64,000 nucleotides of DNA from Lumbricus terrestris (Eukaryota; Annelida; Clitellata; Crassiclitellata; Lumbricidae). The stretch is taken from positions 31,724,760 to 31,788,759 of the forward strand of contig OX457037.1 in NCBI GenBank assembly GCA_949752735.1. The letters are read 5' to 3'. The position numbers were made by a program, and so were the translations under genes. Below the pieces are notes generated by a model, which was given only the letters and a program-made list of their open reading frames with translations, ran no database searches and was not told where the DNA came from. This document shows, piece after piece, positions 1 to 64,000 of the stretch; position 1 is the stretch's first letter; every line of letters begins with the position of its first letter.

Positions 1-1495
1 GAATTGGCTACCTATATAAATTCTGCTTATCTATTAAAATTAGCAAAATCTCATGCTAATTGGTCAGACATTGAAGCATTTGGAATTACATATCGATGTT
101 TTGTACAAATATTTGCTTCATCAAATTTTAATCAAAGCACAGCAAGTTACAGCAGCACGTTATTGTAGTGTCTTTAGCTCGTAATAATGTATTCCTTGTA
201 GGCATATGAAATCGTGGTGCTGCAGTTCTCACTATAGATTGACATTTTTTTATTTCCAACTTAAGAAATAATTCGCATTGACTGATTTGAGTAGTTTGAC
301 ACAACATAACTTTGTTAACTTGATCTTACCATAATTTTACAAAACCTAATCAACTAGAATTAGCTCAATTTGCTAATCAATTCGAATCAGCATTAATTAG
401 TATATATATTACATTTAGAGAATAGAGGTTAATGTAAACAATTAGCGAATGGATCAGATTTCAATCAATTAGGATTAATCACTCATTTTTGGTGTGCATT
501 GATTTAATAAATTCTAGCAAGTAGCAATAGGCAATAAGCTTGCTAACACATCTTACATGTCTCCCCACATCTGGCCTGTTAATTAAACACGTAGAAACAG
601 ATGGCATGACATCCTGATTCCTCATGTTAATTAGATTCACATTTAAATTTCACTTATAAAAAGTGAAACTTTACCAGATTACAAATGGGTAACACAGTAT
701 CTAATAAGTATTTGTAAGAACTCGTATAATACTGTTCCTGCTACTCTGGAACTGTATGATACATGGCCAATAACCACCAAATTAGCTCTAAAATTGCTTT
801 AAAGCTACATGCCAACACCCCATGGCTCACCAGTGATAAACAAACAAAATCTAAATAAACAAACAAATTTATCTTGAAATCACCTTTAGCTAAGAAATTA
901 GGCCTAACCTCAATACCATCATGAAAAGGCTAAAAACAAATGACGCAGCAGATAAAAGAGTCAAAAGTGTTAGTAGAATGCATCCTGGTAACAGTGTCCA
1001 TTTCTAATGGGCACACAGCTACCCAACACTCTGCCACTGGATAAGGGTCATCCATATATCACGTACTCAAAAAAGCGTATTTTCGGATCCCTCTCCCTTG
1101 TATGCATCTATACGTTTTACTGTAACCCCCCCGTCCCCTCCATGCATACGTAAGCAATGTTGCCTTCCAATTATACAATTTCAGGTGGAACTCTAATCAG
1201 TATATTTCTAAGCAAAGGCAAATCACCTGTATATTCCTCGGATACAGCTATGATACTAAATACAGTAAAAATTCAGTTTATATAAAAAAGTTTACACTTT
1301 CTAAAAATTTGTAACACTTGTTTAATAGCTTAGAACCATGATGTTTGCATTGGCAGTCGATTCCCTGGGACAGCAACACAAAATGCACAACCCCCCTTGA
1401 CCAACCGATCATGCTAAATTGAGGCTCAACCAAAGATCAGAAGAGACCAGACAAGATCCCAGACAGGATGCACGAAGAGAAGAAACTAAAGGTAC
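1..1495. other. AT-rich non-coding stretch
   Basis: I see no exon with plausible splice sites, no long open frame and no delimited repeat here. It ends at the target duplication of the hAT element that begins at 1504. Confidence 0.5.
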
Positions 1496-2402
1496 CCGGT
1501 ATGCAGTGGCGTAGCCATGCCCGGGCAATTACGGGCAATGCCCGGGTTGGCGATTAGTTCTGCCCGGGCTGCGCGGAATCGAGAAATTGATAAATTTTAA
1601 TTTTATTTGAATTGCTTTTGGTGCTTTAAAACTTGTGTCTTGGGAATTTGGGATAACGATGTCACACTTGCCTATGGGCTAATATTGACTCTTGCACGGT
1701 CAAAAGACTCACTGCATGGGTAACTGACGGGTCATATATACAAGTAACGCATATCTGTACTCATATATACTTTATGCCGTCTGCCCTTCACCATCTGCCC
1801 TTCGTGAACCTGGCATTATTAATGGATGTTAAACTGTATACGGTTACAAGCTATAGTCTTGCTCCATTAGGCCTACTCGAAGGGCATTCTCACAATCATG
1901 CTCTCCAGTTCATGCAGCAGGAAGAGAGGGTCAGAGGTCGCTGACCCTGAGGAAAGGGTTATCAGTCCAGGCTAGATACATTTCAAAGTCTTGTGGCGGA
2001 AAGACGCCCTCTGAAACACCCCGACTGCAGAAACAGTTGCCCTCTCGGTCCGTAGGATGGCCGATTACCGATCGGGCGGGTGCCAGTCCAAATATGCCCG
2101 CGTGTCATCTCAGGAGGGAGACGCGAGTCCGCCTTCGTTGTATTTCGAAGGTAGTGCAGCGCTTCCGACCGATTCGCCTCACCCAGGAAACACACGACGA
2201 TGAAGTAAGGAAACACAGTTTATTCACGAAAACGGCAACACGACTGTCATCAACTGCACACGACAGAGCTTCACACCGACCGCTGACGTAACGCTGACTA
2301 ACTATCTCGAACGTGTCTACTGTCTGACTCCTCCTCGCTGACTCGGTGACTGCATGCATGGAGCAACGGGCTCCCTTATATACACTAGGGGCATGCACCC
2401 TC

Positions 2403-2925
2403 CGGCGACGGACTTCAAAGAGAGGCCAGAGGCACACAAAGGCCTTGCCGACGCGTGGGGGAGAGGCACATAAAGGACGCCGCCAATACAGCTAATACTA
2501 CAAGCCGCGGGTAATAGAGGCACATAAAGGGTTTGCCGACGCGTGGGGGAGAGGCACATAAAGGACGCCGCCAATACGGCTAATACTACAAGGCCGCGGG
2601 TAATAGAGGCACATAAAGGATTTGCCGACGCGTGGGGGAGAGGCACATAAAGGACGCCGCCAATACGGCTAATACTACAAGCCGCGGGTAATAGAGGCAC
2701 ATAAAGGATTTGCCGACGCGTGGGGGAGAGGCACATAAAGGACGCCGCCAATACAGCTAATACTACAAGCCGCGGGTAATAGAGGCACATAAAGGATTTG
2801 CCGACGCGTGGGGGAGAGGCACATAAAGGACGCCGCCAATACGGCTAATACTACAAGCCGCGGGTAATAGAGGCACATAAAGGATTTGCCGACGCGTGGG
2901 GGAGAGGCACATAAAGGATACCGCC
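2403..2925. repeat. 88-bp tandem array (about 5.7 copies) inside the hAT element
   Basis: The landmark TTGCCGACGCGTGGGGGAG recurs at 2445, 2533, 2622, 2710, 2798 and 2886, a period of 88 bp (one unit is 89). Within each unit the word AGGCACATAAAGG occurs twice. Copies are almost identical. Because 88 is not a multiple of three, all three minus-strand frames cycle through the array and stay open by composition, which produces long but meaningless frames. Confidence 0.95.
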
Positions 2926-3209
2926 AATAATTAAACAAGCCGGCGACCGACCGCGCGCTGTATACCAGCCGCAGAAAGAACACTAGCGCGGGGGGAAGAA
3001 ATCTCAAAGGCCGGCGGCGCCGTGGGCGGGCGCTACACAAGTGGAGGCGAACCCAATTTCGCCACAGTCTGTCATCTATTAGAACCTCTGAGGAATGTTT
3101 GAACTGTTCAATTGATGGCATCATCTTTTCCTTGGCTAGAGCCCCGTCTATACCAGATGGAAATTATCACCTTCAGGTGTCCTGACCAGCTCCGGCCACA
3201 ACCCCACCA

Positions 3210-3210
<1 letters not shown>

Positions 3211-3274
<64 letters not shown>
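3211..3274. repeat. (TA)n microsatellite
   Basis: About 32 uninterrupted TA units, lying just inside the right end of the hAT element. Confidence 0.97.
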
Positions 3275-3278
<4 letters not shown>

Positions 3279-3327
3279 ACTGCTGCCCGGGTTACATTTT
3301 GCTTCTGCCTACGCCACTGCCGGTATG

Positions 3328-4171
3328 TAGTACAGCTACATGTAGTTGTGAGGATTACATAGGTCAGACAGGCCAGCTTAAGTGTTATTCTGAATTCAAC
3401 AGAAAGCCAAGCAGTGAACCCAGTAGAGTAAAGGAGTTTAAACAGAAGATGCACACGGCACAATGCAGGCCAAGGAATTTCGGATGCATTGAAGCCTGTT
3501 AACTTTAAAATCTCGTATGCCTGCAAACACAGGCAGGCATAATCAAGGCAAAAAAGCCAAGAGGCTGTGGTCTGTAACATGTCTTGTCAGTTTTCTTCAT
3601 TGTTTACTGATGTGTAAGTCAAATAACTAAGCAGTGATTAATGGTATCAAGCACTCGTCAGAGATCCTAGCACTGTGACGTTTTTACAGATCCTCTAACC
3701 AGGATGCTTTCATAAATTGTATGGCAGTCAGTGTTACAACATCACTCAAATCAATTAAATATAATATAACACAAGGCAGGCAGTAGTGAGAAACTGTAAC
3801 TTGGATTGAATGACAATACAGTCTAAACAAAATTCTTCATAGGACATTATTGGTGTCATAACAAGCACAAAGTTTATGCAATTAGTATAATGAACATTGT
3901 TATGAGCTAATTATATATAAACAGCAATCAGATATTGATGTTTCATCTCATGATATACATCACAAGTAATTTGCCTATGTGATATTATATGAATAAGAAG
4001 GAAAAACAATATCAAATTATGTAAACTGTACTGCATTTCACTCAATTGTGAAACAGATCCACAAATTTATTAATGAAAACAATGATGAAATTGCAGACAA
4101 GCTCCTCAGAAAATATACTCAACAACAAAGGCAAAATCTGCTTCAACTGAAAACAAACTACATGTACTTAC
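3328..4171. other. Non-coding interval
   Basis: AT-rich DNA between the hAT element and the next supported exon. A 46-codon plus-strand frame ends at 3502, but it has no recognisable domain or matching neighbour, so I do not call it. Confidence 0.4.
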
Positions 4172-4269
4172 CATGATACGAGCATCGTATTTGTCTGGCT
4201 TGACTTCCAAATTAACTGCCCTAGCAAGAGCAACTTTAGTTCTTCGTCCCAAGGCATCTCGTATGCCTT
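4172..4269 (-). CDS. Single internal exon of an unidentified gene
   Basis: On the minus strand a pyrimidine-rich tract ending TTTTTGTAG precedes an open segment of 98 nt that ends in ATG followed by a consensus donor GTAAGTAC. Read with a split first codon it gives a basic-acidic segment starting GIRDALGRRTKVALARAV and ending in KPDKYDARIM, with no stop. Both splice sites and the composition look like a real conserved exon. I do not recognise the family. Upstream, at 5.9-6.0 kb, there is a possible promoter for a minus-strand gene. Neighbouring exons were not identified. Confidence 0.5.
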
Positions 4270-4599
4270 CTACAAAAACAGAACAGATCAAATTCACAAA
4301 ACATTTCTACAGGAGTTTCAAAGTCATTCCAAAGACTTTGCAGTGTTCATTGTGATTCAAACACTGAAAGCATTTCTATCCCAAAATGCTCTTGCTCCTC
4401 AAACACAACAACAAACTTACTAACTTGAAACATAGGTAAAATTTTTCTTCGTTGAAAGTAAAAGTATCTCGATTTTTTAAAGCTTCGTTACATGTGAAAG
4501 TATTCAAACTTTTGCTTAAACACAGTAATGCGTTACTCTTACTTAGTTACTGTACAACACCGGCTATATAAGAATCAGAAAGAAATTAATTATCATGTC

Positions 4600-4995
4600 T
4601 ATGATATGGCGTGTGGCGCTATGCAGATTGGAATCATGGACCATGAGGAAGGAAGACATAGAAAAACTGGAAGGCTGGAGGCATTCAAGGGATGTTGATA
4701 CGGTGAAGAATGGAAAATCGACTGGATGGAACGGAGGACAAATAAAGAGATTCTACAAATGATTAAAAAGATTTCTGATAGATATAATCAGAAGCTAACA
4801 AAAAAAATTGTTGGGCCACATAACGAGGGGAAACTCTCTCCTGAGAACCATAACTGACGGAATGCAGGGTAAAAAGAGAAGAGGAAGATTGAGAATGATG
4901 TTGCTGGACTGGATAATAAAGGAGGTTACGACGAGTTGAAGGAGATAGTCGGACGTGACGAATGGATCCATGGGACATACGAACCTGGATGTCAA
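4600..4995 (+). pseudogene. RTE-like LINE, C-terminal relic
   Basis: Broken plus-strand frames carry the hallmark C-terminal region of RTE-type non-LTR retrotransposons: ERRTNKEILQMI near 4728, then NSLLRTITDGMQGKKRRGR and MMLLDWIIKE near 4830-4920, then DELKEI and DEWIHGTYEPG up to 4990. Several frameshifts and stops separate the segments. The 5' half (endonuclease and reverse transcriptase) is missing here. Confidence 0.8.
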
Positions 4996-5930
4996 TTAAT
5001 CAGTCAATCAATTCGTTTATTAATTAGAACTAAGCTGACACAGACACAACTTAAACAGACAACATTGTACAGGGAATTTACAGAAACTGTGCAATGCAAC
5101 CTGGATAAAATATTATGTTAGTAGATATGCCTATACAGAATAAACGAGATGAAGTCATGAAGATATTTAATAGACCTGTAATGAGAAGTTATGTGGTCTA
5201 GCTCAAAGGTTATATCCGTTTCTAAAAAAGGGAAGGGGTAAAGACCGGGGAATCAATGTTAATGGCTTTAAAAAATCTGTCATCAGACATTTTGGCCAAC
5301 CGAGTTACACCTGACATAGGCTCGGGCAAGAAACCACATCAGATCATTCATAGGAAGGCAGAGAACCAAAAGAAGAGAATGTATTATATATTCAACGCAT
5401 TTTTCTTAATCTAGACTTAAATCTGATGCACAAAATAAATTCCAGCATTCAATAAGTCATGATATACCATCCACAACTGCCTAGTAGTGCCACTGAAACT
5501 ACGCTATGCAGAAGTGCTAAAGACACCATATGCTTCACTTAATAAAGTTTGTTATTCAACTTATGCGTATTTCGTTATATTTAAAACGCTTTAATTCCCA
5601 GCATGCATAGCACGTGAACTATTTGTTTCGGAAGTGGGAGGTGATCCAGAAATCATAAACAAAGCGCACCCTGTAAATCGGTCGGTACGTTTTCTAGTTT
5701 GCCCATTGCTAGATTCATCCGATATGACACATCAATGACATCATATAATACGACGAAGCCAGGTTCTAAGATTAGTAGTGACTTTCTTGGATGCGAGGTG
5801 TAAAATATCCTTTATTGTGCGGAATCTTAAAACACGGAACTATCGTCTCCGTTGGAAATATACGGCTCTGGTCTCCGTACGCCGCCAGCTTTGTGTCTCT
5901 GCTAAAAGCATAGATTAATTATTGTAGCAG
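4996..5930. other. Non-coding interval
   Basis: No supported exon or complete repeat. The right half becomes less AT-rich toward the promoter-like sequence near 5.94 kb. Confidence 0.4.
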
Positions 5931-5934
5931 TCCC

Positions 5935-5995
5935 ACATTTTATGACGTAACTGACAACGGCAAAAGTGCCATCTTGTGAGTGTGCTTTAACCTTG
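5935..5995 (-). promoter_or_regulatory. Candidate core promoter (CRE-like and AAGATGGC motifs)
   Basis: Read on the minus strand, this stretch contains AAGATGGC, the YY1-type downstream motif common in animal housekeeping promoters, followed about 15 bp later by TTACGTCA, a cAMP-response-element-like octamer. It lies about 1.7 kb upstream of the minus-strand exon at 4172-4269, so it could serve that gene. There is no transcript evidence. Confidence 0.3.
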
Positions 5996-6257
5996 AGCGG
6001 CTGACCATAAAACAACTCAATGCATGCACAAATTTTATTATTATTCTGCGTGAATAAAGTTCGAGCAAAACGCTATTACACACATTACCTTAAAACATTT
6101 TAAACCTCGACTACACTAGTTTTAGCATTATTTAAAGTTATGAAGTATACATGGACAATGGTGACCCAAGTACGCTATACAATTAAATTTTGTAGAAATT
6201 TTTACAATTTGAGGCAAAAATGATAAGCTTTTATAATCTGGTGACACTGAACAGTAA

Positions 6258-6283
6258 TCACCACCACCACCACCACCATCATA
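6258..6283. repeat. (CAC)n microsatellite
   Basis: Eight consecutive CAC-type triplets. They give a histidine run in one plus-strand frame that I regard as non-coding. Confidence 0.9.
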
Positions 6284-7633
6284 AAAATAGGCTAGTTCTT
6301 CCACTGCTGTCCAGTACCAGAGCGATGTGGCGATATCTCGTGGATATGGAGATAAGCAGTTTGAACGGTTTGAACAGTCTTTACTATAGTCTCACCCATA
6401 TAATAGTATTTGAATCGCAAAATGGAAAAGCATTTAATAGGAAAGTATTTTTAAAATTTTACATGAATAATTGGTGGCCCTATTAACGGGACTGTCCATC
6501 CCTTCTGGGTCTCCCCTTCTTAACCAAATAATTAGTGCTAAAGTATTAGCCTATAATTATATTATATGTTCACTGCCATATAATTGTATCATGTTTGTTT
6601 GTTGTTTTGGTTCAGGAAAAATAAATAAATAAAAATAATCTAGCTGTTAATATTCAGCGGCAGATAATCAAAATTCCTTAATTTGATAAGACTGCTGTTG
6701 AGCATTGATCCGTGGCATTCTTCTGCATGGCTTCATTGGATTTTTCTGAGACACCATTTCAACAAAGAAAATAATATTATTGCAGCGGGCGAAGTCATTG
6801 TGATGCTCGGTCAGCAATTGATTAAATCATTTCTAATTGCAGCTGTCTTAAATCCTCCGCCTGTTACAGCAGGGTGAGTAGGCCTAGCTTTCTTTAGCAG
6901 TTCGATTGAGTGCCGCAGAGCTTTGCCTGGAAGCCCAATTAAGGCCTTAGTCTCCGGATATGACTATATGCCTAAACGGCTGTGAAGATAGCCTATACTG
7001 CTAGAAGATAATAAGAATTTTCAACTGGTCATGGCACATAGCCTACATAGGCCTACTGGCAGTTGGTCTCTAATTTAGAAAGTGCCTCAACAGGGGTCCT
7101 TAGCTGGTGCCTCAGTAATGCATATGATAGGCCATTGGGAATTGAACAGAGTTAAATTGAAGCACTCTACATTAAATTTTATTCCTGTTAGGCTAGCTAC
7201 TTAGCTTCCGTGGTTGACCTTAAATTTGCCCCTCTGAAATTGAATTCACTTTTTAAAGATAGATGCCATTGAAAACAAATTTTTAAAGAGAAATTATCAA
7301 TGAATTCGTAACAGTACGTGTACAGCAATTAAGTCCTATTAGAGAATATATATTTTATGCCAATGACCAGTCTCGTGTATTGGCCTAAGACTGGACATAT
7401 CCAACTGGCCTATGTTACTGAAAGTACAATACCGGTAGTTCCAGGCTCCAGTATAAGTCACAACAGTTCAATTTTAGCTGTAGGGCCTAAATGCAGTGGC
7501 TGATTTGAGAGTTACGTTGATGCTGTGCTATCAATAGGATGGCCTCGACGTAGAGGTCTGAGGACCATATAGGACCTGGGTCTTGTAAAAGTCAGTGTCT
7601 TTTACAGTGACCGTATGGTATCGGCCATAAATT
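6284..7633. other. Non-coding interval
   Basis: AT-rich sequence with many AGGCCTA words. No exon, RNA gene or delimited transposon was seen. Confidence 0.4.
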
Positions 7634-7722
7634 TCACACAGGCAATTACGTGAAAATGTGTAGGCCTATATAAAATTATGGCCCATAATTGTATACACAT
7701 CTTCACGTAATTGCCTGTGTGA
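7634..7722. ncRNA. Near-perfect 89-nt hairpin (miRNA-precursor-like or tiny MITE)
   Basis: The arm beginning TCACACAGGCAATTACGTGA (7634) pairs with the arm ending TCACGTAATTGCCTGTGTGA (7722), with one mismatch in about 28 bp and a loop of about 30 nt. The size fits a miRNA or hairpin-siRNA precursor. The near-perfect stem also fits a very small inverted-repeat element. I do not recognise a known mature miRNA in either arm. Confidence 0.4.
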
Positions 7723-8559
7723 TGCAGACATCAGACAAATAAGAAAAAAGGGCAGTGCCTTCTACAGACAGGACTGAGGACTAACGTAGTTAGGCCTGAA
7801 TGCTATGATGCCTACCTGTTACTGTATACCCTGTAGGCATCATGTATACAGACCAAGAATAGGGACTCTTGCTTCTCCTTGCATAGTATAGGCCTACACA
7901 TCTTCTGAAGTTCTGAACATTATTGGAAAAGTATGTCTATGTCAAGGTGCGCAAATGTACTTAACTCTCACCTGTATATTGTATGAGTTATCATTTATGT
8001 ACAAGTTCTTGTAGAACAGCATTGTATTTATCCAGTTCATGCACAAACACTTTAACGAAGATTTTACTGAAGGCGACTCGGAAGCCAATGCAAGTCATCG
8101 TTAAAATGTCAAGCAATTTTTTCGTGCTACCTATTTCAATGGATGCCAAGTTTATTTCGGCTTCATGGCTTCTATAATCAAAAAGTACAGACAATTGACA
8201 TGAACATGACTGGTGTTCCTTCCCGTGTCGTTCCTGGGCTGCTTCATACTGTAAGCTAATGCTAAATGTCAATCACGTCCTAGGATAAGGCTTTTCCAGT
8301 GTTTTCCCACCGCTATCAGAATTACTTGTAATTGAATCCATTCGTTCTACCAGCAAAGGCTGTTAAAAACTTTATTCCGAGGGTCCTCTTCGCCAGCAAT
8401 TAACACCATTTTTATGTTCACATTAATTTTTGTCTTCCATTTAATGTGTCTCAACATGTAACTGGGTGTAGTGGGTCACCCGGATTTGTCCAATTTTTTT
8501 AATTAACAGATATCATAACAGGATTTAATCTGCCATACAAATAATTAAAGGCATCACAG
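7723..8559. other. Non-coding interval
   Basis: No supported gene or repeat. It ends at the splice acceptor of the exon at 8560. Confidence 0.4.
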
Positions 8560-8721
8560 TGTGGACCAAATACAACTGCATTGAGGAAGCCTTTAAAGAA
8601 CCTGTTCAAAAGCATTGGGAAGGATCATTTGTAAAAAACACCACGACAACCAGGGTTCAGGACACATTGTCTGGCCTGCCAAATTTTGTGTATTTGTTAG
8701 CAATGAAGGATGGAGGGTCAG
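8560..8721 (+). CDS. Symmetric (phase 1-1) exon of an unidentified protein
   Basis: A plus-strand segment of 162 nt lies between an acceptor (GCATCACAG) and a consensus donor (GTGAGC). It begins with two nucleotides of a split codon and ends with one, so it is a class 1-1 exon of 54 residues. It reads WTKYNCIEEAFKEPVQKHWE, then a Thr-rich turn, then LPNFVYLLAMKDGGSG, without a stop. The aromatic, charged pattern with WTKYN looks like a small extracellular module. I do not recognise it, and no partner exons were found nearby. Confidence 0.5.
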
Positions 8722-9291
8722 GTGAGCATAATATTATGGTTACATCATGGCATTCATATGGATGGTCATCCATCCAAGTATCTTAACTTCACTGCACCTG
8801 TCAGTGCTGTATCAATAAAACCAGGCACCCCTCCCCCACTGTCAGACATGCACATTAGTAGGCCTACAGGATAATTTTTGGGCACCATGTAAATGATGTC
8901 ATTACTGGCCGAGAACTTCTGCACTATAGTTACTAGCTACAATCACTTCAACAACACAATATCTGCAGGTAATGTTTGTTATAAAACATAAAAATGCAAG
9001 CAAGTCGTTTGTTAAAATAAAAATTTCACACGGTTTCTTAGAAATCTCCATACAACCTAAAAGAAATTAAATTAAAAGTTAGAAAGAGTAGACTGATAAA
9101 GACCGAAAGTTAGTGGTTTCCTTCTCACCCCTGCTGGGTATGCACACAATAATAAAATAATACTTTTGTTGCTGGTAAACACAGTTGCAAACGTAATATA
9201 TATTAAACGTAAAACTCGAGCACTATCAACCACCAAAAGAAAGTCTCCATAGATCACAAAATTAGAAATTGCAAATCCATTTGCATCATGA
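8722..9291. other. Non-coding interval, 3' flank of the minus-strand gene
   Basis: Holds the presumed 3' UTR of the gene ending at 9292. No other structure was seen. Confidence 0.4.
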
Positions 9292-12200
9292 TTAGTTGTA
9301 TGAAGTGTTGACCTGGAAGGCAGTAGGTGCGGCCGTGGCATGGTGCATGGCCAGGGGACTTGCTCCTGCTGGATAGTGAGCATAAACAGGGTTTTTGGCT
9401 GGACATTTCCCACCAAACCCTGGGTAGTAGAGATGTTCTCCATAGGCACCGCAGCCTGGGTACTTCCTGTCCTCTGCATAGTCTCGTCCTTGTGGAAAGG
9501 CGTAGGAAGGATGGCCTGTATACTTAGAAGGCAGCACTGTGGGTCTGGCTAATGTTGGCACTTCCACTTTGCCTTGACCCTGAAGTACAAAGCACACAAC
9601 ATACAATAAACCGTGTCTAGATCGGGGTTCTCAAACTGTGGTACGCGTACCCCCAGGTGTATGCCAGGCACCGGTAAGGGGTACGCGAAAATTTCCAGAA
9701 ATATAAATTTTCTTTGAGTTTATGGACTTTGTGTCCATCTTTCTTTGATTAGCAGTGATTTTTTAACGTTAAAACGTATAACATGCAGCATCGATCGTCA
9801 TTTCTTTCTTTCACAGCATATAGCCTAATTACACTCCCATACAATGCAGTGCATGCAACATATTTATTATGTTTAGGCCTGTTACTATAATTTTGAAACA
9901 AATAGGCCTAATGTATAAATGGTTGAAAGTACCAAAGCCAGAAAATCTCAGCCTAAATAATTATATAGAGCTCAAATAGCAGAGAGCAGAATTGGCCAAA
10001 TGATTAATTTGAGCTCTATATTTTGTGATTCCTTTCAGCACATCATATCTGGGTGAAACTGTTAACTATTCCTGCCATAAAAACAAACATGGGATAAATT
10101 TGCATTTTAAATTGGCAAATATTAAACCAGATATTGTAAATCTGTGCTAGTCTGAACAAGCCCGTGCACAGCACTATAGGTTGGCTCTTTCCTCTCTCTT
10201 ACAGGCCCCAGAGGTTATAGAACAATTTTCCATTTAAAAATTGTTGATAAGATTATATGATTCAAACTAGAGTTTGCTCTCTATACAGAGGCCTAGACTA
10301 ATAAATGATGTCACCAATGAGTAAATGGACTTTTAGTTGTCACTGCCAGAGGACATGGCAATAGCATTTTGTTTCTGATCTGACTTTGCTGGGGTACGCC
10401 ATCATTCGATATTTTTATTTGGGGGTACAATAAAAATAAAGTTTGAGAACCCCTGCTCTAGATGATTGCCTGTTGTAAAACAGTTTAAAAGCAAACTGAA
10501 ACTGTCAAGTGATGCATTGTCATGTGATATGTAATTGAAATCTCCTTCATGCTCTCTGTCTATCTGTTCCTCTCACCCTACGGACCCTTCCTCTTAACCC
10601 AGTGGTTAAAGTGGGTGTGAGTGCATGGGAACAGCATTGCTACTGCTCTCAAAATTCTTTGCATGCATTCCCACTGCTCACCATACATGGAACCCTGGAA
10701 CACATGCGTTCCAATAAAACTCTTTTTCAGCGTTCCCACTGCTTATCCATTCGACATTCCTACTGCTCACCCAAACCACTTTGACCACTGGTGTTACCGA
10801 TTCTTTGTCCGTCCTGCCATCCATTTCTCCGCTCCTACCTCCAAATATCCGTCCATCTCTCACCTTCCTCCCTTCCTCTCTATCCATCCATGCCTCCCGC
10901 CAACAGTCCGTTCATCTCTCCCCTTCATACATTCCAACCTCCATATCCATATGCTTGTTGTGTAAGATTTTTGTGCCCATATTGACGTGGCTGGTGCTCC
11001 TACGGCATGCGAGTCTCATCATCTCTCATGCATTACAGGAATATTTACATCAGTACAGACATATAATAATAATAATTATAATATTAGCAACGGCTGTTTT
11101 TAGGGAAAGCCGGTATGCCTGCATGGATATGCATAGAAAGAGAAATGCAAAGAAAGAGCCGTTTTATAACAAAGTTACAAACTTTCATTTCTTGCAAACT
11201 TGAATTTATTGTACATGTTCAGACTTACTGGTGTCAGCTGTGATTGTTCGTAGAGCGATCCATAGAGATTAGGCACCAGAGGGCGACACTGTGTATAGAG
11301 GGCACCCATTGGGGCATAACCCTGGTGAGCACCAGATGGCACCTGGTCGAACACATCACCTCTCACCTGCACATGCAAAAACAATGACATCATCAATAAC
11401 TAACACGTGGATTTGTTGTCAATTTGTTTATGTTTTAAAACCTTTCAATTACTTCTGCTGTTAGCATACCTAATCCTAAATGCAAAACAACAAAATAAGT
11501 TCGTTACATTCAGGGCTGTAATCAAGGGTATATGCGGGTATACGGCGTATACTTACCTCCGGGAAAAAACGGCATCGTATACTCACCGCAGAAAAACCAG
11601 GGTATATGCGGATATACAGCGTATACTCACCTCACAAAGAACGTGTGGGTATACGCATGAAAGAGGCAAAGGATATTTAGGTGTATTTTTCACGAAATCC
11701 GGAGCGAATGACTAAAATAGGTCATTAGCTTTTTTCGAATGGGGAAAAAGGGAAATTTTTTGGCCGGATGACTAAATAAAGGTCGTCAGAAATTTAGGGC
11801 CCGAAAAAGTCGGTTTTCTCCCGCTCAGCGTGTACTCATCTCTAAATTTACTAGCACAGCCCTGGTTACATTCATTTCTATATTTCAATATATGTCATCA
11901 TCTTTGCTCTATATGTCATCATCTTTGCTTCAATTCAAGTTTTAATTTGTAATTTATTAGGAATAGGCAGTTTTATTTAACAAATTAAGCAGACACTGTG
12001 ACACAATGGCATGTTAAGACAATTTCTTAGTGATATTCATTTACTAGTGTTTTTTACGGTGCTATACGACAATTTGGTACTAGACAATTCGACTTCATTG
12101 TCTGATGCCAAATTGTCTATTGCTAAACAAAAAACATTTAGTAGCGACAAATTGTCTGGTGTCGAATTTTCGGATGCTGAATTGTCTGCTGCTAAACGTT

Positions 12201-15035
12201 GTCTGGTGTCAAATTGTCTGCTCACCATTTTTCACATCCGTGTATAAGGACCTATAGATTTAATGTGACATGTGACAATATGTAACTGCAACATGATGCT
12301 TAAACTCGTCATTTTGACTCATAGAACTCGCCCCCACTGTAACTGATACCCTTGCTACATAGTAGTATGTCTGACACGTTCTCAGAATAGGATAAATAAA
12401 ACTGATTTATTTCAGAACTCATTTCAGTTGGCTCTAATGAGTAAGAAATCTGTGATCAACAATTAATAAAAAAATTAATTAATACAAACAAACAAAACAA
12501 ATACCAGAACCAATATTGTTGGATAAGATCTGATTATCTGTCTTTGCATAACACGATCTGCAAATCTCTAAAGTTAGTAGAACAGACTAAGAGTAAGAGC
12601 TGAAGAGGTAACACAAAGAATTTTCCTATAGGCATGCTATGTGCAAATCAAATGTTGAAGATGTCATATTATGTCTGATCAAAATGCAGGAGACTGCCAT
12701 AGGCATTTAATGTGCTAACCGTATGCAGTATGCCAAGAGATTTCCTCTTATGATCCTCGAATGGGTAACAACCCATGACAATCTCTTGCCCCTCTCTGAC
12801 CTGACTGTCACAAATGTACCTAAATATATGAAAACCAAACATCACTGTCATTACTATTAACAGCAACTCTGCTCACCAGATTTGAACGAATTCTAAATAC
12901 ATAATTACACAAAAAATTATAGCAGCTACCTGTAATGACACGTCTGTTGATCTAATTAAGAACTAAAATTACCGAAGTTCACGTACTTAAAGGGCTCCTT
13001 TAGGCTCTTGAATAAAACTCTCACATCATAATTTTCTTTGTAACGGCATAGATGCGTAAGATTCTGGCTATTGGAAGAGATAAATCCCAATCTCATAGAT
13101 GTCACACAAAATCCTGGGTTCTGATCCCAACAGGTTTTAAACTTTTGGGGCTCCATTACTCCTTCCTCTAAGTTTTAGTCCAGAATGAGAATATTTTGAT
13201 GAGAGCAACAGTTATTCATTTGGTACTTGAGGCAATAAAATCATCTGCAACTGCAAGGGCAATTGAAAATAAGGACAAGAAAAGTATCCACTAAGGAAGG
13301 TAAATGTTCAAATCTCATCTTATACTCAAAGGTTTCACTGTGTGTCACTAAACACATCACGAGTTCAAAGTCAAAGTAAAGCACCAATCTGATTAGTCAC
13401 AGTAGAAGCAAAAAAAGGTCTAGGATAGAGAACAGTACAATTATCTACCTTTTGACGACTCCCAGAGCTCGTAACTTGTCATTCTGTATGCTGAAAGATC
13501 CTATGATATCACGAGCTTCGTTGCATGTCATTCGACAAAGACGCTGAATAAAGTCAACATTTAAGCACAAGTTTTACTTTACTAAATGGAAGGTTTGCAA
13601 GTAAAAAGGATCTGTGAGTGAGTGAATGAGTGAATGAATGTTGTATTAATGAGGGAGTTGTCCAGTAACTGAGTGAGTTCCATTGTATCCATGTGAAGTG
13701 GATGACTAAGCCATTGACACAAGCCAAGGGTAATTGACTTCTCAATGAGGCAAGTTTGGCCCTAGTTAAAATTTTAATATAGACTGGTTTAGATTACTCC
13801 TTGGTACCAATGCTGAAGTGAGTGCTGTGAATGGATCTCCTCAGTTTTTGCTTCAAGACTGAGCATGAATGCCCAAAAAAATTAGCAAGCTCAGATATTT
13901 GAATAAAAAACAAGCTCACATAGTTCAATAAAAATAAATGTACAATTCGCAATGCCAATGAACATTATGAGCAGAATACTGTTAACACTAACTCAAAATA
14001 TAAAACTGTACCAATCAAATGGACATTTGGTGCTGATGAAGTGGCATTTGAAAGATTAGTGGCACTTACTGGTTCCAACATCTCAAGTGCCTTCAGTTTG
14101 TCTTTGTGATTGGCAAAAGCGTAGAGAATAGTCGAAGCCTACAACAAACTAAACCTTTTAGCAGCAACACAGTAATAGTTAATTGTTTGATTCAGTAAAC
14201 ATACAAAGCATGCTGATAAAACCTGTCATTTGAAACAACAATGATGATTGCTGTTAAAATACGAACTTGTTCAATATTCAAACCACAGGTGGCTGGATAA
14301 TATCTATAAATAAACAATCTCAAGTGTTTCACCTAATTTCTCAGCAAAAAGAGACTGCCTCTGCAGCTTTTCCATATATACCATCAGCATATAATACCAT
14401 TGAGCACTGAACAGCAATGACCAGGGAACACAGCACGTGGTGTTAACGTCTGCAATGTAAAGGAGTAAAGCAGAAGAATCTTTTATTTCTTATTAACACA
14501 CAGATCATTATCATAATAAAATTACTTCTGACACACAGGTCCTAAAGTGTGTAATGTTGTCAATGTATCACAAATTTATGCCACCTTCACTTCTTGTAGA
14601 GTCTTATAAGGTTTAAAGTGATTAGCTCGCTTACTTCAAACCTGGAAGTAAACAATGACTAATTCTTCAAAGCTGAAGCGAAGTCATTTATGAAGTGTAC
14701 TTTTCCTGTTAAACTATCAACTATAGACTTGTTTTATTTTGGTAGGTGGTGTAACCAAGAACATGGCTGCCCGTCGATGCTATTTACTAGATTAGACAAG
14801 AACAATATCGCTAACTGTCGTGTAGATTCAAATTTGTGTAGGCCTATAGTGCACGTTCAGGCTGGCATATGAACCAATGGATGATTATGCAAATTCTTCC
14901 AATCATTTTAGGAAGAGCAACATCTCGTATGCACATAAAGCAACAGAATATCAGTGGATCACATGAATGCTTTACTTACTTGCACAGGTGAAAAATATCC
15001 TCTGGAAGTGAAAAGAATGCCCAGCTTCCCTGCAG
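9292..15035 (-). CDS. Six-exon gene with DUF4476-like helical repeats; 5' end not found
   Basis: Six minus-strand exons join in one frame with GT-AG borders: 15035-14980, 14138-14070, 13543-13450, 12819-12720, 11366-11229 and 9579-9292 (stop TAA at 9292-9294). Every phase matches its neighbour. Exons 1-4 encode repeated helical segments of the type FxNHKDKLKALEML, FSIQNDKLRALGVV and YPFEDHKRKSLGIL, which resemble DUF4476 repeats. The function of that family is unknown to me. Exons 5-6 encode a Gly/Pro/Tyr/Ala-rich tail containing GAYGEHLYYPGFGG and ending VNTSYN. There is no signal peptide or membrane segment in the visible part. Two hAT MITEs sit in introns (9623-10455 and 11511-11864). The first visible exon starts with two nucleotides of a split codon, so at least one upstream exon is missing. 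Confidence 0.72.
9615..10463. mobile_element. Non-autonomous hAT element in an intron
   Basis: The left end CGGGGTTCTCAAACTG (9623) and the right end in reverse complement CAGGGGTTCTCAAACTT (10455) are the classic hAT terminus, followed inside by GTACCCCC and GGGGGTAC. The flanks GTCTAGAT (9615-9622) and CTCTAGAT (10456-10463) match at 7 of 8 bases. The 833-bp body has no transposase frame. Confidence 0.88.
11503..11872. mobile_element. Short hAT MITE in an intron, perfect TSD
   Basis: Element 11511-11864 (354 bp). Ends CAGGGCTGTAATC and, reversed, CAGGGCTGTGCTAG. Both flanks are GTTACATT (11503-11510, 11865-11872). Inside, a GGTATATGCGG(A/G)TATAC motif occurs twice near the left end. Confidence 0.92.
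12065..12225. repeat. Degenerate array of about 15-16 bp units
   Basis: The core AATTGTCTG followed by TG(C/T)(C/T)A recurs about eight times, with spacing near 15-16 bp and some slippage. It looks like an old minisatellite in intron DNA. Confidence 0.6.
12226..12719. other. Intron DNA without further features
   Basis: No delimited element. This is intron sequence of the gene at 9292-15035. Confidence 0.4.
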
Positions 15036-15373
15036 CTGATCCAATTTCCTATCAACAGAATAAAATTCCATGCAATACCAAGAACTTTGAAACAGAGCAG
15101 CCCAATGGCAACCTACTCATAATGCTTTGAATACAATTTCTCATAACTTGAGAAATACAAAGAAAAAGCAGTAAAACGTGTCTATTAGTAAGAGAGCTAA
15201 ACATGCCTTAATTGGAAACAACCCAGAGAAGGCCAGTAGCATTGCAGCAAGATTCCAGAGAGTAGTGATAATGCTTTATTGCACTGATCAAGGACTATGT
15301 AACCAACATGGACAGTATATAGATTAAAGCATAGAATTGTATGATGCCTTATGGGAAAGTGTTGGGTGAGCTG

Positions 15374-15440
15374 CCAAAACAGATGTGAATATTATCATCC
15401 ATGGTGACTGGGACACAAAGGTAGTAGGCAGAGACAAGTC
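15374..15440 (+). pseudogene. LINE endonuclease relic
   Basis: A short plus-strand frame reads KTDVNIIIHGDWDTKVVGRD. This matches the (I/M)GDWNAKVG catalytic motif of APE-type endonucleases in non-LTR retrotransposons, with the Asn changed to Asp. It is too short and isolated to classify further. Confidence 0.5.
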
Positions 15441-15459
15441 ATACAACACAGACTGAAGA

Positions 15460-16060
15460 CGATTTAGAACAACACTGATGCAGGTGGTCCTTGTGATGGA
15501 ATTGTATTAAGCGACTTGCTGCACGTGGTAGTCTGCAAGCCCTGATCAATGATCGGATTTTGACTCCACATGACCTATACAATTATGGAAATAAAAAATT
15601 ATAGGTATTAATTTCTTCTGGGTTTCTAAGGCATCAGTTGAGCAGCATGCGAAGGACTTCAAGTTGAAAGAGAGGTATAGTGCTGCCAAGAGAATTTCGC
15701 ACAAATGATTCAGAGGAAGCAACTGAGAGCTGCAGATTGGATGCTACTACGTGTCAACCTGGGCTGTATGTGTCTGCAATATATGACAACAACTGGTACA
15801 TTGGATTAATAAGAGAAGAAGGAAAGGATGTACTTGTCAAATTCATGACCAGTACAAAAAGTAGGGCAACATATTGTCTGACATGACAACACGACATGAT
15901 GACGTGTGCTAGGTTCCGTTGGAACATGTACTCTGCTTAGTGCCAGCACCTCAAGCACGCAGTAACAGCGCACGAGAATGCCAGCTGGACAATTCAGTAT
16001 GGAAGACTGTGCTGAGAACATTTTCCACCTATGCACAGAAAAACTTTCAAAATATATGAT
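15460..16060 (+). pseudogene. Broken copy of a TE-associated 'GPCDG' protein with a Tudor-like C-terminal domain
   Basis: Pieces in different plus-strand frames line up in order: GGPCDG (about 15485), KRLAARGSLQALINDRILTP (about 15510), NFFWVSKASVEQHAKDFKLK (about 15610-15670), PGLYVSAIYDNNWYIGLI (about 15760-15810), and PLEHVLCLVPAPQARSNSAR (about 15915-15975). This block order is familiar from a multi-copy family of uncharacterised fish and invertebrate proteins, in which the NNWYIG block looks like a small beta-barrel domain. Several frameshifts and stops show that this copy is dead. A four-residue Gly-rich link after GPCDG is also missing. Confidence 0.6.
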
Positions 16061-17179
16061 GCTAATGCAAAAACGACATTAACTAATCATTTTTACTTCT
16101 CTGTGACTTTAACAGAACTTTGTACATTGTTGGTATGTATACTAATGAACACTAAATTTGGTTCAAAATTCATTCTGATTATGATTTAAAAAATGCAAAT
16201 GTTTGTTGTAGGTTAAGCAAGCATAACTTAGTAATATTTCTTTTGTATTATATAAATGATAACAATGGTTTCACAGCTTTTATGCTGATAGATAATACTG
16301 ACAAATTTGTCAAATACCACCATTGCATGCAACTCGCGATACCAAAAACGACCATTTTTGGCACACTGTAAACTCCTTAAAACAAAAAACGCCATTGGGA
16401 TTTTTGGAACACTTATCAATTGAACCATGCTCTATCCGAAAATGCAATAAAAAATGTATATTTTTTGATGTTTTTTGGGAATATTTTTTTCTTCGACCCC
16501 CCCTTGTAGGATCTGGTCAACTTTGACAGCAGATATCCAGCAGATGGGTATCAGTGATGAAGTAAAACTTTGCCAAGTAAATGCCAGCCACATAGACAGT
16601 ATACATATAAAATATGAATGCATTGTGCCTGGTATATATGGAGATATTGATCACTGATTATTGCAAAAATACGATATAAAATGAATATGAAGGCACTTTT
16701 GATATTTAATTCAGTTGAAATTAGAGGAGACACAATAACTTTCTTTATATTTCTGTAATCTATGCAAGAAACTGTATAGGTATAAAAAAATCATCCAATT
16801 TGGTAAAACCATTTTAGAGATATCAACTCTCAAAAAGTGGACATCACGAAGTTTCGCGAGATGCCTTCGGAGGGTGGGGTCACGGAATCCACGATATCTT
16901 GAAAAGTATTTGAAATATTTCTTAAAGACTTTGGATTTTTCCATCCAATATACCCTGCAACACGTGGATAAAATTTCAGCCAAATCGGAGATGGTCGAGT
17001 GGGAGGCATTGGTTGAGTTGAGCTGGAATGACCCATGTCCAACTTCATTTGATAGCATCACTCAAATCACAGAACAAACTCAGATAACCGTTAGAGAAGC
17101 AAAAGACAGAGACAGAAAAACAGAGACAGAGAAACAGCAAGACATAGAAGAACACACAGAGCCAGAGAGAGCCAAGTAC
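16061..17179. other. Non-coding; probable unclassified repeat near 16.3-17.05 kb
   Basis: The block 16300-17050 has runs of T and A, a C7 run at 16497, and overlapping open frames on both strands with no domain. Its look is that of a decayed interspersed repeat, but I could not find its ends or a target duplication. Confidence 0.3.
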
Positions 17180-17726
17180 CTTGAAGACCTTGACGGCGAG
17201 TCGACCCTGCAGTTCAGAAATTGGCATCACGGCTACGAACGATTGGACGCAGCAGATGACCGCGATGGTGGGCGGCTGGACAGTCGGCGGAAACATGTAC
17301 TCGTACAAGTTAACCTGGTTTTTCGTCACCATCAGAGCTTTGTGCTCGATGAAGGGAAAGCTGAAGCTGTAGCCAGTTGCGTAGATAACGACATCGATGT
17401 CATCTTCGAACGATCCATCCTCAAACTCGACTCCAGTCTCCGTGATTCTCCGCACGTTCGGCTTCACGACGATTCCGCCGGATATGATTCTGTTCGGAAG
17501 TTCATCGTTCACCATGATGTGCTGCGCGTCGAATCGGTGGTCAGGTTTGAGGCCGTACAGCTGGTGATTGAAGCGTCTGTTGAAAATTCCTTCGACGAAA
17601 AAGTTGAAGACGCTTCGTTGCATAATATGATTCCTGATGTCATAGAGGAAATGACGATCGAAGATGAAGTCGACCAGAAGGCCGTAGAATCCCACTCGGT
17701 TAGTCACCCATGAGCCACGTCTGGTG
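17180..17726 (-). CDS. Flavin-containing monooxygenase, one internal exon
   Basis: One intact minus-strand exon of 547 nt runs from an acceptor (CTAAG) at 17726 to a donor (AAG/GTACTT) at 17180. It encodes about 182 residues typical of the middle of animal FMOs: RRGSWVTNRVG, FNHQLYGLKPDHRFDAQH, NDELPNRIISGGIVVKPNV, then the family signature DVVIYATGYSFSFPF, and near the end MPISELQGRLAVKVFK. The last phrase sits at an exon border as in vertebrate FMO genes. FMOs are FAD- and NADPH-dependent enzymes that oxygenate N or S in xenobiotics. The FAD- and NADPH-binding GxGxxG exons and the C-terminal exon were not found on either side, so this is either an orphan exon or a gene with very long introns. 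Confidence 0.85.
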
Positions 17727-18239
17727 CTTAGGTATACCTAAGTGCAGTCAAACAATCACCGATGTCAGTTCAGCAGACAAAAACATTGCAGAACACAGAA
17801 TTCCACTCATCCCATGCATGTGAATGATTGCATTATGGTTTCTCTATCAGACCCAGGCTTGGTCTGCCTTGGTGCTGATTATTACATTCAATCCCTACAG
17901 TGCAACGTTTTTTGGCAAACACTGTCTATAACCTCACCATCTTTCAATGTCACTGACGACATTATATTGCACTCACACGAAAACCCTATCTGTAGGTTCA
18001 ACCCATTGTAATAAACAGTGTCTGTATCTAAAAAAAATATATAATGTGGGGCTAAACTTAGCCATGAAGAAGGCTACACAGTAAGCATTGTTATGCACTG
18101 ATACCACATCAGGACCTTGTCACATTGTGATAAATTTGTTTATTGCTAAGTTCCCACATAGCACATGGAAGTACCTTTTTGGCAATTTAAAGGTTCAACA
18201 TGATTCAAGAGACGTGGTATTTCATCTGAAAAGACAGTG

Positions 18240-18390
18240 GCTATAACCAGAGCTCAATGTGTGATTGGACGGTCATGGACGGCGTCCATGAACTTATTTG
18301 TTCATCTGAACACTTATTGAACCAGGGCAGCCTGGTAGGTAAGGGGCGTCTATGCACTTCTTTTCCTGCACTTTAAGCACTGACTATGTT
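18240..18390. mobile_element. Diverged hAT MITE of the CAGxGCTTAAAGTG family
   Basis: Element 18248-18382. It shares ends and inner words (GGCGTCCATG, AAGGGGCGTC, GCACTTTAAGCACTG) with the copies at 44421-44598 and 53971-56425. The presumed TSDs GCTATAAC and ACTATGTT agree at only 4 of 8 positions, so this is an old copy. Confidence 0.65.
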
Positions 18391-18692
18391 ATACACTTTT
18401 ACAAAGCATGGCTCAAACATTAGGTTGCCACAGTGATGAGAGACTTAGTGCATTCGTGCATATTTACTACTTGAGATCAACAACATTAGCAGAGCGTTGA
18501 AAAGCCACAGCACAATTAAACTGTTCTGTTTCATCGTTGGAGATTCGACTTAAACTATATAAATGTTGAACCTCTGATTATGAATCTGGCTTTGATAAAT
18601 AGTTAAGTAATGGGGTTCTGGTGAACATACATGTATGTTGCGATAAAAATGAGTGAATTTTGGATATAAATAGACTGGCATTGATCCGTTAC

Positions 18693-19187
18693 CTGTACCT
18701 GTTGATCCACGTCCATGGCATTTGTTTGGCTTTGAAGACCTCCGATTAAGTTATTTCCATTAGGTGTTTGCTGCTGTTGCTGGTTTGCTACCCCTGCAGA
18801 GTTCTGGACAGCACTTGTGGAGAGATTTGAACCTTGCTGGTTCGTCCTGGACTGTTGCTGGTTTGCTACCCCTGCAGAGTTCTGGACAGCACTTGTGGAG
18901 AGATTTGAACCTTGCTGGTTCGTCCTGGACTGTTGCTGGTTTGCTACCCCTGCAGAGTTCTGGACAGCACTTGTGGAGAGATTTGAACCTTGCTGGTTCG
19001 TCCTGGACTGTTGCTGGTTTGCTACCCCTGCAGAGTTCTGGACAGCACTTGTGGAGAGATTTGAACCTTGCTGGTTCGTCCTGGACTGTTGCTGGTTTGC
19101 TACCCCTGCAGAGTTCTGGACAGCACTTGTGGAGAGATTTGAACCTTGCTGGTTCGTCCCGGAGTTGTCACGGCTCCGAGCCCTTAT
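18693..19187 (-). CDS. Gln/Asn/Ser-rich repeat exon of an unidentified protein
   Basis: On the minus strand an acceptor TTTTAG precedes an open segment that starts IRARSRDNSGTNQQGSNLST. It contains five copies of a 26-residue unit (from SNLSTSAVQNSAGVANQQQ through SRTNQQG) and ends GGLQSQTNAMDVDQQ. There are two possible donors six bases apart, GTACAG (exon end 18699) and GTAACG (exon end 18693), both in phase 0. The sequence is low-complexity, polar and probably disordered. The DNA units are 78 bp and look almost identical, so the array is young. No domain identifies the gene. Nearby minus-strand exons at 20756-20872 do not match its phase directly. Confidence 0.5.
18781..19170. repeat. 78-bp tandem repeat, five near-identical units
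   Basis: TGGTTTGCTACCCCTGCAG recurs at 18781, 18859, 18937, 19015 and 19093, exactly 78 bp apart. As 78 is a multiple of three, the minus-strand frame is kept through the array. Confidence 0.97.
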
Positions 19188-19534
19188 CTAAAACCATTTT
19201 CAGTTGTATTGGTGACAGTATTAATTGAAACTTAAGTTCTTTCTTGGTCTGCCCTTCATATTTCTATAGCATCTTATTTTGCTTACTGCATATGATGATT
19301 AGAGTGTTAAGAAAATAATAATTTTGCATGGATCACATTCATAAGGTATTAAAATGTGACATTTATGCACACAATCAACCTAACAGCGGTTTGGGAGGTG
19401 CTATTTCGGGTGGCAGCAATTTGGATGGCAGCCTACTTCAGCAGATCTATGGGCAATCGAACAATGCTCCCGACAACTCACAATCAACAAATGCCCCAGG
19501 TGACGTGAATGTGGACCGAGATATAGTGAACTTT

Positions 19535-20165
19535 ACCACAAACAGAATCAGAATGGCAGAAGCAAAAAATTTAACTAACAAGAAGTGCCTAATTTATTTA
19601 ATATATTCTCTTCAATAAATGCAGATAGATTTTCTAATGGTGCTAAGTTGAGCATTTCTCGAATGTCATTGGATATATTATTCCTGACACATTCAATTGA
19701 AAATGTTTGAGTGTTATTATGGCAATAGCTGACATAATAATTTTCATACAAAAGGCTTTGATATGTAAGTATGGTATGCAGAATTAATCTTTTAAAATAT
19801 CCTGCCAAAGCAGATGAAAATAAATTTGGCACAACCAAAACATGAATTCATTGATCATATTTTATTTGTTTAAATTTTCTCCAAGCAAAAGCATCATCAA
19901 ATGCAGTAAGCAAATATGCCCTAGAAATACAAAGGGCAGGCAGAGAAAGAACTCAAGTCTCATATCATAGGATTACCAATAGAAATTAAATTAGTTTTAA
20001 ATGTCTTAAATGACAAAGGAGAGGCATAAAATTGATCCGACTGGACTTTAGCACAAACAGAATCAGAATGACAGAAGCAAAAATTTAACGAAGAAGAAGT
20101 GCTTAATTCATATAACATTAATTTGATTGTTTTCACTAAATGCAAACAGATTTTTAAGGACTCAT
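19535..20165. repeat. Two diverged direct copies of an about 115-bp segment
   Basis: The segment at about 19535-19645 (CACAAACAGAATCAGAATG, AGAAGTGC, CAGATAGATTTTCT) recurs at about 20050-20160 (CACAAACAGAATCAGAATG, AGAAGTGC, CAAACAGATTTTTA). Order and spacing are conserved with roughly 80 percent identity by eye. Confidence 0.7.
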
Positions 20166-20755
20166 CCATATATTATAATGTATGCCAAAACTCTTATTTT
20201 CGACCCCTTAATCTGCTGAAACTTGTACATTTTGTGGAACCCCCATGAATACATACAGATAAGCTTCTTCACCCCATCCCACAAAAGCTAATCAGCTAAA
20301 GTCATCTGTGAAACATTTATTTTACCATAGCCTACTATTTTTGATTAAACATCATATTTACTAGCAAAACTTTGCTAAAGTCTGCTATGGTTATATTTGC
20401 TAGCAAAAATTTGTTAAAGTCTGCTATGGTCAACTTGTTAGATATGAAAAGAATTTTATTATAATGTAATTAAATGCCATCAGATGACTATATAAGATAG
20501 CACAGACTAATAAATATGCTAATGTGGACATCATAATTAGAAATTTATCTGGTGTATACATTTGGTCAAAACTCTTCCCTTGCTGTACAAACTCGTATGC
20601 AAATCTCCGAAATCCAGATACCCATCCCCTCCCTTGAAGTCCCGTCATACATAATATATGCTCCATATAATTATTATTATTATAATAATATGCCCATAGG
20701 GACAGCCCCTATGGTCGTACTCAACTTAAGAATCTTTTCAAATTAATTATCTGAC

Positions 20756-20872
20756 CTTGGCAGCCTCCAACTGTTAGTGAACCATGCCGGAAAGTGCAGC
20801 GATGTATCACTCTAACCACAACACTGTTCTCTTTAACCGGGTCTGGGTCATGAGTGCTTCTCAGTAGATGAA
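20756..20872 (-). CDS. Candidate exon, unknown protein
   Basis: A minus-strand segment of 117 nt lies between an acceptor GTGCTTCAG and a donor CCAAG/GTCAGA. One frame is open (39 residues, class 1-1) and reads HLLRSTHDPDPVKENSVVVR, then VIHRCTFRHGSLTVGGCQ. The other two frames contain stops. I do not recognise the domain. It lies just downstream of the terminal exon at 20959 and so would belong to another transcript or an alternative splice form. Confidence 0.35.
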
Positions 20873-20958
20873 CTGAAGCACTGACCAGGTTTTGCAACGA
20901 GTTCATTATACAGCAAATGTCTTAGTAATTATAACAATTATAGTAATATTGCCATACC

Positions 20959-21336
20959 TCAAAGGTAAGTGGTGATGTAATAAGTGGCAATGGCGCCAAG
21001 GGCGGTGAGCCCAGTTGGAACAACAATTTTGAGAAGGAATGATTTGATGGTAAATCCATTGGCTGGATGCTGGCCCACTGCTGGCAAGGGCACAGCTGCA
21101 CCTGGTGCAGCAACGCCCTGTGGTGCAACGAGATGAACTGGTGGGCCAACGGGTGCGCCAGCAGGGGCAGCAGCTGCCTGCTGGGCAGCAACTGCAACTT
21201 GGGCAGCAGGGGCAGCCGCATGGTTTGCTCCAGGAACTGCAGCACCAGGTACAACATACTGTATGCTACCTCGTGATTTTGTGACGGTCCCGTCTGGCAA
21301 CTTCGTGGTAGTTTCGAATGATTCGCGCGAGATGTT
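20959..21336 (-). CDS. Terminal exon of an Ala/Pro-rich tail-anchored protein
   Basis: A strong acceptor (TTTGTTTTAG) leads into 125 codons and a TGA stop at 20959-20961. The exon starts NISRESFETTTKLPDGTVTK, continues GSIQYVVPGAAVPG, then a long Ala/Pro/Gly/Gln-rich stretch. It ends with FLLKIVVPTGLTALGAIATY followed by YITTYL, a single hydrophobic span right at the C-terminus. That layout is typical of a tail-anchored membrane protein. The TTTKLPDGTVT segment resembles beta-rich motifs with a K(I/L)xDGxxxT pattern, but I cannot name a family. Upstream exons were not found, and a TA microsatellite and a mariner-like element lie directly upstream. Confidence 0.5.
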   Translation of the reverse strand, partial: NISRESFETTTKLPDGTVTKSRGSIQYVVPGAAVPGANHAAAPAAQVAVAAQQAAAAPAGAPVGPPVHLVAPQGVAAPGAAVPLPAVGQHPANGFTIKSFLLKIVVPTGLTALGAIATYYITTYL

Positions 21337-21425
21337 CTAAAACAAATAAATGAGAAAGTACTGGTAGCGTGTATCCTCGAGAATCGAAACCCCACAAAAA
21401 CTACATCACTAAATGATGCTGATAT

Positions 21426-21426
<1 letters not shown>

Positions 21427-21490
<64 letters not shown>
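21427..21490. repeat. (AT)n microsatellite
   Basis: About 32 AT units directly abutting the left end of the inverted-repeat element. A matching (TA)n run of about 50 bp abuts its right end (22479-22528). Confidence 0.97.
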
Positions 21491-21496
<6 letters not shown>

Positions 21497-22474
21497 GGTC
21501 CAGCATAAATGAACCAACTTTCCATGCATATAACTCCGCCAATTTGTGGACTTTATTTATAATTTATGTGTCAAATTAAAGATATTTCAATCTAGTATTA
21601 GCACTTGAAAGAGTCAAACTGGTGCTATTTTAGGTTTTAATTATGCTCGGAAAAGCGCCAGCTACCATATTTTGTTGACGTAATATGATGCCGTTTCCCC
21701 GGGATATTCACAAATCGATTTTTGCCACCACACGCATAGACACAATCATTTTGGGTGTTTGTAGGAGTCTCTACCATCAATATTTTCGCATCATTAAACC
21801 ATGTCCTTTCAATTTTATCATCAGCTGTGCACTGCCATGCGCTGCTTTAGATGCAAAGAAATGGCTAGCAGCACGCCAGGAGTTTCTTTGCGTCAGTGTT
21901 GGAGAGCTGTTGGACATCACATCGACGAATAACTTTAGATTAGCTTTTCCAATGCGTTATGCGATGCTTCTAGGACTGCCTGTTTTGCGCTGAATTTCCC
22001 GGGGAGATTTTCTTGTAGGGTCTACACGGAATATATATTGTCTTGACTGCAAATTTACTCGGACACAAGAGCAATGCTAGCGGATGTGCGCACCGATTCC
22101 CATGGTTTATGAATAAAAGATCATGTTTTATAAATTTGCTGTAGCGGATGATTCGATGCATTTTCATTATATCCTCTGTTAGAAAATTCGTTAATCATTT
22201 AAAACGAATCAAATCGCTTATCAGTTTGTAAAATTAGGATAAAATGCGATCATCGTATGTCAATAGCGCCAGATTGCGTCACAAATGATAACAAAATATG
22301 GTAGCTATCGCTGTTTCGAGCATATAATTAAAACCCAAACTGGCACCAGTTCGACTTTATCATTGCTAATACTAGAGTGAAATGTCTTTCATTTGACCCA
22401 TAAAGTAAAAATAATATCCAAAAATTGACGGAGTTATATGCATGCAAAGTTGGTTCATTTATGCTGGACCACCC

Positions 22475-22478
<4 letters not shown>
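21489..22478. mobile_element. Mariner-like element with about 200-bp terminal inverted repeats
   Basis: The left end AGGGTGGTCCAGCATAAATG and the reverse complement of the right end agree for about 200 bp with scattered mismatches. Shared landmarks are ATGCATATAACTCCG, CTAGTATTAGCA, AACTGGTGC and CTACCATATTTTGTT. The right end reads TACAGGGTGGTCC outward to inward, and both ends lie in TA repeats, as expected for the TA target of Tc1/mariner elements. The 990-bp body has no transposase motif. Insertion into, or expansion from, the TA microsatellite hides the exact TSD. Confidence 0.75.

Positions 22479-22528
<50 letters not shown>
22479..22528. repeat. (TA)n microsatellite
   Basis: Flanks the right end of the mariner-like element. 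It was probably one tract with the run at 21427-21490 before insertion. Confidence 0.95.
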
Positions 22529-22532
<4 letters not shown>

Positions 22533-22825
22533 TGTATATCAAGTGCTTGGAAAACATCTAGCCAGTGAAAAATCATCATTACAGAGATGGAGGAGATACA
22601 GTTTGCTAAGTAAGAGAAACAAACACAGCAATGTTAGAGGACTAAAATCAGTTGTGTCCTTTGCGATACATGTATTGTTGTCTAATCTAGAATAGTGAAG
22701 ATGGATGTACAATTCGCACCTCTAATGAAGAACTCTGCAAATTAAAATGGAACCATTGCTTCGGGGATCAGTTCATCGTGAAGTCATCTTCAAGTTGCAG
22801 AGTAAATAAGTCAAAATTTCATTGG

Positions 22826-23260
22826 GCAACAGTGCATTTTAGCGTATTTAATTCTTGGCTCGTTGCAGCATTATTATTCTTAATCAATCCAACTTCTAGT
22901 TTGGCAAGAATCGTATTCATCGATCCAGCTTCCGTTTAACAGAAGCGGGATTGATTAAACGAATTCTTGCTTCCGTTTAAGCAAGAATTCGACAAGAATT
23001 CGTTTAATCAATCCCGCTTCTGTTTAGGCAGGAATTATTCATCATCAAAATCACTTCTATTGAATTACAAATATCAATCCAGCTTCGATTTCAACGAGAT
23101 TGTTTTAATACATCCTACTTCTATTTCAGTAAAAATTATTTTTTAATAATCCGACTTCTATTTTGCAAGAATTCTTTTCGTCAATCCGACTTGTATCAGA
23201 TAAACACTGAAACCCATGCAATGGCAAATAATTAAAAACGCTAAAATGCACTTTTACCTT
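22826..23260. mobile_element. Variable-repeat MITE, copy A
   Basis: The terminal segments AGTGCATTTTAGCGT (22831) and, reversed from the right end, AAGTGCATTTTAGCGT (to about 23257) form an inverted repeat. Between them lie about nine degenerate units of 35-45 bp built on AATCAATCC(A/G)(A/G)CTTCT and GCAAGAATTC. Some units are inverted, which gives a perfect 28-bp stem at 22941-23021. A second copy with the same ends and units is at 58921-59884. The superfamily is not clear, and I could not fix a TSD. Confidence 0.6.
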
Positions 23261-23595
23261 TCAATGAACGTTGCAAAAAAAATTTGAACAGAATTAAATC
23301 AACAAAAAAGAACTTTGAATGGGACGACTTTAGCAATAAGCGGGTTCGACATTTCGATGTAGGTCGGCTACCCGAAGTGTAGCCACTGCATTAGACATGG
23401 ATACTAATTTATGGTTTAGAACTTTAGATGATTCAGTCGGTTTTCACCGTTGCTACAACTTATTACTGTACAATGAGCTGGCATACTAAGAAATTAAAAT
23501 TCCTAAGTTTATCGATTGATTGTAACTGTCAAAACTTCGCAAACTTACACTCGCGCTTTCGTGTTTACCATTTTGGTAGCATGACTTTGACCCAC

Positions 23596-23607
23596 TGCGC
23601 ATGCGCA
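23596..23607. promoter_or_regulatory. NRF1-type palindrome TGCGCATGCGCA
   Basis: An exact match to the palindromic NRF1 consensus, in a locally GC-richer stretch (23560-23640) of otherwise AT-rich DNA. Such sites mark animal housekeeping promoters. No first exon was identified next to it. Confidence 0.35.
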
Positions 23608-23609
23608 CA

Positions 23610-24340
23610 CCGGCGGCACACGACATAGATTCAGATACGAAAGAAAACAAGTTTGCTAAGATGGGCGTCAAAGCCAATCACTAACAATGTCTGGGACCTG
23701 CCCTGATCATAATATATCTATGGCCCTGATTCAAATGAATGTAACTTTTTCATCTCATGCTGTCTGGGGACTGTTGTTTATGGCCTACAGTAAAATGTAA
23801 CTCTAACACTATGAAGATGCTGGCTTTATTAGTCCATATAAAAATGAACTTCTCATCTGGCAAGAGCCTGTAGGCCCTATATTCTGTACGTAGGCCTAAA
23901 CAAGGGGATCTTAATGAAAAATACCCACCGCGTAAGAAATCAGGACTAATTTTGTTAACCGGAAAGAGCATCGTATCTGCAGAACAGTAATTAGTGATGA
24001 ATTGAAATCGTTTTATCATTTTCACTTGAGACAGAACTTTAACTTTCAACGTCTTCTAAAAGAAACTGAAAATTCCCCGATTATATATAGACTATTATCT
24101 GGAGAAGATCGATCTCTGCTATTTTGCAATGAAAACGTGTGGTCTTACCTGGGTCGTTCGTTTATAAGGTGGCATTTCGAGGTTTCCATTCGGTAAAAAA
24201 TTCTCGTTACGGCACAGATTTCTGTTAGCTAGGTTATCGATGGTTTACGTCACAAAACGACGTGACGTTATTTTTAACGGTCAACGGCAACAATAATTAT
24301 GGTCATTTATTCGTACCCATCACCGCCAAATGGCTAGCGT
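23610..24340. other. Non-coding interval
   Basis: No supported gene. It ends at the 3' end of the minus-strand LINE. Confidence 0.4.
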
Positions 24341-24344
24341 CATG

Positions 24345-26185
24345 AACTGATTGTATTGCATTGATGCATTTATATAGCGCCGCCTAAGACCGTTTAGAGG
24401 CGCTCTCAGCACGATAAACCCCGTGGGAATATAATTAAATATTTGTAAAGAACGATCGAGAGATCGACTGATAAGGAAAAATTAATTGTAATCGTAATCG
24501 TAAACTCGAGATTTCTAAAGCGCCACTCGAAAGCCAAGCGCGGGGCACCAGCTTATTCACGAGCGCTGCGTTGAGTTAGAAGGGTTGTCCGTAAGAGTAG
24601 TCCGTGGTGGTCCGGGTCGAGTTACCATAGGATCAGAATCAGATGCGTTGAGTTAGAACGGTTGTCCGTGAGAGTAGTCCGTGGTGGTCCGGGTCGAGTT
24701 ACCATAGGATCAGAGGGGCGGAACAGCTATCAAGGCGGGTGTCGTCTGGGCCGGGAATTGGAGGGTGAAGGATCAGATGAGACAGGGTAAGAGTTCGTGA
24801 AAAGGAGTGTCTTGAGTTTCGAATGAAAAGCCCGAGGTGTGATGGATAGAGGAGCCTGAGGAAGGTTTTGGTGTGTGATTAGTAGTGATGGTGGAGGGAC
24901 TGAAAAGGATCGGAATTCAGGAGGCAGGTACGTCATTCCAAAGGCGTGGTGCTGAGATGGATATGGCTCGGTTGGAGAACTTGAGATGACTTGTGACCGG
25001 CGGTCGAGAAAGTGTCAGGCAGGCGGATGATCGTGTAGAACGGGTAGGCTGGATGGTGAAGAGATCGCGAAGATAACTTGGCTGAGAGCATTGCAAAGAG
25101 TTGTAGGTTAAGGAGAGAACTTTAAAGTGGATTCGCTCTGGGATTTTCAACCAGTGAAGTGACTTGAGGATGGGGGTGATGTGATGATGTCTGGGTGTTC
25201 TGGTGACGGCTCTAGCTAGAGAATTTTGAATGAGTTGGAGGCGCTTAAGTTGTGAGGAGTCAAGGCTTAAGAACAGAGAGTTGCAATAGTCAAGTTTTGA
25301 GTGGACGATGGACGTAGCAATGGTAGAAGCAGTTTTGAAATCGAGCATAGGTCGGATGCGACGGAGGTCCCGGATGTGCATGAAACAGGAACGCGATAGG
25401 TTAGAGATGTGGTTAGAGAAGGAGAGATGCAAATCAAACATTACACCAAGATTTCGGACAGGAGCATCAGAAGTAAAGGTAAGAGACGAAGAGTTAGTCG
25501 ATAGGTGTATTGAAGGGTCTGGAATTTTCTTGATTTGGTCAGGAAGTCCAAGAATGATGAACTCTGTCTTGGAGGGGTTGAGGCAGAGGAGGTTGGAAGA
25601 CATCCATTTAGAGATTAGATTGACCACATTGAGAAGTTGAGCAATGGAGGTGGAAAAAGAGCCTGGGGAGAAGGATATGAAGAGTTGAGCGTCGTCTGCG
25701 TAGAGATGGTGGTCAACAGACGAGGATTCTATGAGATGACTTAAAGGAGTGGTGTAGAGAATGAAGAGCAACGGACCCAGGACGGAGCCTTGTGGAACGC
25801 CACAAGATAGTGGAAGGGGTTGTGAACAGTGACTGGAGGCTTTAACAGAAAAGGATCTGGAAGAGAGATAGGACTGGAACCAAAGTAGAGCAGTGCCAGA
25901 GACGCCAAAAGAAGAAGAGAGTCGGTTAAGAAGAAGATTGTGATCGATGGTGTCGAATGCAGCGGAGATGTCGAGGAGGCAGAGGCAGGAGACTTGCTGA
26001 TGACTGACGGCAGAAACCAGTTTATTATATAGAGAGACAAGTAGAGTTTCTGTGGAGTGATGTTTAGTGAAGCCAGATTGGTAGGGGTTGAGGAGTGAGT
26101 TGGAGGAGAGGTAATCGTTTAGCCGGGAAAGGACAATTCGTTCGGTTAATTTAGATAGAAAAGAAAGGTTGGAGAAAAATTAGTC
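24345..26185 (-). mobile_element. 5'-truncated L2/CR1-like LINE
   Basis: From about 26180 leftward the minus strand reads through reverse-transcriptase blocks: SNSLLNPYQSGFTKHHSTET, LLDISAAFDTIDHNLLLNRL, CGVPQGSVLGPLLFILYT, then the catalytic HHLYADDAQLF, LNPSKTEF, RNLGVMFD, KLDYCNSLF and LWNDVPAS. A +1 frameshift near 24920 breaks the frame. The correct continuation (LPPEFRSFS, AFHSKLKTLLF) is in the next frame and ends near 24730. The 3' UTR ends GGCGCTATATAAATGCATC, the usual 3' end of this LINE group. The endonuclease half is absent. Confidence 0.88.
24568..24721. repeat. 77-bp tandem duplication in the LINE 3' region
   Basis: The segment starting GCGTTGAGTTAGAA at 24568 is repeated at 24645 with only a few differences. 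Both copies contain GTCCGTGGTGGTCCGGGTCG. Confidence 0.9.
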
Positions 26186-26599
26186 ATTATAGGCTATTTT
26201 ACACTATTGCCTGCTTCTTGGAGAGCAGGGGTTTCTCTCATGGCCCATTGTGTCATCCCAGTGGTACATTAATTTTGAAGGTGATAGTGGTGGACTATTT
26301 TCAGAAACAAAACTCTAGGCCTACTGCTACTTCTCAACTGGAAACCCGAAAGTTAAGGAGAGTGGTTGTGCTTCTCGTCATATCAAAAGAAACCATATTG
26401 CCAAGTATAGACCTACATGCCAAATGCAGTGCAATGATAGGCCCTATATTGTTTTCTTGCTTTCTCTTGAACTTTGCTCTTGAACTATTAATGTGCCTTG
26501 AACTATGGATTATTAACTATAGCGTTCAATATTCAATTTTAAAAATCGATGAATGTTCACTATTTATTTTAATATTAGCAAAATAGGTCCCTTTCCACA

Positions 26600-26760
26600 C
26601 ACACACACTGTTGCACAGGATCTGGACGATGGTGTAATGATGTGGGAGGAGGCTGAGAGAACCGCGGACAGAGTGGTGTGGAGGAGCTGTGTCGCCCAAT
26701 GCGCTGTTAGCACGTGGAAGGACTAAGGTCTAAGGTTCCCCAGACACAGTGTAGTATGAC
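26600..26760 (+). pseudogene. LINE C-terminal relic (RTE-like)
   Basis: The plus-strand frame DLDDGVMMWEEAERTADRVV, then WRSCVAQCAV, matches the common C-terminal end of RTE-type LINE ORF2 (WEEAxRxAxDRxxWRxxVAxC). Nothing upstream of it remains. Confidence 0.65.
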
Positions 26761-26872
26761 AGATGATCACAAAGTTATTACAGGAATCGAATTTAACGGT
26801 CGACAGCCCAACAGGGAACTCATCACTTCCTAGCTACCACTCATTTTACCAACGCCATCTGCCCAGTGCCGG

Positions 26873-27321
26873 TGTCACGAAATAGAGTATCCCCCGTATT
26901 AATTGTATCCCCCAAATTAAAAAAAGTCGAAAAAACTGCTTCCGCGTGTATTTTTTTGGGCAAATTAATTTTCATATGCTTTGTTTCGAACAATGACACA
27001 AACAGGTATGTTTATTCTTACTAGATAATTTGTTTTGCCCTGTTTTTAGAGCACTTAAAACATTCAAAACACTTAAGAACACTCAAAGTCACTAAATAAA
27101 TTCGAGTTGCCTTAATCTGAGCATTCTTTAGGACACTTAAAACAATTAGAGTCACTTTTAATTTTGATTACAGCATAAATTATTTTATTATGCACATTTT
27201 TCAAAAAATGGGATTGAATGGTGTATCCCCCCGGATAGTATAGACCGGTTAATTCCATCCAGGGGGATAGATTAATTCACCCCCCGGATAGCTTTCAGAG
27301 GGGATACTCCGTTTCGTGTCA
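26873..27321. mobile_element. Inverted-repeat element nested in the hAT end; superfamily unknown
   Basis: Ends TGTCACGAAATAGAGTATCC and, reversed, TGACACGAAACGGAGTATCC, with CCCCC(G) tracts mirrored further in. It is flanked by CCGG on the left and TCGG on the right. Joining these restores the hAT terminus exactly as seen at the other end of the outer element, so the insertion made a 3- or 4-bp duplication. Confidence 0.65.
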
Positions 27322-27415
27322 TCGGCGCTAGCACCCCCTGGTTAGGGGCCTCAAGTTTGCAAGGGGCCTCCAAATTTAGCTGATCATTATGCCTATTTTT
27401 GTGACTGTATATATA

Positions 27416-27845
27416 TGCTAAAATGGCGCATTCACTTAGGGGCCCTGATCCGGTCTGGTGCATGCCTCAACAAACCATGGCACTGCCATATAAAAGTTCT
27501 AAATGCAAATATCATACTGATTTGGGTGTAAGAATAGGCTAGCCATTTAGACTAATTCAGGCCATATGAGTCTACATCCTCAAACACAACGTTTATGACT
27601 TATTCTAAACACTAATGGAGTGCCTCAAAATGCTAAAATGGCGCATTCACTTAGGGGCCCTGATCCGGTCTGGTGCATGCCTCAACAAACCATGGCACTG
27701 CCATATAAAAGTTCTAAATGCAAATATCATACTGATTTGGGTGTAAGAATAGGCTAGCCATTTAGACTAATTCAGGCCATATGAGTCTACATCCTCAAAC
27801 ACAACGTTTATGACTTATTCTAAACACTAATGGAGTGCCTCAAAA
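27416..27845. repeat. 215-bp perfect tandem duplication
   Basis: 27416-27630 and 27631-27845 appear identical base for base, starting TGCTAAAATGGCGCATTC and ending AGTGCCTCAAAA. A recent duplication inside the hAT element. Confidence 0.95.
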
Positions 27846-28699
27846 TAGAACCTACATGAGGCCCCCTCCCCCAAATAAATCCTGTGTAGGCCCCAGATGT
27901 CATTGGGACGTGTATGGCCTCCAAATTTAGCTGGCAATTAATTATACTTTTCATGACTGTTCATTCCTGAAACTACGCACCGAATATATATTTATATATA
28001 GATTTTATATATTTAAACAAAGCATACAAAATAATATTACGAAAACCAATACAGCAATTGTCCTTCAACCAAGGGCTGAGGCTTAGGCTAGAGGGGACAG
28101 AGGCGTGGACCCACAATTTGTGATGGGGACGGAGTCCTTAGGTTCTCCCAATATTTCAGAAATATTTCATAAGTATAATAAATTTCTTCAGTTTTATCCA
28201 TTGTCTTTACATAATGATCAATTCTGTTAGGATGACAGCTTAAAATACGACGATTAGGCTACAGTGTGCAAATCAAAAATTAAACAATGAAGTCGGAAAT
28301 TTATTGAAATCTTAAAACATGCCTCATGAGCACTGAAATTATGAACAATTTAGTTAGGATGACAGCTTCAAATGCAACAGATACATTGTACAAATTAAAA
28401 AAGTTTCAACAATTGGAAGGCAACACTAAAGAACAGCATTGAAAAAAGAGCAATTTTGTTATGCTGACAGCTTAAAATTCTACCTGTACAGTGTGGAAAT
28501 TTAAGTATTAATTATTAAACCATGTCTTGCAGCACTTAAATTATGAGAATTTTCAAAATGACAGCTTAAGGTAGGGGGCCTAGAGTTTTTTGGGGCCTCA
28601 GGTACCCTAGCGCCGGCACTGCATCTGATCGAACCTTTAACACAAACAACGGCTCTACAAAACAGGAGTATCAGTACAGCATGCAACAAAAGTTATCAG

Positions 28700-29735
28700 T
28701 GTAGCGGTAGAATGCTTCTTATCAAACAAACCTATTAAATGATGCATTGTATAAGTATTAAATAGGTAAGAATTAAGCTAGACAATATGTGGCGTATTGT
28801 AGATTATAATTAATGTTACTTGTGGCATTAAGTTAGATAATAATAATAGCGCTATAACAATTCTTGAATACGCGCTACATCAATTATCGAAACACAACGA
28901 AGGGCAGAAAGCAGCGTCAAACTTGAGCAGACGGCAACAACGGCAGACGAAAAGTTAGACAGCGAAAAGATGGCGAAGGAAGAAGACGTAGATTTCTGAG
29001 CAAGGGCGGCCATTGACGATTGTGGCGTTCCTTGTCGGTAATTCAGAAGATCTGACGGTGAATTGGGTGTGGAAGGCGACACGTTGTCGGCCTGTCCCAC
29101 TGGTGAGACTATAAGTCCTTGGGAATAGAGATACCAAGGCTTGTCGTACGGAAACTTTGCGAAGTTTGGTGAGACACTTGCGAGTGCACTGCGATCGACA
29201 TCGGAGAAGATCGAATTCGGAACTACAATTGCGATTGGAGTTCGACGGCAGAAGAAAGGGGCGAAACTACAACAAGACGAGCAAGCGACGAGAAGCTACC
29301 GTTGCTTGTGGAGAAACAACGAGGTGGACGAAACTACAGAGTGCTGTGCCAGCTACAGCATTCTCCGTCTACGCAGCTACGGAAGAGAATTGGAAACGAC
29401 GGCAAGCAAGAAGAAGGTGACCTTCCTTCCTCTTCAAACCTTCATTCCAATCCATACGAACTGAAGAACTTCTACATCTACGCTGGAAAAGTCCAACGTG
29501 GAAGATAAGAAACAAGCTATAATATTATTAGATAATACGCCACAATAAGTAGATAGGATTATTGATTGTATTTTACTGTTTGATATTGTTTTATTATAAT
29601 ATAATCTTTAAACGAATCTCAGCTACATTTGTTTTAGGTCCTAGTTCATTCTAATATTGATCACCCAATGGCCTCTGAGCATAAAGTTCCCTATTAAAGC
29701 TAGATTTAAAACCCTAGATTTTGATGGCTGTGACA
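28700..29735 (+). repeat. 5' LTR (1036 bp)
   Basis: Starts TGTAGCGGTAGAATGC and ends GGCTGTGACA, the usual TG...CA borders. It shows no difference by eye from the 3' LTR. The right part is GC-richer (28900-29500) and contains open frames on both strands that are identical in the two LTRs; I regard these as non-coding. Confidence 0.95.
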
Positions 29736-29739
29736 AGAG

Positions 29740-29757
29740 TGGGGGCCCGTCCGGGAT
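29740..29757 (+). promoter_or_regulatory. Primer-binding site, tRNA-Pro type
   Basis: TGGGGGCCCGTCCGGGAT begins four bases after the LTR. It differs by one base from the tRNA-Pro primer site used by murine gammaretroviruses. Minus-strand DNA synthesis would start here. Confidence 0.85.
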
Positions 29758-30064
29758 AAAAGTCAGTAAAGATTTAAGTCAGTAAAGATTTAAGTCAGTA
29801 AAGATTTAAATCAGTAAAGATAACTGTCTTTTGAACAGTATTAGAAAAACTTTGAACAATTATAGCTAGGAGATTGTTAGAGACTAAATCTGAAATTGTA
29901 GATTGAAGATACTGCAGTAGGTGTATGAACTATTAGTTGTTGTTGTGGAACTGAATTGACACTTTGCAGAATTGAACAATTTCTATTTGTTAGAAATTTA
30001 AATAGCGCACATAGTTGCCAATATTTTTGTCATAAGTTGCTAGTCAGCAAGTAAGACAGTAAGT

Positions 30065-33000
30065 ATGTCTGTCAGTGATTTTGAAGCTTGGTTAGAAATT
30101 GCCAAACGGATGAACATGGAAGGGGACGAGACACGTGCCTTTGTCAAAGAAAGACAGGCAGAGTGGAGGCAAGATAGAGCGACTGAGAGGGAGATCGCCA
30201 AAGAGATGAAATTAGCTGAAGCAGCAGCAGAAGTCAAGAGACTTGAGATAGAAGCAGTAACGAGGAAGGCTGAAACAGAAGCTGCTACGAGAAAAGCAGA
30301 GATGGAAGCTGAAGCAGCAGCAGAAATGAGAAAAGCTGAAGCAGCAGCGAGAAAAGCTGAAACAGAAGCAGCAACGAGAAAAGCCGAAGTAGAAACAAGA
30401 AAAGCTGAAACAGAGGCTGCAATGCAAGCAAAGAAGGCTGAACTGGAATTGGAAGCAATCAGGAGTGCTGAAGCAGAAGCCAGATTGAATCGTGAAGCAG
30501 CTGAGACAGAAGCGAGAGAAAGTCGCTTGGCAACAGAAGCCAGAGAACAGCGTGAACACCAGTTAGAGATAAAGAGACTTGAAGCACAGGTGAGAATGCG
30601 TGAAATTGATTCGAGAGGGGAACAAAACCGAGAGCACGAGAGTGACTACATGAGGATCGGTGATGGTCAACAACAGGGAGATCACCGAGAAAACAATAAA
30701 GGAATTAGAAATATCAAATTCCCTATATTCAACGAGTCAAAGGATTGTTTAGATGCCTACTTGTTGAGATTCGAGAGAACCTGTGTTGCGTACGAAGTTA
30801 AAAAAGAAGTTTGGTCGCTGACGCTAGCTAGACATTTGGAAGGCAGAGCACTAGAAGTATACCAAAGGTTGTCTGCAGATGAAGTGCAAGATTATGAGTG
30901 TTTGAAGACTCAGCTGTTGAAGAGATTTCAACTTACTGAAGGTGGTTATCGAAACAAGTTCAAAACCAGTAAAATGGAATCAGGAGAGACACCTTCTAGT
31001 TTTGTGCATAGATTGAGAAGGTATATGCAACAGTGGTTAGCACAAGCGGGATTTGAGAGAACTTATGAAGGAGTGGAAGATCTCTTGTTGAAAGACCAGT
31101 TTTACCTGACATGCAGTACTGAACTTCGTATGTTTATAAAAGAGAAAGGTAAAATGAGTTTGAAGGACATGTTGGTTTGTGCGGAATCACACATTGAAGC
31201 ACACGGTTACAAATACAGCGAGCAGTCTGCAAAATCAGACGTGAAATTCCATGGTGACAGGTTGAACGGTAGACCGTTTGAACACAGACCCAAGGAACAG
31301 TCTGGGTACAATTTGAACAGGAGTAGAAGTGATGTGAAGATAAATCAGGGTGTACATCAAAACCGAGGGTTCAGTAGAGAAAGAGAAATTGCAACTGGAC
31401 ATAAGATTACTTGTTTTTTCTGTGGAGAACAGAACCATAAGGCATATCAATGCCCAAAGAAAAACAGGGGTACATTTAAACACACTGCAGCAGCAGTACA
31501 AATATTCGAAAGTCGAGCACACTTGGTTAAGCCAGAAAGTGAAATACAGAGAGTGGTTGAAGTTACAAGAGGAGAACAACAGATGAAACAGGGTGAACAT
31601 AATAAAATACCACCAATGTACATGGCAGCTAGTGCAATGGTGATAAAAGACAATGATGGATGTATTAGCCTTGAAGATAAGAGTGAATACCAGGTGACAG
31701 TTAATGGAAACACAGTGGGATGCTTATACGACACAGGCGCAAGTTGTTGTATTGTAAAACGTTCTTTGATAAATGAAGAAGCGTTGACTGGAGAAGAAAC
31801 ACATTGTGTATTAGTTGATGGGAGTTTAAGATGTTTCCCATTGGCTAAGGTGTATATCGAGAGTGAACATTTTAATGGTGAAGTACAAGCGATGGTGATG
31901 GAACAGCCAATAAAGCCAGTAATAATTGGGAAAATCAAAGGATTGAAGTACATGGTTAAGGATGAAAGAACTGAGAGTGTGACAAATCATGAGCCAAAAG
32001 AAATAATTGAGAAATGTACTGAAGTGGAAAACAAAGGAATATTGATTAGAAAAACAGAACATGAAGAAAGACCTATTGGTGCAAAGAAAACAGTAAGATT
32101 TTCTGACAATGTGATGAGGAATCAAGATGAAAAATTAATGACAGTAGCAGTTGTGGAGACTAGGGCAGAAGCTAAAAAGGTAGCAAAATACAAACCATTG
32201 AAAGTGGCGGAGATGCCGAACTTGAATGTGTCAGTAAAAGAGATACAGGAGTTGCAGAGTCAAGATGAAACTATGTCGAAACAAATGGAAAGAGCAATTG
32301 AATGGGATGGTAACGAAGACAACATAGAAGATAAACCATATGTGAAAAAGAAGGGATTGTTGTATAAAAGATACAAAGAAGTACAGAAGGATGAGGTGAA
32401 ATGGCAACTAATGGTACCTAAACCATTGAGGGATAAAGTGTTAGCAGTAGCACATAATTCATTGTTGTCGGCTCATTTAGGAATGAGGAAAACACATGAT
32501 AAAATTCTAAATGAATTCTATTGGCCTGGAATAGGACAAGATATACGGAGATATGTGTTGAGTTGTGATATTTGTCAAAAGTCAGTTGACAAGAAGGTGA
32601 ACCACAAGGCGCCTATGGGTCATCTACCTGTATTAGATGTACCATTCAAACACATATGCATAGACATAATCGGAGAAGTTAACCCTATGTCTGCAAGGGG
32701 TTACCGATACATATTGACCATCATAGACTTGAGTACAAGATATCCGGAAGCTATTCCATTGAAAGGAATTAGTACTGAGGAAGTTGCAGAAGCTTTGTTC
32801 GGATTTTATTGTCGTATGGGAGTGCCTCAGAAGATCCATACTGATCGTGGAAGCCAGTTCACTTCTGAACTCATGGCTGAAGTAAATAAGATGCTATTGA
32901 TAAAACACACCATGACGAGTCCATATCATGCAATGGGCAATGGATGTGTAGAACGGCTTAATGGAACCATCAAAGCGACGTTGAGGAAGTTGATTGGTGA

Positions 33001-34999
33001 ACAAGCGAAAGAATGGGATCGTTATATAGCTCCATTACTGTTTGCGTTGAGAGACACAGTACATGAGAGTCACGGTTTCACACCATTCGAACTAATATTT
33101 GGTAGATCGTGTAGAGGACCAGTGCAGATCCTGAAGGAGTTATGGACCAATGAGACAGTGGAAGAAGAAGTGAAGGACGTATATACGTATATGCAGGATT
33201 TGAGAGAAAGGATTGAGGAGACTTGTGATATGGCGCAGAAAGCGATACACAAAGCGAACGCTAAAAACAAGAAGTATTATGACAGGAAAGCGAGATACCG
33301 GAAGTTGGAAATAGGTGATAAGGTGTTGTTACTATTGCCTAGTTGTAAGAACAAGATGTTAGTAAAGTGGCAAGGGCCATATGTTGTGAGAGAGAAGATT
33401 GGAGACTATGATTACAGAGTTGAAATCGAGAAAGGAAAGATAAAGACATATCACATTAATATATTGAAGAAATACCACGAAAGAGAAGATGCCGAGACCG
33501 TAGCGTACATTTCAGCAGTAGTATATGACGGAAAAGTGGGAGAAGATGAAGAAGAAGAAATATTGGATTTATATGTAAGTGAACAAACAGAGACCTATGA
33601 AGATGTAGATATAAATCCTGATTTGGATGAAGAACAAAAAGGAGAAATGAGGAAACTACTGAAGAAATATGAAGACATTTTCACAGACAAGCCTGGGAGA
33701 ACAGACTTAGTGAAGCATGAAATACATTTGACGAGTGAAGAGCCAGTAAGACAAAGAGCTTATCCAACACCATACCATTTGCAAAAAGAAATAGATAAGG
33801 AGATCCAGACGATGTTAGACAATAAGGTGATAGAAAGATCAGAGGCAGCTTATGCAGCACCGCTGGTGGTTGTCAAGAAATCAGACGGAAGCAATAGACT
33901 GTGTTGTAATTACAAACAGCTAAACAAACTTACAATATTTGATCCTGAGCCTATGATGACAAATGAGGATATTTTTAATAAGTTGAGTGGTAGTAAAATC
34001 TACAGCAAGTTCGATTTCTGCAAGGGTTATTGGCAGATCCCTATGAGTCCAGAATCGAAAGACTACACTACATTTGTATGTGCCAATGGGATATACAAGT
34101 TCAATGTGATGCCTTTTGGATTGATCAATAGTGCGTCAAGTTACAACCGTTTAATCAGGAAGATTCTTCAAGGAACAGAAAATCTTCAAAGTTATGTCGA
34201 CGACATTCTAGCACATAATAAAGGATGGAGAGAACATTTGAAGACATTGGAGATATTTTTCGAAAGAGTGAGACAAGCGAATTTGACATTGAAGCCGAAG
34301 AAGTGTTCAATAGGATATGGAAAGATTGACTTTTTGGGACATACGTTGAACAAGGATGACATAAGTCCAAAGGAGAAATCAGTGGATAAAATAATAGACA
34401 TGCCACGTCCAAAGACAAAGAAACAAGTCAGGAGTTTCCTTGGAGCGATAAACTATTATCGGAAATTCATACCACACTGTGCGGAAATTATGGCACCGTT
34501 AAGTGACTTAACGAAGAAGATAGCACCTGGGATAGTAGAATGGAATGAAGAGCTGGAGGTTAGCTTTACAAAGTTGAAGAACGAATTGGCGAAAGAACCA
34601 ATTCTGAGACTTCCAAATTTAGAGAAGGATTTCATCCTACAAACTGATGCAAGTGGGAGTGGAATCGGATGTGTGATAATGCAGCAGTACGAGGGGACGA
34701 ATCATCCCATAGCGTATGCGAGCAGGAAGCTGTTAGAGCGAGAGAGAAGATATTCTGTGGAAGAGAGAGAGTGCTTAGCAATCATGTGGGGTATAAGCAG
34801 GTTCGACCGATATCTTTGTGGAAAGACATTTACAATTGAGACAGACCATTGCGGATTGCAATATATGAAAGAGGGTCGAATGAAAAATGCAAGGGTGATG
34901 AGATGGAGTTTGGCACTCCAAAATTATTCCTTTAACATTAGATATATTAAAGGGTCCGAAAATGTTATGTCCGACTATTTAAGTAGAGGGATTGTGTAG
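30065..34999 (+). CDS. Gag-Pol polyprotein (PR-IN-RT-RH order)
   Basis: 1644 codons in one frame, TAG stop. Residues 40-180: a charged, Ala/Glu/Lys-rich coiled coil. About 215-385: a capsid-like Gag domain of the kind from which vertebrate SCAN domains derive (LEGRALEVYQRL, then a QF-x-LTCS-x-ELRMFIKEK pattern). Zinc knuckle C450-C453-H458-C463 (CX2CX4HX4C). Protease YDTGAS at 555-560. Integrase: zinc motif H797/H804/C834/C837, catalytic D867, D927 and E963 (spacing 35), and a GPYVV GPY/F module near 1104. Reverse transcriptase about 1215-1400 with D1317 and YVDD at 1377-1380. RNase H with TDAS (D1528), TDH (D1594) and D1637. All catalytic residues are present. Gag and Pol are fused without a frameshift or stop between them. 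The start is the first ATG after the leader. Confidence 0.95.
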   Translation: MSVSDFEAWLEIAKRMNMEGDETRAFVKERQAEWRQDRATEREIAKEMKLAEAAAEVKRLEIEAVTRKAETEAATRKAEMEAEAAAEMRKAEAAARKAETEAATRKAEVETRKAETEAAMQAKKAELELEAIRSAEAEARLNREAAETEARESRLATEAREQREHQLEIKRLEAQVRMREIDSRGEQNREHESDYMRIGDGQQQGDHRENNKGIRNIKFPIFNESKDCLDAYLLRFERTCVAYEVKKEVWSLTLARHLEGRALEVYQRLSADEVQDYECLKTQLLKRFQLTEGGYRNKFKTSKMESGETPSSFVHRLRRYMQQWLAQAGFERTYEGVEDLLLKDQFYLTCSTELRMFIKEKGKMSLKDMLVCAESHIEAHGYKYSEQSAKSDVKFHGDRLNGRPFEHRPKEQSGYNLNRSRSDVKINQGVHQNRGFSREREIATGHKITCFFCGEQNHKAYQCPKKNRGTFKHTAAAVQIFESRAHLVKPESEIQRVVEVTRGEQQMKQGEHNKIPPMYMAASAMVIKDNDGCISLEDKSEYQVTVNGNTVGCLYDTGASCCIVKRSLINEEALTGEETHCVLVDGSLRCFPLAKVYIESEHFNGEVQAMVMEQPIKPVIIGKIKGLKYMVKDERTESVTNHEPKEIIEKCTEVENKGILIRKTEHEERPIGAKKTVRFSDNVMRNQDEKLMTVAVVETRAEAKKVAKYKPLKVAEMPNLNVSVKEIQELQSQDETMSKQMERAIEWDGNEDNIEDKPYVKKKGLLYKRYKEVQKDEVKWQLMVPKPLRDKVLAVAHNSLLSAHLGMRKTHDKILNEFYWPGIGQDIRRYVLSCDICQKSVDKKVNHKAPMGHLPVLDVPFKHICIDIIGEVNPMSARGYRYILTIIDLSTRYPEAIPLKGISTEEVAEALFGFYCRMGVPQKIHTDRGSQFTSELMAEVNKMLLIKHTMTSPYHAMGNGCVERLNGTIKATLRKLIGEQAKEWDRYIAPLLFALRDTVHESHGFTPFELIFGRSCRGPVQILKELWTNETVEEEVKDVYTYMQDLRERIEETCDMAQKAIHKANAKNKKYYDRKARYRKLEIGDKVLLLLPSCKNKMLVKWQGPYVVREKIGDYDYRVEIEKGKIKTYHINILKKYHEREDAETVAYISAVVYDGKVGEDEEEEILDLYVSEQTETYEDVDINPDLDEEQKGEMRKLLKKYEDIFTDKPGRTDLVKHEIHLTSEEPVRQRAYPTPYHLQKEIDKEIQTMLDNKVIERSEAAYAAPLVVVKKSDGSNRLCCNYKQLNKLTIFDPEPMMTNEDIFNKLSGSKIYSKFDFCKGYWQIPMSPESKDYTTFVCANGIYKFNVMPFGLINSASSYNRLIRKILQGTENLQSYVDDILAHNKGWREHLKTLEIFFERVRQANLTLKPKKCSIGYGKIDFLGHTLNKDDISPKEKSVDKIIDMPRPKTKKQVRSFLGAINYYRKFIPHCAEIMAPLSDLTKKIAPGIVEWNEELEVSFTKLKNELAKEPILRLPNLEKDFILQTDASGSGIGCVIMQQYEGTNHPIAYASRKLLERERRYSVEERECLAIMWGISRFDRYLCGKTFTIETDHCGLQYMKEGRMKNARVMRWSLALQNYSFNIRYIKGSENVMSDYLSRGIV

Positions 35000-35142
35000 T
35001 ATAAGTTGAGATAAAGTAAATGAAGAAGTGTAAGCCAGTGAGTAAAGTGTATTAATTGTCATGTCGTGTATAGTAAGTGAATTAGTTTACTAGGTTAGTT
35101 TGTTAAGTAGGTTAGTTTGTTAAAGCCTGTAAACAGTCTTTT

Positions 35143-35156
35143 GAAGGAGGGGCATT
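35143..35156 (+). promoter_or_regulatory. Polypurine tract
   Basis: GAAGGAGGGGCATT immediately precedes the 3' LTR. It would prime plus-strand DNA synthesis. Confidence 0.8.
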
Positions 35157-36192
35157 TGTAGCGGTAGAATGCTTCTTATCAAACAAACCTATTAAATGAT
35201 GCATTGTATAAGTATTAAATAGGTAAGAATTAAGCTAGACAATATGTGGCGTATTGTAGATTATAATTAATGTTACTTGTGGCATTAAGTTAGATAATAA
35301 TAATAGCGCTATAACAATTCTTGAATACGCGCTACATCAATTATCGAAACACAACGAAGGGCAGAAAGCAGCGTCAAACTTGAGCAGACGGCAACAACGG
35401 CAGACGAAAAGTTAGACAGCGAAAAGATGGCGAAGGAAGAAGACGTAGATTTCTGAGCAAGGGCGGCCATTGACGATTGTGGCGTTCCTTGTCGGTAATT
35501 CAGAAGATCTGACGGTGAATTGGGTGTGGAAGGCGACACGTTGTCGGCCTGTCCCACTGGTGAGACTATAAGTCCTTGGGAATAGAGATACCAAGGCTTG
35601 TCGTACGGAAACTTTGCGAAGTTTGGTGAGACACTTGCGAGTGCACTGCGATCGACATCGGAGAAGATCGAATTCGGAACTACAATTGCGATTGGAGTTC
35701 GACGGCAGAAGAAAGGGGCGAAACTACAACAAGACGAGCAAGCGACGAGAAGCTACCGTTGCTTGTGGAGAAACAACGAGGTGGACGAAACTACAGAGTG
35801 CTGTGCCAGCTACAGCATTCTCCGTCTACGCAGCTACGGAAGAGAATTGGAAACGACGGCAAGCAAGAAGAAGGTGACCTTCCTTCCTCTTCAAACCTTC
35901 ATTCCAATCCATACGAACTGAAGAACTTCTACATCTACGCTGGAAAAGTCCAACGTGGAAGATAAGAAACAAGCTATAATATTATTAGATAATACGCCAC
36001 AATAAGTAGATAGGATTATTGATTGTATTTTACTGTTTGATATTGTTTTATTATAATATAATCTTTAAACGAATCTCAGCTACATTTGTTTTAGGTCCTA
36101 GTTCATTCTAATATTGATCACCCAATGGCCTCTGAGCATAAAGTTCCCTATTAAAGCTAGATTTAAAACCCTAGATTTTGATGGCTGTGACA
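35157..36192 (+). repeat. 3' LTR (1036 bp)
   Basis: Same length as, and apparently identical to, the 5' LTR. It ends GGCTGTGACA and is followed by the ATCAG target duplication. Confidence 0.95.
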
Positions 36193-36253
36193 ATCAGCAC
36201 CAGTGCAATAAAACAGCACCACTTCAATATGACAAAATCCAGACGCTTATTCC

Positions 36254-36300
36254 AACTCACACACACACACACATGCACACACACCCACACACAAACACCT
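36254..36300. repeat. (CA)n microsatellite, imperfect
   Basis: CA repeats with a few T, C and A interruptions, just right of the retrotransposon. Confidence 0.95.
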
Positions 36301-38284
36301 GTAAGACAGCTACTAATTATTACATTGTAGGAAAAATCTGTCAAATGTTGTACATCTCTCGTACATTTCTCAAACATGCATGAAGGACTTCATTCACCGA
36401 CAAATTCTTGACATAGGAGTGGCCACGGTGATCGCTAAACCAGGATGTGACAGAGGCATCTCGTTGTTTGGAATCTGAATTGAAAAAATTAGTGAATCAA
36501 TGCAAGGTAAATGTGCGAGGAATCTGAACAACAATAATTATACCTGTAGCTAACTTGCAATGGAATCATAATATCTAAATTTCTAAAGAAACATTTCTAT
36601 TACAACACCCAGTGGTTAAATTCAGCAGGATTCAGCTGGATTTGAGACCCACCACAAAGAATTTGAGATCTGCCACATAAACAGTAACATCCACCACCTA
36701 AACTATGGGATTACCACCTAAAATAGGAGACCTATCACCTAATTATCAGCAATGAGTATCGCGTTCGTTTCACACGTATTATGTTTATTTGAAGAGTAAA
36801 TAGCAAGTATCAGTCATATTATACGGTAATTCACAAAATAGGTCCAGGTTTTTAGATTTTTAAAAATTTTGGGATCTCCACCTCTGTATGAGGAATTTAA
36901 CCTCTGAGAACAGTGGTTTTCAACTTCATTTTATTGTACCATATCCAAAGATTATAGTCTTGGTCCTGTTTTCCTATATTTCAGTTGTGCTGTATACAAT
37001 CAGAGACTGAAATTTGATAAATAATGTAGCAATATCTCTGCTCCATGTAGCATTTTACATTTTAAATTTGAAACAAACTGTGAACTATCACAGACCAAAC
37101 AAACCTGTGCTGGAACAAAATATGGGGCATCTGTTTCCAGGAGCAGTTTATCAAGCGGAAGGTTGAGCATCACACTGTGAAGGTCAGAGAAGGGCATTGA
37201 CTTTGTCACAGCAGGAGTAAAGCCAAGATAGGAGCAAGGGAACTTGTTCAGTTATGACTCCGCCTCTCTCCAGCTTCCCACGAAGCAGTGCCGGTGAATC
37301 TTGTAGTTCCTGGGTACCAGCTGAATAAAACATTACACAGCATTAAACCAAGTAGAAGAGAAGATGAGAAAAGAGGATAGCCAGCAATACAATGGGCATT
37401 AACAACTTCACTTTCTTGGCCGGTCATATGACAGTGCATGGTCAGTCCTCTCTTTCTCTCTCTCTTGCCGTCTGACCATCACACTAACAGTATACGCTCA
37501 TTTACTCTTTAGAGCAGAGTTGGGGAGGAGGTGCGATGAGCAGAAATCTCAAAACACATTTTCGGCACCTACTTAAAAGCCACTGAAAAGTGCTCCATGC
37601 ATGAATGGCTACTGATATTGCAAACAAATCTAGTAAACAAGCAGCAAACCATCCATGTGCAATTAGCCTAGTATAAAACACTTCTTTCTGCCTTTCCTAT
37701 TGATTGTATGTACGTATTGCTTGCCAAGTAAAGGGTTGCAGCCTGTCATCCCAATTGAAAATGAACAAATATATTCACGCACATTACTTTGGGATGTGAT
37801 ATATATCCAGAGTGTGCAACGAGTGGCTTAACACATATACAGTTCCCTGGCAACTTTTTGGGCCTTCAACAAAGACCGTCGTTTTATGTCTAAATGCTGT
37901 GGTCTGTATATAACAAAGAACTAACTCAAACCTTCCAATCAGATACCCATGATCCCATAGGTAAATTTACATGTTGAAGTCATATGCACTATTCCAGGCA
38001 TGTGTAGGACCGGTAACAGTAGCAATTAATTACTTTCTCCAGCACATACCCAACATCCATCTCGGCATTTCGTGCATGTATCACAAGGGGTTTATTGAGT
38101 CTCACTGCAATTTTCACTTGTCCTTCAAGGACTTCAATCTGAACATTGAGAAGCCAACGGAACCTATAAAAAACAAATGTTAAGTCAAAACAGAAATACA
38201 AAACAGTTTCCTTCAAGCTGCATACAACATATCACAGTTATTCATAAAAATAATTACTGAATAATAAACAAATATTACAATAAA

Positions 38285-38545
38285 CAAACTTTGATTGATT
38301 GATCAATCCTATACTCCTGTGTATAGGGCTAACGCGAAGCTCCTAAAAGTCTCTATTTAACTACAGCAGTCCGTACATATAAATAAAAAAAACACAATTC
38401 ATTACAAATAACAGTAAATGATCATTACACTAACAATACAGCAAATGAGAGCAGATGACTAATCCTCTGAGTTGCTGGTCTAATCTTCCCACTGACAGAA
38501 TGTAGACTGTAGTCAGCGTAGTCTTTAGAGCTGAGTTGGCTAAGG
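38285..38545 (-). mobile_element. Candidate retroelement 3' tail with ATTG repeats
   Basis: On the minus strand the block ends in ...GGATTGATCAATCAATCAAAG, the short-tandem tail typical of L2/CR1-like LINEs and their SINEs. It contains a small palindrome CCTATAC...GTATAGG. No coding remains. Class uncertain. Confidence 0.35.
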
Positions 38546-38549
38546 AGTA

Positions 38550-38825
38550 GGTGTGGGCAGGGCTGAAAGTGCTTTGGAAAAGTTGCCGGGTCTGACTTTG
38601 GTGGACGAGCCGACGCCTTTGAGCCGAAAATATTTCTGATGACCTTGTTTATTAATTTTCCCAAAATTTTCCAAAATCATTCCATTTTTACCTATTTTTG
38701 GTATATTTTTGCCCAAAATTGTTAAATACGCGACCCGGTTGAGACCCGGCACCAGCAGGTCATGAAAATCAATGCCGGGTCGCAGACCCCAACAGATCCG
38801 GCTCACTTTCAGCCCTGGGTGTGGG
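38550..38825. mobile_element. 260-bp hAT MITE, perfect TSD
   Basis: Element 38558-38817. Ends are CAGGGCTGAAAGTG and its exact inverse. The TSD is GGTGTGGG on both sides (38550-38557 and 38818-38825). GGGTC-rich sub-terminal words are mirrored. It lies within an intron of the decayed TATDN2 gene. Confidence 0.95.
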
Positions 38826-41789
38826 GCAGAAATATCCTAGTAAAATCTCTGTACTGGTGGGGATCTGAAGCCAACCTGTCGCTTCACTGCCCAGCATGCT
38901 AGTAAGCATTAGACTAAGAACAAATAACCATGTAAAATATCGTTTACTGCAAATCAGTCTTTGCTATGCACAGCATTCAACAAGTTAGATCGGTAAAATC
39001 ATGGAGAACCCAGTTTGCTTTAGTTAGCTACTTCCTATAAATGCAGTTGCCATAAACTCTCAATTTTGAGAACTGTACCCTAGCATACTCTGCCCTTTCT
39101 AATCAATGATACTTGTTCTTGTAATGATGATCTGAAGATTTTTACAGCACCAGACCAGTTTTTCACAAGCACTCAGTCAAAACAAAATCGATGTGCAGAA
39201 AGGGTCAAAACTGGTTCTTATTTAAGATCAATAAAGTCAGGGAGGCAGAAAGTCAGACAGCTATGATGGATGGTGTTTACAATTGAAGCAGCAGAAGATG
39301 AAATGTAATGAATGAAGAGGAAACAACATAGGATTCATAGAAATTCACTAGACAGCATTCACCACAACATATATACAGCTGGGCCAAGGACTGTCCAAGC
39401 AGGCATGAAATCATCCAAGGCAATTATAATAGAGATAATTTAATAAACTGAGTCTTACGCTCCGGAGAAGTCGAGTCCAATTTCTCCCAGGGCCTTCACA
39501 CGTTCATTTCTGAGGAGCTGACTTAGACTCCATTCAGTTCGAGCATTGAACTCACTGGCATGTTTAGGATGACAACCAACTGCAAATCATACATTTTTCT
39601 CCTTCAACAGCAACTTGAAAACACTGTCTGAAAATTTAAAAAGAACTTGACAGCTGAGTGCAGACAAAATGTTACCCTAAATACCATGGAACCAAAAAGC
39701 CAATATAAAGATTCAAAGGTAAATTGACAACCAACAGTCCAAATACTTTCTTCAGAAAACATTTTGAAAGATTATTGCAATTTCAATGGCAAAGTCTTAG
39801 AACACAAGAACCTCTAAGTTCTCCACAGCAAGAATTTTGGCTGTAAAATTAAGAAAACATGGATCCTCTTTTTACCGTATACCACCTACCAGCTGTCATC
39901 TGGTCAGTAAATCTCAATTATGCAATAGTTCCACAGGTTACACCCAACAACCTGACCACGTGACCATGTGCCTGATTCCTCCTCTACAAATTACCTACCT
40001 CCACCTCTCAAATAAAAAACATCAACCAGACTGACCAGTTGCATCTTGAACCCTGCTGATCAACTGTGCTTTTACTGAGCACTTGTGAATAATCTGGCTC
40101 ATGTGACTTGGCTTTGTGGGTGATGAAGAAGTCTCGAGATAAAGATTACGGTACACACCAGTGTACCGTTAATTATTACATAGAGTACTGTACAGTGCTT
40201 TCTAAGGTGCTCCACAAGCCACAATTTACAATTTCTTTTGAGTACAAGACTATTATTCATAATTCTGATCCTCTGGTTGCATTAAGTTGGTTGTGCATCA
40301 ACTTAGTCATCCATATACATTCATAAATGCAACACCATTCAACAATAATGCAAGTTGCATTTTCATTTTGGTTAAATGAATTATGATATCAACCCGGGTT
40401 CAACCCCATTCCAATTCAAGTAAACTTTGCAACTACTGATAATATTACAAAATCTGATCATCTTGTCAGCAAACTCACCTTCCAACAGACATGAGTCCCA
40501 AGACAACGAACGGGTTACAGAATACTGCAATGCAGTCAGCAAAATTTGGAAGAAATGTCTCTGGATGCAGATTCTGGAATTCCTTTAATGTGCCCCTGAA
40601 GCCGGCCCGACGAAACAGAAGGTCAAGATGGCAGTGCGAGTTAATATATTGGATGGTGGCACTCTTTGTCTGCAGCCGAAACTGGGCTTTCCAATCGAAG
40701 CAATTCTGGAACCGGCCTGGCTTCAAAACTACAGCTGTTTTATTTGGTAATTTCTTGACACCCTTGGCTGCTGGTTCTTCAGCCATCTCTGGCATTGCAA
40801 TTGCAAAACGCTTGCATCGTCTCATCACACATTCATCTGCATACTTGGCAGCATGGAGTTTATCTGACAAGAAAAAAAGCAACATTTTCTTTGTGAGGTG
40901 CAAGTACTCATCAAACATCACAATACATTCATATACACAGTAATAATCTGTTACTTGTCTTCAAACAGGTGTACACCAATCAAAACATTTCATGCAGACA
41001 AAATAAGACAGGAAGTAGAAATTTTTATCTGTAACATCCAGGAAAATGCAGGAAAATGTTTTAAACCTAAATCTTTCATTACAGACTGAGATGACTTGAT
41101 CGTGACTTTTAGAACAATAGCTCTATAAAAAGTTGTAAAATGGACTTAATCAAATAACTAATCTAGCAAATTAACTTTAAGAGGCTTATTATCATGATGA
41201 GTAAGAAATAAACAGTCAATCTGCAAACTATCATCAAAACTATGTAGGGCCTAGTAAGCTTACTATGTATTTGAAGTCTCCATGCTTCACAAACCTTTTG
41301 GCTCCTTGGCAATCACAGGGTTGCATGCAGCGCTAGCAGTTCCCAATCCACTGTCGTTCACCGCCTTCACCCGAAACTGGTACTCCTGGCCCTCCTTAAG
41401 ACTCGGAATTGTGCACAGAGTCTCTGTGACTGGCAATGGAGCAGTTTCCGTCCATTTTCCACCTTTGAACTTGACCTTACCAACACTTCCTTTGATTTTT
41501 CCGCCTCCATCATCCTTTGTCTTCTTCAAAACCAGTGTAATTGAATTTGAAGTGACCTGACCTTGTCAACAACGGGCTGCCCAGGTTGACCAGCGGCAAC
41601 TGCAATCGAAAGCACAAGCAGACATTGGCATCATCGCTGATATCGTCATGACTACTGCCACCAAAATCATCTAAATGCTTCCACCTCTGTACCACTGTTT
41701 CAGCCAATGCTGTCCTTTACTTGTATGATTTCAGATCCCCTAATCCTAATCCAGACACATCCTTAGAGTTACCCTGCATGTCAAGGGTA

Positions 41790-43325
41790 GAACAGAATAA
41801 CACATCCATTACTCGCTTCGTGACGGCATTCTACCAGCATCTCAGAAACAGTCGATCATCACGCCGATCCTGAAACAGCCGGGACTTGACCCTCTTCTGC
41901 CGTCTAGCTATAGGCCTATAGCTAATGTTACTTTTATATCTAAAATTATTGAAAAGCTTCTTAGATACTTGGACTCAAATATGCTCCTCCCACCATACCA
42001 ATCTGGCTTTTGCAAGGGGCACTCCACTGAGACCTTCTTCTTCATCTTCTTTCTGATGTTTACAAGGCGATTGACAAATCGCAGGTAACTCTTCTGGCTC
42101 TCTACGACATGAGTGCTGCTTTCGACACTGTCGATCACAATATTCTAATTCATAGACTTTCTACTTCTTTTGGCATCTCTTCTCTGCCCCTTGACTGGCT
42201 CACATCTTATCTAGCAGACCGCTCCTCTTCCACTGTCTTTCACTCCACCCGTTCCCCTTGGATCCCCGTTCCAGTGGGCCTTCCGCAGGGCTCTGTTCCA
42301 GGGCCCTTGCTCTATATCCTTTTCACTGCAGACATTGGCTCTTTGCTCGCTTCTTGCTCATTGCGAAGCCACTCTTACGCTGATGATGTCCAATCATATG
42401 CCCATTGCCTTGCTGTGGACGCAGCCAAAACTGTCCGCCTTATGGTCTGCGCTTCTCACACCCTTACTTCTTGGCTTTCGTCAAATCGACTGCGACACAA
42501 CTCTTTGAAGACGCAATTCATATGGCTGGGAACTCGCCAGCAGCTGGCCAAGATTGACTTGGCTGCTCTTGCACATGAGTTTCCCCTTGTAACCTTCTCT
42601 ACCTCTGTTCGAGACCTTGGGGTCATCTTGGACCAAGAACTCTCCTTCTCTAAGCACATCTCTTCCCTGTCACGTGCCTGCTATTACCAAATTCGACAGC
42701 TGCGCGTCGTTGCTCGCTCTCTCTCATTCACTGCATCTTCTACTCTTGTCCATGCCTTTGTTTGCAGCCGTTTAGATTACTGCTCCTCTCTTTATGTTGG
42801 CCTGCCACAGGTCCGTCTGAACTCCTTGGTTAGGGTCCTTCGATCTGCAACACGCTTGGTTGGTGGCATCTCCCCGTTTGCTCACGTTTCTGCCTTCATG
42901 AGGGACGACCTCCACTGGCTCCAACTGCAGCAACGCATTGCTTATCGAGTTTCATCTATAGCTTGGCGCTGCATTCTGTCTCAAGCTCCATCCTACCTTT
43001 GTGAGCTTTTTACTCCAGTCTCGGTTTCTCTGGGTCGTCGTTCGCTGCGGTCAGCTGCCCGCGGTGACTATCTTGTCCCTTTTTGTTGTACCGCTACTAT
43101 GCAGCGAAGAGCATTTTCCGTGGTGGGTCCAGCTATCTGGAATGGCCTCCCTGCGGCTCTCCGTTCGCTTCCCCGTGACTCTCCTGGTTCTTTCTACCGT
43201 CTTCTCAAGACCTTTCTCTTTGACCAGGCCTGGGTTGGGAGCGCCTCTGAGTAGAGATCTTGAAGGGGCGCTATACAAATTTATGTGATTGATTGATTGA
43301 TTGAATGATTGATTGATTGATTGAT
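41790..43325 (+). mobile_element. 5'-truncated L2/CR1-like LINE with GATT tail
   Basis: The plus-strand reverse transcriptase starts near RDGILPASQKQSIITPILKQ. It has one frameshift near 42035 and is then open to the stop at 43252-43254. Blocks include LYDMSAAFDTVDHNILIHRL, GLPQGSVPGPLLYILFTADI, the catalytic SYADDVQSYA, RDLGVILDQELSFSKHI, RLDYCSSLYVGLP and AIWNGLPAALRS. The 3' end is GGGGCGCTATACAAATTTATG followed by (GATT)n at 43290-43325. The rightward frame of 381 codons is long and open, so the copy is fairly young. It is a different family from the LINE at 24345-26185. Confidence 0.92.
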
Positions 43326-44054
43326 TACAGTCCTTGTTTAATTAATTTTCAAGACCATGACCTATGCCATGTGCTGAAATGTTTGCTAGTTCTGATCTAA
43401 CTGAGAATTATAAGATGCCAATCAGTGTCTAATAATAGCTTTCACACATCTGAAAGGTATATCAATGCTGATGTTTGATATGTTATAAGTTTTGATTTTT
43501 AATACATGCAGCAACGTGAAATCTTGAAATTCAAATTCCAAAGCCTATGGGATACTGTGACAATTATTTCCAGCATTTGTCTGAAATTAAAGCCTCAGAT
43601 GAAGCAAATTTAGGCTCACAATATACAAATCCAAAACAGTGAAAAAGCAAAGTACCAAGCAAACAATATTATATCAGAATTGGAGAGTGACCTTGGAAAT
43701 GGGCTTCCCTGCCATGGTAATACCACAGAAATGGAGACTGAGCTGGCAATAAAACCACAGCAATGGTAACTATACCAATTCTACAGTCTATACACGATCA
43801 TAGACTTTCGATAACACATTTTTACTTTGCATGTGTTTTATAAATTCAATCAGTAATTCAACTTTGCAAGTTAAAATATATTTATTAAATTTGTGAAAAC
43901 ATTTTGAGGGGAATGTGATGTAGTCTAGCAGGGATGGGGGTGGCGATGGGCAAAAAACCTGTGAGATGGGGACAAAGAATGTGGGAGATAAGACTGCCAC
44001 TCTCTAATCAGAATACACCAAAACGACTGCTTCAAGGCACCACACTGCAACTAC
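43326..44054. other. Non-coding interval
   Basis: AT-rich. Further coiled-coil exons of the DBHS-type gene would be expected hereabouts but were not recognised. Confidence 0.35.
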
Positions 44055-44412
44055 ATACAACTTATCTAGATCAGTAAATGTCTCTTCCAACATCCTTGTC
44101 TCCTCTTGAAAATGTTGCCATAATAGTTTCTCTTGTTCGGTGAATTTTTGATACAATGTCTTACATTTCTAGCCAACGGTAAATTCCAACGATCCTTGGG
44201 TCATAAACTTTGGAGGCTGCTCCTGATGCCTGTCAGAGAGAAATTCCAATTTCATGTTAAATTTTAAATTTATATCATTGTCCTGTACATCAAATTATGA
44301 AAATCATTTATTTTTCAATCGCATTATTTAATTCTTTTAACTTTCTTCTTCAACTTACAAGTTTTTTTATACTAAAACCTTTATTTCTTCCGGTTTTGGC
44401 TCCACTTATATA

Positions 44413-44606
44413 GGAAATTACAGGGCTTAAAGTGTGGCTGGATGGACATACCCGGCGTCCATGCACTTATTTTAAAATCTGAACTCCGTCCTGCCACTTG
44501 TTGGCCAGCACAGCCTGAAAAGGTAAGGGGCGTCCAGACACTTCTTTTGGAAAGGAAAGGGGCGTCCAGGCACTCATTTGTCCACACTTTAAGCACTGGG
44601 AAATTA
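44413..44606. mobile_element. 178-bp hAT MITE, perfect TSD
   Basis: Element 44421-44598. Ends CAGGGCTTAAAGTGTGG and, reversed, CAGTGCTTAAAGTGTGG. Flanks GGAAATTA on both sides (44413-44420, 44599-44606). An internal GGGGCGTCCAG motif is repeated. Same family as 18248-18382 and 53971-56425. Confidence 0.95.
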
Positions 44607-46860
44607 GATACATGACATTCTATTGGGTAGCATGCTAGATCAAACATTGAAAAACGAGGGGTCCAAATTCCTGCCAGGGAAGAAATCATTTTCGACTTCT
44701 TTTCAGCTCTTAGCAAACTCTGCTATAACAAAACACTGAACATGGATTAATAAGTGGAAAAATCAGGCAGCATGATAGGAGATTAGTCACCAATCCTTAC
44801 AAAGGCTGATGTCAACAACAAAGAATAACTCACACTTCATTCCACGGCTGCCTCACAAGGAAAATAACAGATTTTTCTTGCAATAAGAAAAGGCCCAGAT
44901 GGCAGTGCGTTTGCATATTTTCCACCACTGGCTTCCACCATCTCCAAGGTGATGCACTCTCACAATTGGCAATGGTAGGTCAACTGCATATGGCCCTAAT
45001 TTTTTCCTACAGCTAGCTTGCCATCTTAATGACAAGCATTGTTATTTATATTCAACTGCGTGGCTGTAACTCTGTCTACACTACCTATAAGTGTCAAAAA
45101 CAGCTGTAAACCTAGACTAGCAGTGATAATAAGTATTTGTTAAAAAAATTGTCGTAAATACAATACAAAGTTCTAATTTAGCTGGATTCGAATTACAATG
45201 AAATACAATTACAGTACAGACCTGTAAACACGAAGTCCTTTGGGGGGGGAGGGATGGGAACAAGTAATCAAACATGGAGTGTTAACCGCACCATATGTAA
45301 AATAGACTAACACAGATACTATCTAACTAAAGTCATAATCCACCTGTGCATGCTTCAACCCTTCAATCTGACCAATAGTTCATCCATCTGAATGTAAGTC
45401 CAGTCCGACCTAGCTGAATCTCAGTCAGCCGTAGCCGGTTGAAAAAGCAGAGTGTCTCTCTGAACATTAGTCCATTCATTTGACCATCCACAAGTCTGTC
45501 TAATCTGATTGTTCATTTGACAGTTCATCGCTCAAGTTAGCATTACAATGTGTTAAGTGAATAGCCTTGGGGACGTAAGACCACCTTGCAGTTAGCAGAA
45601 CAGCACATTATTCGAGAAGGCATTAATGATTCTACACTATAATAATCACCATTCCTTCCCTGTGATTCAATTAAATACACTGTTTTGCTTTCCTATCTCT
45701 AACATACATCTATAAATAATCATAAGAAATTTAAGATTAAACTGTAACCTTGGCATATCCTTTATGCAGCGCTGTTATAGAAGCAAATCAGACAGATTGA
45801 ACGTTTCGTCCAGTTCGTGGAGTGGCTTAATAATGACAGGTCGTTAATATCTAAATAAGTATAAAAATTTCACAATAAATCATAAACTATATCTGAAAAC
45901 AATAGTAGTATAATGTAGTGCAAAGTCACCACAACTATTGTTGCCTATCTACCATCGTAAAAAATTTTGCATGTTGTCATTCTGCACAGCTTTCAAATTT
46001 TTATACATTGCTAAGTGAATGCAATATCATTCAGCAGATGGAAGTACCTATTAGTTTCATCTTGGGTAATTTAAACAGGATGAATGTAAAATATATGTTT
46101 CTGCAATATCACGACCTCTACAAATTTTGACTCTCACTTCACTGCTCTATAACCAATCTACAATAGCTACATTTTCTTAAACAAGTCAGGACACCAGTGC
46201 ATCATCCTAGCATTCAAAATTTCTACTACCACACTAAGAAAAAAAGAGAGCACCTCAATTCTTTCTGATTTTGAATTAGTTCTTGTTTGACATCCTGACA
46301 ATATATTTTACTATAATATCACAAGGAAACAGTATCTGTCTGGGAACATGGTTAAAAATAGAGGATAAATTCACAGTATCTCTTCTGAGGTACCATCAGT
46401 CGAATTAAAAAAGCAGCAAATAAGATTATTGTCTTGCTGCTTAGTCTATATAAAGATGTATTGTTTTCTTGTCAGTGGACATGGACACTATATGCTATAA
46501 TAGAGCTATGACTAATACACCCTACATGAACATAAAACCTCTGTGATCAAACCTTTGCACTGGCATCAGCAAACAATTAGTTTCGATTTGGGCTCATAGT
46601 TTATAAAACTCTGAACTCTTGCCAGTCACAATATCAGTTTAAAATCATCTGATCTTCTCTTGATGGCCATATATAATTCAAGAACTCTTCTTGGTGAACA
46701 AGTCTCAAATGAGTTCAATAGTAAGAACAGGAGGATATATATTCTTTGCTGTACTTGATAAACTATTGCAAATACATATTTTATTAATGCAAAGAATCAA
46801 AACAAATACAAAATAATCTTATACATAAAACAACATTGATCAAGAAATATAACCACTTAC
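44607..46860. other. Non-coding interval (intron of the DBHS-like gene)
   Basis: No supported exon found, although one linking exon is expected. A G8 run lies near 45242. Confidence 0.35.
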
Positions 46861-47160
46861 ATTGACATGAGAAAAACTCCATTTTAATTTCGCCAATGCA
46901 GCTTGCGCAGATTCTTTCTCTGCATATTCAATGATTCCACATCCGGTTGGTACTCCATGATCATTGGTCACAACTATTGCTCTTTCAATCGGTGTAAAGA
47001 ATGAAAATTGTTCGTGCAGCAATTCATTTGAAGTACTTTCTTTCAGAAATTTCACTCTCAGAGCAGCATAGCTGAAGGCAAATCGAACACATAGTGTTCT
47101 GCCGCACATCTGCATTCCACTCAGGCTCTGAATTGCCTTCTCGGCTTTCTCTCTTGTTTC

Positions 47161-48162
47161 CTTAAAAAACAAGCAAACATATATGTTTAGTACGGCATGT
47201 CGGAATACTAGGGAAAAATTATACATTCAGAAAGTTGAGAAAACTGGAAGATCAAACATGAGGACAATTGGTTGCCTGCTTTCTTGAATATTCCTAGGGC
47301 TAAAAGAGTCAAGTTTTGATAAAGCTCACATAGTTGGTGTTTGAGGTACACTGTGTATCAATTAGCTAAATAGCTATATAGATACACATAAATTAACATC
47401 TTGTAAATTAAAATACTTTTATCAACAGTTGAACACCTTTCATTTGATAAACAAGCCACATCTGTCATGTGGCATTACTATGCTATACTCATTCCATGAG
47501 CAAACAGTGTGCTTGATGGTGTGCCATCCCCTTTATGGCAGTGCAAGATACGAACTAAAACAAAAATTATTCTAAGCTACCATTTCATTTTAGCTCTGAC
47601 AAAAAAACACACAATATGGACATACAGATAAGTGAGAGAAAATTAGCAACACAGGCCTACTAAACATTATCCAATATGAAATAAGCAGTGTCAAAAAACA
47701 CAAAAGTTTTTTTTTAAATTTCATTTTTAACAATATTAAATTAGGTTGTGATATTCACAGGAGAGTTGGAGGCGCTTTTAATGAAATGTACTGCACCAAC
47801 TAAACTTCTTCAGATTCATGGAAACCAAACTGAGTTGTGCCAAATTACTTTCTAATGTACATATGGTATGTATCTATGTTTTCCAGTATGTTTTTGACAT
47901 CGGATGTACATATTTATTAGAGCTCAAATAAAACAATAGAATGCATGAAAATAAAAATGTGAGTAAAATACCGGTATGCCATTAAGGAGTCTCACACCTT
48001 GTCTCAATAATTTACTTATTCCATGTTCATTTCCTGCAGGAAAATTTGCTGTAGGCCTCTATTTTCTCAATTTTATTTAATTATCATACCTATTATGAGA
48101 CTTCACAATCTTTTTAAATACTTATTTTAAATAATAATGTTTTGAAAATGTCATCCACGTAC
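47161..48162. other. Intron of the DBHS-like gene
   Basis: AT-rich, no delimited element seen. Confidence 0.4.
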
Positions 48163-48899
48163 CATCCGAACACGCCCATAACCCAGATTCTTGTGAATGC
48201 ACAAGTCTCTGCAGTCTCCAAGAGGCATAAACAATTCACCAAATTCGCACAGTGAGATGCTGTGACGCAAGTTGCCAACAAACAAACGAGTTCGCCCAGT
48301 AAAGGTCTTTGAATGTTGCTGTAAACACTTGGCCACACTCCACAACAACACACAGAATAATGAAAAAGTAGAACAAATTCAACAGAAACAGTTGCAATAT
48401 TATAAACAGCCTTACAAGTCTAACTTGATAATATTATACAGTAGTATTCAATAATTTATACTTGTATAAAATGTATGTAGCACCCCTTCAAGAAATCTAC
48501 TCATCCACAACCAAAAATAGAGCCTTGAGCGAGTCTATAGATGTCAAATGTTTTACTTTATGCAAGCTAAAGTGGCTGATGAACCTTAGCAAACTTTTAT
48601 AATTGGTACAACCGAGAATGACTATCAAAGCAATATATTACCAAACTTTGGCACCCTTATCTCTCAGAGTATCCCTGTCACTATTACTATCGCAATAATG
48701 TGTAATTTGCTTGATATGACATGTTTACATTTTATTTTACATAAAACTCAAAATCAGGCAATACCTGATCATGTAATAAACCTCAATTACCTGCCATGAT
48801 GGTTCACTGTTTCCAGCTGTCACTGTACCAGCCCTGTGACCTGAAATGGTAGGACTTGGCTGCAACTCCTGGAGACTTTTATTGCAAAGATCTTTCTCC

Positions 48900-49080
48900 T
48901 CAGCCATGGTTCCATGACCGCAATATGAAGCAAAGAAATCTGTTTCACCAGATCACAGTTCGTAGATTCCAGCTCTTTCCCCTTCCCCTGCATTTCGTCA
49001 ATCTTCCTTTGAGACCTAAACTTCGAAACAGCAGTGAGAAATGTGACAGAGACCAATAGGGACTTCACGACGACTAATAG
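48900..49080 (-). pseudogene. Possible bZIP (Jun/ATF-like) relic
   Basis: A minus-strand frame reads AVSKFRSQRKIDEMQGKGKE, then LESTNCDLVKQISLLHIAV. The spacing of ASK-x-R-x2-RK, LE-x2-N-x-L and the following Leu/Val heptads fits the basic region and zipper of Jun-like factors. The upstream basic cluster is missing and some heptad leucines are lost. Resemblance by eye only. Confidence 0.3.
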
Positions 49081-49223
49081 GGAGCCCATTCCAGGTTGCA
49101 CGAACAAAGTGCGGGGGAACAGTATGTATGCTTCATAAACCTGTCTGTCAAGATAGCTTAAGAATCTGCTCTTCTTCTTCTTCCTGTCCTCTTCTAAGTA
49201 TCCTACTTCGAACTGGATAGGAT

Positions 49224-49460
49224 GGGGGGCCCGGTAGAGTAGTGGTTAACACGCTGGCCAAGAGTGCGAGAGGTAGTGAGTTCGAGCCCCCGTTGGGCGG
49301 ATTTGCTTTGTAGGCTGCTATTAGCGCCGTGTAATTACAAAGCTGTCTGTTCAGTTGGTAGTTAAGTTTAATTAAGATTACTGCATAACCTGTAAATGTA
49401 AAGCGCAGTGCGTCTTGCAGGCGTTTAATTAAAGAAAAGATATTATTATTATTATTATTA
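49224..49460 (+). mobile_element. tRNA-derived SINE with ATT tail
   Basis: The head has a Pol III A-box-like GGTAGAGTAGTGGTTAA and a B-box GAGTTCGAGCC about 40 bp apart, as in tRNA-derived SINEs. A unique body of about 150 bp follows (with AAAGCGCAGTGCGTCTTGC), and the 3' end is (ATT)n. Confidence 0.75.
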
Positions 49461-50629
49461 GATGACACTCATGAAATTTCATGCCAGCTTTTGCCAACTC
49501 AGCCCTCTATCCTTTTTGCTATCATCAATGAACACGAACGTACACTACGTAACAGAGGTGTACTGATACTGAGGTCAAGTAAGAATTCGGTCAAACAATC
49601 CTGCTTATCTCACAGCACATTTCTATGTTACCCCTGTGTATATCTCCAAGAAGTTCGAAAAGCTTATCTATGACAAGCAAGACCAGCTTACAAACAAAGG
49701 TGATTATATTCTTCAGCTTTCAGTGAAAGCGCCAGCTATACAATTTGAGCAGGTCATGTCAGGGTCAAGGGAATTATCCAGCAGGTTGAAGAAATTAAAT
49801 GCAACTTTCATAGATATAAGAATTTCTGGCAGGTCATTTATAAGACAGGCCAAGAGTAAAATAGGGAGGTCAAGTGACCTGACATGACCTAATTGACCTA
49901 TGGTAGTGCCACCAGTGTAGGCTTTTGAAGAATATGAATAGTTTCCTGCAGCCTGGAATTTGTCTCCTAACAATAAAGAAACCATTTATGGTTAGCACAT
50001 ACAAAAAGCTGCGCATTTGTGAAAATGCTCGTACCTTATTAAACAAGACTTCATTTTTTAATAGTACCAAATTTTAACATGCAATTTTTACATGTTTTAA
50101 AGGCATTCCTTACATTATCTTTGATCAGTCAGTCAGAAGACATGACAACTTTATCTGTCATTACAAGGTGCACCAATTTTCTACTCCACTGCAAGACAGT
50201 ATCATATGGAAAATCTAAACGATAGACTTCTGAGACAGAGATTAATATGAACTTGCAATCAAGACTCATGATCCATCAGGAAATGCGACAGATCAGATAA
50301 ACCATAAGCCTGGCTACAGTGGGTATGCAAGCTGAAATGGAGATGAGTCTACAGACAAAAAAATCTTTTGCCATCATAACTGCTTTGAATTACTTTGTCT
50401 GATTCCTTCTCGACTTTGAGCACCGAACTCTGACCATCTTCTCTGCCTCTGCCATGTTTTTCTCACCGTCCAATTCCAGAATTCGACGCTTTGCTGCAAG
50501 CACCTTCAACAAAAAAGCTAAAGCCTTTAAGTTACACGATCTTTCATTTTACTGTATCTATTTACTGAACCTGAACATGAAAATGGCGTCAGATACTATC
50601 AGAGACAGGATAGACATGAAGGTATATTG
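49461..50629. other. Non-coding interval
   Basis: Overlapping short frames on both strands but no recognisable domain or splice pattern. Confidence 0.35.
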
Positions 50630-51050
50630 GAAAAAACCTCATTATCACCATATGTCTGATGAAAGAGTGAACCTCTTATCATCATATGCCTGATGAAAGA
50701 GTGAACCTCATCATCATATGCCTGATGAAAGAGTGAACCTCATTATCATCATATGCCTGATGAAAGAGTGAACCTCATCATCATATGCCTGATGAAAGAG
50801 TGAACCTCATTATCATCATATGCCTGATGAAAGAGTGAACCTCATTATCATAATATGCCTGATGAAAGAGTGAACCTCATTATCATCATATGCCTGATGA
50901 AAGAGTGAACCTCATTATCATCATATGCCTGATGAAAGAGTGAACCTCATTATCATAATATGCCTGATGAAAGAGTGAACCTCATTATCATCATATGCCT
51001 GATGAAAGAGTGAACCTCATTATCATCATATGCCTGATGGAAGAGTGAAA
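50630..51050. repeat. 32/35-bp tandem array (about 12 copies)
   Basis: The unit CATATGCCTGATGAAAGAGTGAACCTCAT is separated by either CATCAT-type or TATCAT-type spacers, giving 32- and 35-bp steps. Copies are nearly identical. The first copies are the most diverged and the last ends with GATGGAAGAGTG. Confidence 0.95.
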
Positions 51051-51844
51051 ACAAGAAACAGCTTTAATCACATCTTAATTTTAATCTAGAGCTGTAGGAT
51101 TATATTGCAACAATGTTGCAGTTATGGAAATCGACTAAATGCTGCACCTAATTTAAAAATAGCACTCTCTGAGAGTCTCTATAGCATCATACTAATCCAA
51201 AAATAAAGCCAAGTGGATATTATTTGTTCAGGGAATGTGTAGTTCCCTAAACTCTAAATAATCTTCATTTGTTGACAACACATATAACAATATGGAAATA
51301 TTCAATAATCAAGTAGCAAATGTGGAACTGACAAAGTCCAACCAGAGTTCCAATGCATTACTTCGTTTATAGCTGATTTGATATTAGCACAGCAGAGAAG
51401 GGGACTCAAGTGATCTCAGACTCAGGTGATCTGTGTGTATTGACCCAACAAATATTTTGCTAGTATTCTGAAATACTGCAGCTAAATGCAGGGTGTCACT
51501 TATCATACAAAACTTACAGCATCTGTAATTTAATTTTAAGCAAATTTCACATTTACATTTACTCTATAAACTGTTGAACAGTTTTACAATTAGATACGAA
51601 GAAGTGAAACCACTTATGCTTAAACCAGCATTAATGACTATTGATGTAAGAGGAAAGTGGTTAAAATATCAACTCTCAACATTTTAAAGTAGATGTGTCA
51701 ATGATACCCACGCTTAAGGCACAGCTGTTATTCTATACTGAAATATGACAGCTTGCAAGAGCAAATATCAAACCTCATTCTGCAGTAGAGACTTGCTCAT
51801 TGAGCTCCAGGATGATAGCATCGCTCTTGAGGGGCTCAAATGCC
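51051..51844. other. Non-coding interval
   Basis: AT-rich. No exon or complete repeat seen. Confidence 0.4.
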
Positions 51845-52061
51845 TTAGGCAAAAAATAATAATGTTGTGTTTCCGGTAACCCAACCGACCCTCTTTCATT
51901 GCCGCGACTCAAATAATTTTGTAAAAAAAATTTATTGGAAAATTTTTTTATGAAAAAAAACATTTTTATTAAACAATTTTAAAAAACAATTTTTAAAAAC
52001 TTTTTAAAGAATACTTTTATTGACATAATATGGTGACATTACCTCCGTATAGAGTTGGATC
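51845..52061. mobile_element. Left fragment of a Harbinger-like element
   Basis: TTA followed by GGCAAAAAATAATAATG and TGTTGTGTTTCCGGTAAC, the same end as the element at 52065. No matching right end of its own was found, so it is truncated or invaded by its neighbour. Confidence 0.55.
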
Positions 52062-52647
52062 TTAGGCCAAAAAAATGTTGTGTTTCCGGTAACCCGACCG
52101 ACTCACTTTTATTGCCGAGACTCGGAAAATTTTGTGCATTTTTTATTTGCAGTGACATTGCCTTAGAGTTTCACGCCTGCCTAACTACTTCCTGGTTGCC
52201 AGTCTTGAAAACCTCTAGCCTTATCATTCTCACTTAAGCCACCTGTAACGGTGACTAGGGAAAATAAATCTAGCAACCTCTAGATGCAACTAGTCACTGG
52301 TTTGGCCAGTCTGGAACGACCCCTAGCAGTGATGTTCTGTTCGCACTCATCTTCTCCTTCCCTTCCCACTTCATCTTACCACAAAAGATGTCAACAAAAT
52401 GAAATTAATAGAATTGTTTTCTAGAGCAATTTTAGGTACAGACAGTCGGGCAATAGGCAGTTTATACTTGCTTAGAACACGTAACTTTGTTGCAGCGTGT
52501 ACCTTTATGCAAAAAGAGTAGTTGGGTATAATTTTTCGGATAGTCGCAGTATGAAAATATTTTACCAAAATAACAATATTTTTCGACCTACCTACCCAAT
52601 ATTTTAGAGCTCTGTTACCGGAAACACAGCATTATTTTTTGGCCTTA
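52062..52647. mobile_element. PIF/Harbinger-like MITE
   Basis: Element 52065-52644 (580 bp). The left end GGCCAAAAAAATGTTGTG and the reversed right end GGCCAAAAAATAATGCTGTG share TTTCCGGTAAC further in. Both ends are flanked by TTA (52062-52064, 52645-52647), the 3-bp target of PIF/Harbinger elements. No transposase. Confidence 0.7.
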
Positions 52648-53332
52648 TTCGGGTCCTGTTGCTCCTTGGTTGGTGCCGTTTGCAGTTCAGCTATTGTCGA
52701 CTGCACAGCTACAAGCTCTGTATCCGCATATCCACAACAGCCCAGCCATTCTTCTGCTCTGTGCACTTTTCACGACCTGCATTCATTTTAAAATGCACCA
52801 ATCTAAAACCACTGGTTCAGTTAGGAATCCGACACACATAAGCTTCCTTAGTCTAATCTACAAATTACCTACAGTAGGTTTCAGTTATAGGCTATGCCTT
52901 AATAAATGTCTTAATCAAATACTAAATTCCTTTTCAGCATCTCAGTAAGAATAATTTCTAAGCCATGCATTATAGGGCATTTTATGCAGATCACAACAGT
53001 TCTGTTGGCTAGTGGAACTGCCAGCAGAGGACTAAAAGAATGCCAAATTCATCTATATATTATAACTAATGTTCAGGTAGCCAGAGAGTTACAATTTATG
53101 AGCACTCTGAAGCAGCATTTCCCAGTGGGTTCCGCGGAACCTAGGATTCTGCAAGGAGTAGACAAGGGTTTCGTGAGGAAATTTGATAGCAATGTTGTTT
53201 GCATATGCTGTTGTTTTACTAATCAAGTCCTACATGTGATGACAAGGGTTATATGGGAAATTTTTATCTAAGATAATTACTAATATAATTTTTAATCAAC
53301 ACTGAGCTGTAGAATTTTTGGGGGGTCCCGTA

Positions 53333-53690
53333 GCTCAGTGGTGAGAGCACTGGTCGTTAAACTGAGAGTCATCCGCGCGACCCGGGTTCAAGCCTCACAC
53401 AGGGGAAAAAATTTATTTGAATTTTTCTGTTAGCTGCCATTGGCGCTTTGCTGTTGTGTTGCTTGACTCGGGTTCTGCTAAAAATAGACAGCCACTCCCA
53501 CTTCTGACTTGGCCGACCAGGAGTGATCCAGTAATTAGGCCATTAGTTAAGTTACCGAACCCACTGCTGTAAAGCCGACCTGCGTGTCGTGCTACAGTGG
53601 GCCATATTTCGTATAACATGTACTTGTAATCATTCTGCGGTGTGTCAGATTGAAGCATTAAAGAAGATATTTTTAAAAAGAATTATATTG
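53333..53690 (+). mobile_element. tRNA-derived SINE
   Basis: GGTCCCGTAGCTCAGTGGTG with a D-arm-like GCTC...GAGC, then an anticodon-arm-like segment, then CCCGGGTTCAAGCCTCAC (B box): clearly a tRNA-like head. A body of about 270 bp follows. The acceptor ends do not pair, so this is not a functional tRNA gene. Confidence 0.8.
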
Positions 53691-53962
53691 CAACAATGAT
53701 GCAATGATGGAAATCGATTAAATGTTGCACCTGATTCAAAAATACAACTCTCTATAATAGCATCAGACTAATCCAAAACTATACAGTAGTAGGCCTACTA
53801 ATTACGTCATACGAAGAAACAATGCCACTGTATAAAGGTCTCACTTGCTCTGTATGACTACATTACAAAGGACTTGATCTATACTTAAATCCTATTTTTC
53901 ATATTAGTGACCATGAAAGAAAATTCAGTTATTCATTGCTGTGTTATAACTTAGCAGCTCAG

Positions 53963-56433
53963 CCTATAAACAGGGTTTAAAGTGTGACTGGACGCCCATG
54001 AACAGCTTCCGTGAACATATTTTCAAATCTAAACGCTGCCAAAAAACTGATTAGACACAGCCTGGAAAGATAAGGGGCATCCAGGCACTACATTTTTTAC
54101 ACTTTAAGCATAGGCGCAACCACGTCCTAAAAGTTGGGGGACCAATCCTAAAAGTTGGGGAGACCAAATGGAAATTTTTAGTAGGAGTAATAATAGCGAG
54201 CGCGAAACGCATGAAGCTGCGATTGTCGAAGGCAAGAAACCCCTAATGAGTAGCGGATATGGGAGAGCGTCGTAAGCCCCCATCGGGATCTCTGACGGAT
54301 GCCAAATCGAGTGCATTTTGCCAATGATTTTGGGTTCTATCCTGAAAATTTGCAATGATGATATCGGAATAAAAGTACCTAAAACACCTCGATCTGTGAA
54401 AGTATATAATATGAACCAGTCAATCAATCACTTAATTAGCCATAGTAATTGACATTTGACATTGCTTACAAAAAATGGTGCAGCTTCAGGGGATGCAAAG
54501 CTAATGCAAAGCTTAGGCCTACCCTAAAGGGACAGAATTCATGCAACAAATATTCATCGATTATAATATATGTTTACATATAAACTAAGACACAGTGAAA
54601 TTCTCAAAGAATGAGAATCCGTCTAACCGGAAAATGGGACTACAGATCGAGTTAAGTTCCGCTTATTATTATTATTATTATTATTATTATTAGAGAAACC
54701 TCTAGCTTAGAAACGGTAAAATGGTGTCAAAATTATTGTCGTGCAACAAATATCCAAATTATCCATTGATTCAAATGCACATTTAAATCAGCACACAGCG
54801 GAACTAAAGAATGAGAAACATGTGTCCATTTCCATCTCCTGACAGTGTAGACCATAGGTAAAGACTTGGTGCTGGCTTTGGGGGATGAACGAACGTCTGA
54901 AGGAGGATCGAGGAGGTGCGAGGCGTCTAGCAGGGGGAGGGTTTGGGGAGGGGATATACCTATCCCACTCTGCAATGGTAGCATCTTAGGCTGTCATTTT
55001 ACGAAATTGCTCGTCATTTCAGTGTTGATAGTTTAAGATTTCAAAAGCATCTTCTCAAATTTTTCTTTTCCCCTTAAATTTCCAAGCTGTAAAATTTTGT
55101 GACTTTCTTAAACTTAAAAAAATTCTCATTTTTATTACTGAAAGACATTCTTTAAGACTTAAAAATAAATGTCCTCTGCCCATTGCTTCATTTATTACTT
55201 TAAAAAACTGTAGCCTAATTACAGAATTTTAGCCTGTCATGTGAATGAAATTGCTCAATCATTTCAGTGTTGAAAGTTGTGGCTTAAGACTGCAAAAGCG
55301 TCCCCTCCCATTGTTTAAAAATATTCAGATTGCTTAAGCCATCATCTCAAAATAATTTCTCATAAATACACCTCCCATTGTGTCATTTTTCAAATTTTCT
55401 CACCATTATAGTAGCATTTTAAACTGTCATCTAAACAAAATTATGGATAGATAGTGGCTAAAACCGCACAAATTTATGACGATATTTATAAAATATTTAT
55501 GAAATATTGGGGAGGGAAATAAGCACCTCCGTTCCCACCACAAACTTTCGAGGGGATCGTCCCTCACTGCCTAAGTCAATCAATGGGGACCTAAGTCTGT
55601 TCCCAGGGTATAGAGTTATAGACATACGTTACCACAGTATAAAGTAAAGAACAAAGCAGCAGTCGGTGGCAAAGGCTGGGAGGGACCATCCAAGCCTCTC
55701 GTCGGAAGTTTGGGAACCATCCCGTCCAAAGATCTCAGAAGTTGGGGACGCGTACCGTGGGTCACATAGGGTGGTTGCGACTATGCCGGGGGATGGTGAG
55801 GTTCAACCTCTAACCGTCCCCCATTGTCCCCCCTAAAAGTCTACGCCCATCGTGTAGACATCAGTTACCACAGTAGCAAAACAGTAAGAATAAAATGAGT
55901 AATATAGCAGAACCTAACTAAACGAATCCTATGTAGTATGTACATATAATGATATATAATTTCTGGCACATGAGACTGCAAATGACCTGGTATTTTGATT
56001 TTGAAAGGCAGAAACATTCACACCACACACGAAAATAGGCCTACTGCAAGAAAGTCAAGACTCAAGAGTCACACAATATTATGACCAAAGATCAGTTTCC
56101 GTGATTCACACTTAGCAACAGTTTCACGTGCAATCTGTGAGACGCCAACACTGTCGGGGTAAGATGTAGGCCTACAGGTAGGATTAAAACGCTCTTGGTT
56201 CAGCCTTAATGCTGAGAAGCTACGTTCTTAATATGCCAATCTATATTGAAATGGCTATTAGCAGCAGTCGGTGGCAAAAGTTGGGAGGGACCGTCCCAAG
56301 CCTCTCGTCGAAAGTTGGGGGACCATTCGTCGAAAGTTGGGGCGACCGTCCCAAGCCTCTAAAAAGTTGGGGGGACGCGTCCCGTGGGTCCCATAGGCTG
56401 GTTGCGCCTATGACTTTAAGCACTGCCTATAAG
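53963..56433. mobile_element. hAT MITE (CAGGGxTTAAAGTG family) split by another hAT element
   Basis: The left part 53971-54108 starts CAGGGTTTAAAGTGTGACTGG. The right tip 56413-56425 ends ACTTTAAGCACTG. Flanks are CCTATAAA (53963-53970) and CCTATAAG (56426-56433), 7 of 8 equal. Removing the inner element and one copy of its TSD restores a MITE like the one at 44421-44598. Confidence 0.8.
54101..56420. mobile_element. Innermost 2.3-kb hAT element, perfect TSD
   Basis: Element 54109-56412. Left end CATAGGCGCAACCACG and reversed right end CATAGGCGCAACCAGCC. TSD ACTTTAAG on both sides (54101-54108 and 56413-56420). A segment of about 130 bp (AGCAGTCGGTGGCAAA through GGTTGCG) occurs at 55660-55790 and again at 56262-56405, and AAAGTTGGGG words are mirrored near the left end. 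An (ATT)n run is at 54664-54693. No intact transposase. Confidence 0.9.
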
Positions 56434-56575
56434 ACTTTTCCGATCTACTTTGCACACACAGCGTATGTCTCTGTGTCAGAATATGCTTGTTAATAAGAGG
56501 TAGGGGTTACACCAAAGAATTTTCACGTCAAAGGGTTCTGCTGAGAAAACCAGATTGGGAAGCACTGCTCTAAAG

Positions 56576-57117
56576 CAAAGAATGACAGCGTCAGCTGACA
56601 TCTATTCATAATGGCGTTGTCATGCTAGAACACGAACTGCATCATTTAAAAACCCTAAGTATTGCACTGCTTTTCAAGTTTACATTTTAGTCCAATAAAT
56701 TTACCTCTACTGTGTAGAAAGTAATATAGAATTGCAATCAAGTGAAAATACATAAGCTGAATTCTAAGACAAAAGTTTCATACATGGTAACTTAAGAGTT
56801 AATCGGGTAAAAAGCTGATGATCAGCCAGGAAGGACTAAGGATGGGTATGATTTAGATTCTTTGACAAATAGTCTGTAGATTAAAAAATAACTGCATATA
56901 CATGTGCAAATTCAAATAAATGCCTTTAATGCTTAATTTAACAATTGTTAATGAAAAAAATTGTTTTTTCATTTAAATTTTTTTACAAGATTATTCAAGT
57001 CATGCCAAACAATGACTGAGTTCTTTTACCACAAACAACATCTTTTTTTGGCCAAAGGCTCTGTAGGTGTAAGTGCAAAATGCGTAAATAAGCTTTGTTC
57101 AATTAATTCCCACTGAC
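56576..57117. other. Non-coding interval
   Basis: AT-rich. No continuation of the VPS35L frame was recognised here. Confidence 0.4.
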
Positions 57118-58140
57118 CTTATGGGATTCATTCTGGAACATGTCACATAACTTTCTGAAGTTCTCGAGTCCAAAGAGTTCAACGAAATTTTTTGTGTGGA
57201 CAAAAATCCTTGAAATGACGCTGTGTAGCTGCGAGCAGAAGTCTTTAGATACTCCATCTGGAGTCATATGCCTGATAACATCAGCGAGGAATGTGTTGAG
57301 CTCCCTCTTTCCGAAGAATGTACTCTATCCAAACTTCGGCACACCCATAATAGTCATTTCGATTTCTGATCTTCCTGATGGCCTTACAGACAACATGTAG
57401 CAATGTTAGTTGTTGATCATATGGTGGGCTAGCAGCCACAAACAACACAACGCCCAAGGCTGCGGTACAGCAGGTGCTTCGGAAAGCCAAGCTCCTCGCA
57501 TTCCTCAAACATCTTTGCAAACACAAGTGCACGCACAGGCTGAAATGAACTCTGATTTGAAGGCAACAGTAATCGAGCTGAGCAGCAGTGCTTGATTACA
57601 AATGTTCTGACATTTTCGTAGGACAGCATCGAGGACGACTGTTTTGGCGCAACTCGCTATGCACTGCAGGACCGAGTCAAGCGCGGGGTATAGATGACCA
57701 GATAATGAGAAAGTTTGAGCATTTGTGCTGTGAGAATGTTCTATATGCTGTCCGTGTGGATCTGAGCATACATCTGGATAAAGACATCAAGACAAGGCAT
57801 CAGGTGATCCCGAAACTTTGGTGACATGATTCCAACTCGACAGAGGTAGCACAATGCGTACATTCCCATGAGGGTGTCCCTGATTCCACAGGACATCTCC
57901 ACCAGGCGAACAAGAGCTCTGTTGTGTTGCCCTGTTTGCAGAACCCTGTAGCATTTGAGGATGGCTGCCTCACAGTATAACCGTGGAACCAGTTCGCAAA
58001 TGGAAGAGATCTTATGGAACCAGATGTGGCACGATTTCTTCGCAGACTCCGGAATCTGGTCGGCAGTGAGATCCTCCATAATTAGTTTTGCGCCCTTCTG
58101 CACCTCATTCCTCAATCATTTCCGCGCCTCAGATTCACAT
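57118..58140 (-). pseudogene. VPS35L: VPS35L (C16orf62) copy, multiply frameshifted
   Basis: The minus strand encodes, without visible introns, about 330 residues of VPS35L, the VPS35-like subunit of the Commander/Retriever endosomal recycling complex. Readable pieces in order: VPRLYCEAAILKCYRVL and ALCYLCRVG in the first frame; then YPALDSVLQCIA and NQALLLSSITVAFKSEFIS; KMFEECEELGFPKHLLYRSL; RNRNDYYGCAEVWIEYI; ELNTFLADVIRHMTPDG; ENFRKLCDMFQNES. They fall in different frames, so at least four frameshifts (near 57700, 57515, 57470 and 57300) plus stops near 57740 and 58120 are needed. Homology stops at 57118 at an AAG/GTCAGT that looks like a splice donor. Either a retrocopy truncated at both ends or a large exon of a decayed gene. 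Confidence 0.82.
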
Positions 58141-58920
58141 TTCGGTGTGACCTTGCGCGCGTTACAAATTTATTTAATAATAATAATTCCCCGGCGATCT
58201 TTCTTAGTCCAGGCAATTTGCAGTTTCACCTGGGCAAAATTGGATCAGAAGCTTTTTTAACGGTTTTCTGATCAGAATTTGTTGCTGAATAACATATCTA
58301 AAATCCGCCAAAATCCGACCACGGGGTCACCCCCAAAATGAGGTTCAAAATATGATGGTCTCACGTGCATTTTATATATACTTCGTTTATTCAAGAAAAA
58401 ACTAAGTTGACACACCGCAACTTATTACATAAAACAAAAACAAAAAGTATTTTAAAGAAGTAAATAGGCTGAAGTAACGATTGTCCACAGAATTCAGGCT
58501 GGAAGCGAAAGATAGATTACTTTCTAGTTCTTAGAATTTACACTGCGAACAGTCTTAAAAAGAACACGAGAGATGAAATTAAAGTCATCTTTTCTAGGCA
58601 GTTCAAAGTTGTGCATTGAATATCGGGCTGGTAGTACAGCGGCCTGGTTAAAAAATTGTTCACTTGGTGATAGTGCGGTAGCTCAAAGTTATACACGACG
58701 TAAAACCTAGAAAAAAGTAGTATACAAGCAAAAAGCGGTTTTTTGTGTAGTTTAAATAACAAGGTTCAACTGGGTCATTTTCTGCAAAAATCGCCCTTGA
58801 GCGTTTTTAGTTATTTGCATTTTGTTCGGAAGTTTGTTGTGCTGCTTAGTTCCGTTATTATCGCTCAATGCTTACGTGTGCGTTTCTGTCCGTAATTAAT
58901 CGTATTAATATTCTAAAATT
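58141..58920. other. Non-coding interval
   Basis: No supported gene or repeat between the VPS35L copy and the MITE. Confidence 0.4.
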
Positions 58921-59884
58921 GGTAAACGTGTATTTTAGCGTCGAAAATTATTTACTCGTTGCAGCTTTATAAATTTTAATGGTGTTTATCGCTTTAGCGG
59001 AATAAATTAGTCGCCGTTGCATGTAGGGCTGCCAACTTTTGATTTTGCCATTCCGGGACGTCTTCAGCCACTCGATGTGCCATTACCAATTTGCACAATC
59101 CACATAAGCGCATAATGTAACAAATGTTGTGTCAGTTCAGTATAGAATCTACATCTACAATCTACTAAAAAAGTTCTTAATAATTTTAGACGAATCATCA
59201 AAAGACATAATTTTATAGCCTAAATTTAAGACAAGAATCAACCTCAAGAAGAAGCGTTTCAAGCTTCTGTCACCTATAGGTTCATCAGAGTTAGGGTTAC
59301 CATACGTCCGGGTTTCCCCGGACACGTCCTCTTTTTTGGCCCCTGTCCGGGCGTCCGGGCGGCTTTCCAGAAATACGGATTTTGTCCGGGTTTTCTCCGT
59401 CCGTCCCCGATCAATCGATTTTACTTACTTTTCCGTGTTATACACTCTTCCTTTCCGTGAACTAAACACGTGTCCCAGCAGTATTTAGCTCAATAGCATG
59501 GTTGCCAAACGCATAACTATAGGCTAACGCTAGTTACATAATGATAATTGTAGATAAAATAATAAATTTTTCAATTTCACGGGAAAATTTTACATAAAAA
59601 ATGTCGAAACGTAAGTGGTTATTTACAGAGCCGCCCTGAAAGCCCAATACACAGGTTTTCGTGCAGGTCGTTATGACTGAGGAGCTGACGAACATTTTGA
59701 GTGTCCTCTTTTTCATCTGAGCACTTATGGTAACCCTAATCAGAGTAAGACTTATGAAACGAATTTTGTATAAATAGAAGCTGGATCGATGGGAAGGATT
59801 CTGTGCAAACTCTAGAAGTTGGATTGATTGAAAAAAAATACTGCAACCAGCGAATAATTGTCGATGCCAAAATACACGTTTACC
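58921..59884. mobile_element. Variable-repeat MITE, copy B, carrying a nested hAT
   Basis: Left end GGTAAACGTGTATTTTAGCG and reversed right end GGTAAACGTGTATTTTGGCA, continuing for about 45 bp each (CGTTGCAGC and GGTTGCAGT further in). It contains AGAAGCTGGAT(C/T)GAT and GAAGTTGGATTGATTG units, as in copy A at 22826-23260. Removing the 447-bp hAT (59292-59738) leaves about 515 bp. Confidence 0.7.
59284..59746. mobile_element. 447-bp hAT MITE nested in copy B, perfect TSD
   Basis: Element 59292-59738. Ends TAGGGTTACCATA at both sides in inverted orientation, followed by GTCCGG-rich and GAGGACAC words. TSD ATCAGAGT on both sides (59284-59291 and 59739-59746). Confidence 0.93.
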
Positions 59885-59924
59885 TTAAACTGAAGCTGAA
59901 TTGATAAAAATAGTTGTTGCTGGG

Positions 59925-59985
59925 CTGGCAGCGCCTCTGAGTAGCTTTCTTGAATAGGCGCTGCATAAATCCAAATAATGAATTA
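59925..59985 (+). repeat. LINE 3'-end fragment
   Basis: GGCAGCGCCTCTGAGTAG followed by CTTGAATAGGCGCTGCATAAA closely matches the 3' end of the LINE at 41790-43325 (GGGAGCGCCTCTGAGTAG and CTTGAAGGGGCGCTATACAAA). Only the terminal 60 bp or so remain. Confidence 0.8.
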
Positions 59986-60149
59986 ATGAAATAGAAGCTG
60001 GATTGATTAAAGGAATTCATGCTAAAATAATATAATAAAGTAATGATTATAAGGTTTTTTCTTTAGTGAAATGCACTGCGCTGTAGCCTACATGTAGGGC
60101 CTACAAGTTATGCAACAATCTTTATTAATATCAATCTTAACTACTAACA

Positions 60150-60660
60150 GAACAGACAGCCTGCATTAAAAAGTGACGTACATGTAGAGACTGAGTCATC
60201 TGGCTCTGGATAGGTCCAGCTGAAGAGACATTGTGAAGAGGGCATCGGACACCTATGGGTACTGAGCCCACAGTTATTGAAGGCGGAAGAATGGTCATTC
60301 CAAACAGAGGGACCAACAGCAACAAGCGCCTGATGTTGGGCAAGAGCAGTCCTAGTCCTGGGAACAAAAGGATCAAGACGATCAGCAGAATGCGATGAGC
60401 GAGATGAAAGATCAAGATGATCAGCAGAATGCGATGAGCGAGATGAAAGATCAAGACGATCAGCAGAATGCGATGAGCGAGATGAAAGATCAAGAGGATC
60501 AGCAGAATGCGATGAGCGAGATGAAAGATCAAGACGATCAGCAGAATGCGATGAGCGAGATGAAAGATCAAGATGATCAGCAGAATGCGATGAGCGAGAT
60601 GAAAGATCAAGATGATCAGCAGAATGCAGTGGGCGAAATGAAGATGCAGATAACAGCTGT
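60150..60660 (-). pseudogene. CR1/L2-like LINE C-terminal fragment with internal amplification
   Basis: On the minus strand one frame reads FVPRTRTALAQHQALVAVGP, then SVWND, the common end of CR1/L2-type ORF2 (RTRxxxxxxRAFxVxGPxLWN). Directly before it, in the same frame, SSRSSHSAD (normally one copy, upstream of VPRTR) is repeated about six times as a 13-residue unit. Only the C-terminal part of the LINE is present. Confidence 0.7.
60395..60660. repeat. 39-bp tandem repeat (about 6.5 copies)
   Basis: The unit GCGATGAGCGAGATGAAAG, then ATCAAG(A/G)(C/T)GATCAGCAGAAT, recurs every 39 bp with single-base variants. The length is a multiple of three, which keeps open frames on both strands. Confidence 0.97.
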
Positions 60661-60799
60661 ATAATATAGTTTGAAAGGTATTTAGGGGCATTTCCCAGCT
60701 GTGCTTTGGAGATCAGAAAGAGGATCTTGTAATGGAAATGCCATGTGTATACAATGATGAAATGATATGTAATATGTGTATAAATTATCTTTCCACATT

Positions 60800-61080
60800 G
60801 GCTAAATCATGTGACTAGAGAAGAAGGTATGAAGAAAAACTAAATACAAAGGAAGACTTAATGCAGACAATGATGAGACAAAAACTGAGTCTATTTAGTC
60901 ATATATGCAGAATGGATATAGCAGAAAAATGGAACTAAGCGTTTTGAGACATATGGATGGGAATGGGCGGAGTGGAAGACCTTACCGAGAATGGATCGAT
61001 GACATTGGAGACTGGTGTAAACAAGATCTTCAAAGTTTGAGAATAGCAGCACAAGAGCTGGGACTCTGGGGAAAAAGTGA
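60800..61080 (+). pseudogene. RTE/Craton-like LINE C-terminal relic
   Basis: Plus-strand pieces KEDLMQTMMRQKLSLFSHIC, RMDIAEK and, in another frame, EWIDDIGDWCKQDLQSLRIA match the end of RTE-type ORF2 (RRxLxLFGHICRM and REWLDDIxDWC). Frameshifts separate them. Confidence 0.65.
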
Positions 61081-61169
61081 TTAGCAATGCAGTGTTCATC
61101 TTCAAATGGTGTACATTCAGTTCAAAGTGGCTCATAGACAGCTCTCCCAGCTCAGATTCTCTGTGCCAT

Positions 61170-61360
61170 CAGCAGAAGTTTATTGTTTGAAAAGCATAAT
61201 CAACTTTGATTGGTGACCGTTTCTCAGAAGGTTTACTCAGTGGGTTGGTGACAAAGTCAATCACAATACATGGCAAGTTTGAGTCGACGTGATTCATTCC
61301 ACGGTATGCCTCCTGATTAAAGAGCACAATTCTCCTGGTTATGTTGACTCCATTGTAGAT
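61170..61360 (-). other. Open minus-strand segment, possible exon fragment
   Basis: One frame is open for about 60 codons and reads VNITRRIVLFNQEAYRGMNH, later CIVIDFVTNPLSKPSEKRSP. The composition looks protein-like, but no domain or splice sites are convincing. Confidence 0.25.
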
Positions 61361-61399
61361 CTTAATTCATGTAATGTGTTGTGCATCTATTCAACACTG

Positions 61400-62815
61400 T
61401 GTTAGCTAAGCTAAGTGGTTGCTTAGCATTGTGGCACCATGCACGACGTTCGACCAACCGCTATGGCTGAAGACAGTGGAAATAAACTTATCACCTTTGA
61501 TAGATGTATTGTGCCGACTCATCGAATTTTTGCATGCTCATAAGCTTCTTTGGAAGCCTTTTTGGAGCAGGTGTGGATTGGCCGAGTCTATTGGAGTTAT
61601 GGTCCAATCACTGTCATGATTGTCATCTGTATTAGTAGCATGGGTATTGTTGATGGAGTATTGGGTGACCGGTGAGATGACTCCTATGGAACATCTATTG
61701 AAGTTTCCTGCTGTTGAGTTAGTGTAGGTGTATATTGTGTTTTGCTTTATTTGGTGGTGAATAAACTACTTGCTTACTTATTTTCTGCCATTCTAGTTAA
61801 GATGCTAGTGTAGCGTTTTGGGAAAAGCTACAAAATTATACTTATTTTTATCCATGTTGGCCATAACGGTTAATTAACTCTATGCTGCACCAGAGCGAGG
61901 CTGCAGACATTACGCCAGCATGACGTGTGACCTTTTGGATGACGTGGCGAAAGTGTGGGCGCCGCTGATTGGCCAAGAGCGACGCGTGACCTACAAACAG
62001 CGGTAAAAGGTCGCTTCCTATTGGCTGTTGGACCAATCTAGGTCAGTAGGACAAAGAGACGCGAAGAGGTGAAACCGACGAGAAAGACTAGGCCATCTTT
62101 TTGAATAGAAATTCGTTTAAAACTAAGTTTTCGGGCATCTAAATTAATAAGGAAGTCAACTAAATTAATAGATAATAAAGTAAACGACCGCTGGTCGCCT
62201 CCGGTGGAAGGAGAACGTCGAAATAAGCAAAACCGCTTAGGAATCAGGGAAGTAGAAATAAATTAAAGTGTAGCGTGCTGAATCTGTAAATGAATGAATG
62301 TTTAAAATGGCCGGAACGCGTTGATATAGATTATATAGCGCATTACAGGTAGAGCGAAGGATAAATTAGCGCTTGTATTAAGAAGCGTGAATATATTGAA
62401 AGAGTTGCTAGAAGTAGCCTTGCGATATAACTGTTGCTGTGGTCGTGGTAAACTAGTGCAAAGTGTTGATGTTAATTCGTTGCTTTTGTGTAACTGATTA
62501 ATAGCGTGATTTGACCTTCTGCAGTAGTTAAGGAAATAAGAACTGAACTGATAGCCTAGTTATATGCAGGAGCATAAGAGATAGGTATCAAGTAATGCAG
62601 AGTGTGTAATAACCAGCCATAAATGCTGTGTAGTGTTAGGAATACTTTGTGTTGAACTGATAAGTATTATAGGCAGAATTGTATTTGCACAGATTGCTGC
62701 CAATTGTATATTAATTAAGTAGTAGTGAAAGAACAAATAAAGTGTTGCATATTGAACTAGAATTGAAGGTGATTCACTGACTGACTTGCAATTAGTTGTA
62801 AAACCGAATAATCCC
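61400..62815. other. Upstream region of the right-edge reading frame
   Basis: No exon seen. GC content rises after about 61.9 kb, consistent with a 5' UTR or promoter, or with an LTR, for the frame starting at 62816. A TGTAGCG word at 61810 resembles the start of the Gmr1 LTR, but nothing after it matches that LTR. Confidence 0.35.
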
Positions 62816-64000
62816 ATGTCTCGTGCCAGCTCTTTGAGGGGGGACGCCCTAGAGGAATCGGATGATTCGGAGGGAGGGCGGACAGTCAGTAGTGATGAGA
62901 GATTGATAGAGCGCCAGATATATCCAGCCAAATACTCTCCGCCACCTCTTCAGGAGTTCGAGTCCCTTTCGCCCAAAGCTGCCGTGGGGATAACGAACTC
63001 AGACGAGCACCAGAAAGAGGGTGCTGTCGCGCGTCGACAAACCGCCGCGGAGACATGTCCTGTAGGCCCTGGTACCCATGAAAGAAGAGAATCTGGACGT
63101 TCCTCCCTGTCGTTCACACTTGAGGTTCCCGTAGGTGGTTCCCTGTCGCCCCGGCAGTACGCCGCCACACTAGGGGAGGGGGGCGAAAGTAAGCGAGTAA
63201 GTGGGGCATCCCTTGCAAGCGCTTCCGGTCCCCTAGCGGTTAGGGCGGGCGTAACAAATGGTACCAGAAGTGGGGTAGAAGTGGAACAAGGGGAACAAGT
63301 GGAACAGGTGGAACCAAGAAAATTTGGAAGGACAGAATTTCCTGGAGAGAGAGAGAAGTGGGAAGGCGAAGAAATGGCTTATTATGGCGCTAGACCCAAG
63401 CGTCCTTCGGACTACCCTGTTACCGCAGCAATTGATGCGGGTTTTGATTTTGAATTTTACATGAGAGATAAACAAGCGAGGTTGGTTAACAGAAAGCTTG
63501 GAGGAAATAATTATGAAAGTGAAGGTTCGGAGGTAACTGATCTGCGACCCTTTCATAACGTTCTGTTGCATCCTAATATGTTGAATTTGGATAAAGGTTG
63601 TGTTGGGATCCTTGCTAACTCTGAGTGTATAGTTTCAGATATGGAGGATGGGGATTCGGCGCTGCCGAGGGAACTGGGACTCCCGACTTCGGATGCACAT
63701 CCCGGGCACCCAACCCTAGTCCACCCTCGGGCTACCACCTTCCCACCACCGCCTCCCTCGTCGCACCCTTTCGCCGTCCGAGCCCCTCCTGCTCCGACCC
63801 CGAACACAATCGGTGGCGTCGTCAAGTCGAATCCTTGGGTGAGAACCGTCACCCCGGTCACAGCCTCGGTGTGCAAACTGTCCGTATCCGTCGTGTCGTC
63901 GATTCAGTCAATCATGTCGACCTTGTCCTCGTCGTTGAAGCCACAGGTTACACAAAGTTCCGCCTACCTGTCCTCGAACCCTGGCCCTCCCGCTCACCTG
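62816..64000 (+). CDS. Long open frame cut by the window edge; unknown protein
   Basis: ATG at 62816 opens a frame of 395 codons with no stop before the window ends, the longest open frame here after the retrotransposon. It starts MSRASSLRGDALEESDDSEG and continues with acidic, Ser/Pro/Glu-rich low-complexity sequence. There is a short EQGEQVEQVEPR repeat near residue 160. A more ordered segment follows (PSDYPVTAAIDAGFDFEFYM, then RLVNRKLGG), then a Pro-rich run (FPPPPPSSHPF) and a Ser/Val/Thr-rich part. The region is clearly GC-richer than the rest of the window. It could be the first coding exon of a regulatory protein, or ORF1/gag of a retroelement whose body lies to the right. I see no zinc knuckle or other deciding motif. 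Confidence 0.5.
   Translation, partial: MSRASSLRGDALEESDDSEGGRTVSSDERLIERQIYPAKYSPPPLQEFESLSPKAAVGITNSDEHQKEGAVARRQTAAETCPVGPGTHERRESGRSSLSFTLEVPVGGSLSPRQYAATLGEGGESKRVSGASLASASGPLAVRAGVTNGTRSGVEVEQGEQVEQVEPRKFGRTEFPGEREKWEGEEMAYYGARPKRPSDYPVTAAIDAGFDFEFYMRDKQARLVNRKLGGNNYESEGSEVTDLRPFHNVLLHPNMLNLDKGCVGILANSECIVSDMEDGDSALPRELGLPTSDAHPGHPTLVHPRATTFPPPPPSSHPFAVRAPPAPTPNTIGGVVKSNPWVRTVTPVTASVCKLSVSVVSSIQSIMSTLSSSLKPQVTQSSAYLSSNPGPPAHL

What the first reader, a model, noticed from the sequence alone, without database searches (positions are those of the whole stretch)
28695..36197. Intact, very young Gmr1-type retrotransposon with integrase before reverse transcriptase
Seen: a perfect 5-bp TSD (ATCAG), two 1036-bp LTRs with no difference by eye, and one 1644-codon frame in which the DD35E integrase (D867, D927, E963) precedes the YVDD reverse transcriptase and RNase H. 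Known: this copia-like order within Ty3/gypsy defines Gmr1 elements, described from deuterostomes. Inference: the copy is recent enough to be active.
Basis: partly seen in the sequence, partly recalled or inferred. Interest (0 to 1): 0.75.

Follow-up and report, generated by a model that had tools for sequence, protein, structure and literature searches.

The report
Young, multiplying Gmr1-type jumping gene
This is an intact, very recently inserted animal retrotransposon of a known kind (Gmr1), one of a set of near-identical copies in its host genome, and the copies differ at the short site where a host tRNA is thought to start their copying.

Summary
Of the 120 best of 1232 relatives, integrase precedes RT in 119 of 119 with both located, and the RT tree parts these from a Ty3-derived set at 100/100. 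Gag carries a SCAN-like capsid lobe. This kind is known: passages seen report Gmr1 elements from fish, frogs, decapods and an annelid, so "deuterostome" is out of date. In the host genome (1.06 Gb) 17 LTR pairs, chosen by likeness to this LTR, differ by 0-1 substitutions each; 14 have perfect 5-bp duplications; 15 of 16 other copies keep a 2.7-kb integrase-to-RNase H piece open. The family spread very recently; present activity is not shown. Unexpected: the primer-binding site has six forms in 18 copies and varies on identical or nearly identical LTRs, sometimes by one base only. Rewriting by the tRNA primer, tolerated mismatches, primer switching and template switching are all open, since host tRNAs could not be read. 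Ordinary member, one lead worth following.

The parts
28695..28699 (.). left target-site duplication ATCAG
28700..29735 (+). 5' LTR, 1036 bp, TG...CA
   Evidence: identical to 3' LTR
29736..29739 (+). 4-nt spacer AGAG between LTR and primer-binding site (AGAG or CGAG in 18 of 18 five-prime ends)
29740..29757 (+). putative primer-binding site, 18 nt, beginning TGG; fits the 3' end of a tRNA with discriminator C (tRNA-Pro-like by recall, not tested); varies among copies
29760..29821 (+). 16-bp repeat x3.9 in the leader; repeat make-up varies among copies
30065..34999 (+). single gag-pol ORF, 1644 aa
30250..30414 (+). repetitive N-terminal Gag segment (overlapping 21-48 bp repeats)
30947..31201 (+). 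SCAN-like stretch (Pfam SCAN, 31.7 bits, cut-off 27), read as the capsid C-lobe
31409..31459 (+). CCHC zinc knuckle (18.5 bits, below Pfam cut-off 20.8)
31676..31930 (+). aspartic protease, DTGA motif (below Pfam cut-offs; motif and place agree)
32414..32584 (+). integrase zinc-binding domain (H2C2)
32642..32953 (+). integrase core, D867, D927, E963
33341..33478 (+). integrase C-terminal SH3 with GPY motif (23.5 bits, below Pfam cut-off 30)
33872..34348 (+). reverse transcriptase, YVDD
34541..34927 (+). RNase H
35143..35152 (+). polypurine tract GAAGGAGGGG
   Evidence: same in 17 of 17 pairs
35153..35156 (+). 4-nt spacer CATT between polypurine tract and 3' LTR
35157..36192 (+). 3' LTR, 1036 bp
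36193..36197 (.). right target-site duplication ATCAG

Best explanation
An autonomous Gmr1-type Ty3/gypsy LTR retrotransposon that inserted very recently, from a family that spread in its host within a time too short for its LTRs to diverge. Steps inferred from the family: RNA from LTR to LTR; one Gag-Pol protein; capsid assembly through a two-lobe CA whose C-lobe is the SCAN-like domain; tRNA-primed reverse transcription from the PBS; plus strand from the polypurine tract; integration with a 5-bp target duplication after removal of 4 nt beyond CA at each cDNA end. Shown here: anatomy, order, relationships, near-identical copies, open coding pieces, and a PBS more variable than the LTRs. Inferred: present activity, the 4-nt processing, and the cause of the PBS changes (most likely the tRNA primer's copy replacing or mixing with the template's PBS).
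Confidence: 0.95

Rival explanations
1. A Ty1/copia element, or a gypsy-copia chimera that gained its order by recombination with copia.
For: Integrase-before-RT order is the copia order.
Against: The best solved match of RT-RNase H is Ty3 RT, E 1.4e-79. The integrase ends in a GPY-bearing SH3 of the Tf2-1 kind. RT and integrase point to the same relatives.
Confidence: 0.01
2. LTR identity is produced by gene conversion or by assembly collapse, and the insertion is old.
For: A single pair of identical LTRs cannot exclude it. Window and copies come from one assembly.
Against: 16 further pairs at other places are equally alike (0-1 substitutions), 13 of them with their own perfect TSD, while 5' LTRs of different copies differ by up to 13. 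Collapse or conversion across copies would not keep pair-specific haplotypes; conversion within a copy is not excluded.
Confidence: 0.03
3. The PBS variation reflects use of two or more different host tRNA primers, not imperfect pairing with one tRNA.
For: Forms recur on several LTR haplotypes. The primer's copy is known to overwrite the PBS (recalled). PBS switching is reported in SERV (passages of PMC8775094).
Against: Only the 18-nt forms fit the standard distance from CCA to the m1A58 stop (recalled); the 19-20-nt forms do not. All four combinations of columns 5 and 10 occur, which is mosaic rather than two clean types. Host tRNAs were not obtained.
Confidence: 0.3
4. The PBS variation is mutation plus selection against 3'-tRNA-fragment silencing of a perfect PBS, as proposed for mouse ETn, MusD and IAP.
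For: Substitutions and indels at a few fixed PBS columns in very young copies resemble the pattern described in PMC7472051 (passages).
Against: No small-RNA data; host unnamed; the perfect form not established.
Confidence: 0.3

Closest known systems
Gmr1 clade of Ty3/gypsy (Goodwin and Poulter 2002; recalled, and cited in papers of which passages were seen)
   Same: Integrase upstream of RT; Ty3-type RT; no env; single gag-pol frame as in fish Gmr1-4 (1506-1634 aa, PMC11117352 passages)
   Different: LTR 1036 bp against 337-518 bp in those fish elements; no host in the closest 17-row RT group is named
SCAN-bearing Gmr elements of frogs (PMC4131045 passages)
   Same: SCAN domain in Gag; the paper finds it in over 50% of Gmr elements
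   Different: Here SCAN is also annotated in hits named from Lingula, scallops and a gastropod
Gmr1-like elements of decapods and an annelid (PMC3587641, PMC8220671 passages)
   Same: Protostome Gmr1 members
   Different: Those elements were not compared letter by letter here
Mouse ETn, MusD, IAP and monkey SERV PBS variants (PMC7472051, PMC8775094 passages)
   Same: PBS differs among young copies, with substitutions and short indels at a few positions
   Different: Those are mammalian endogenous retroviruses; this is a Gmr1 retrotransposon of an unnamed animal

Membership tests
Gmr1 clade | integrase upstream of RT in a Ty3/gypsy pol | tested here: met
Gmr1 clade | RT groups with other integrase-first elements, apart from RT-first Ty3/gypsy | tested here: met
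   100/100, 54 against 29 rows; 12 of the 29 seen to be RT-first, order of the other 17 not seen
Gmr1 clade | RT groups with the named founding elements (cod Gmr1 and others) against Mag, CsRn1, retroviruses | not tested
   no such named references were among the 120 listed hits; viral-contig scans gave no loci
Gmr1 clade | SCAN-like capsid lobe in Gag (common, not universal) | tested here: met
   99 of 120 hits by BLAST; 21 of 26 hits by Pfam
Ty3/gypsy (Metaviridae) | Ty3-type RT-RNase H and GPY integrase | tested here: met
   the SH3/GPY match is below Pfam's cut-off
Ty1/copia | copia-type RT | tested here: not met
   best match Ty3 over the whole RT-RNase H; order alone is copia-like
Retrovirus or errantivirus with env | env frame after pol | tested here: not met
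   157 bp between pol stop and 3' LTR, no frame of 80 aa or more confined to it
tRNA-primed LTR elements | PBS complementary to a host tRNA 3' end | tested here: inconclusive
   18-nt TGG... site has the right geometry; the host tRNA search did not complete
Active element | transcripts, small RNAs or insertion polymorphism | not testable with these tools
   no such data on hand

The most novel reading that the evidence does not exclude
In a recently spreading Gmr1 family of a (probably invertebrate) animal the primer-binding site is a fast-changing patchwork, written anew from tRNA copy and template in each cycle and tuned between good priming and escape from host recognition of a perfect PBS. 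The tug-of-war proposed for mammalian endogenous retroviruses would then be far older and wider.
Probability: 0.2. Interest if true: 0.6.

Novelty: new member of a known kind. Interest (0 to 1): 0.35.

Why it matters
As a Gmr1 element it is ordinary. It adds a clear case of a very young, amplified family with SCAN-type Gag in an unnamed animal genome, and hits named from Lingula and molluscs carry the same SCAN annotation, in line with an old Gmr1 source of the vertebrate SCAN domain. The PBS polymorphism on identical or nearly identical LTRs may be a natural record of primer use, and makes PBS rewriting and PBS-directed silencing testable outside mammals with tRNA and small-RNA data.

Tried and rejected
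Viral-contig scans with the RT piece and with an alignment gave no relatives. Genome-contig scan with an integrase piece gave none. No tRNA and no Rfam match at gathering score in the window. No second copy, solo LTR or Gmr1 fragment in the window by BLAST of the LTR, leaders and domain pieces. Six LTRs unpaired among the 40 are not solo LTRs: five have the polypurine tract on their left and one a PBS on its right, so their partners probably fell outside the 40 scored. Host identity: for the LINE at 24920-26179 only one of 120 listed hits bears an organism name, a MAG of Ca. Nephrothrix sp. EaCA at 67%. A search listing ties that genus to earthworms (that it is a nephridial symbiont of them is partly recalled), so the hit is probably host DNA in that MAG. 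This hints at a soil annelid and proves nothing. The planned test (annelid erythrocruorin linker family PF16915, name recalled) did not complete. Pfam on 115 of 128 open stretches outside the element found animal-like matches such as FMO-like, fn3 and DSCAM. Copia origin was rejected. No solved SCAN chain appeared among the 50 rows shown by each fold comparison; by sequence a SCAN chain (1y7q) matched only at E 0.035, so the SCAN reading rests on Pfam, fold and place. The integrase tree had only one RT-first row, on a very long branch, so it tests neighbours, not the clade; P0017 was put in the wrong label group there because its RT cover was under 80%. The literature search for Gmr1 with Annelida or Eisenia listed no paper holding Gmr1 among the 8 shown of 350. 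On second reading I lowered the probability of the novel case from 0.25 to 0.2, because 3 of the 4 PBS differences on identical LTRs (L024 left out) are one C in a C run.

Full report
What was checked. The finding's coordinates and letters are exact. The two LTRs are 28700-29735 and 35157-36192, 1036 bp each, without a single difference. The flanks carry ATCAG on both sides. A 1644-codon frame runs 30065-34999. Pfam finds, in order, SCAN, CCHC, protease, integrase zinc-binding, integrase core, SH3, RT and RNase H. CCHC, protease and SH3 scores lie below the curated cut-offs, but their motifs (CX2CX4HX4C, DTGA, GPY) are readable.

What it is. 1232 proteins match the integrase-to-RNase H part of a protease-to-RNase H query at E <= 1e-3, of which the best 120 were listed. 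In 119 of those 120 both integrase core and RT could be placed by BLAST of window pieces, and integrase lies first in all 119; a SCAN-like stretch was found in 99 of 120. For contrast I searched with yeast Ty3 RT-RNase H; of its 120 listed hits 110 had at least 80% cover of the RT piece. In 12 of these an integrase domain could be seen and it followed RT in all 12; order was not visible in 98. A maximum-likelihood tree of 83 rows (53 of 119 integrase-first rows, 29 of 110 others, and the window) parts the two sets at 100/100 and puts the window with P0002-P0005 (100/98) in a 17-row group (100/99) without any named host. Hits named come from echinoderms (Patiria, Strongylocentrotus, Diadema, Antedon), a brachiopod (Lingula), scallops (Pecten, Argopecten, Mizuhopecten) and a gastropod (Gigantopelta). 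Integrase gives the same nearest rows (48 rows). RT-RNase H matches Ty3 RT best among solved structures (E 1.4e-79). So this is Ty3/gypsy with copia-like order: Gmr1. Named Gmr1, Mag, CsRn1 and retroviral references were not in the tree.

Age and activity. The host genome was searchable once: 1,056,305,194 bases in 331 contigs, the window at C2:31724760-31788759. 40 LTR matches were scored of 993 first-look candidates, so copy number is a lower bound. I fetched 38 LTR stretches. With the window they give 17 pairs and 6 unpaired LTRs. Each pair differs by 0 or 1 substitution, 7 in all over about 17.6 kb; one pair (L001/L002) also differs by indels; 14 of 17 have a perfect 5-bp duplication. At 1.3e-8 per site per year, the rate used for an annelid in PMC8220671, the mean pair age is about 15,000 years; at an assumed 1e-9 it is about 0.2 million. 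For the window copy alone, 0 of 1036 bounds divergence at about 0.3%. The sample favours copies close to this LTR. In 16 other copies I examined only a 2.7-kb integrase-to-RNase H piece. In 15 it is complete with no new stop or frameshift; in one (L051, LTRs 4.9 kb apart) only 32% aligned, with two 1-base indels. Against the window the 15 show 185 synonymous and 37 nonsynonymous codon changes, a crude rate ratio of 0.05, as expected if copies descend from working parents. Present activity remains an inference.

cDNA ends. LTR 1 is followed by 4 nt (AGAG or CGAG) before the TGG of the primer-binding site in 18 of 18 five-prime ends. LTR 2 is preceded by GAAGGAGGGG and 4 nt (CATT) in 17 of 17 pairs. 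If priming and polypurine cleavage are at the usual places, integrase must remove 4 nt beyond CA at each end. This is inferred.

The unexpected feature. Among 18 copies the PBS has six forms of 18-20 nt. They vary at column 5 (G 8, T 10), column 10 (G 7, A 11) and a two-column indel, while the next 12 nt are constant in the 17 pairs printed. Substitution diversity in the PBS is about 12 times that of the LTRs. All four combinations occur for columns 5 and 10, and seven of eight pairs of copies with identical 5' LTRs have different PBS forms. Three of these pairs involve L024, whose copy lacks a TSD and may be a recombinant; without it 4 of 5 pairs differ. Of those four, three (L007/L009, L007/L015, L011/L020) differ by one C of a C run and one (L026/L037) by G/A at column 10, a change at a CpG; slippage, CpG decay or sequencing error could make such differences. 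Larger PBS differences occur on nearly identical LTRs: L032 and L007 have one LTR substitution but differ at column 10 and by two columns of indel, and the window and L020 have two LTR substitutions but differ at columns 5 and 10 and by the indel. A PBS is partly copied from the tRNA primer, so primer copy, template copy and repair, or template switching, can reshuffle it. Cullen and Schorn (PMC7472051, passages) describe imperfect PBS forms with substitutions and indels in young mouse ETn, MusD and IAP copies, speculate that the primer sequence is inherited by chance, and suggest escape from tRNA-fragment silencing. SERV shows PBS switching (PMC8775094, passages). I could not read the host's tRNAs, so I cannot say which form is perfect. 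The window's form fits a tRNA-Pro-like 3' end by recall only.

Literature on scope. Gmr1-like elements are reported in decapods as the first in protostomes (PMC3587641, passages), in the annelid Lamellibrachia (PMC8220671, passages), and across several phyla (PMC8556966, passages, which found none in its own polychaete transcriptomes). Fish Gmr families have single gag-pol frames of 1506-1634 aa and Gmr1 an age peak at zero (PMC11117352, passages). The Silurana frog genome carries about 200 Gmr1-like copies, and over half of Gmr elements have SCAN (PMC4131045, passages). Two literature searches touching Gmr1 with PBS terms (12 of 296 listed), or PBS variants with LTR retrotransposons (15 of 36 listed), showed no title or abstract start that reports PBS polymorphism in a Gmr1 family; this is a listing-level statement only.

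Verdict. Observation exact, identity right, scope statement out of date, youth confirmed and widened to a family. Ordinary as a kind; the PBS patchwork is the part worth following.

Noticed in passing
L001-L038 (host genome copies), window 29740-29757: Putative primer-binding site takes six forms in 18 copies, also on identical or nearly identical LTRs.
   Followed up: partly
27415-27846: Perfect 215-bp tandem duplication about 850 bp left of the element.
   Followed up: no
24917-26179 (-) and 42031-43254 (+): LINE reverse transcriptase fragments; the first has hits up to 93% identical (75% cover) in unnamed sources and one in a MAG named for an earthworm-linked bacterium.
   Followed up: partly
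17048-17737 (-): Exon-like frame with flavin monooxygenase match (Pfam FMO-like, E 3e-59).
   Followed up: no
2428-2929, 18774-19163, 50635-51049, 60371-60642: Minisatellite arrays with 95-99% matching units (88, 78, 35 and 39 bp).
   Followed up: no
62756-64000 (+): 415-codon open stretch running off the window with no Pfam match.
   Followed up: no
L024/L023: Copy with identical LTRs but unmatched flanks and a spacer base otherwise seen with the other LTR type: perhaps a recombinant between copies.
   Followed up: no
L026/L025, L051: Copy with LTRs only 4.9 kb apart: internally deleted but with perfect TSD and identical LTRs, so possibly moved as a deletion derivative.
   Followed up: no
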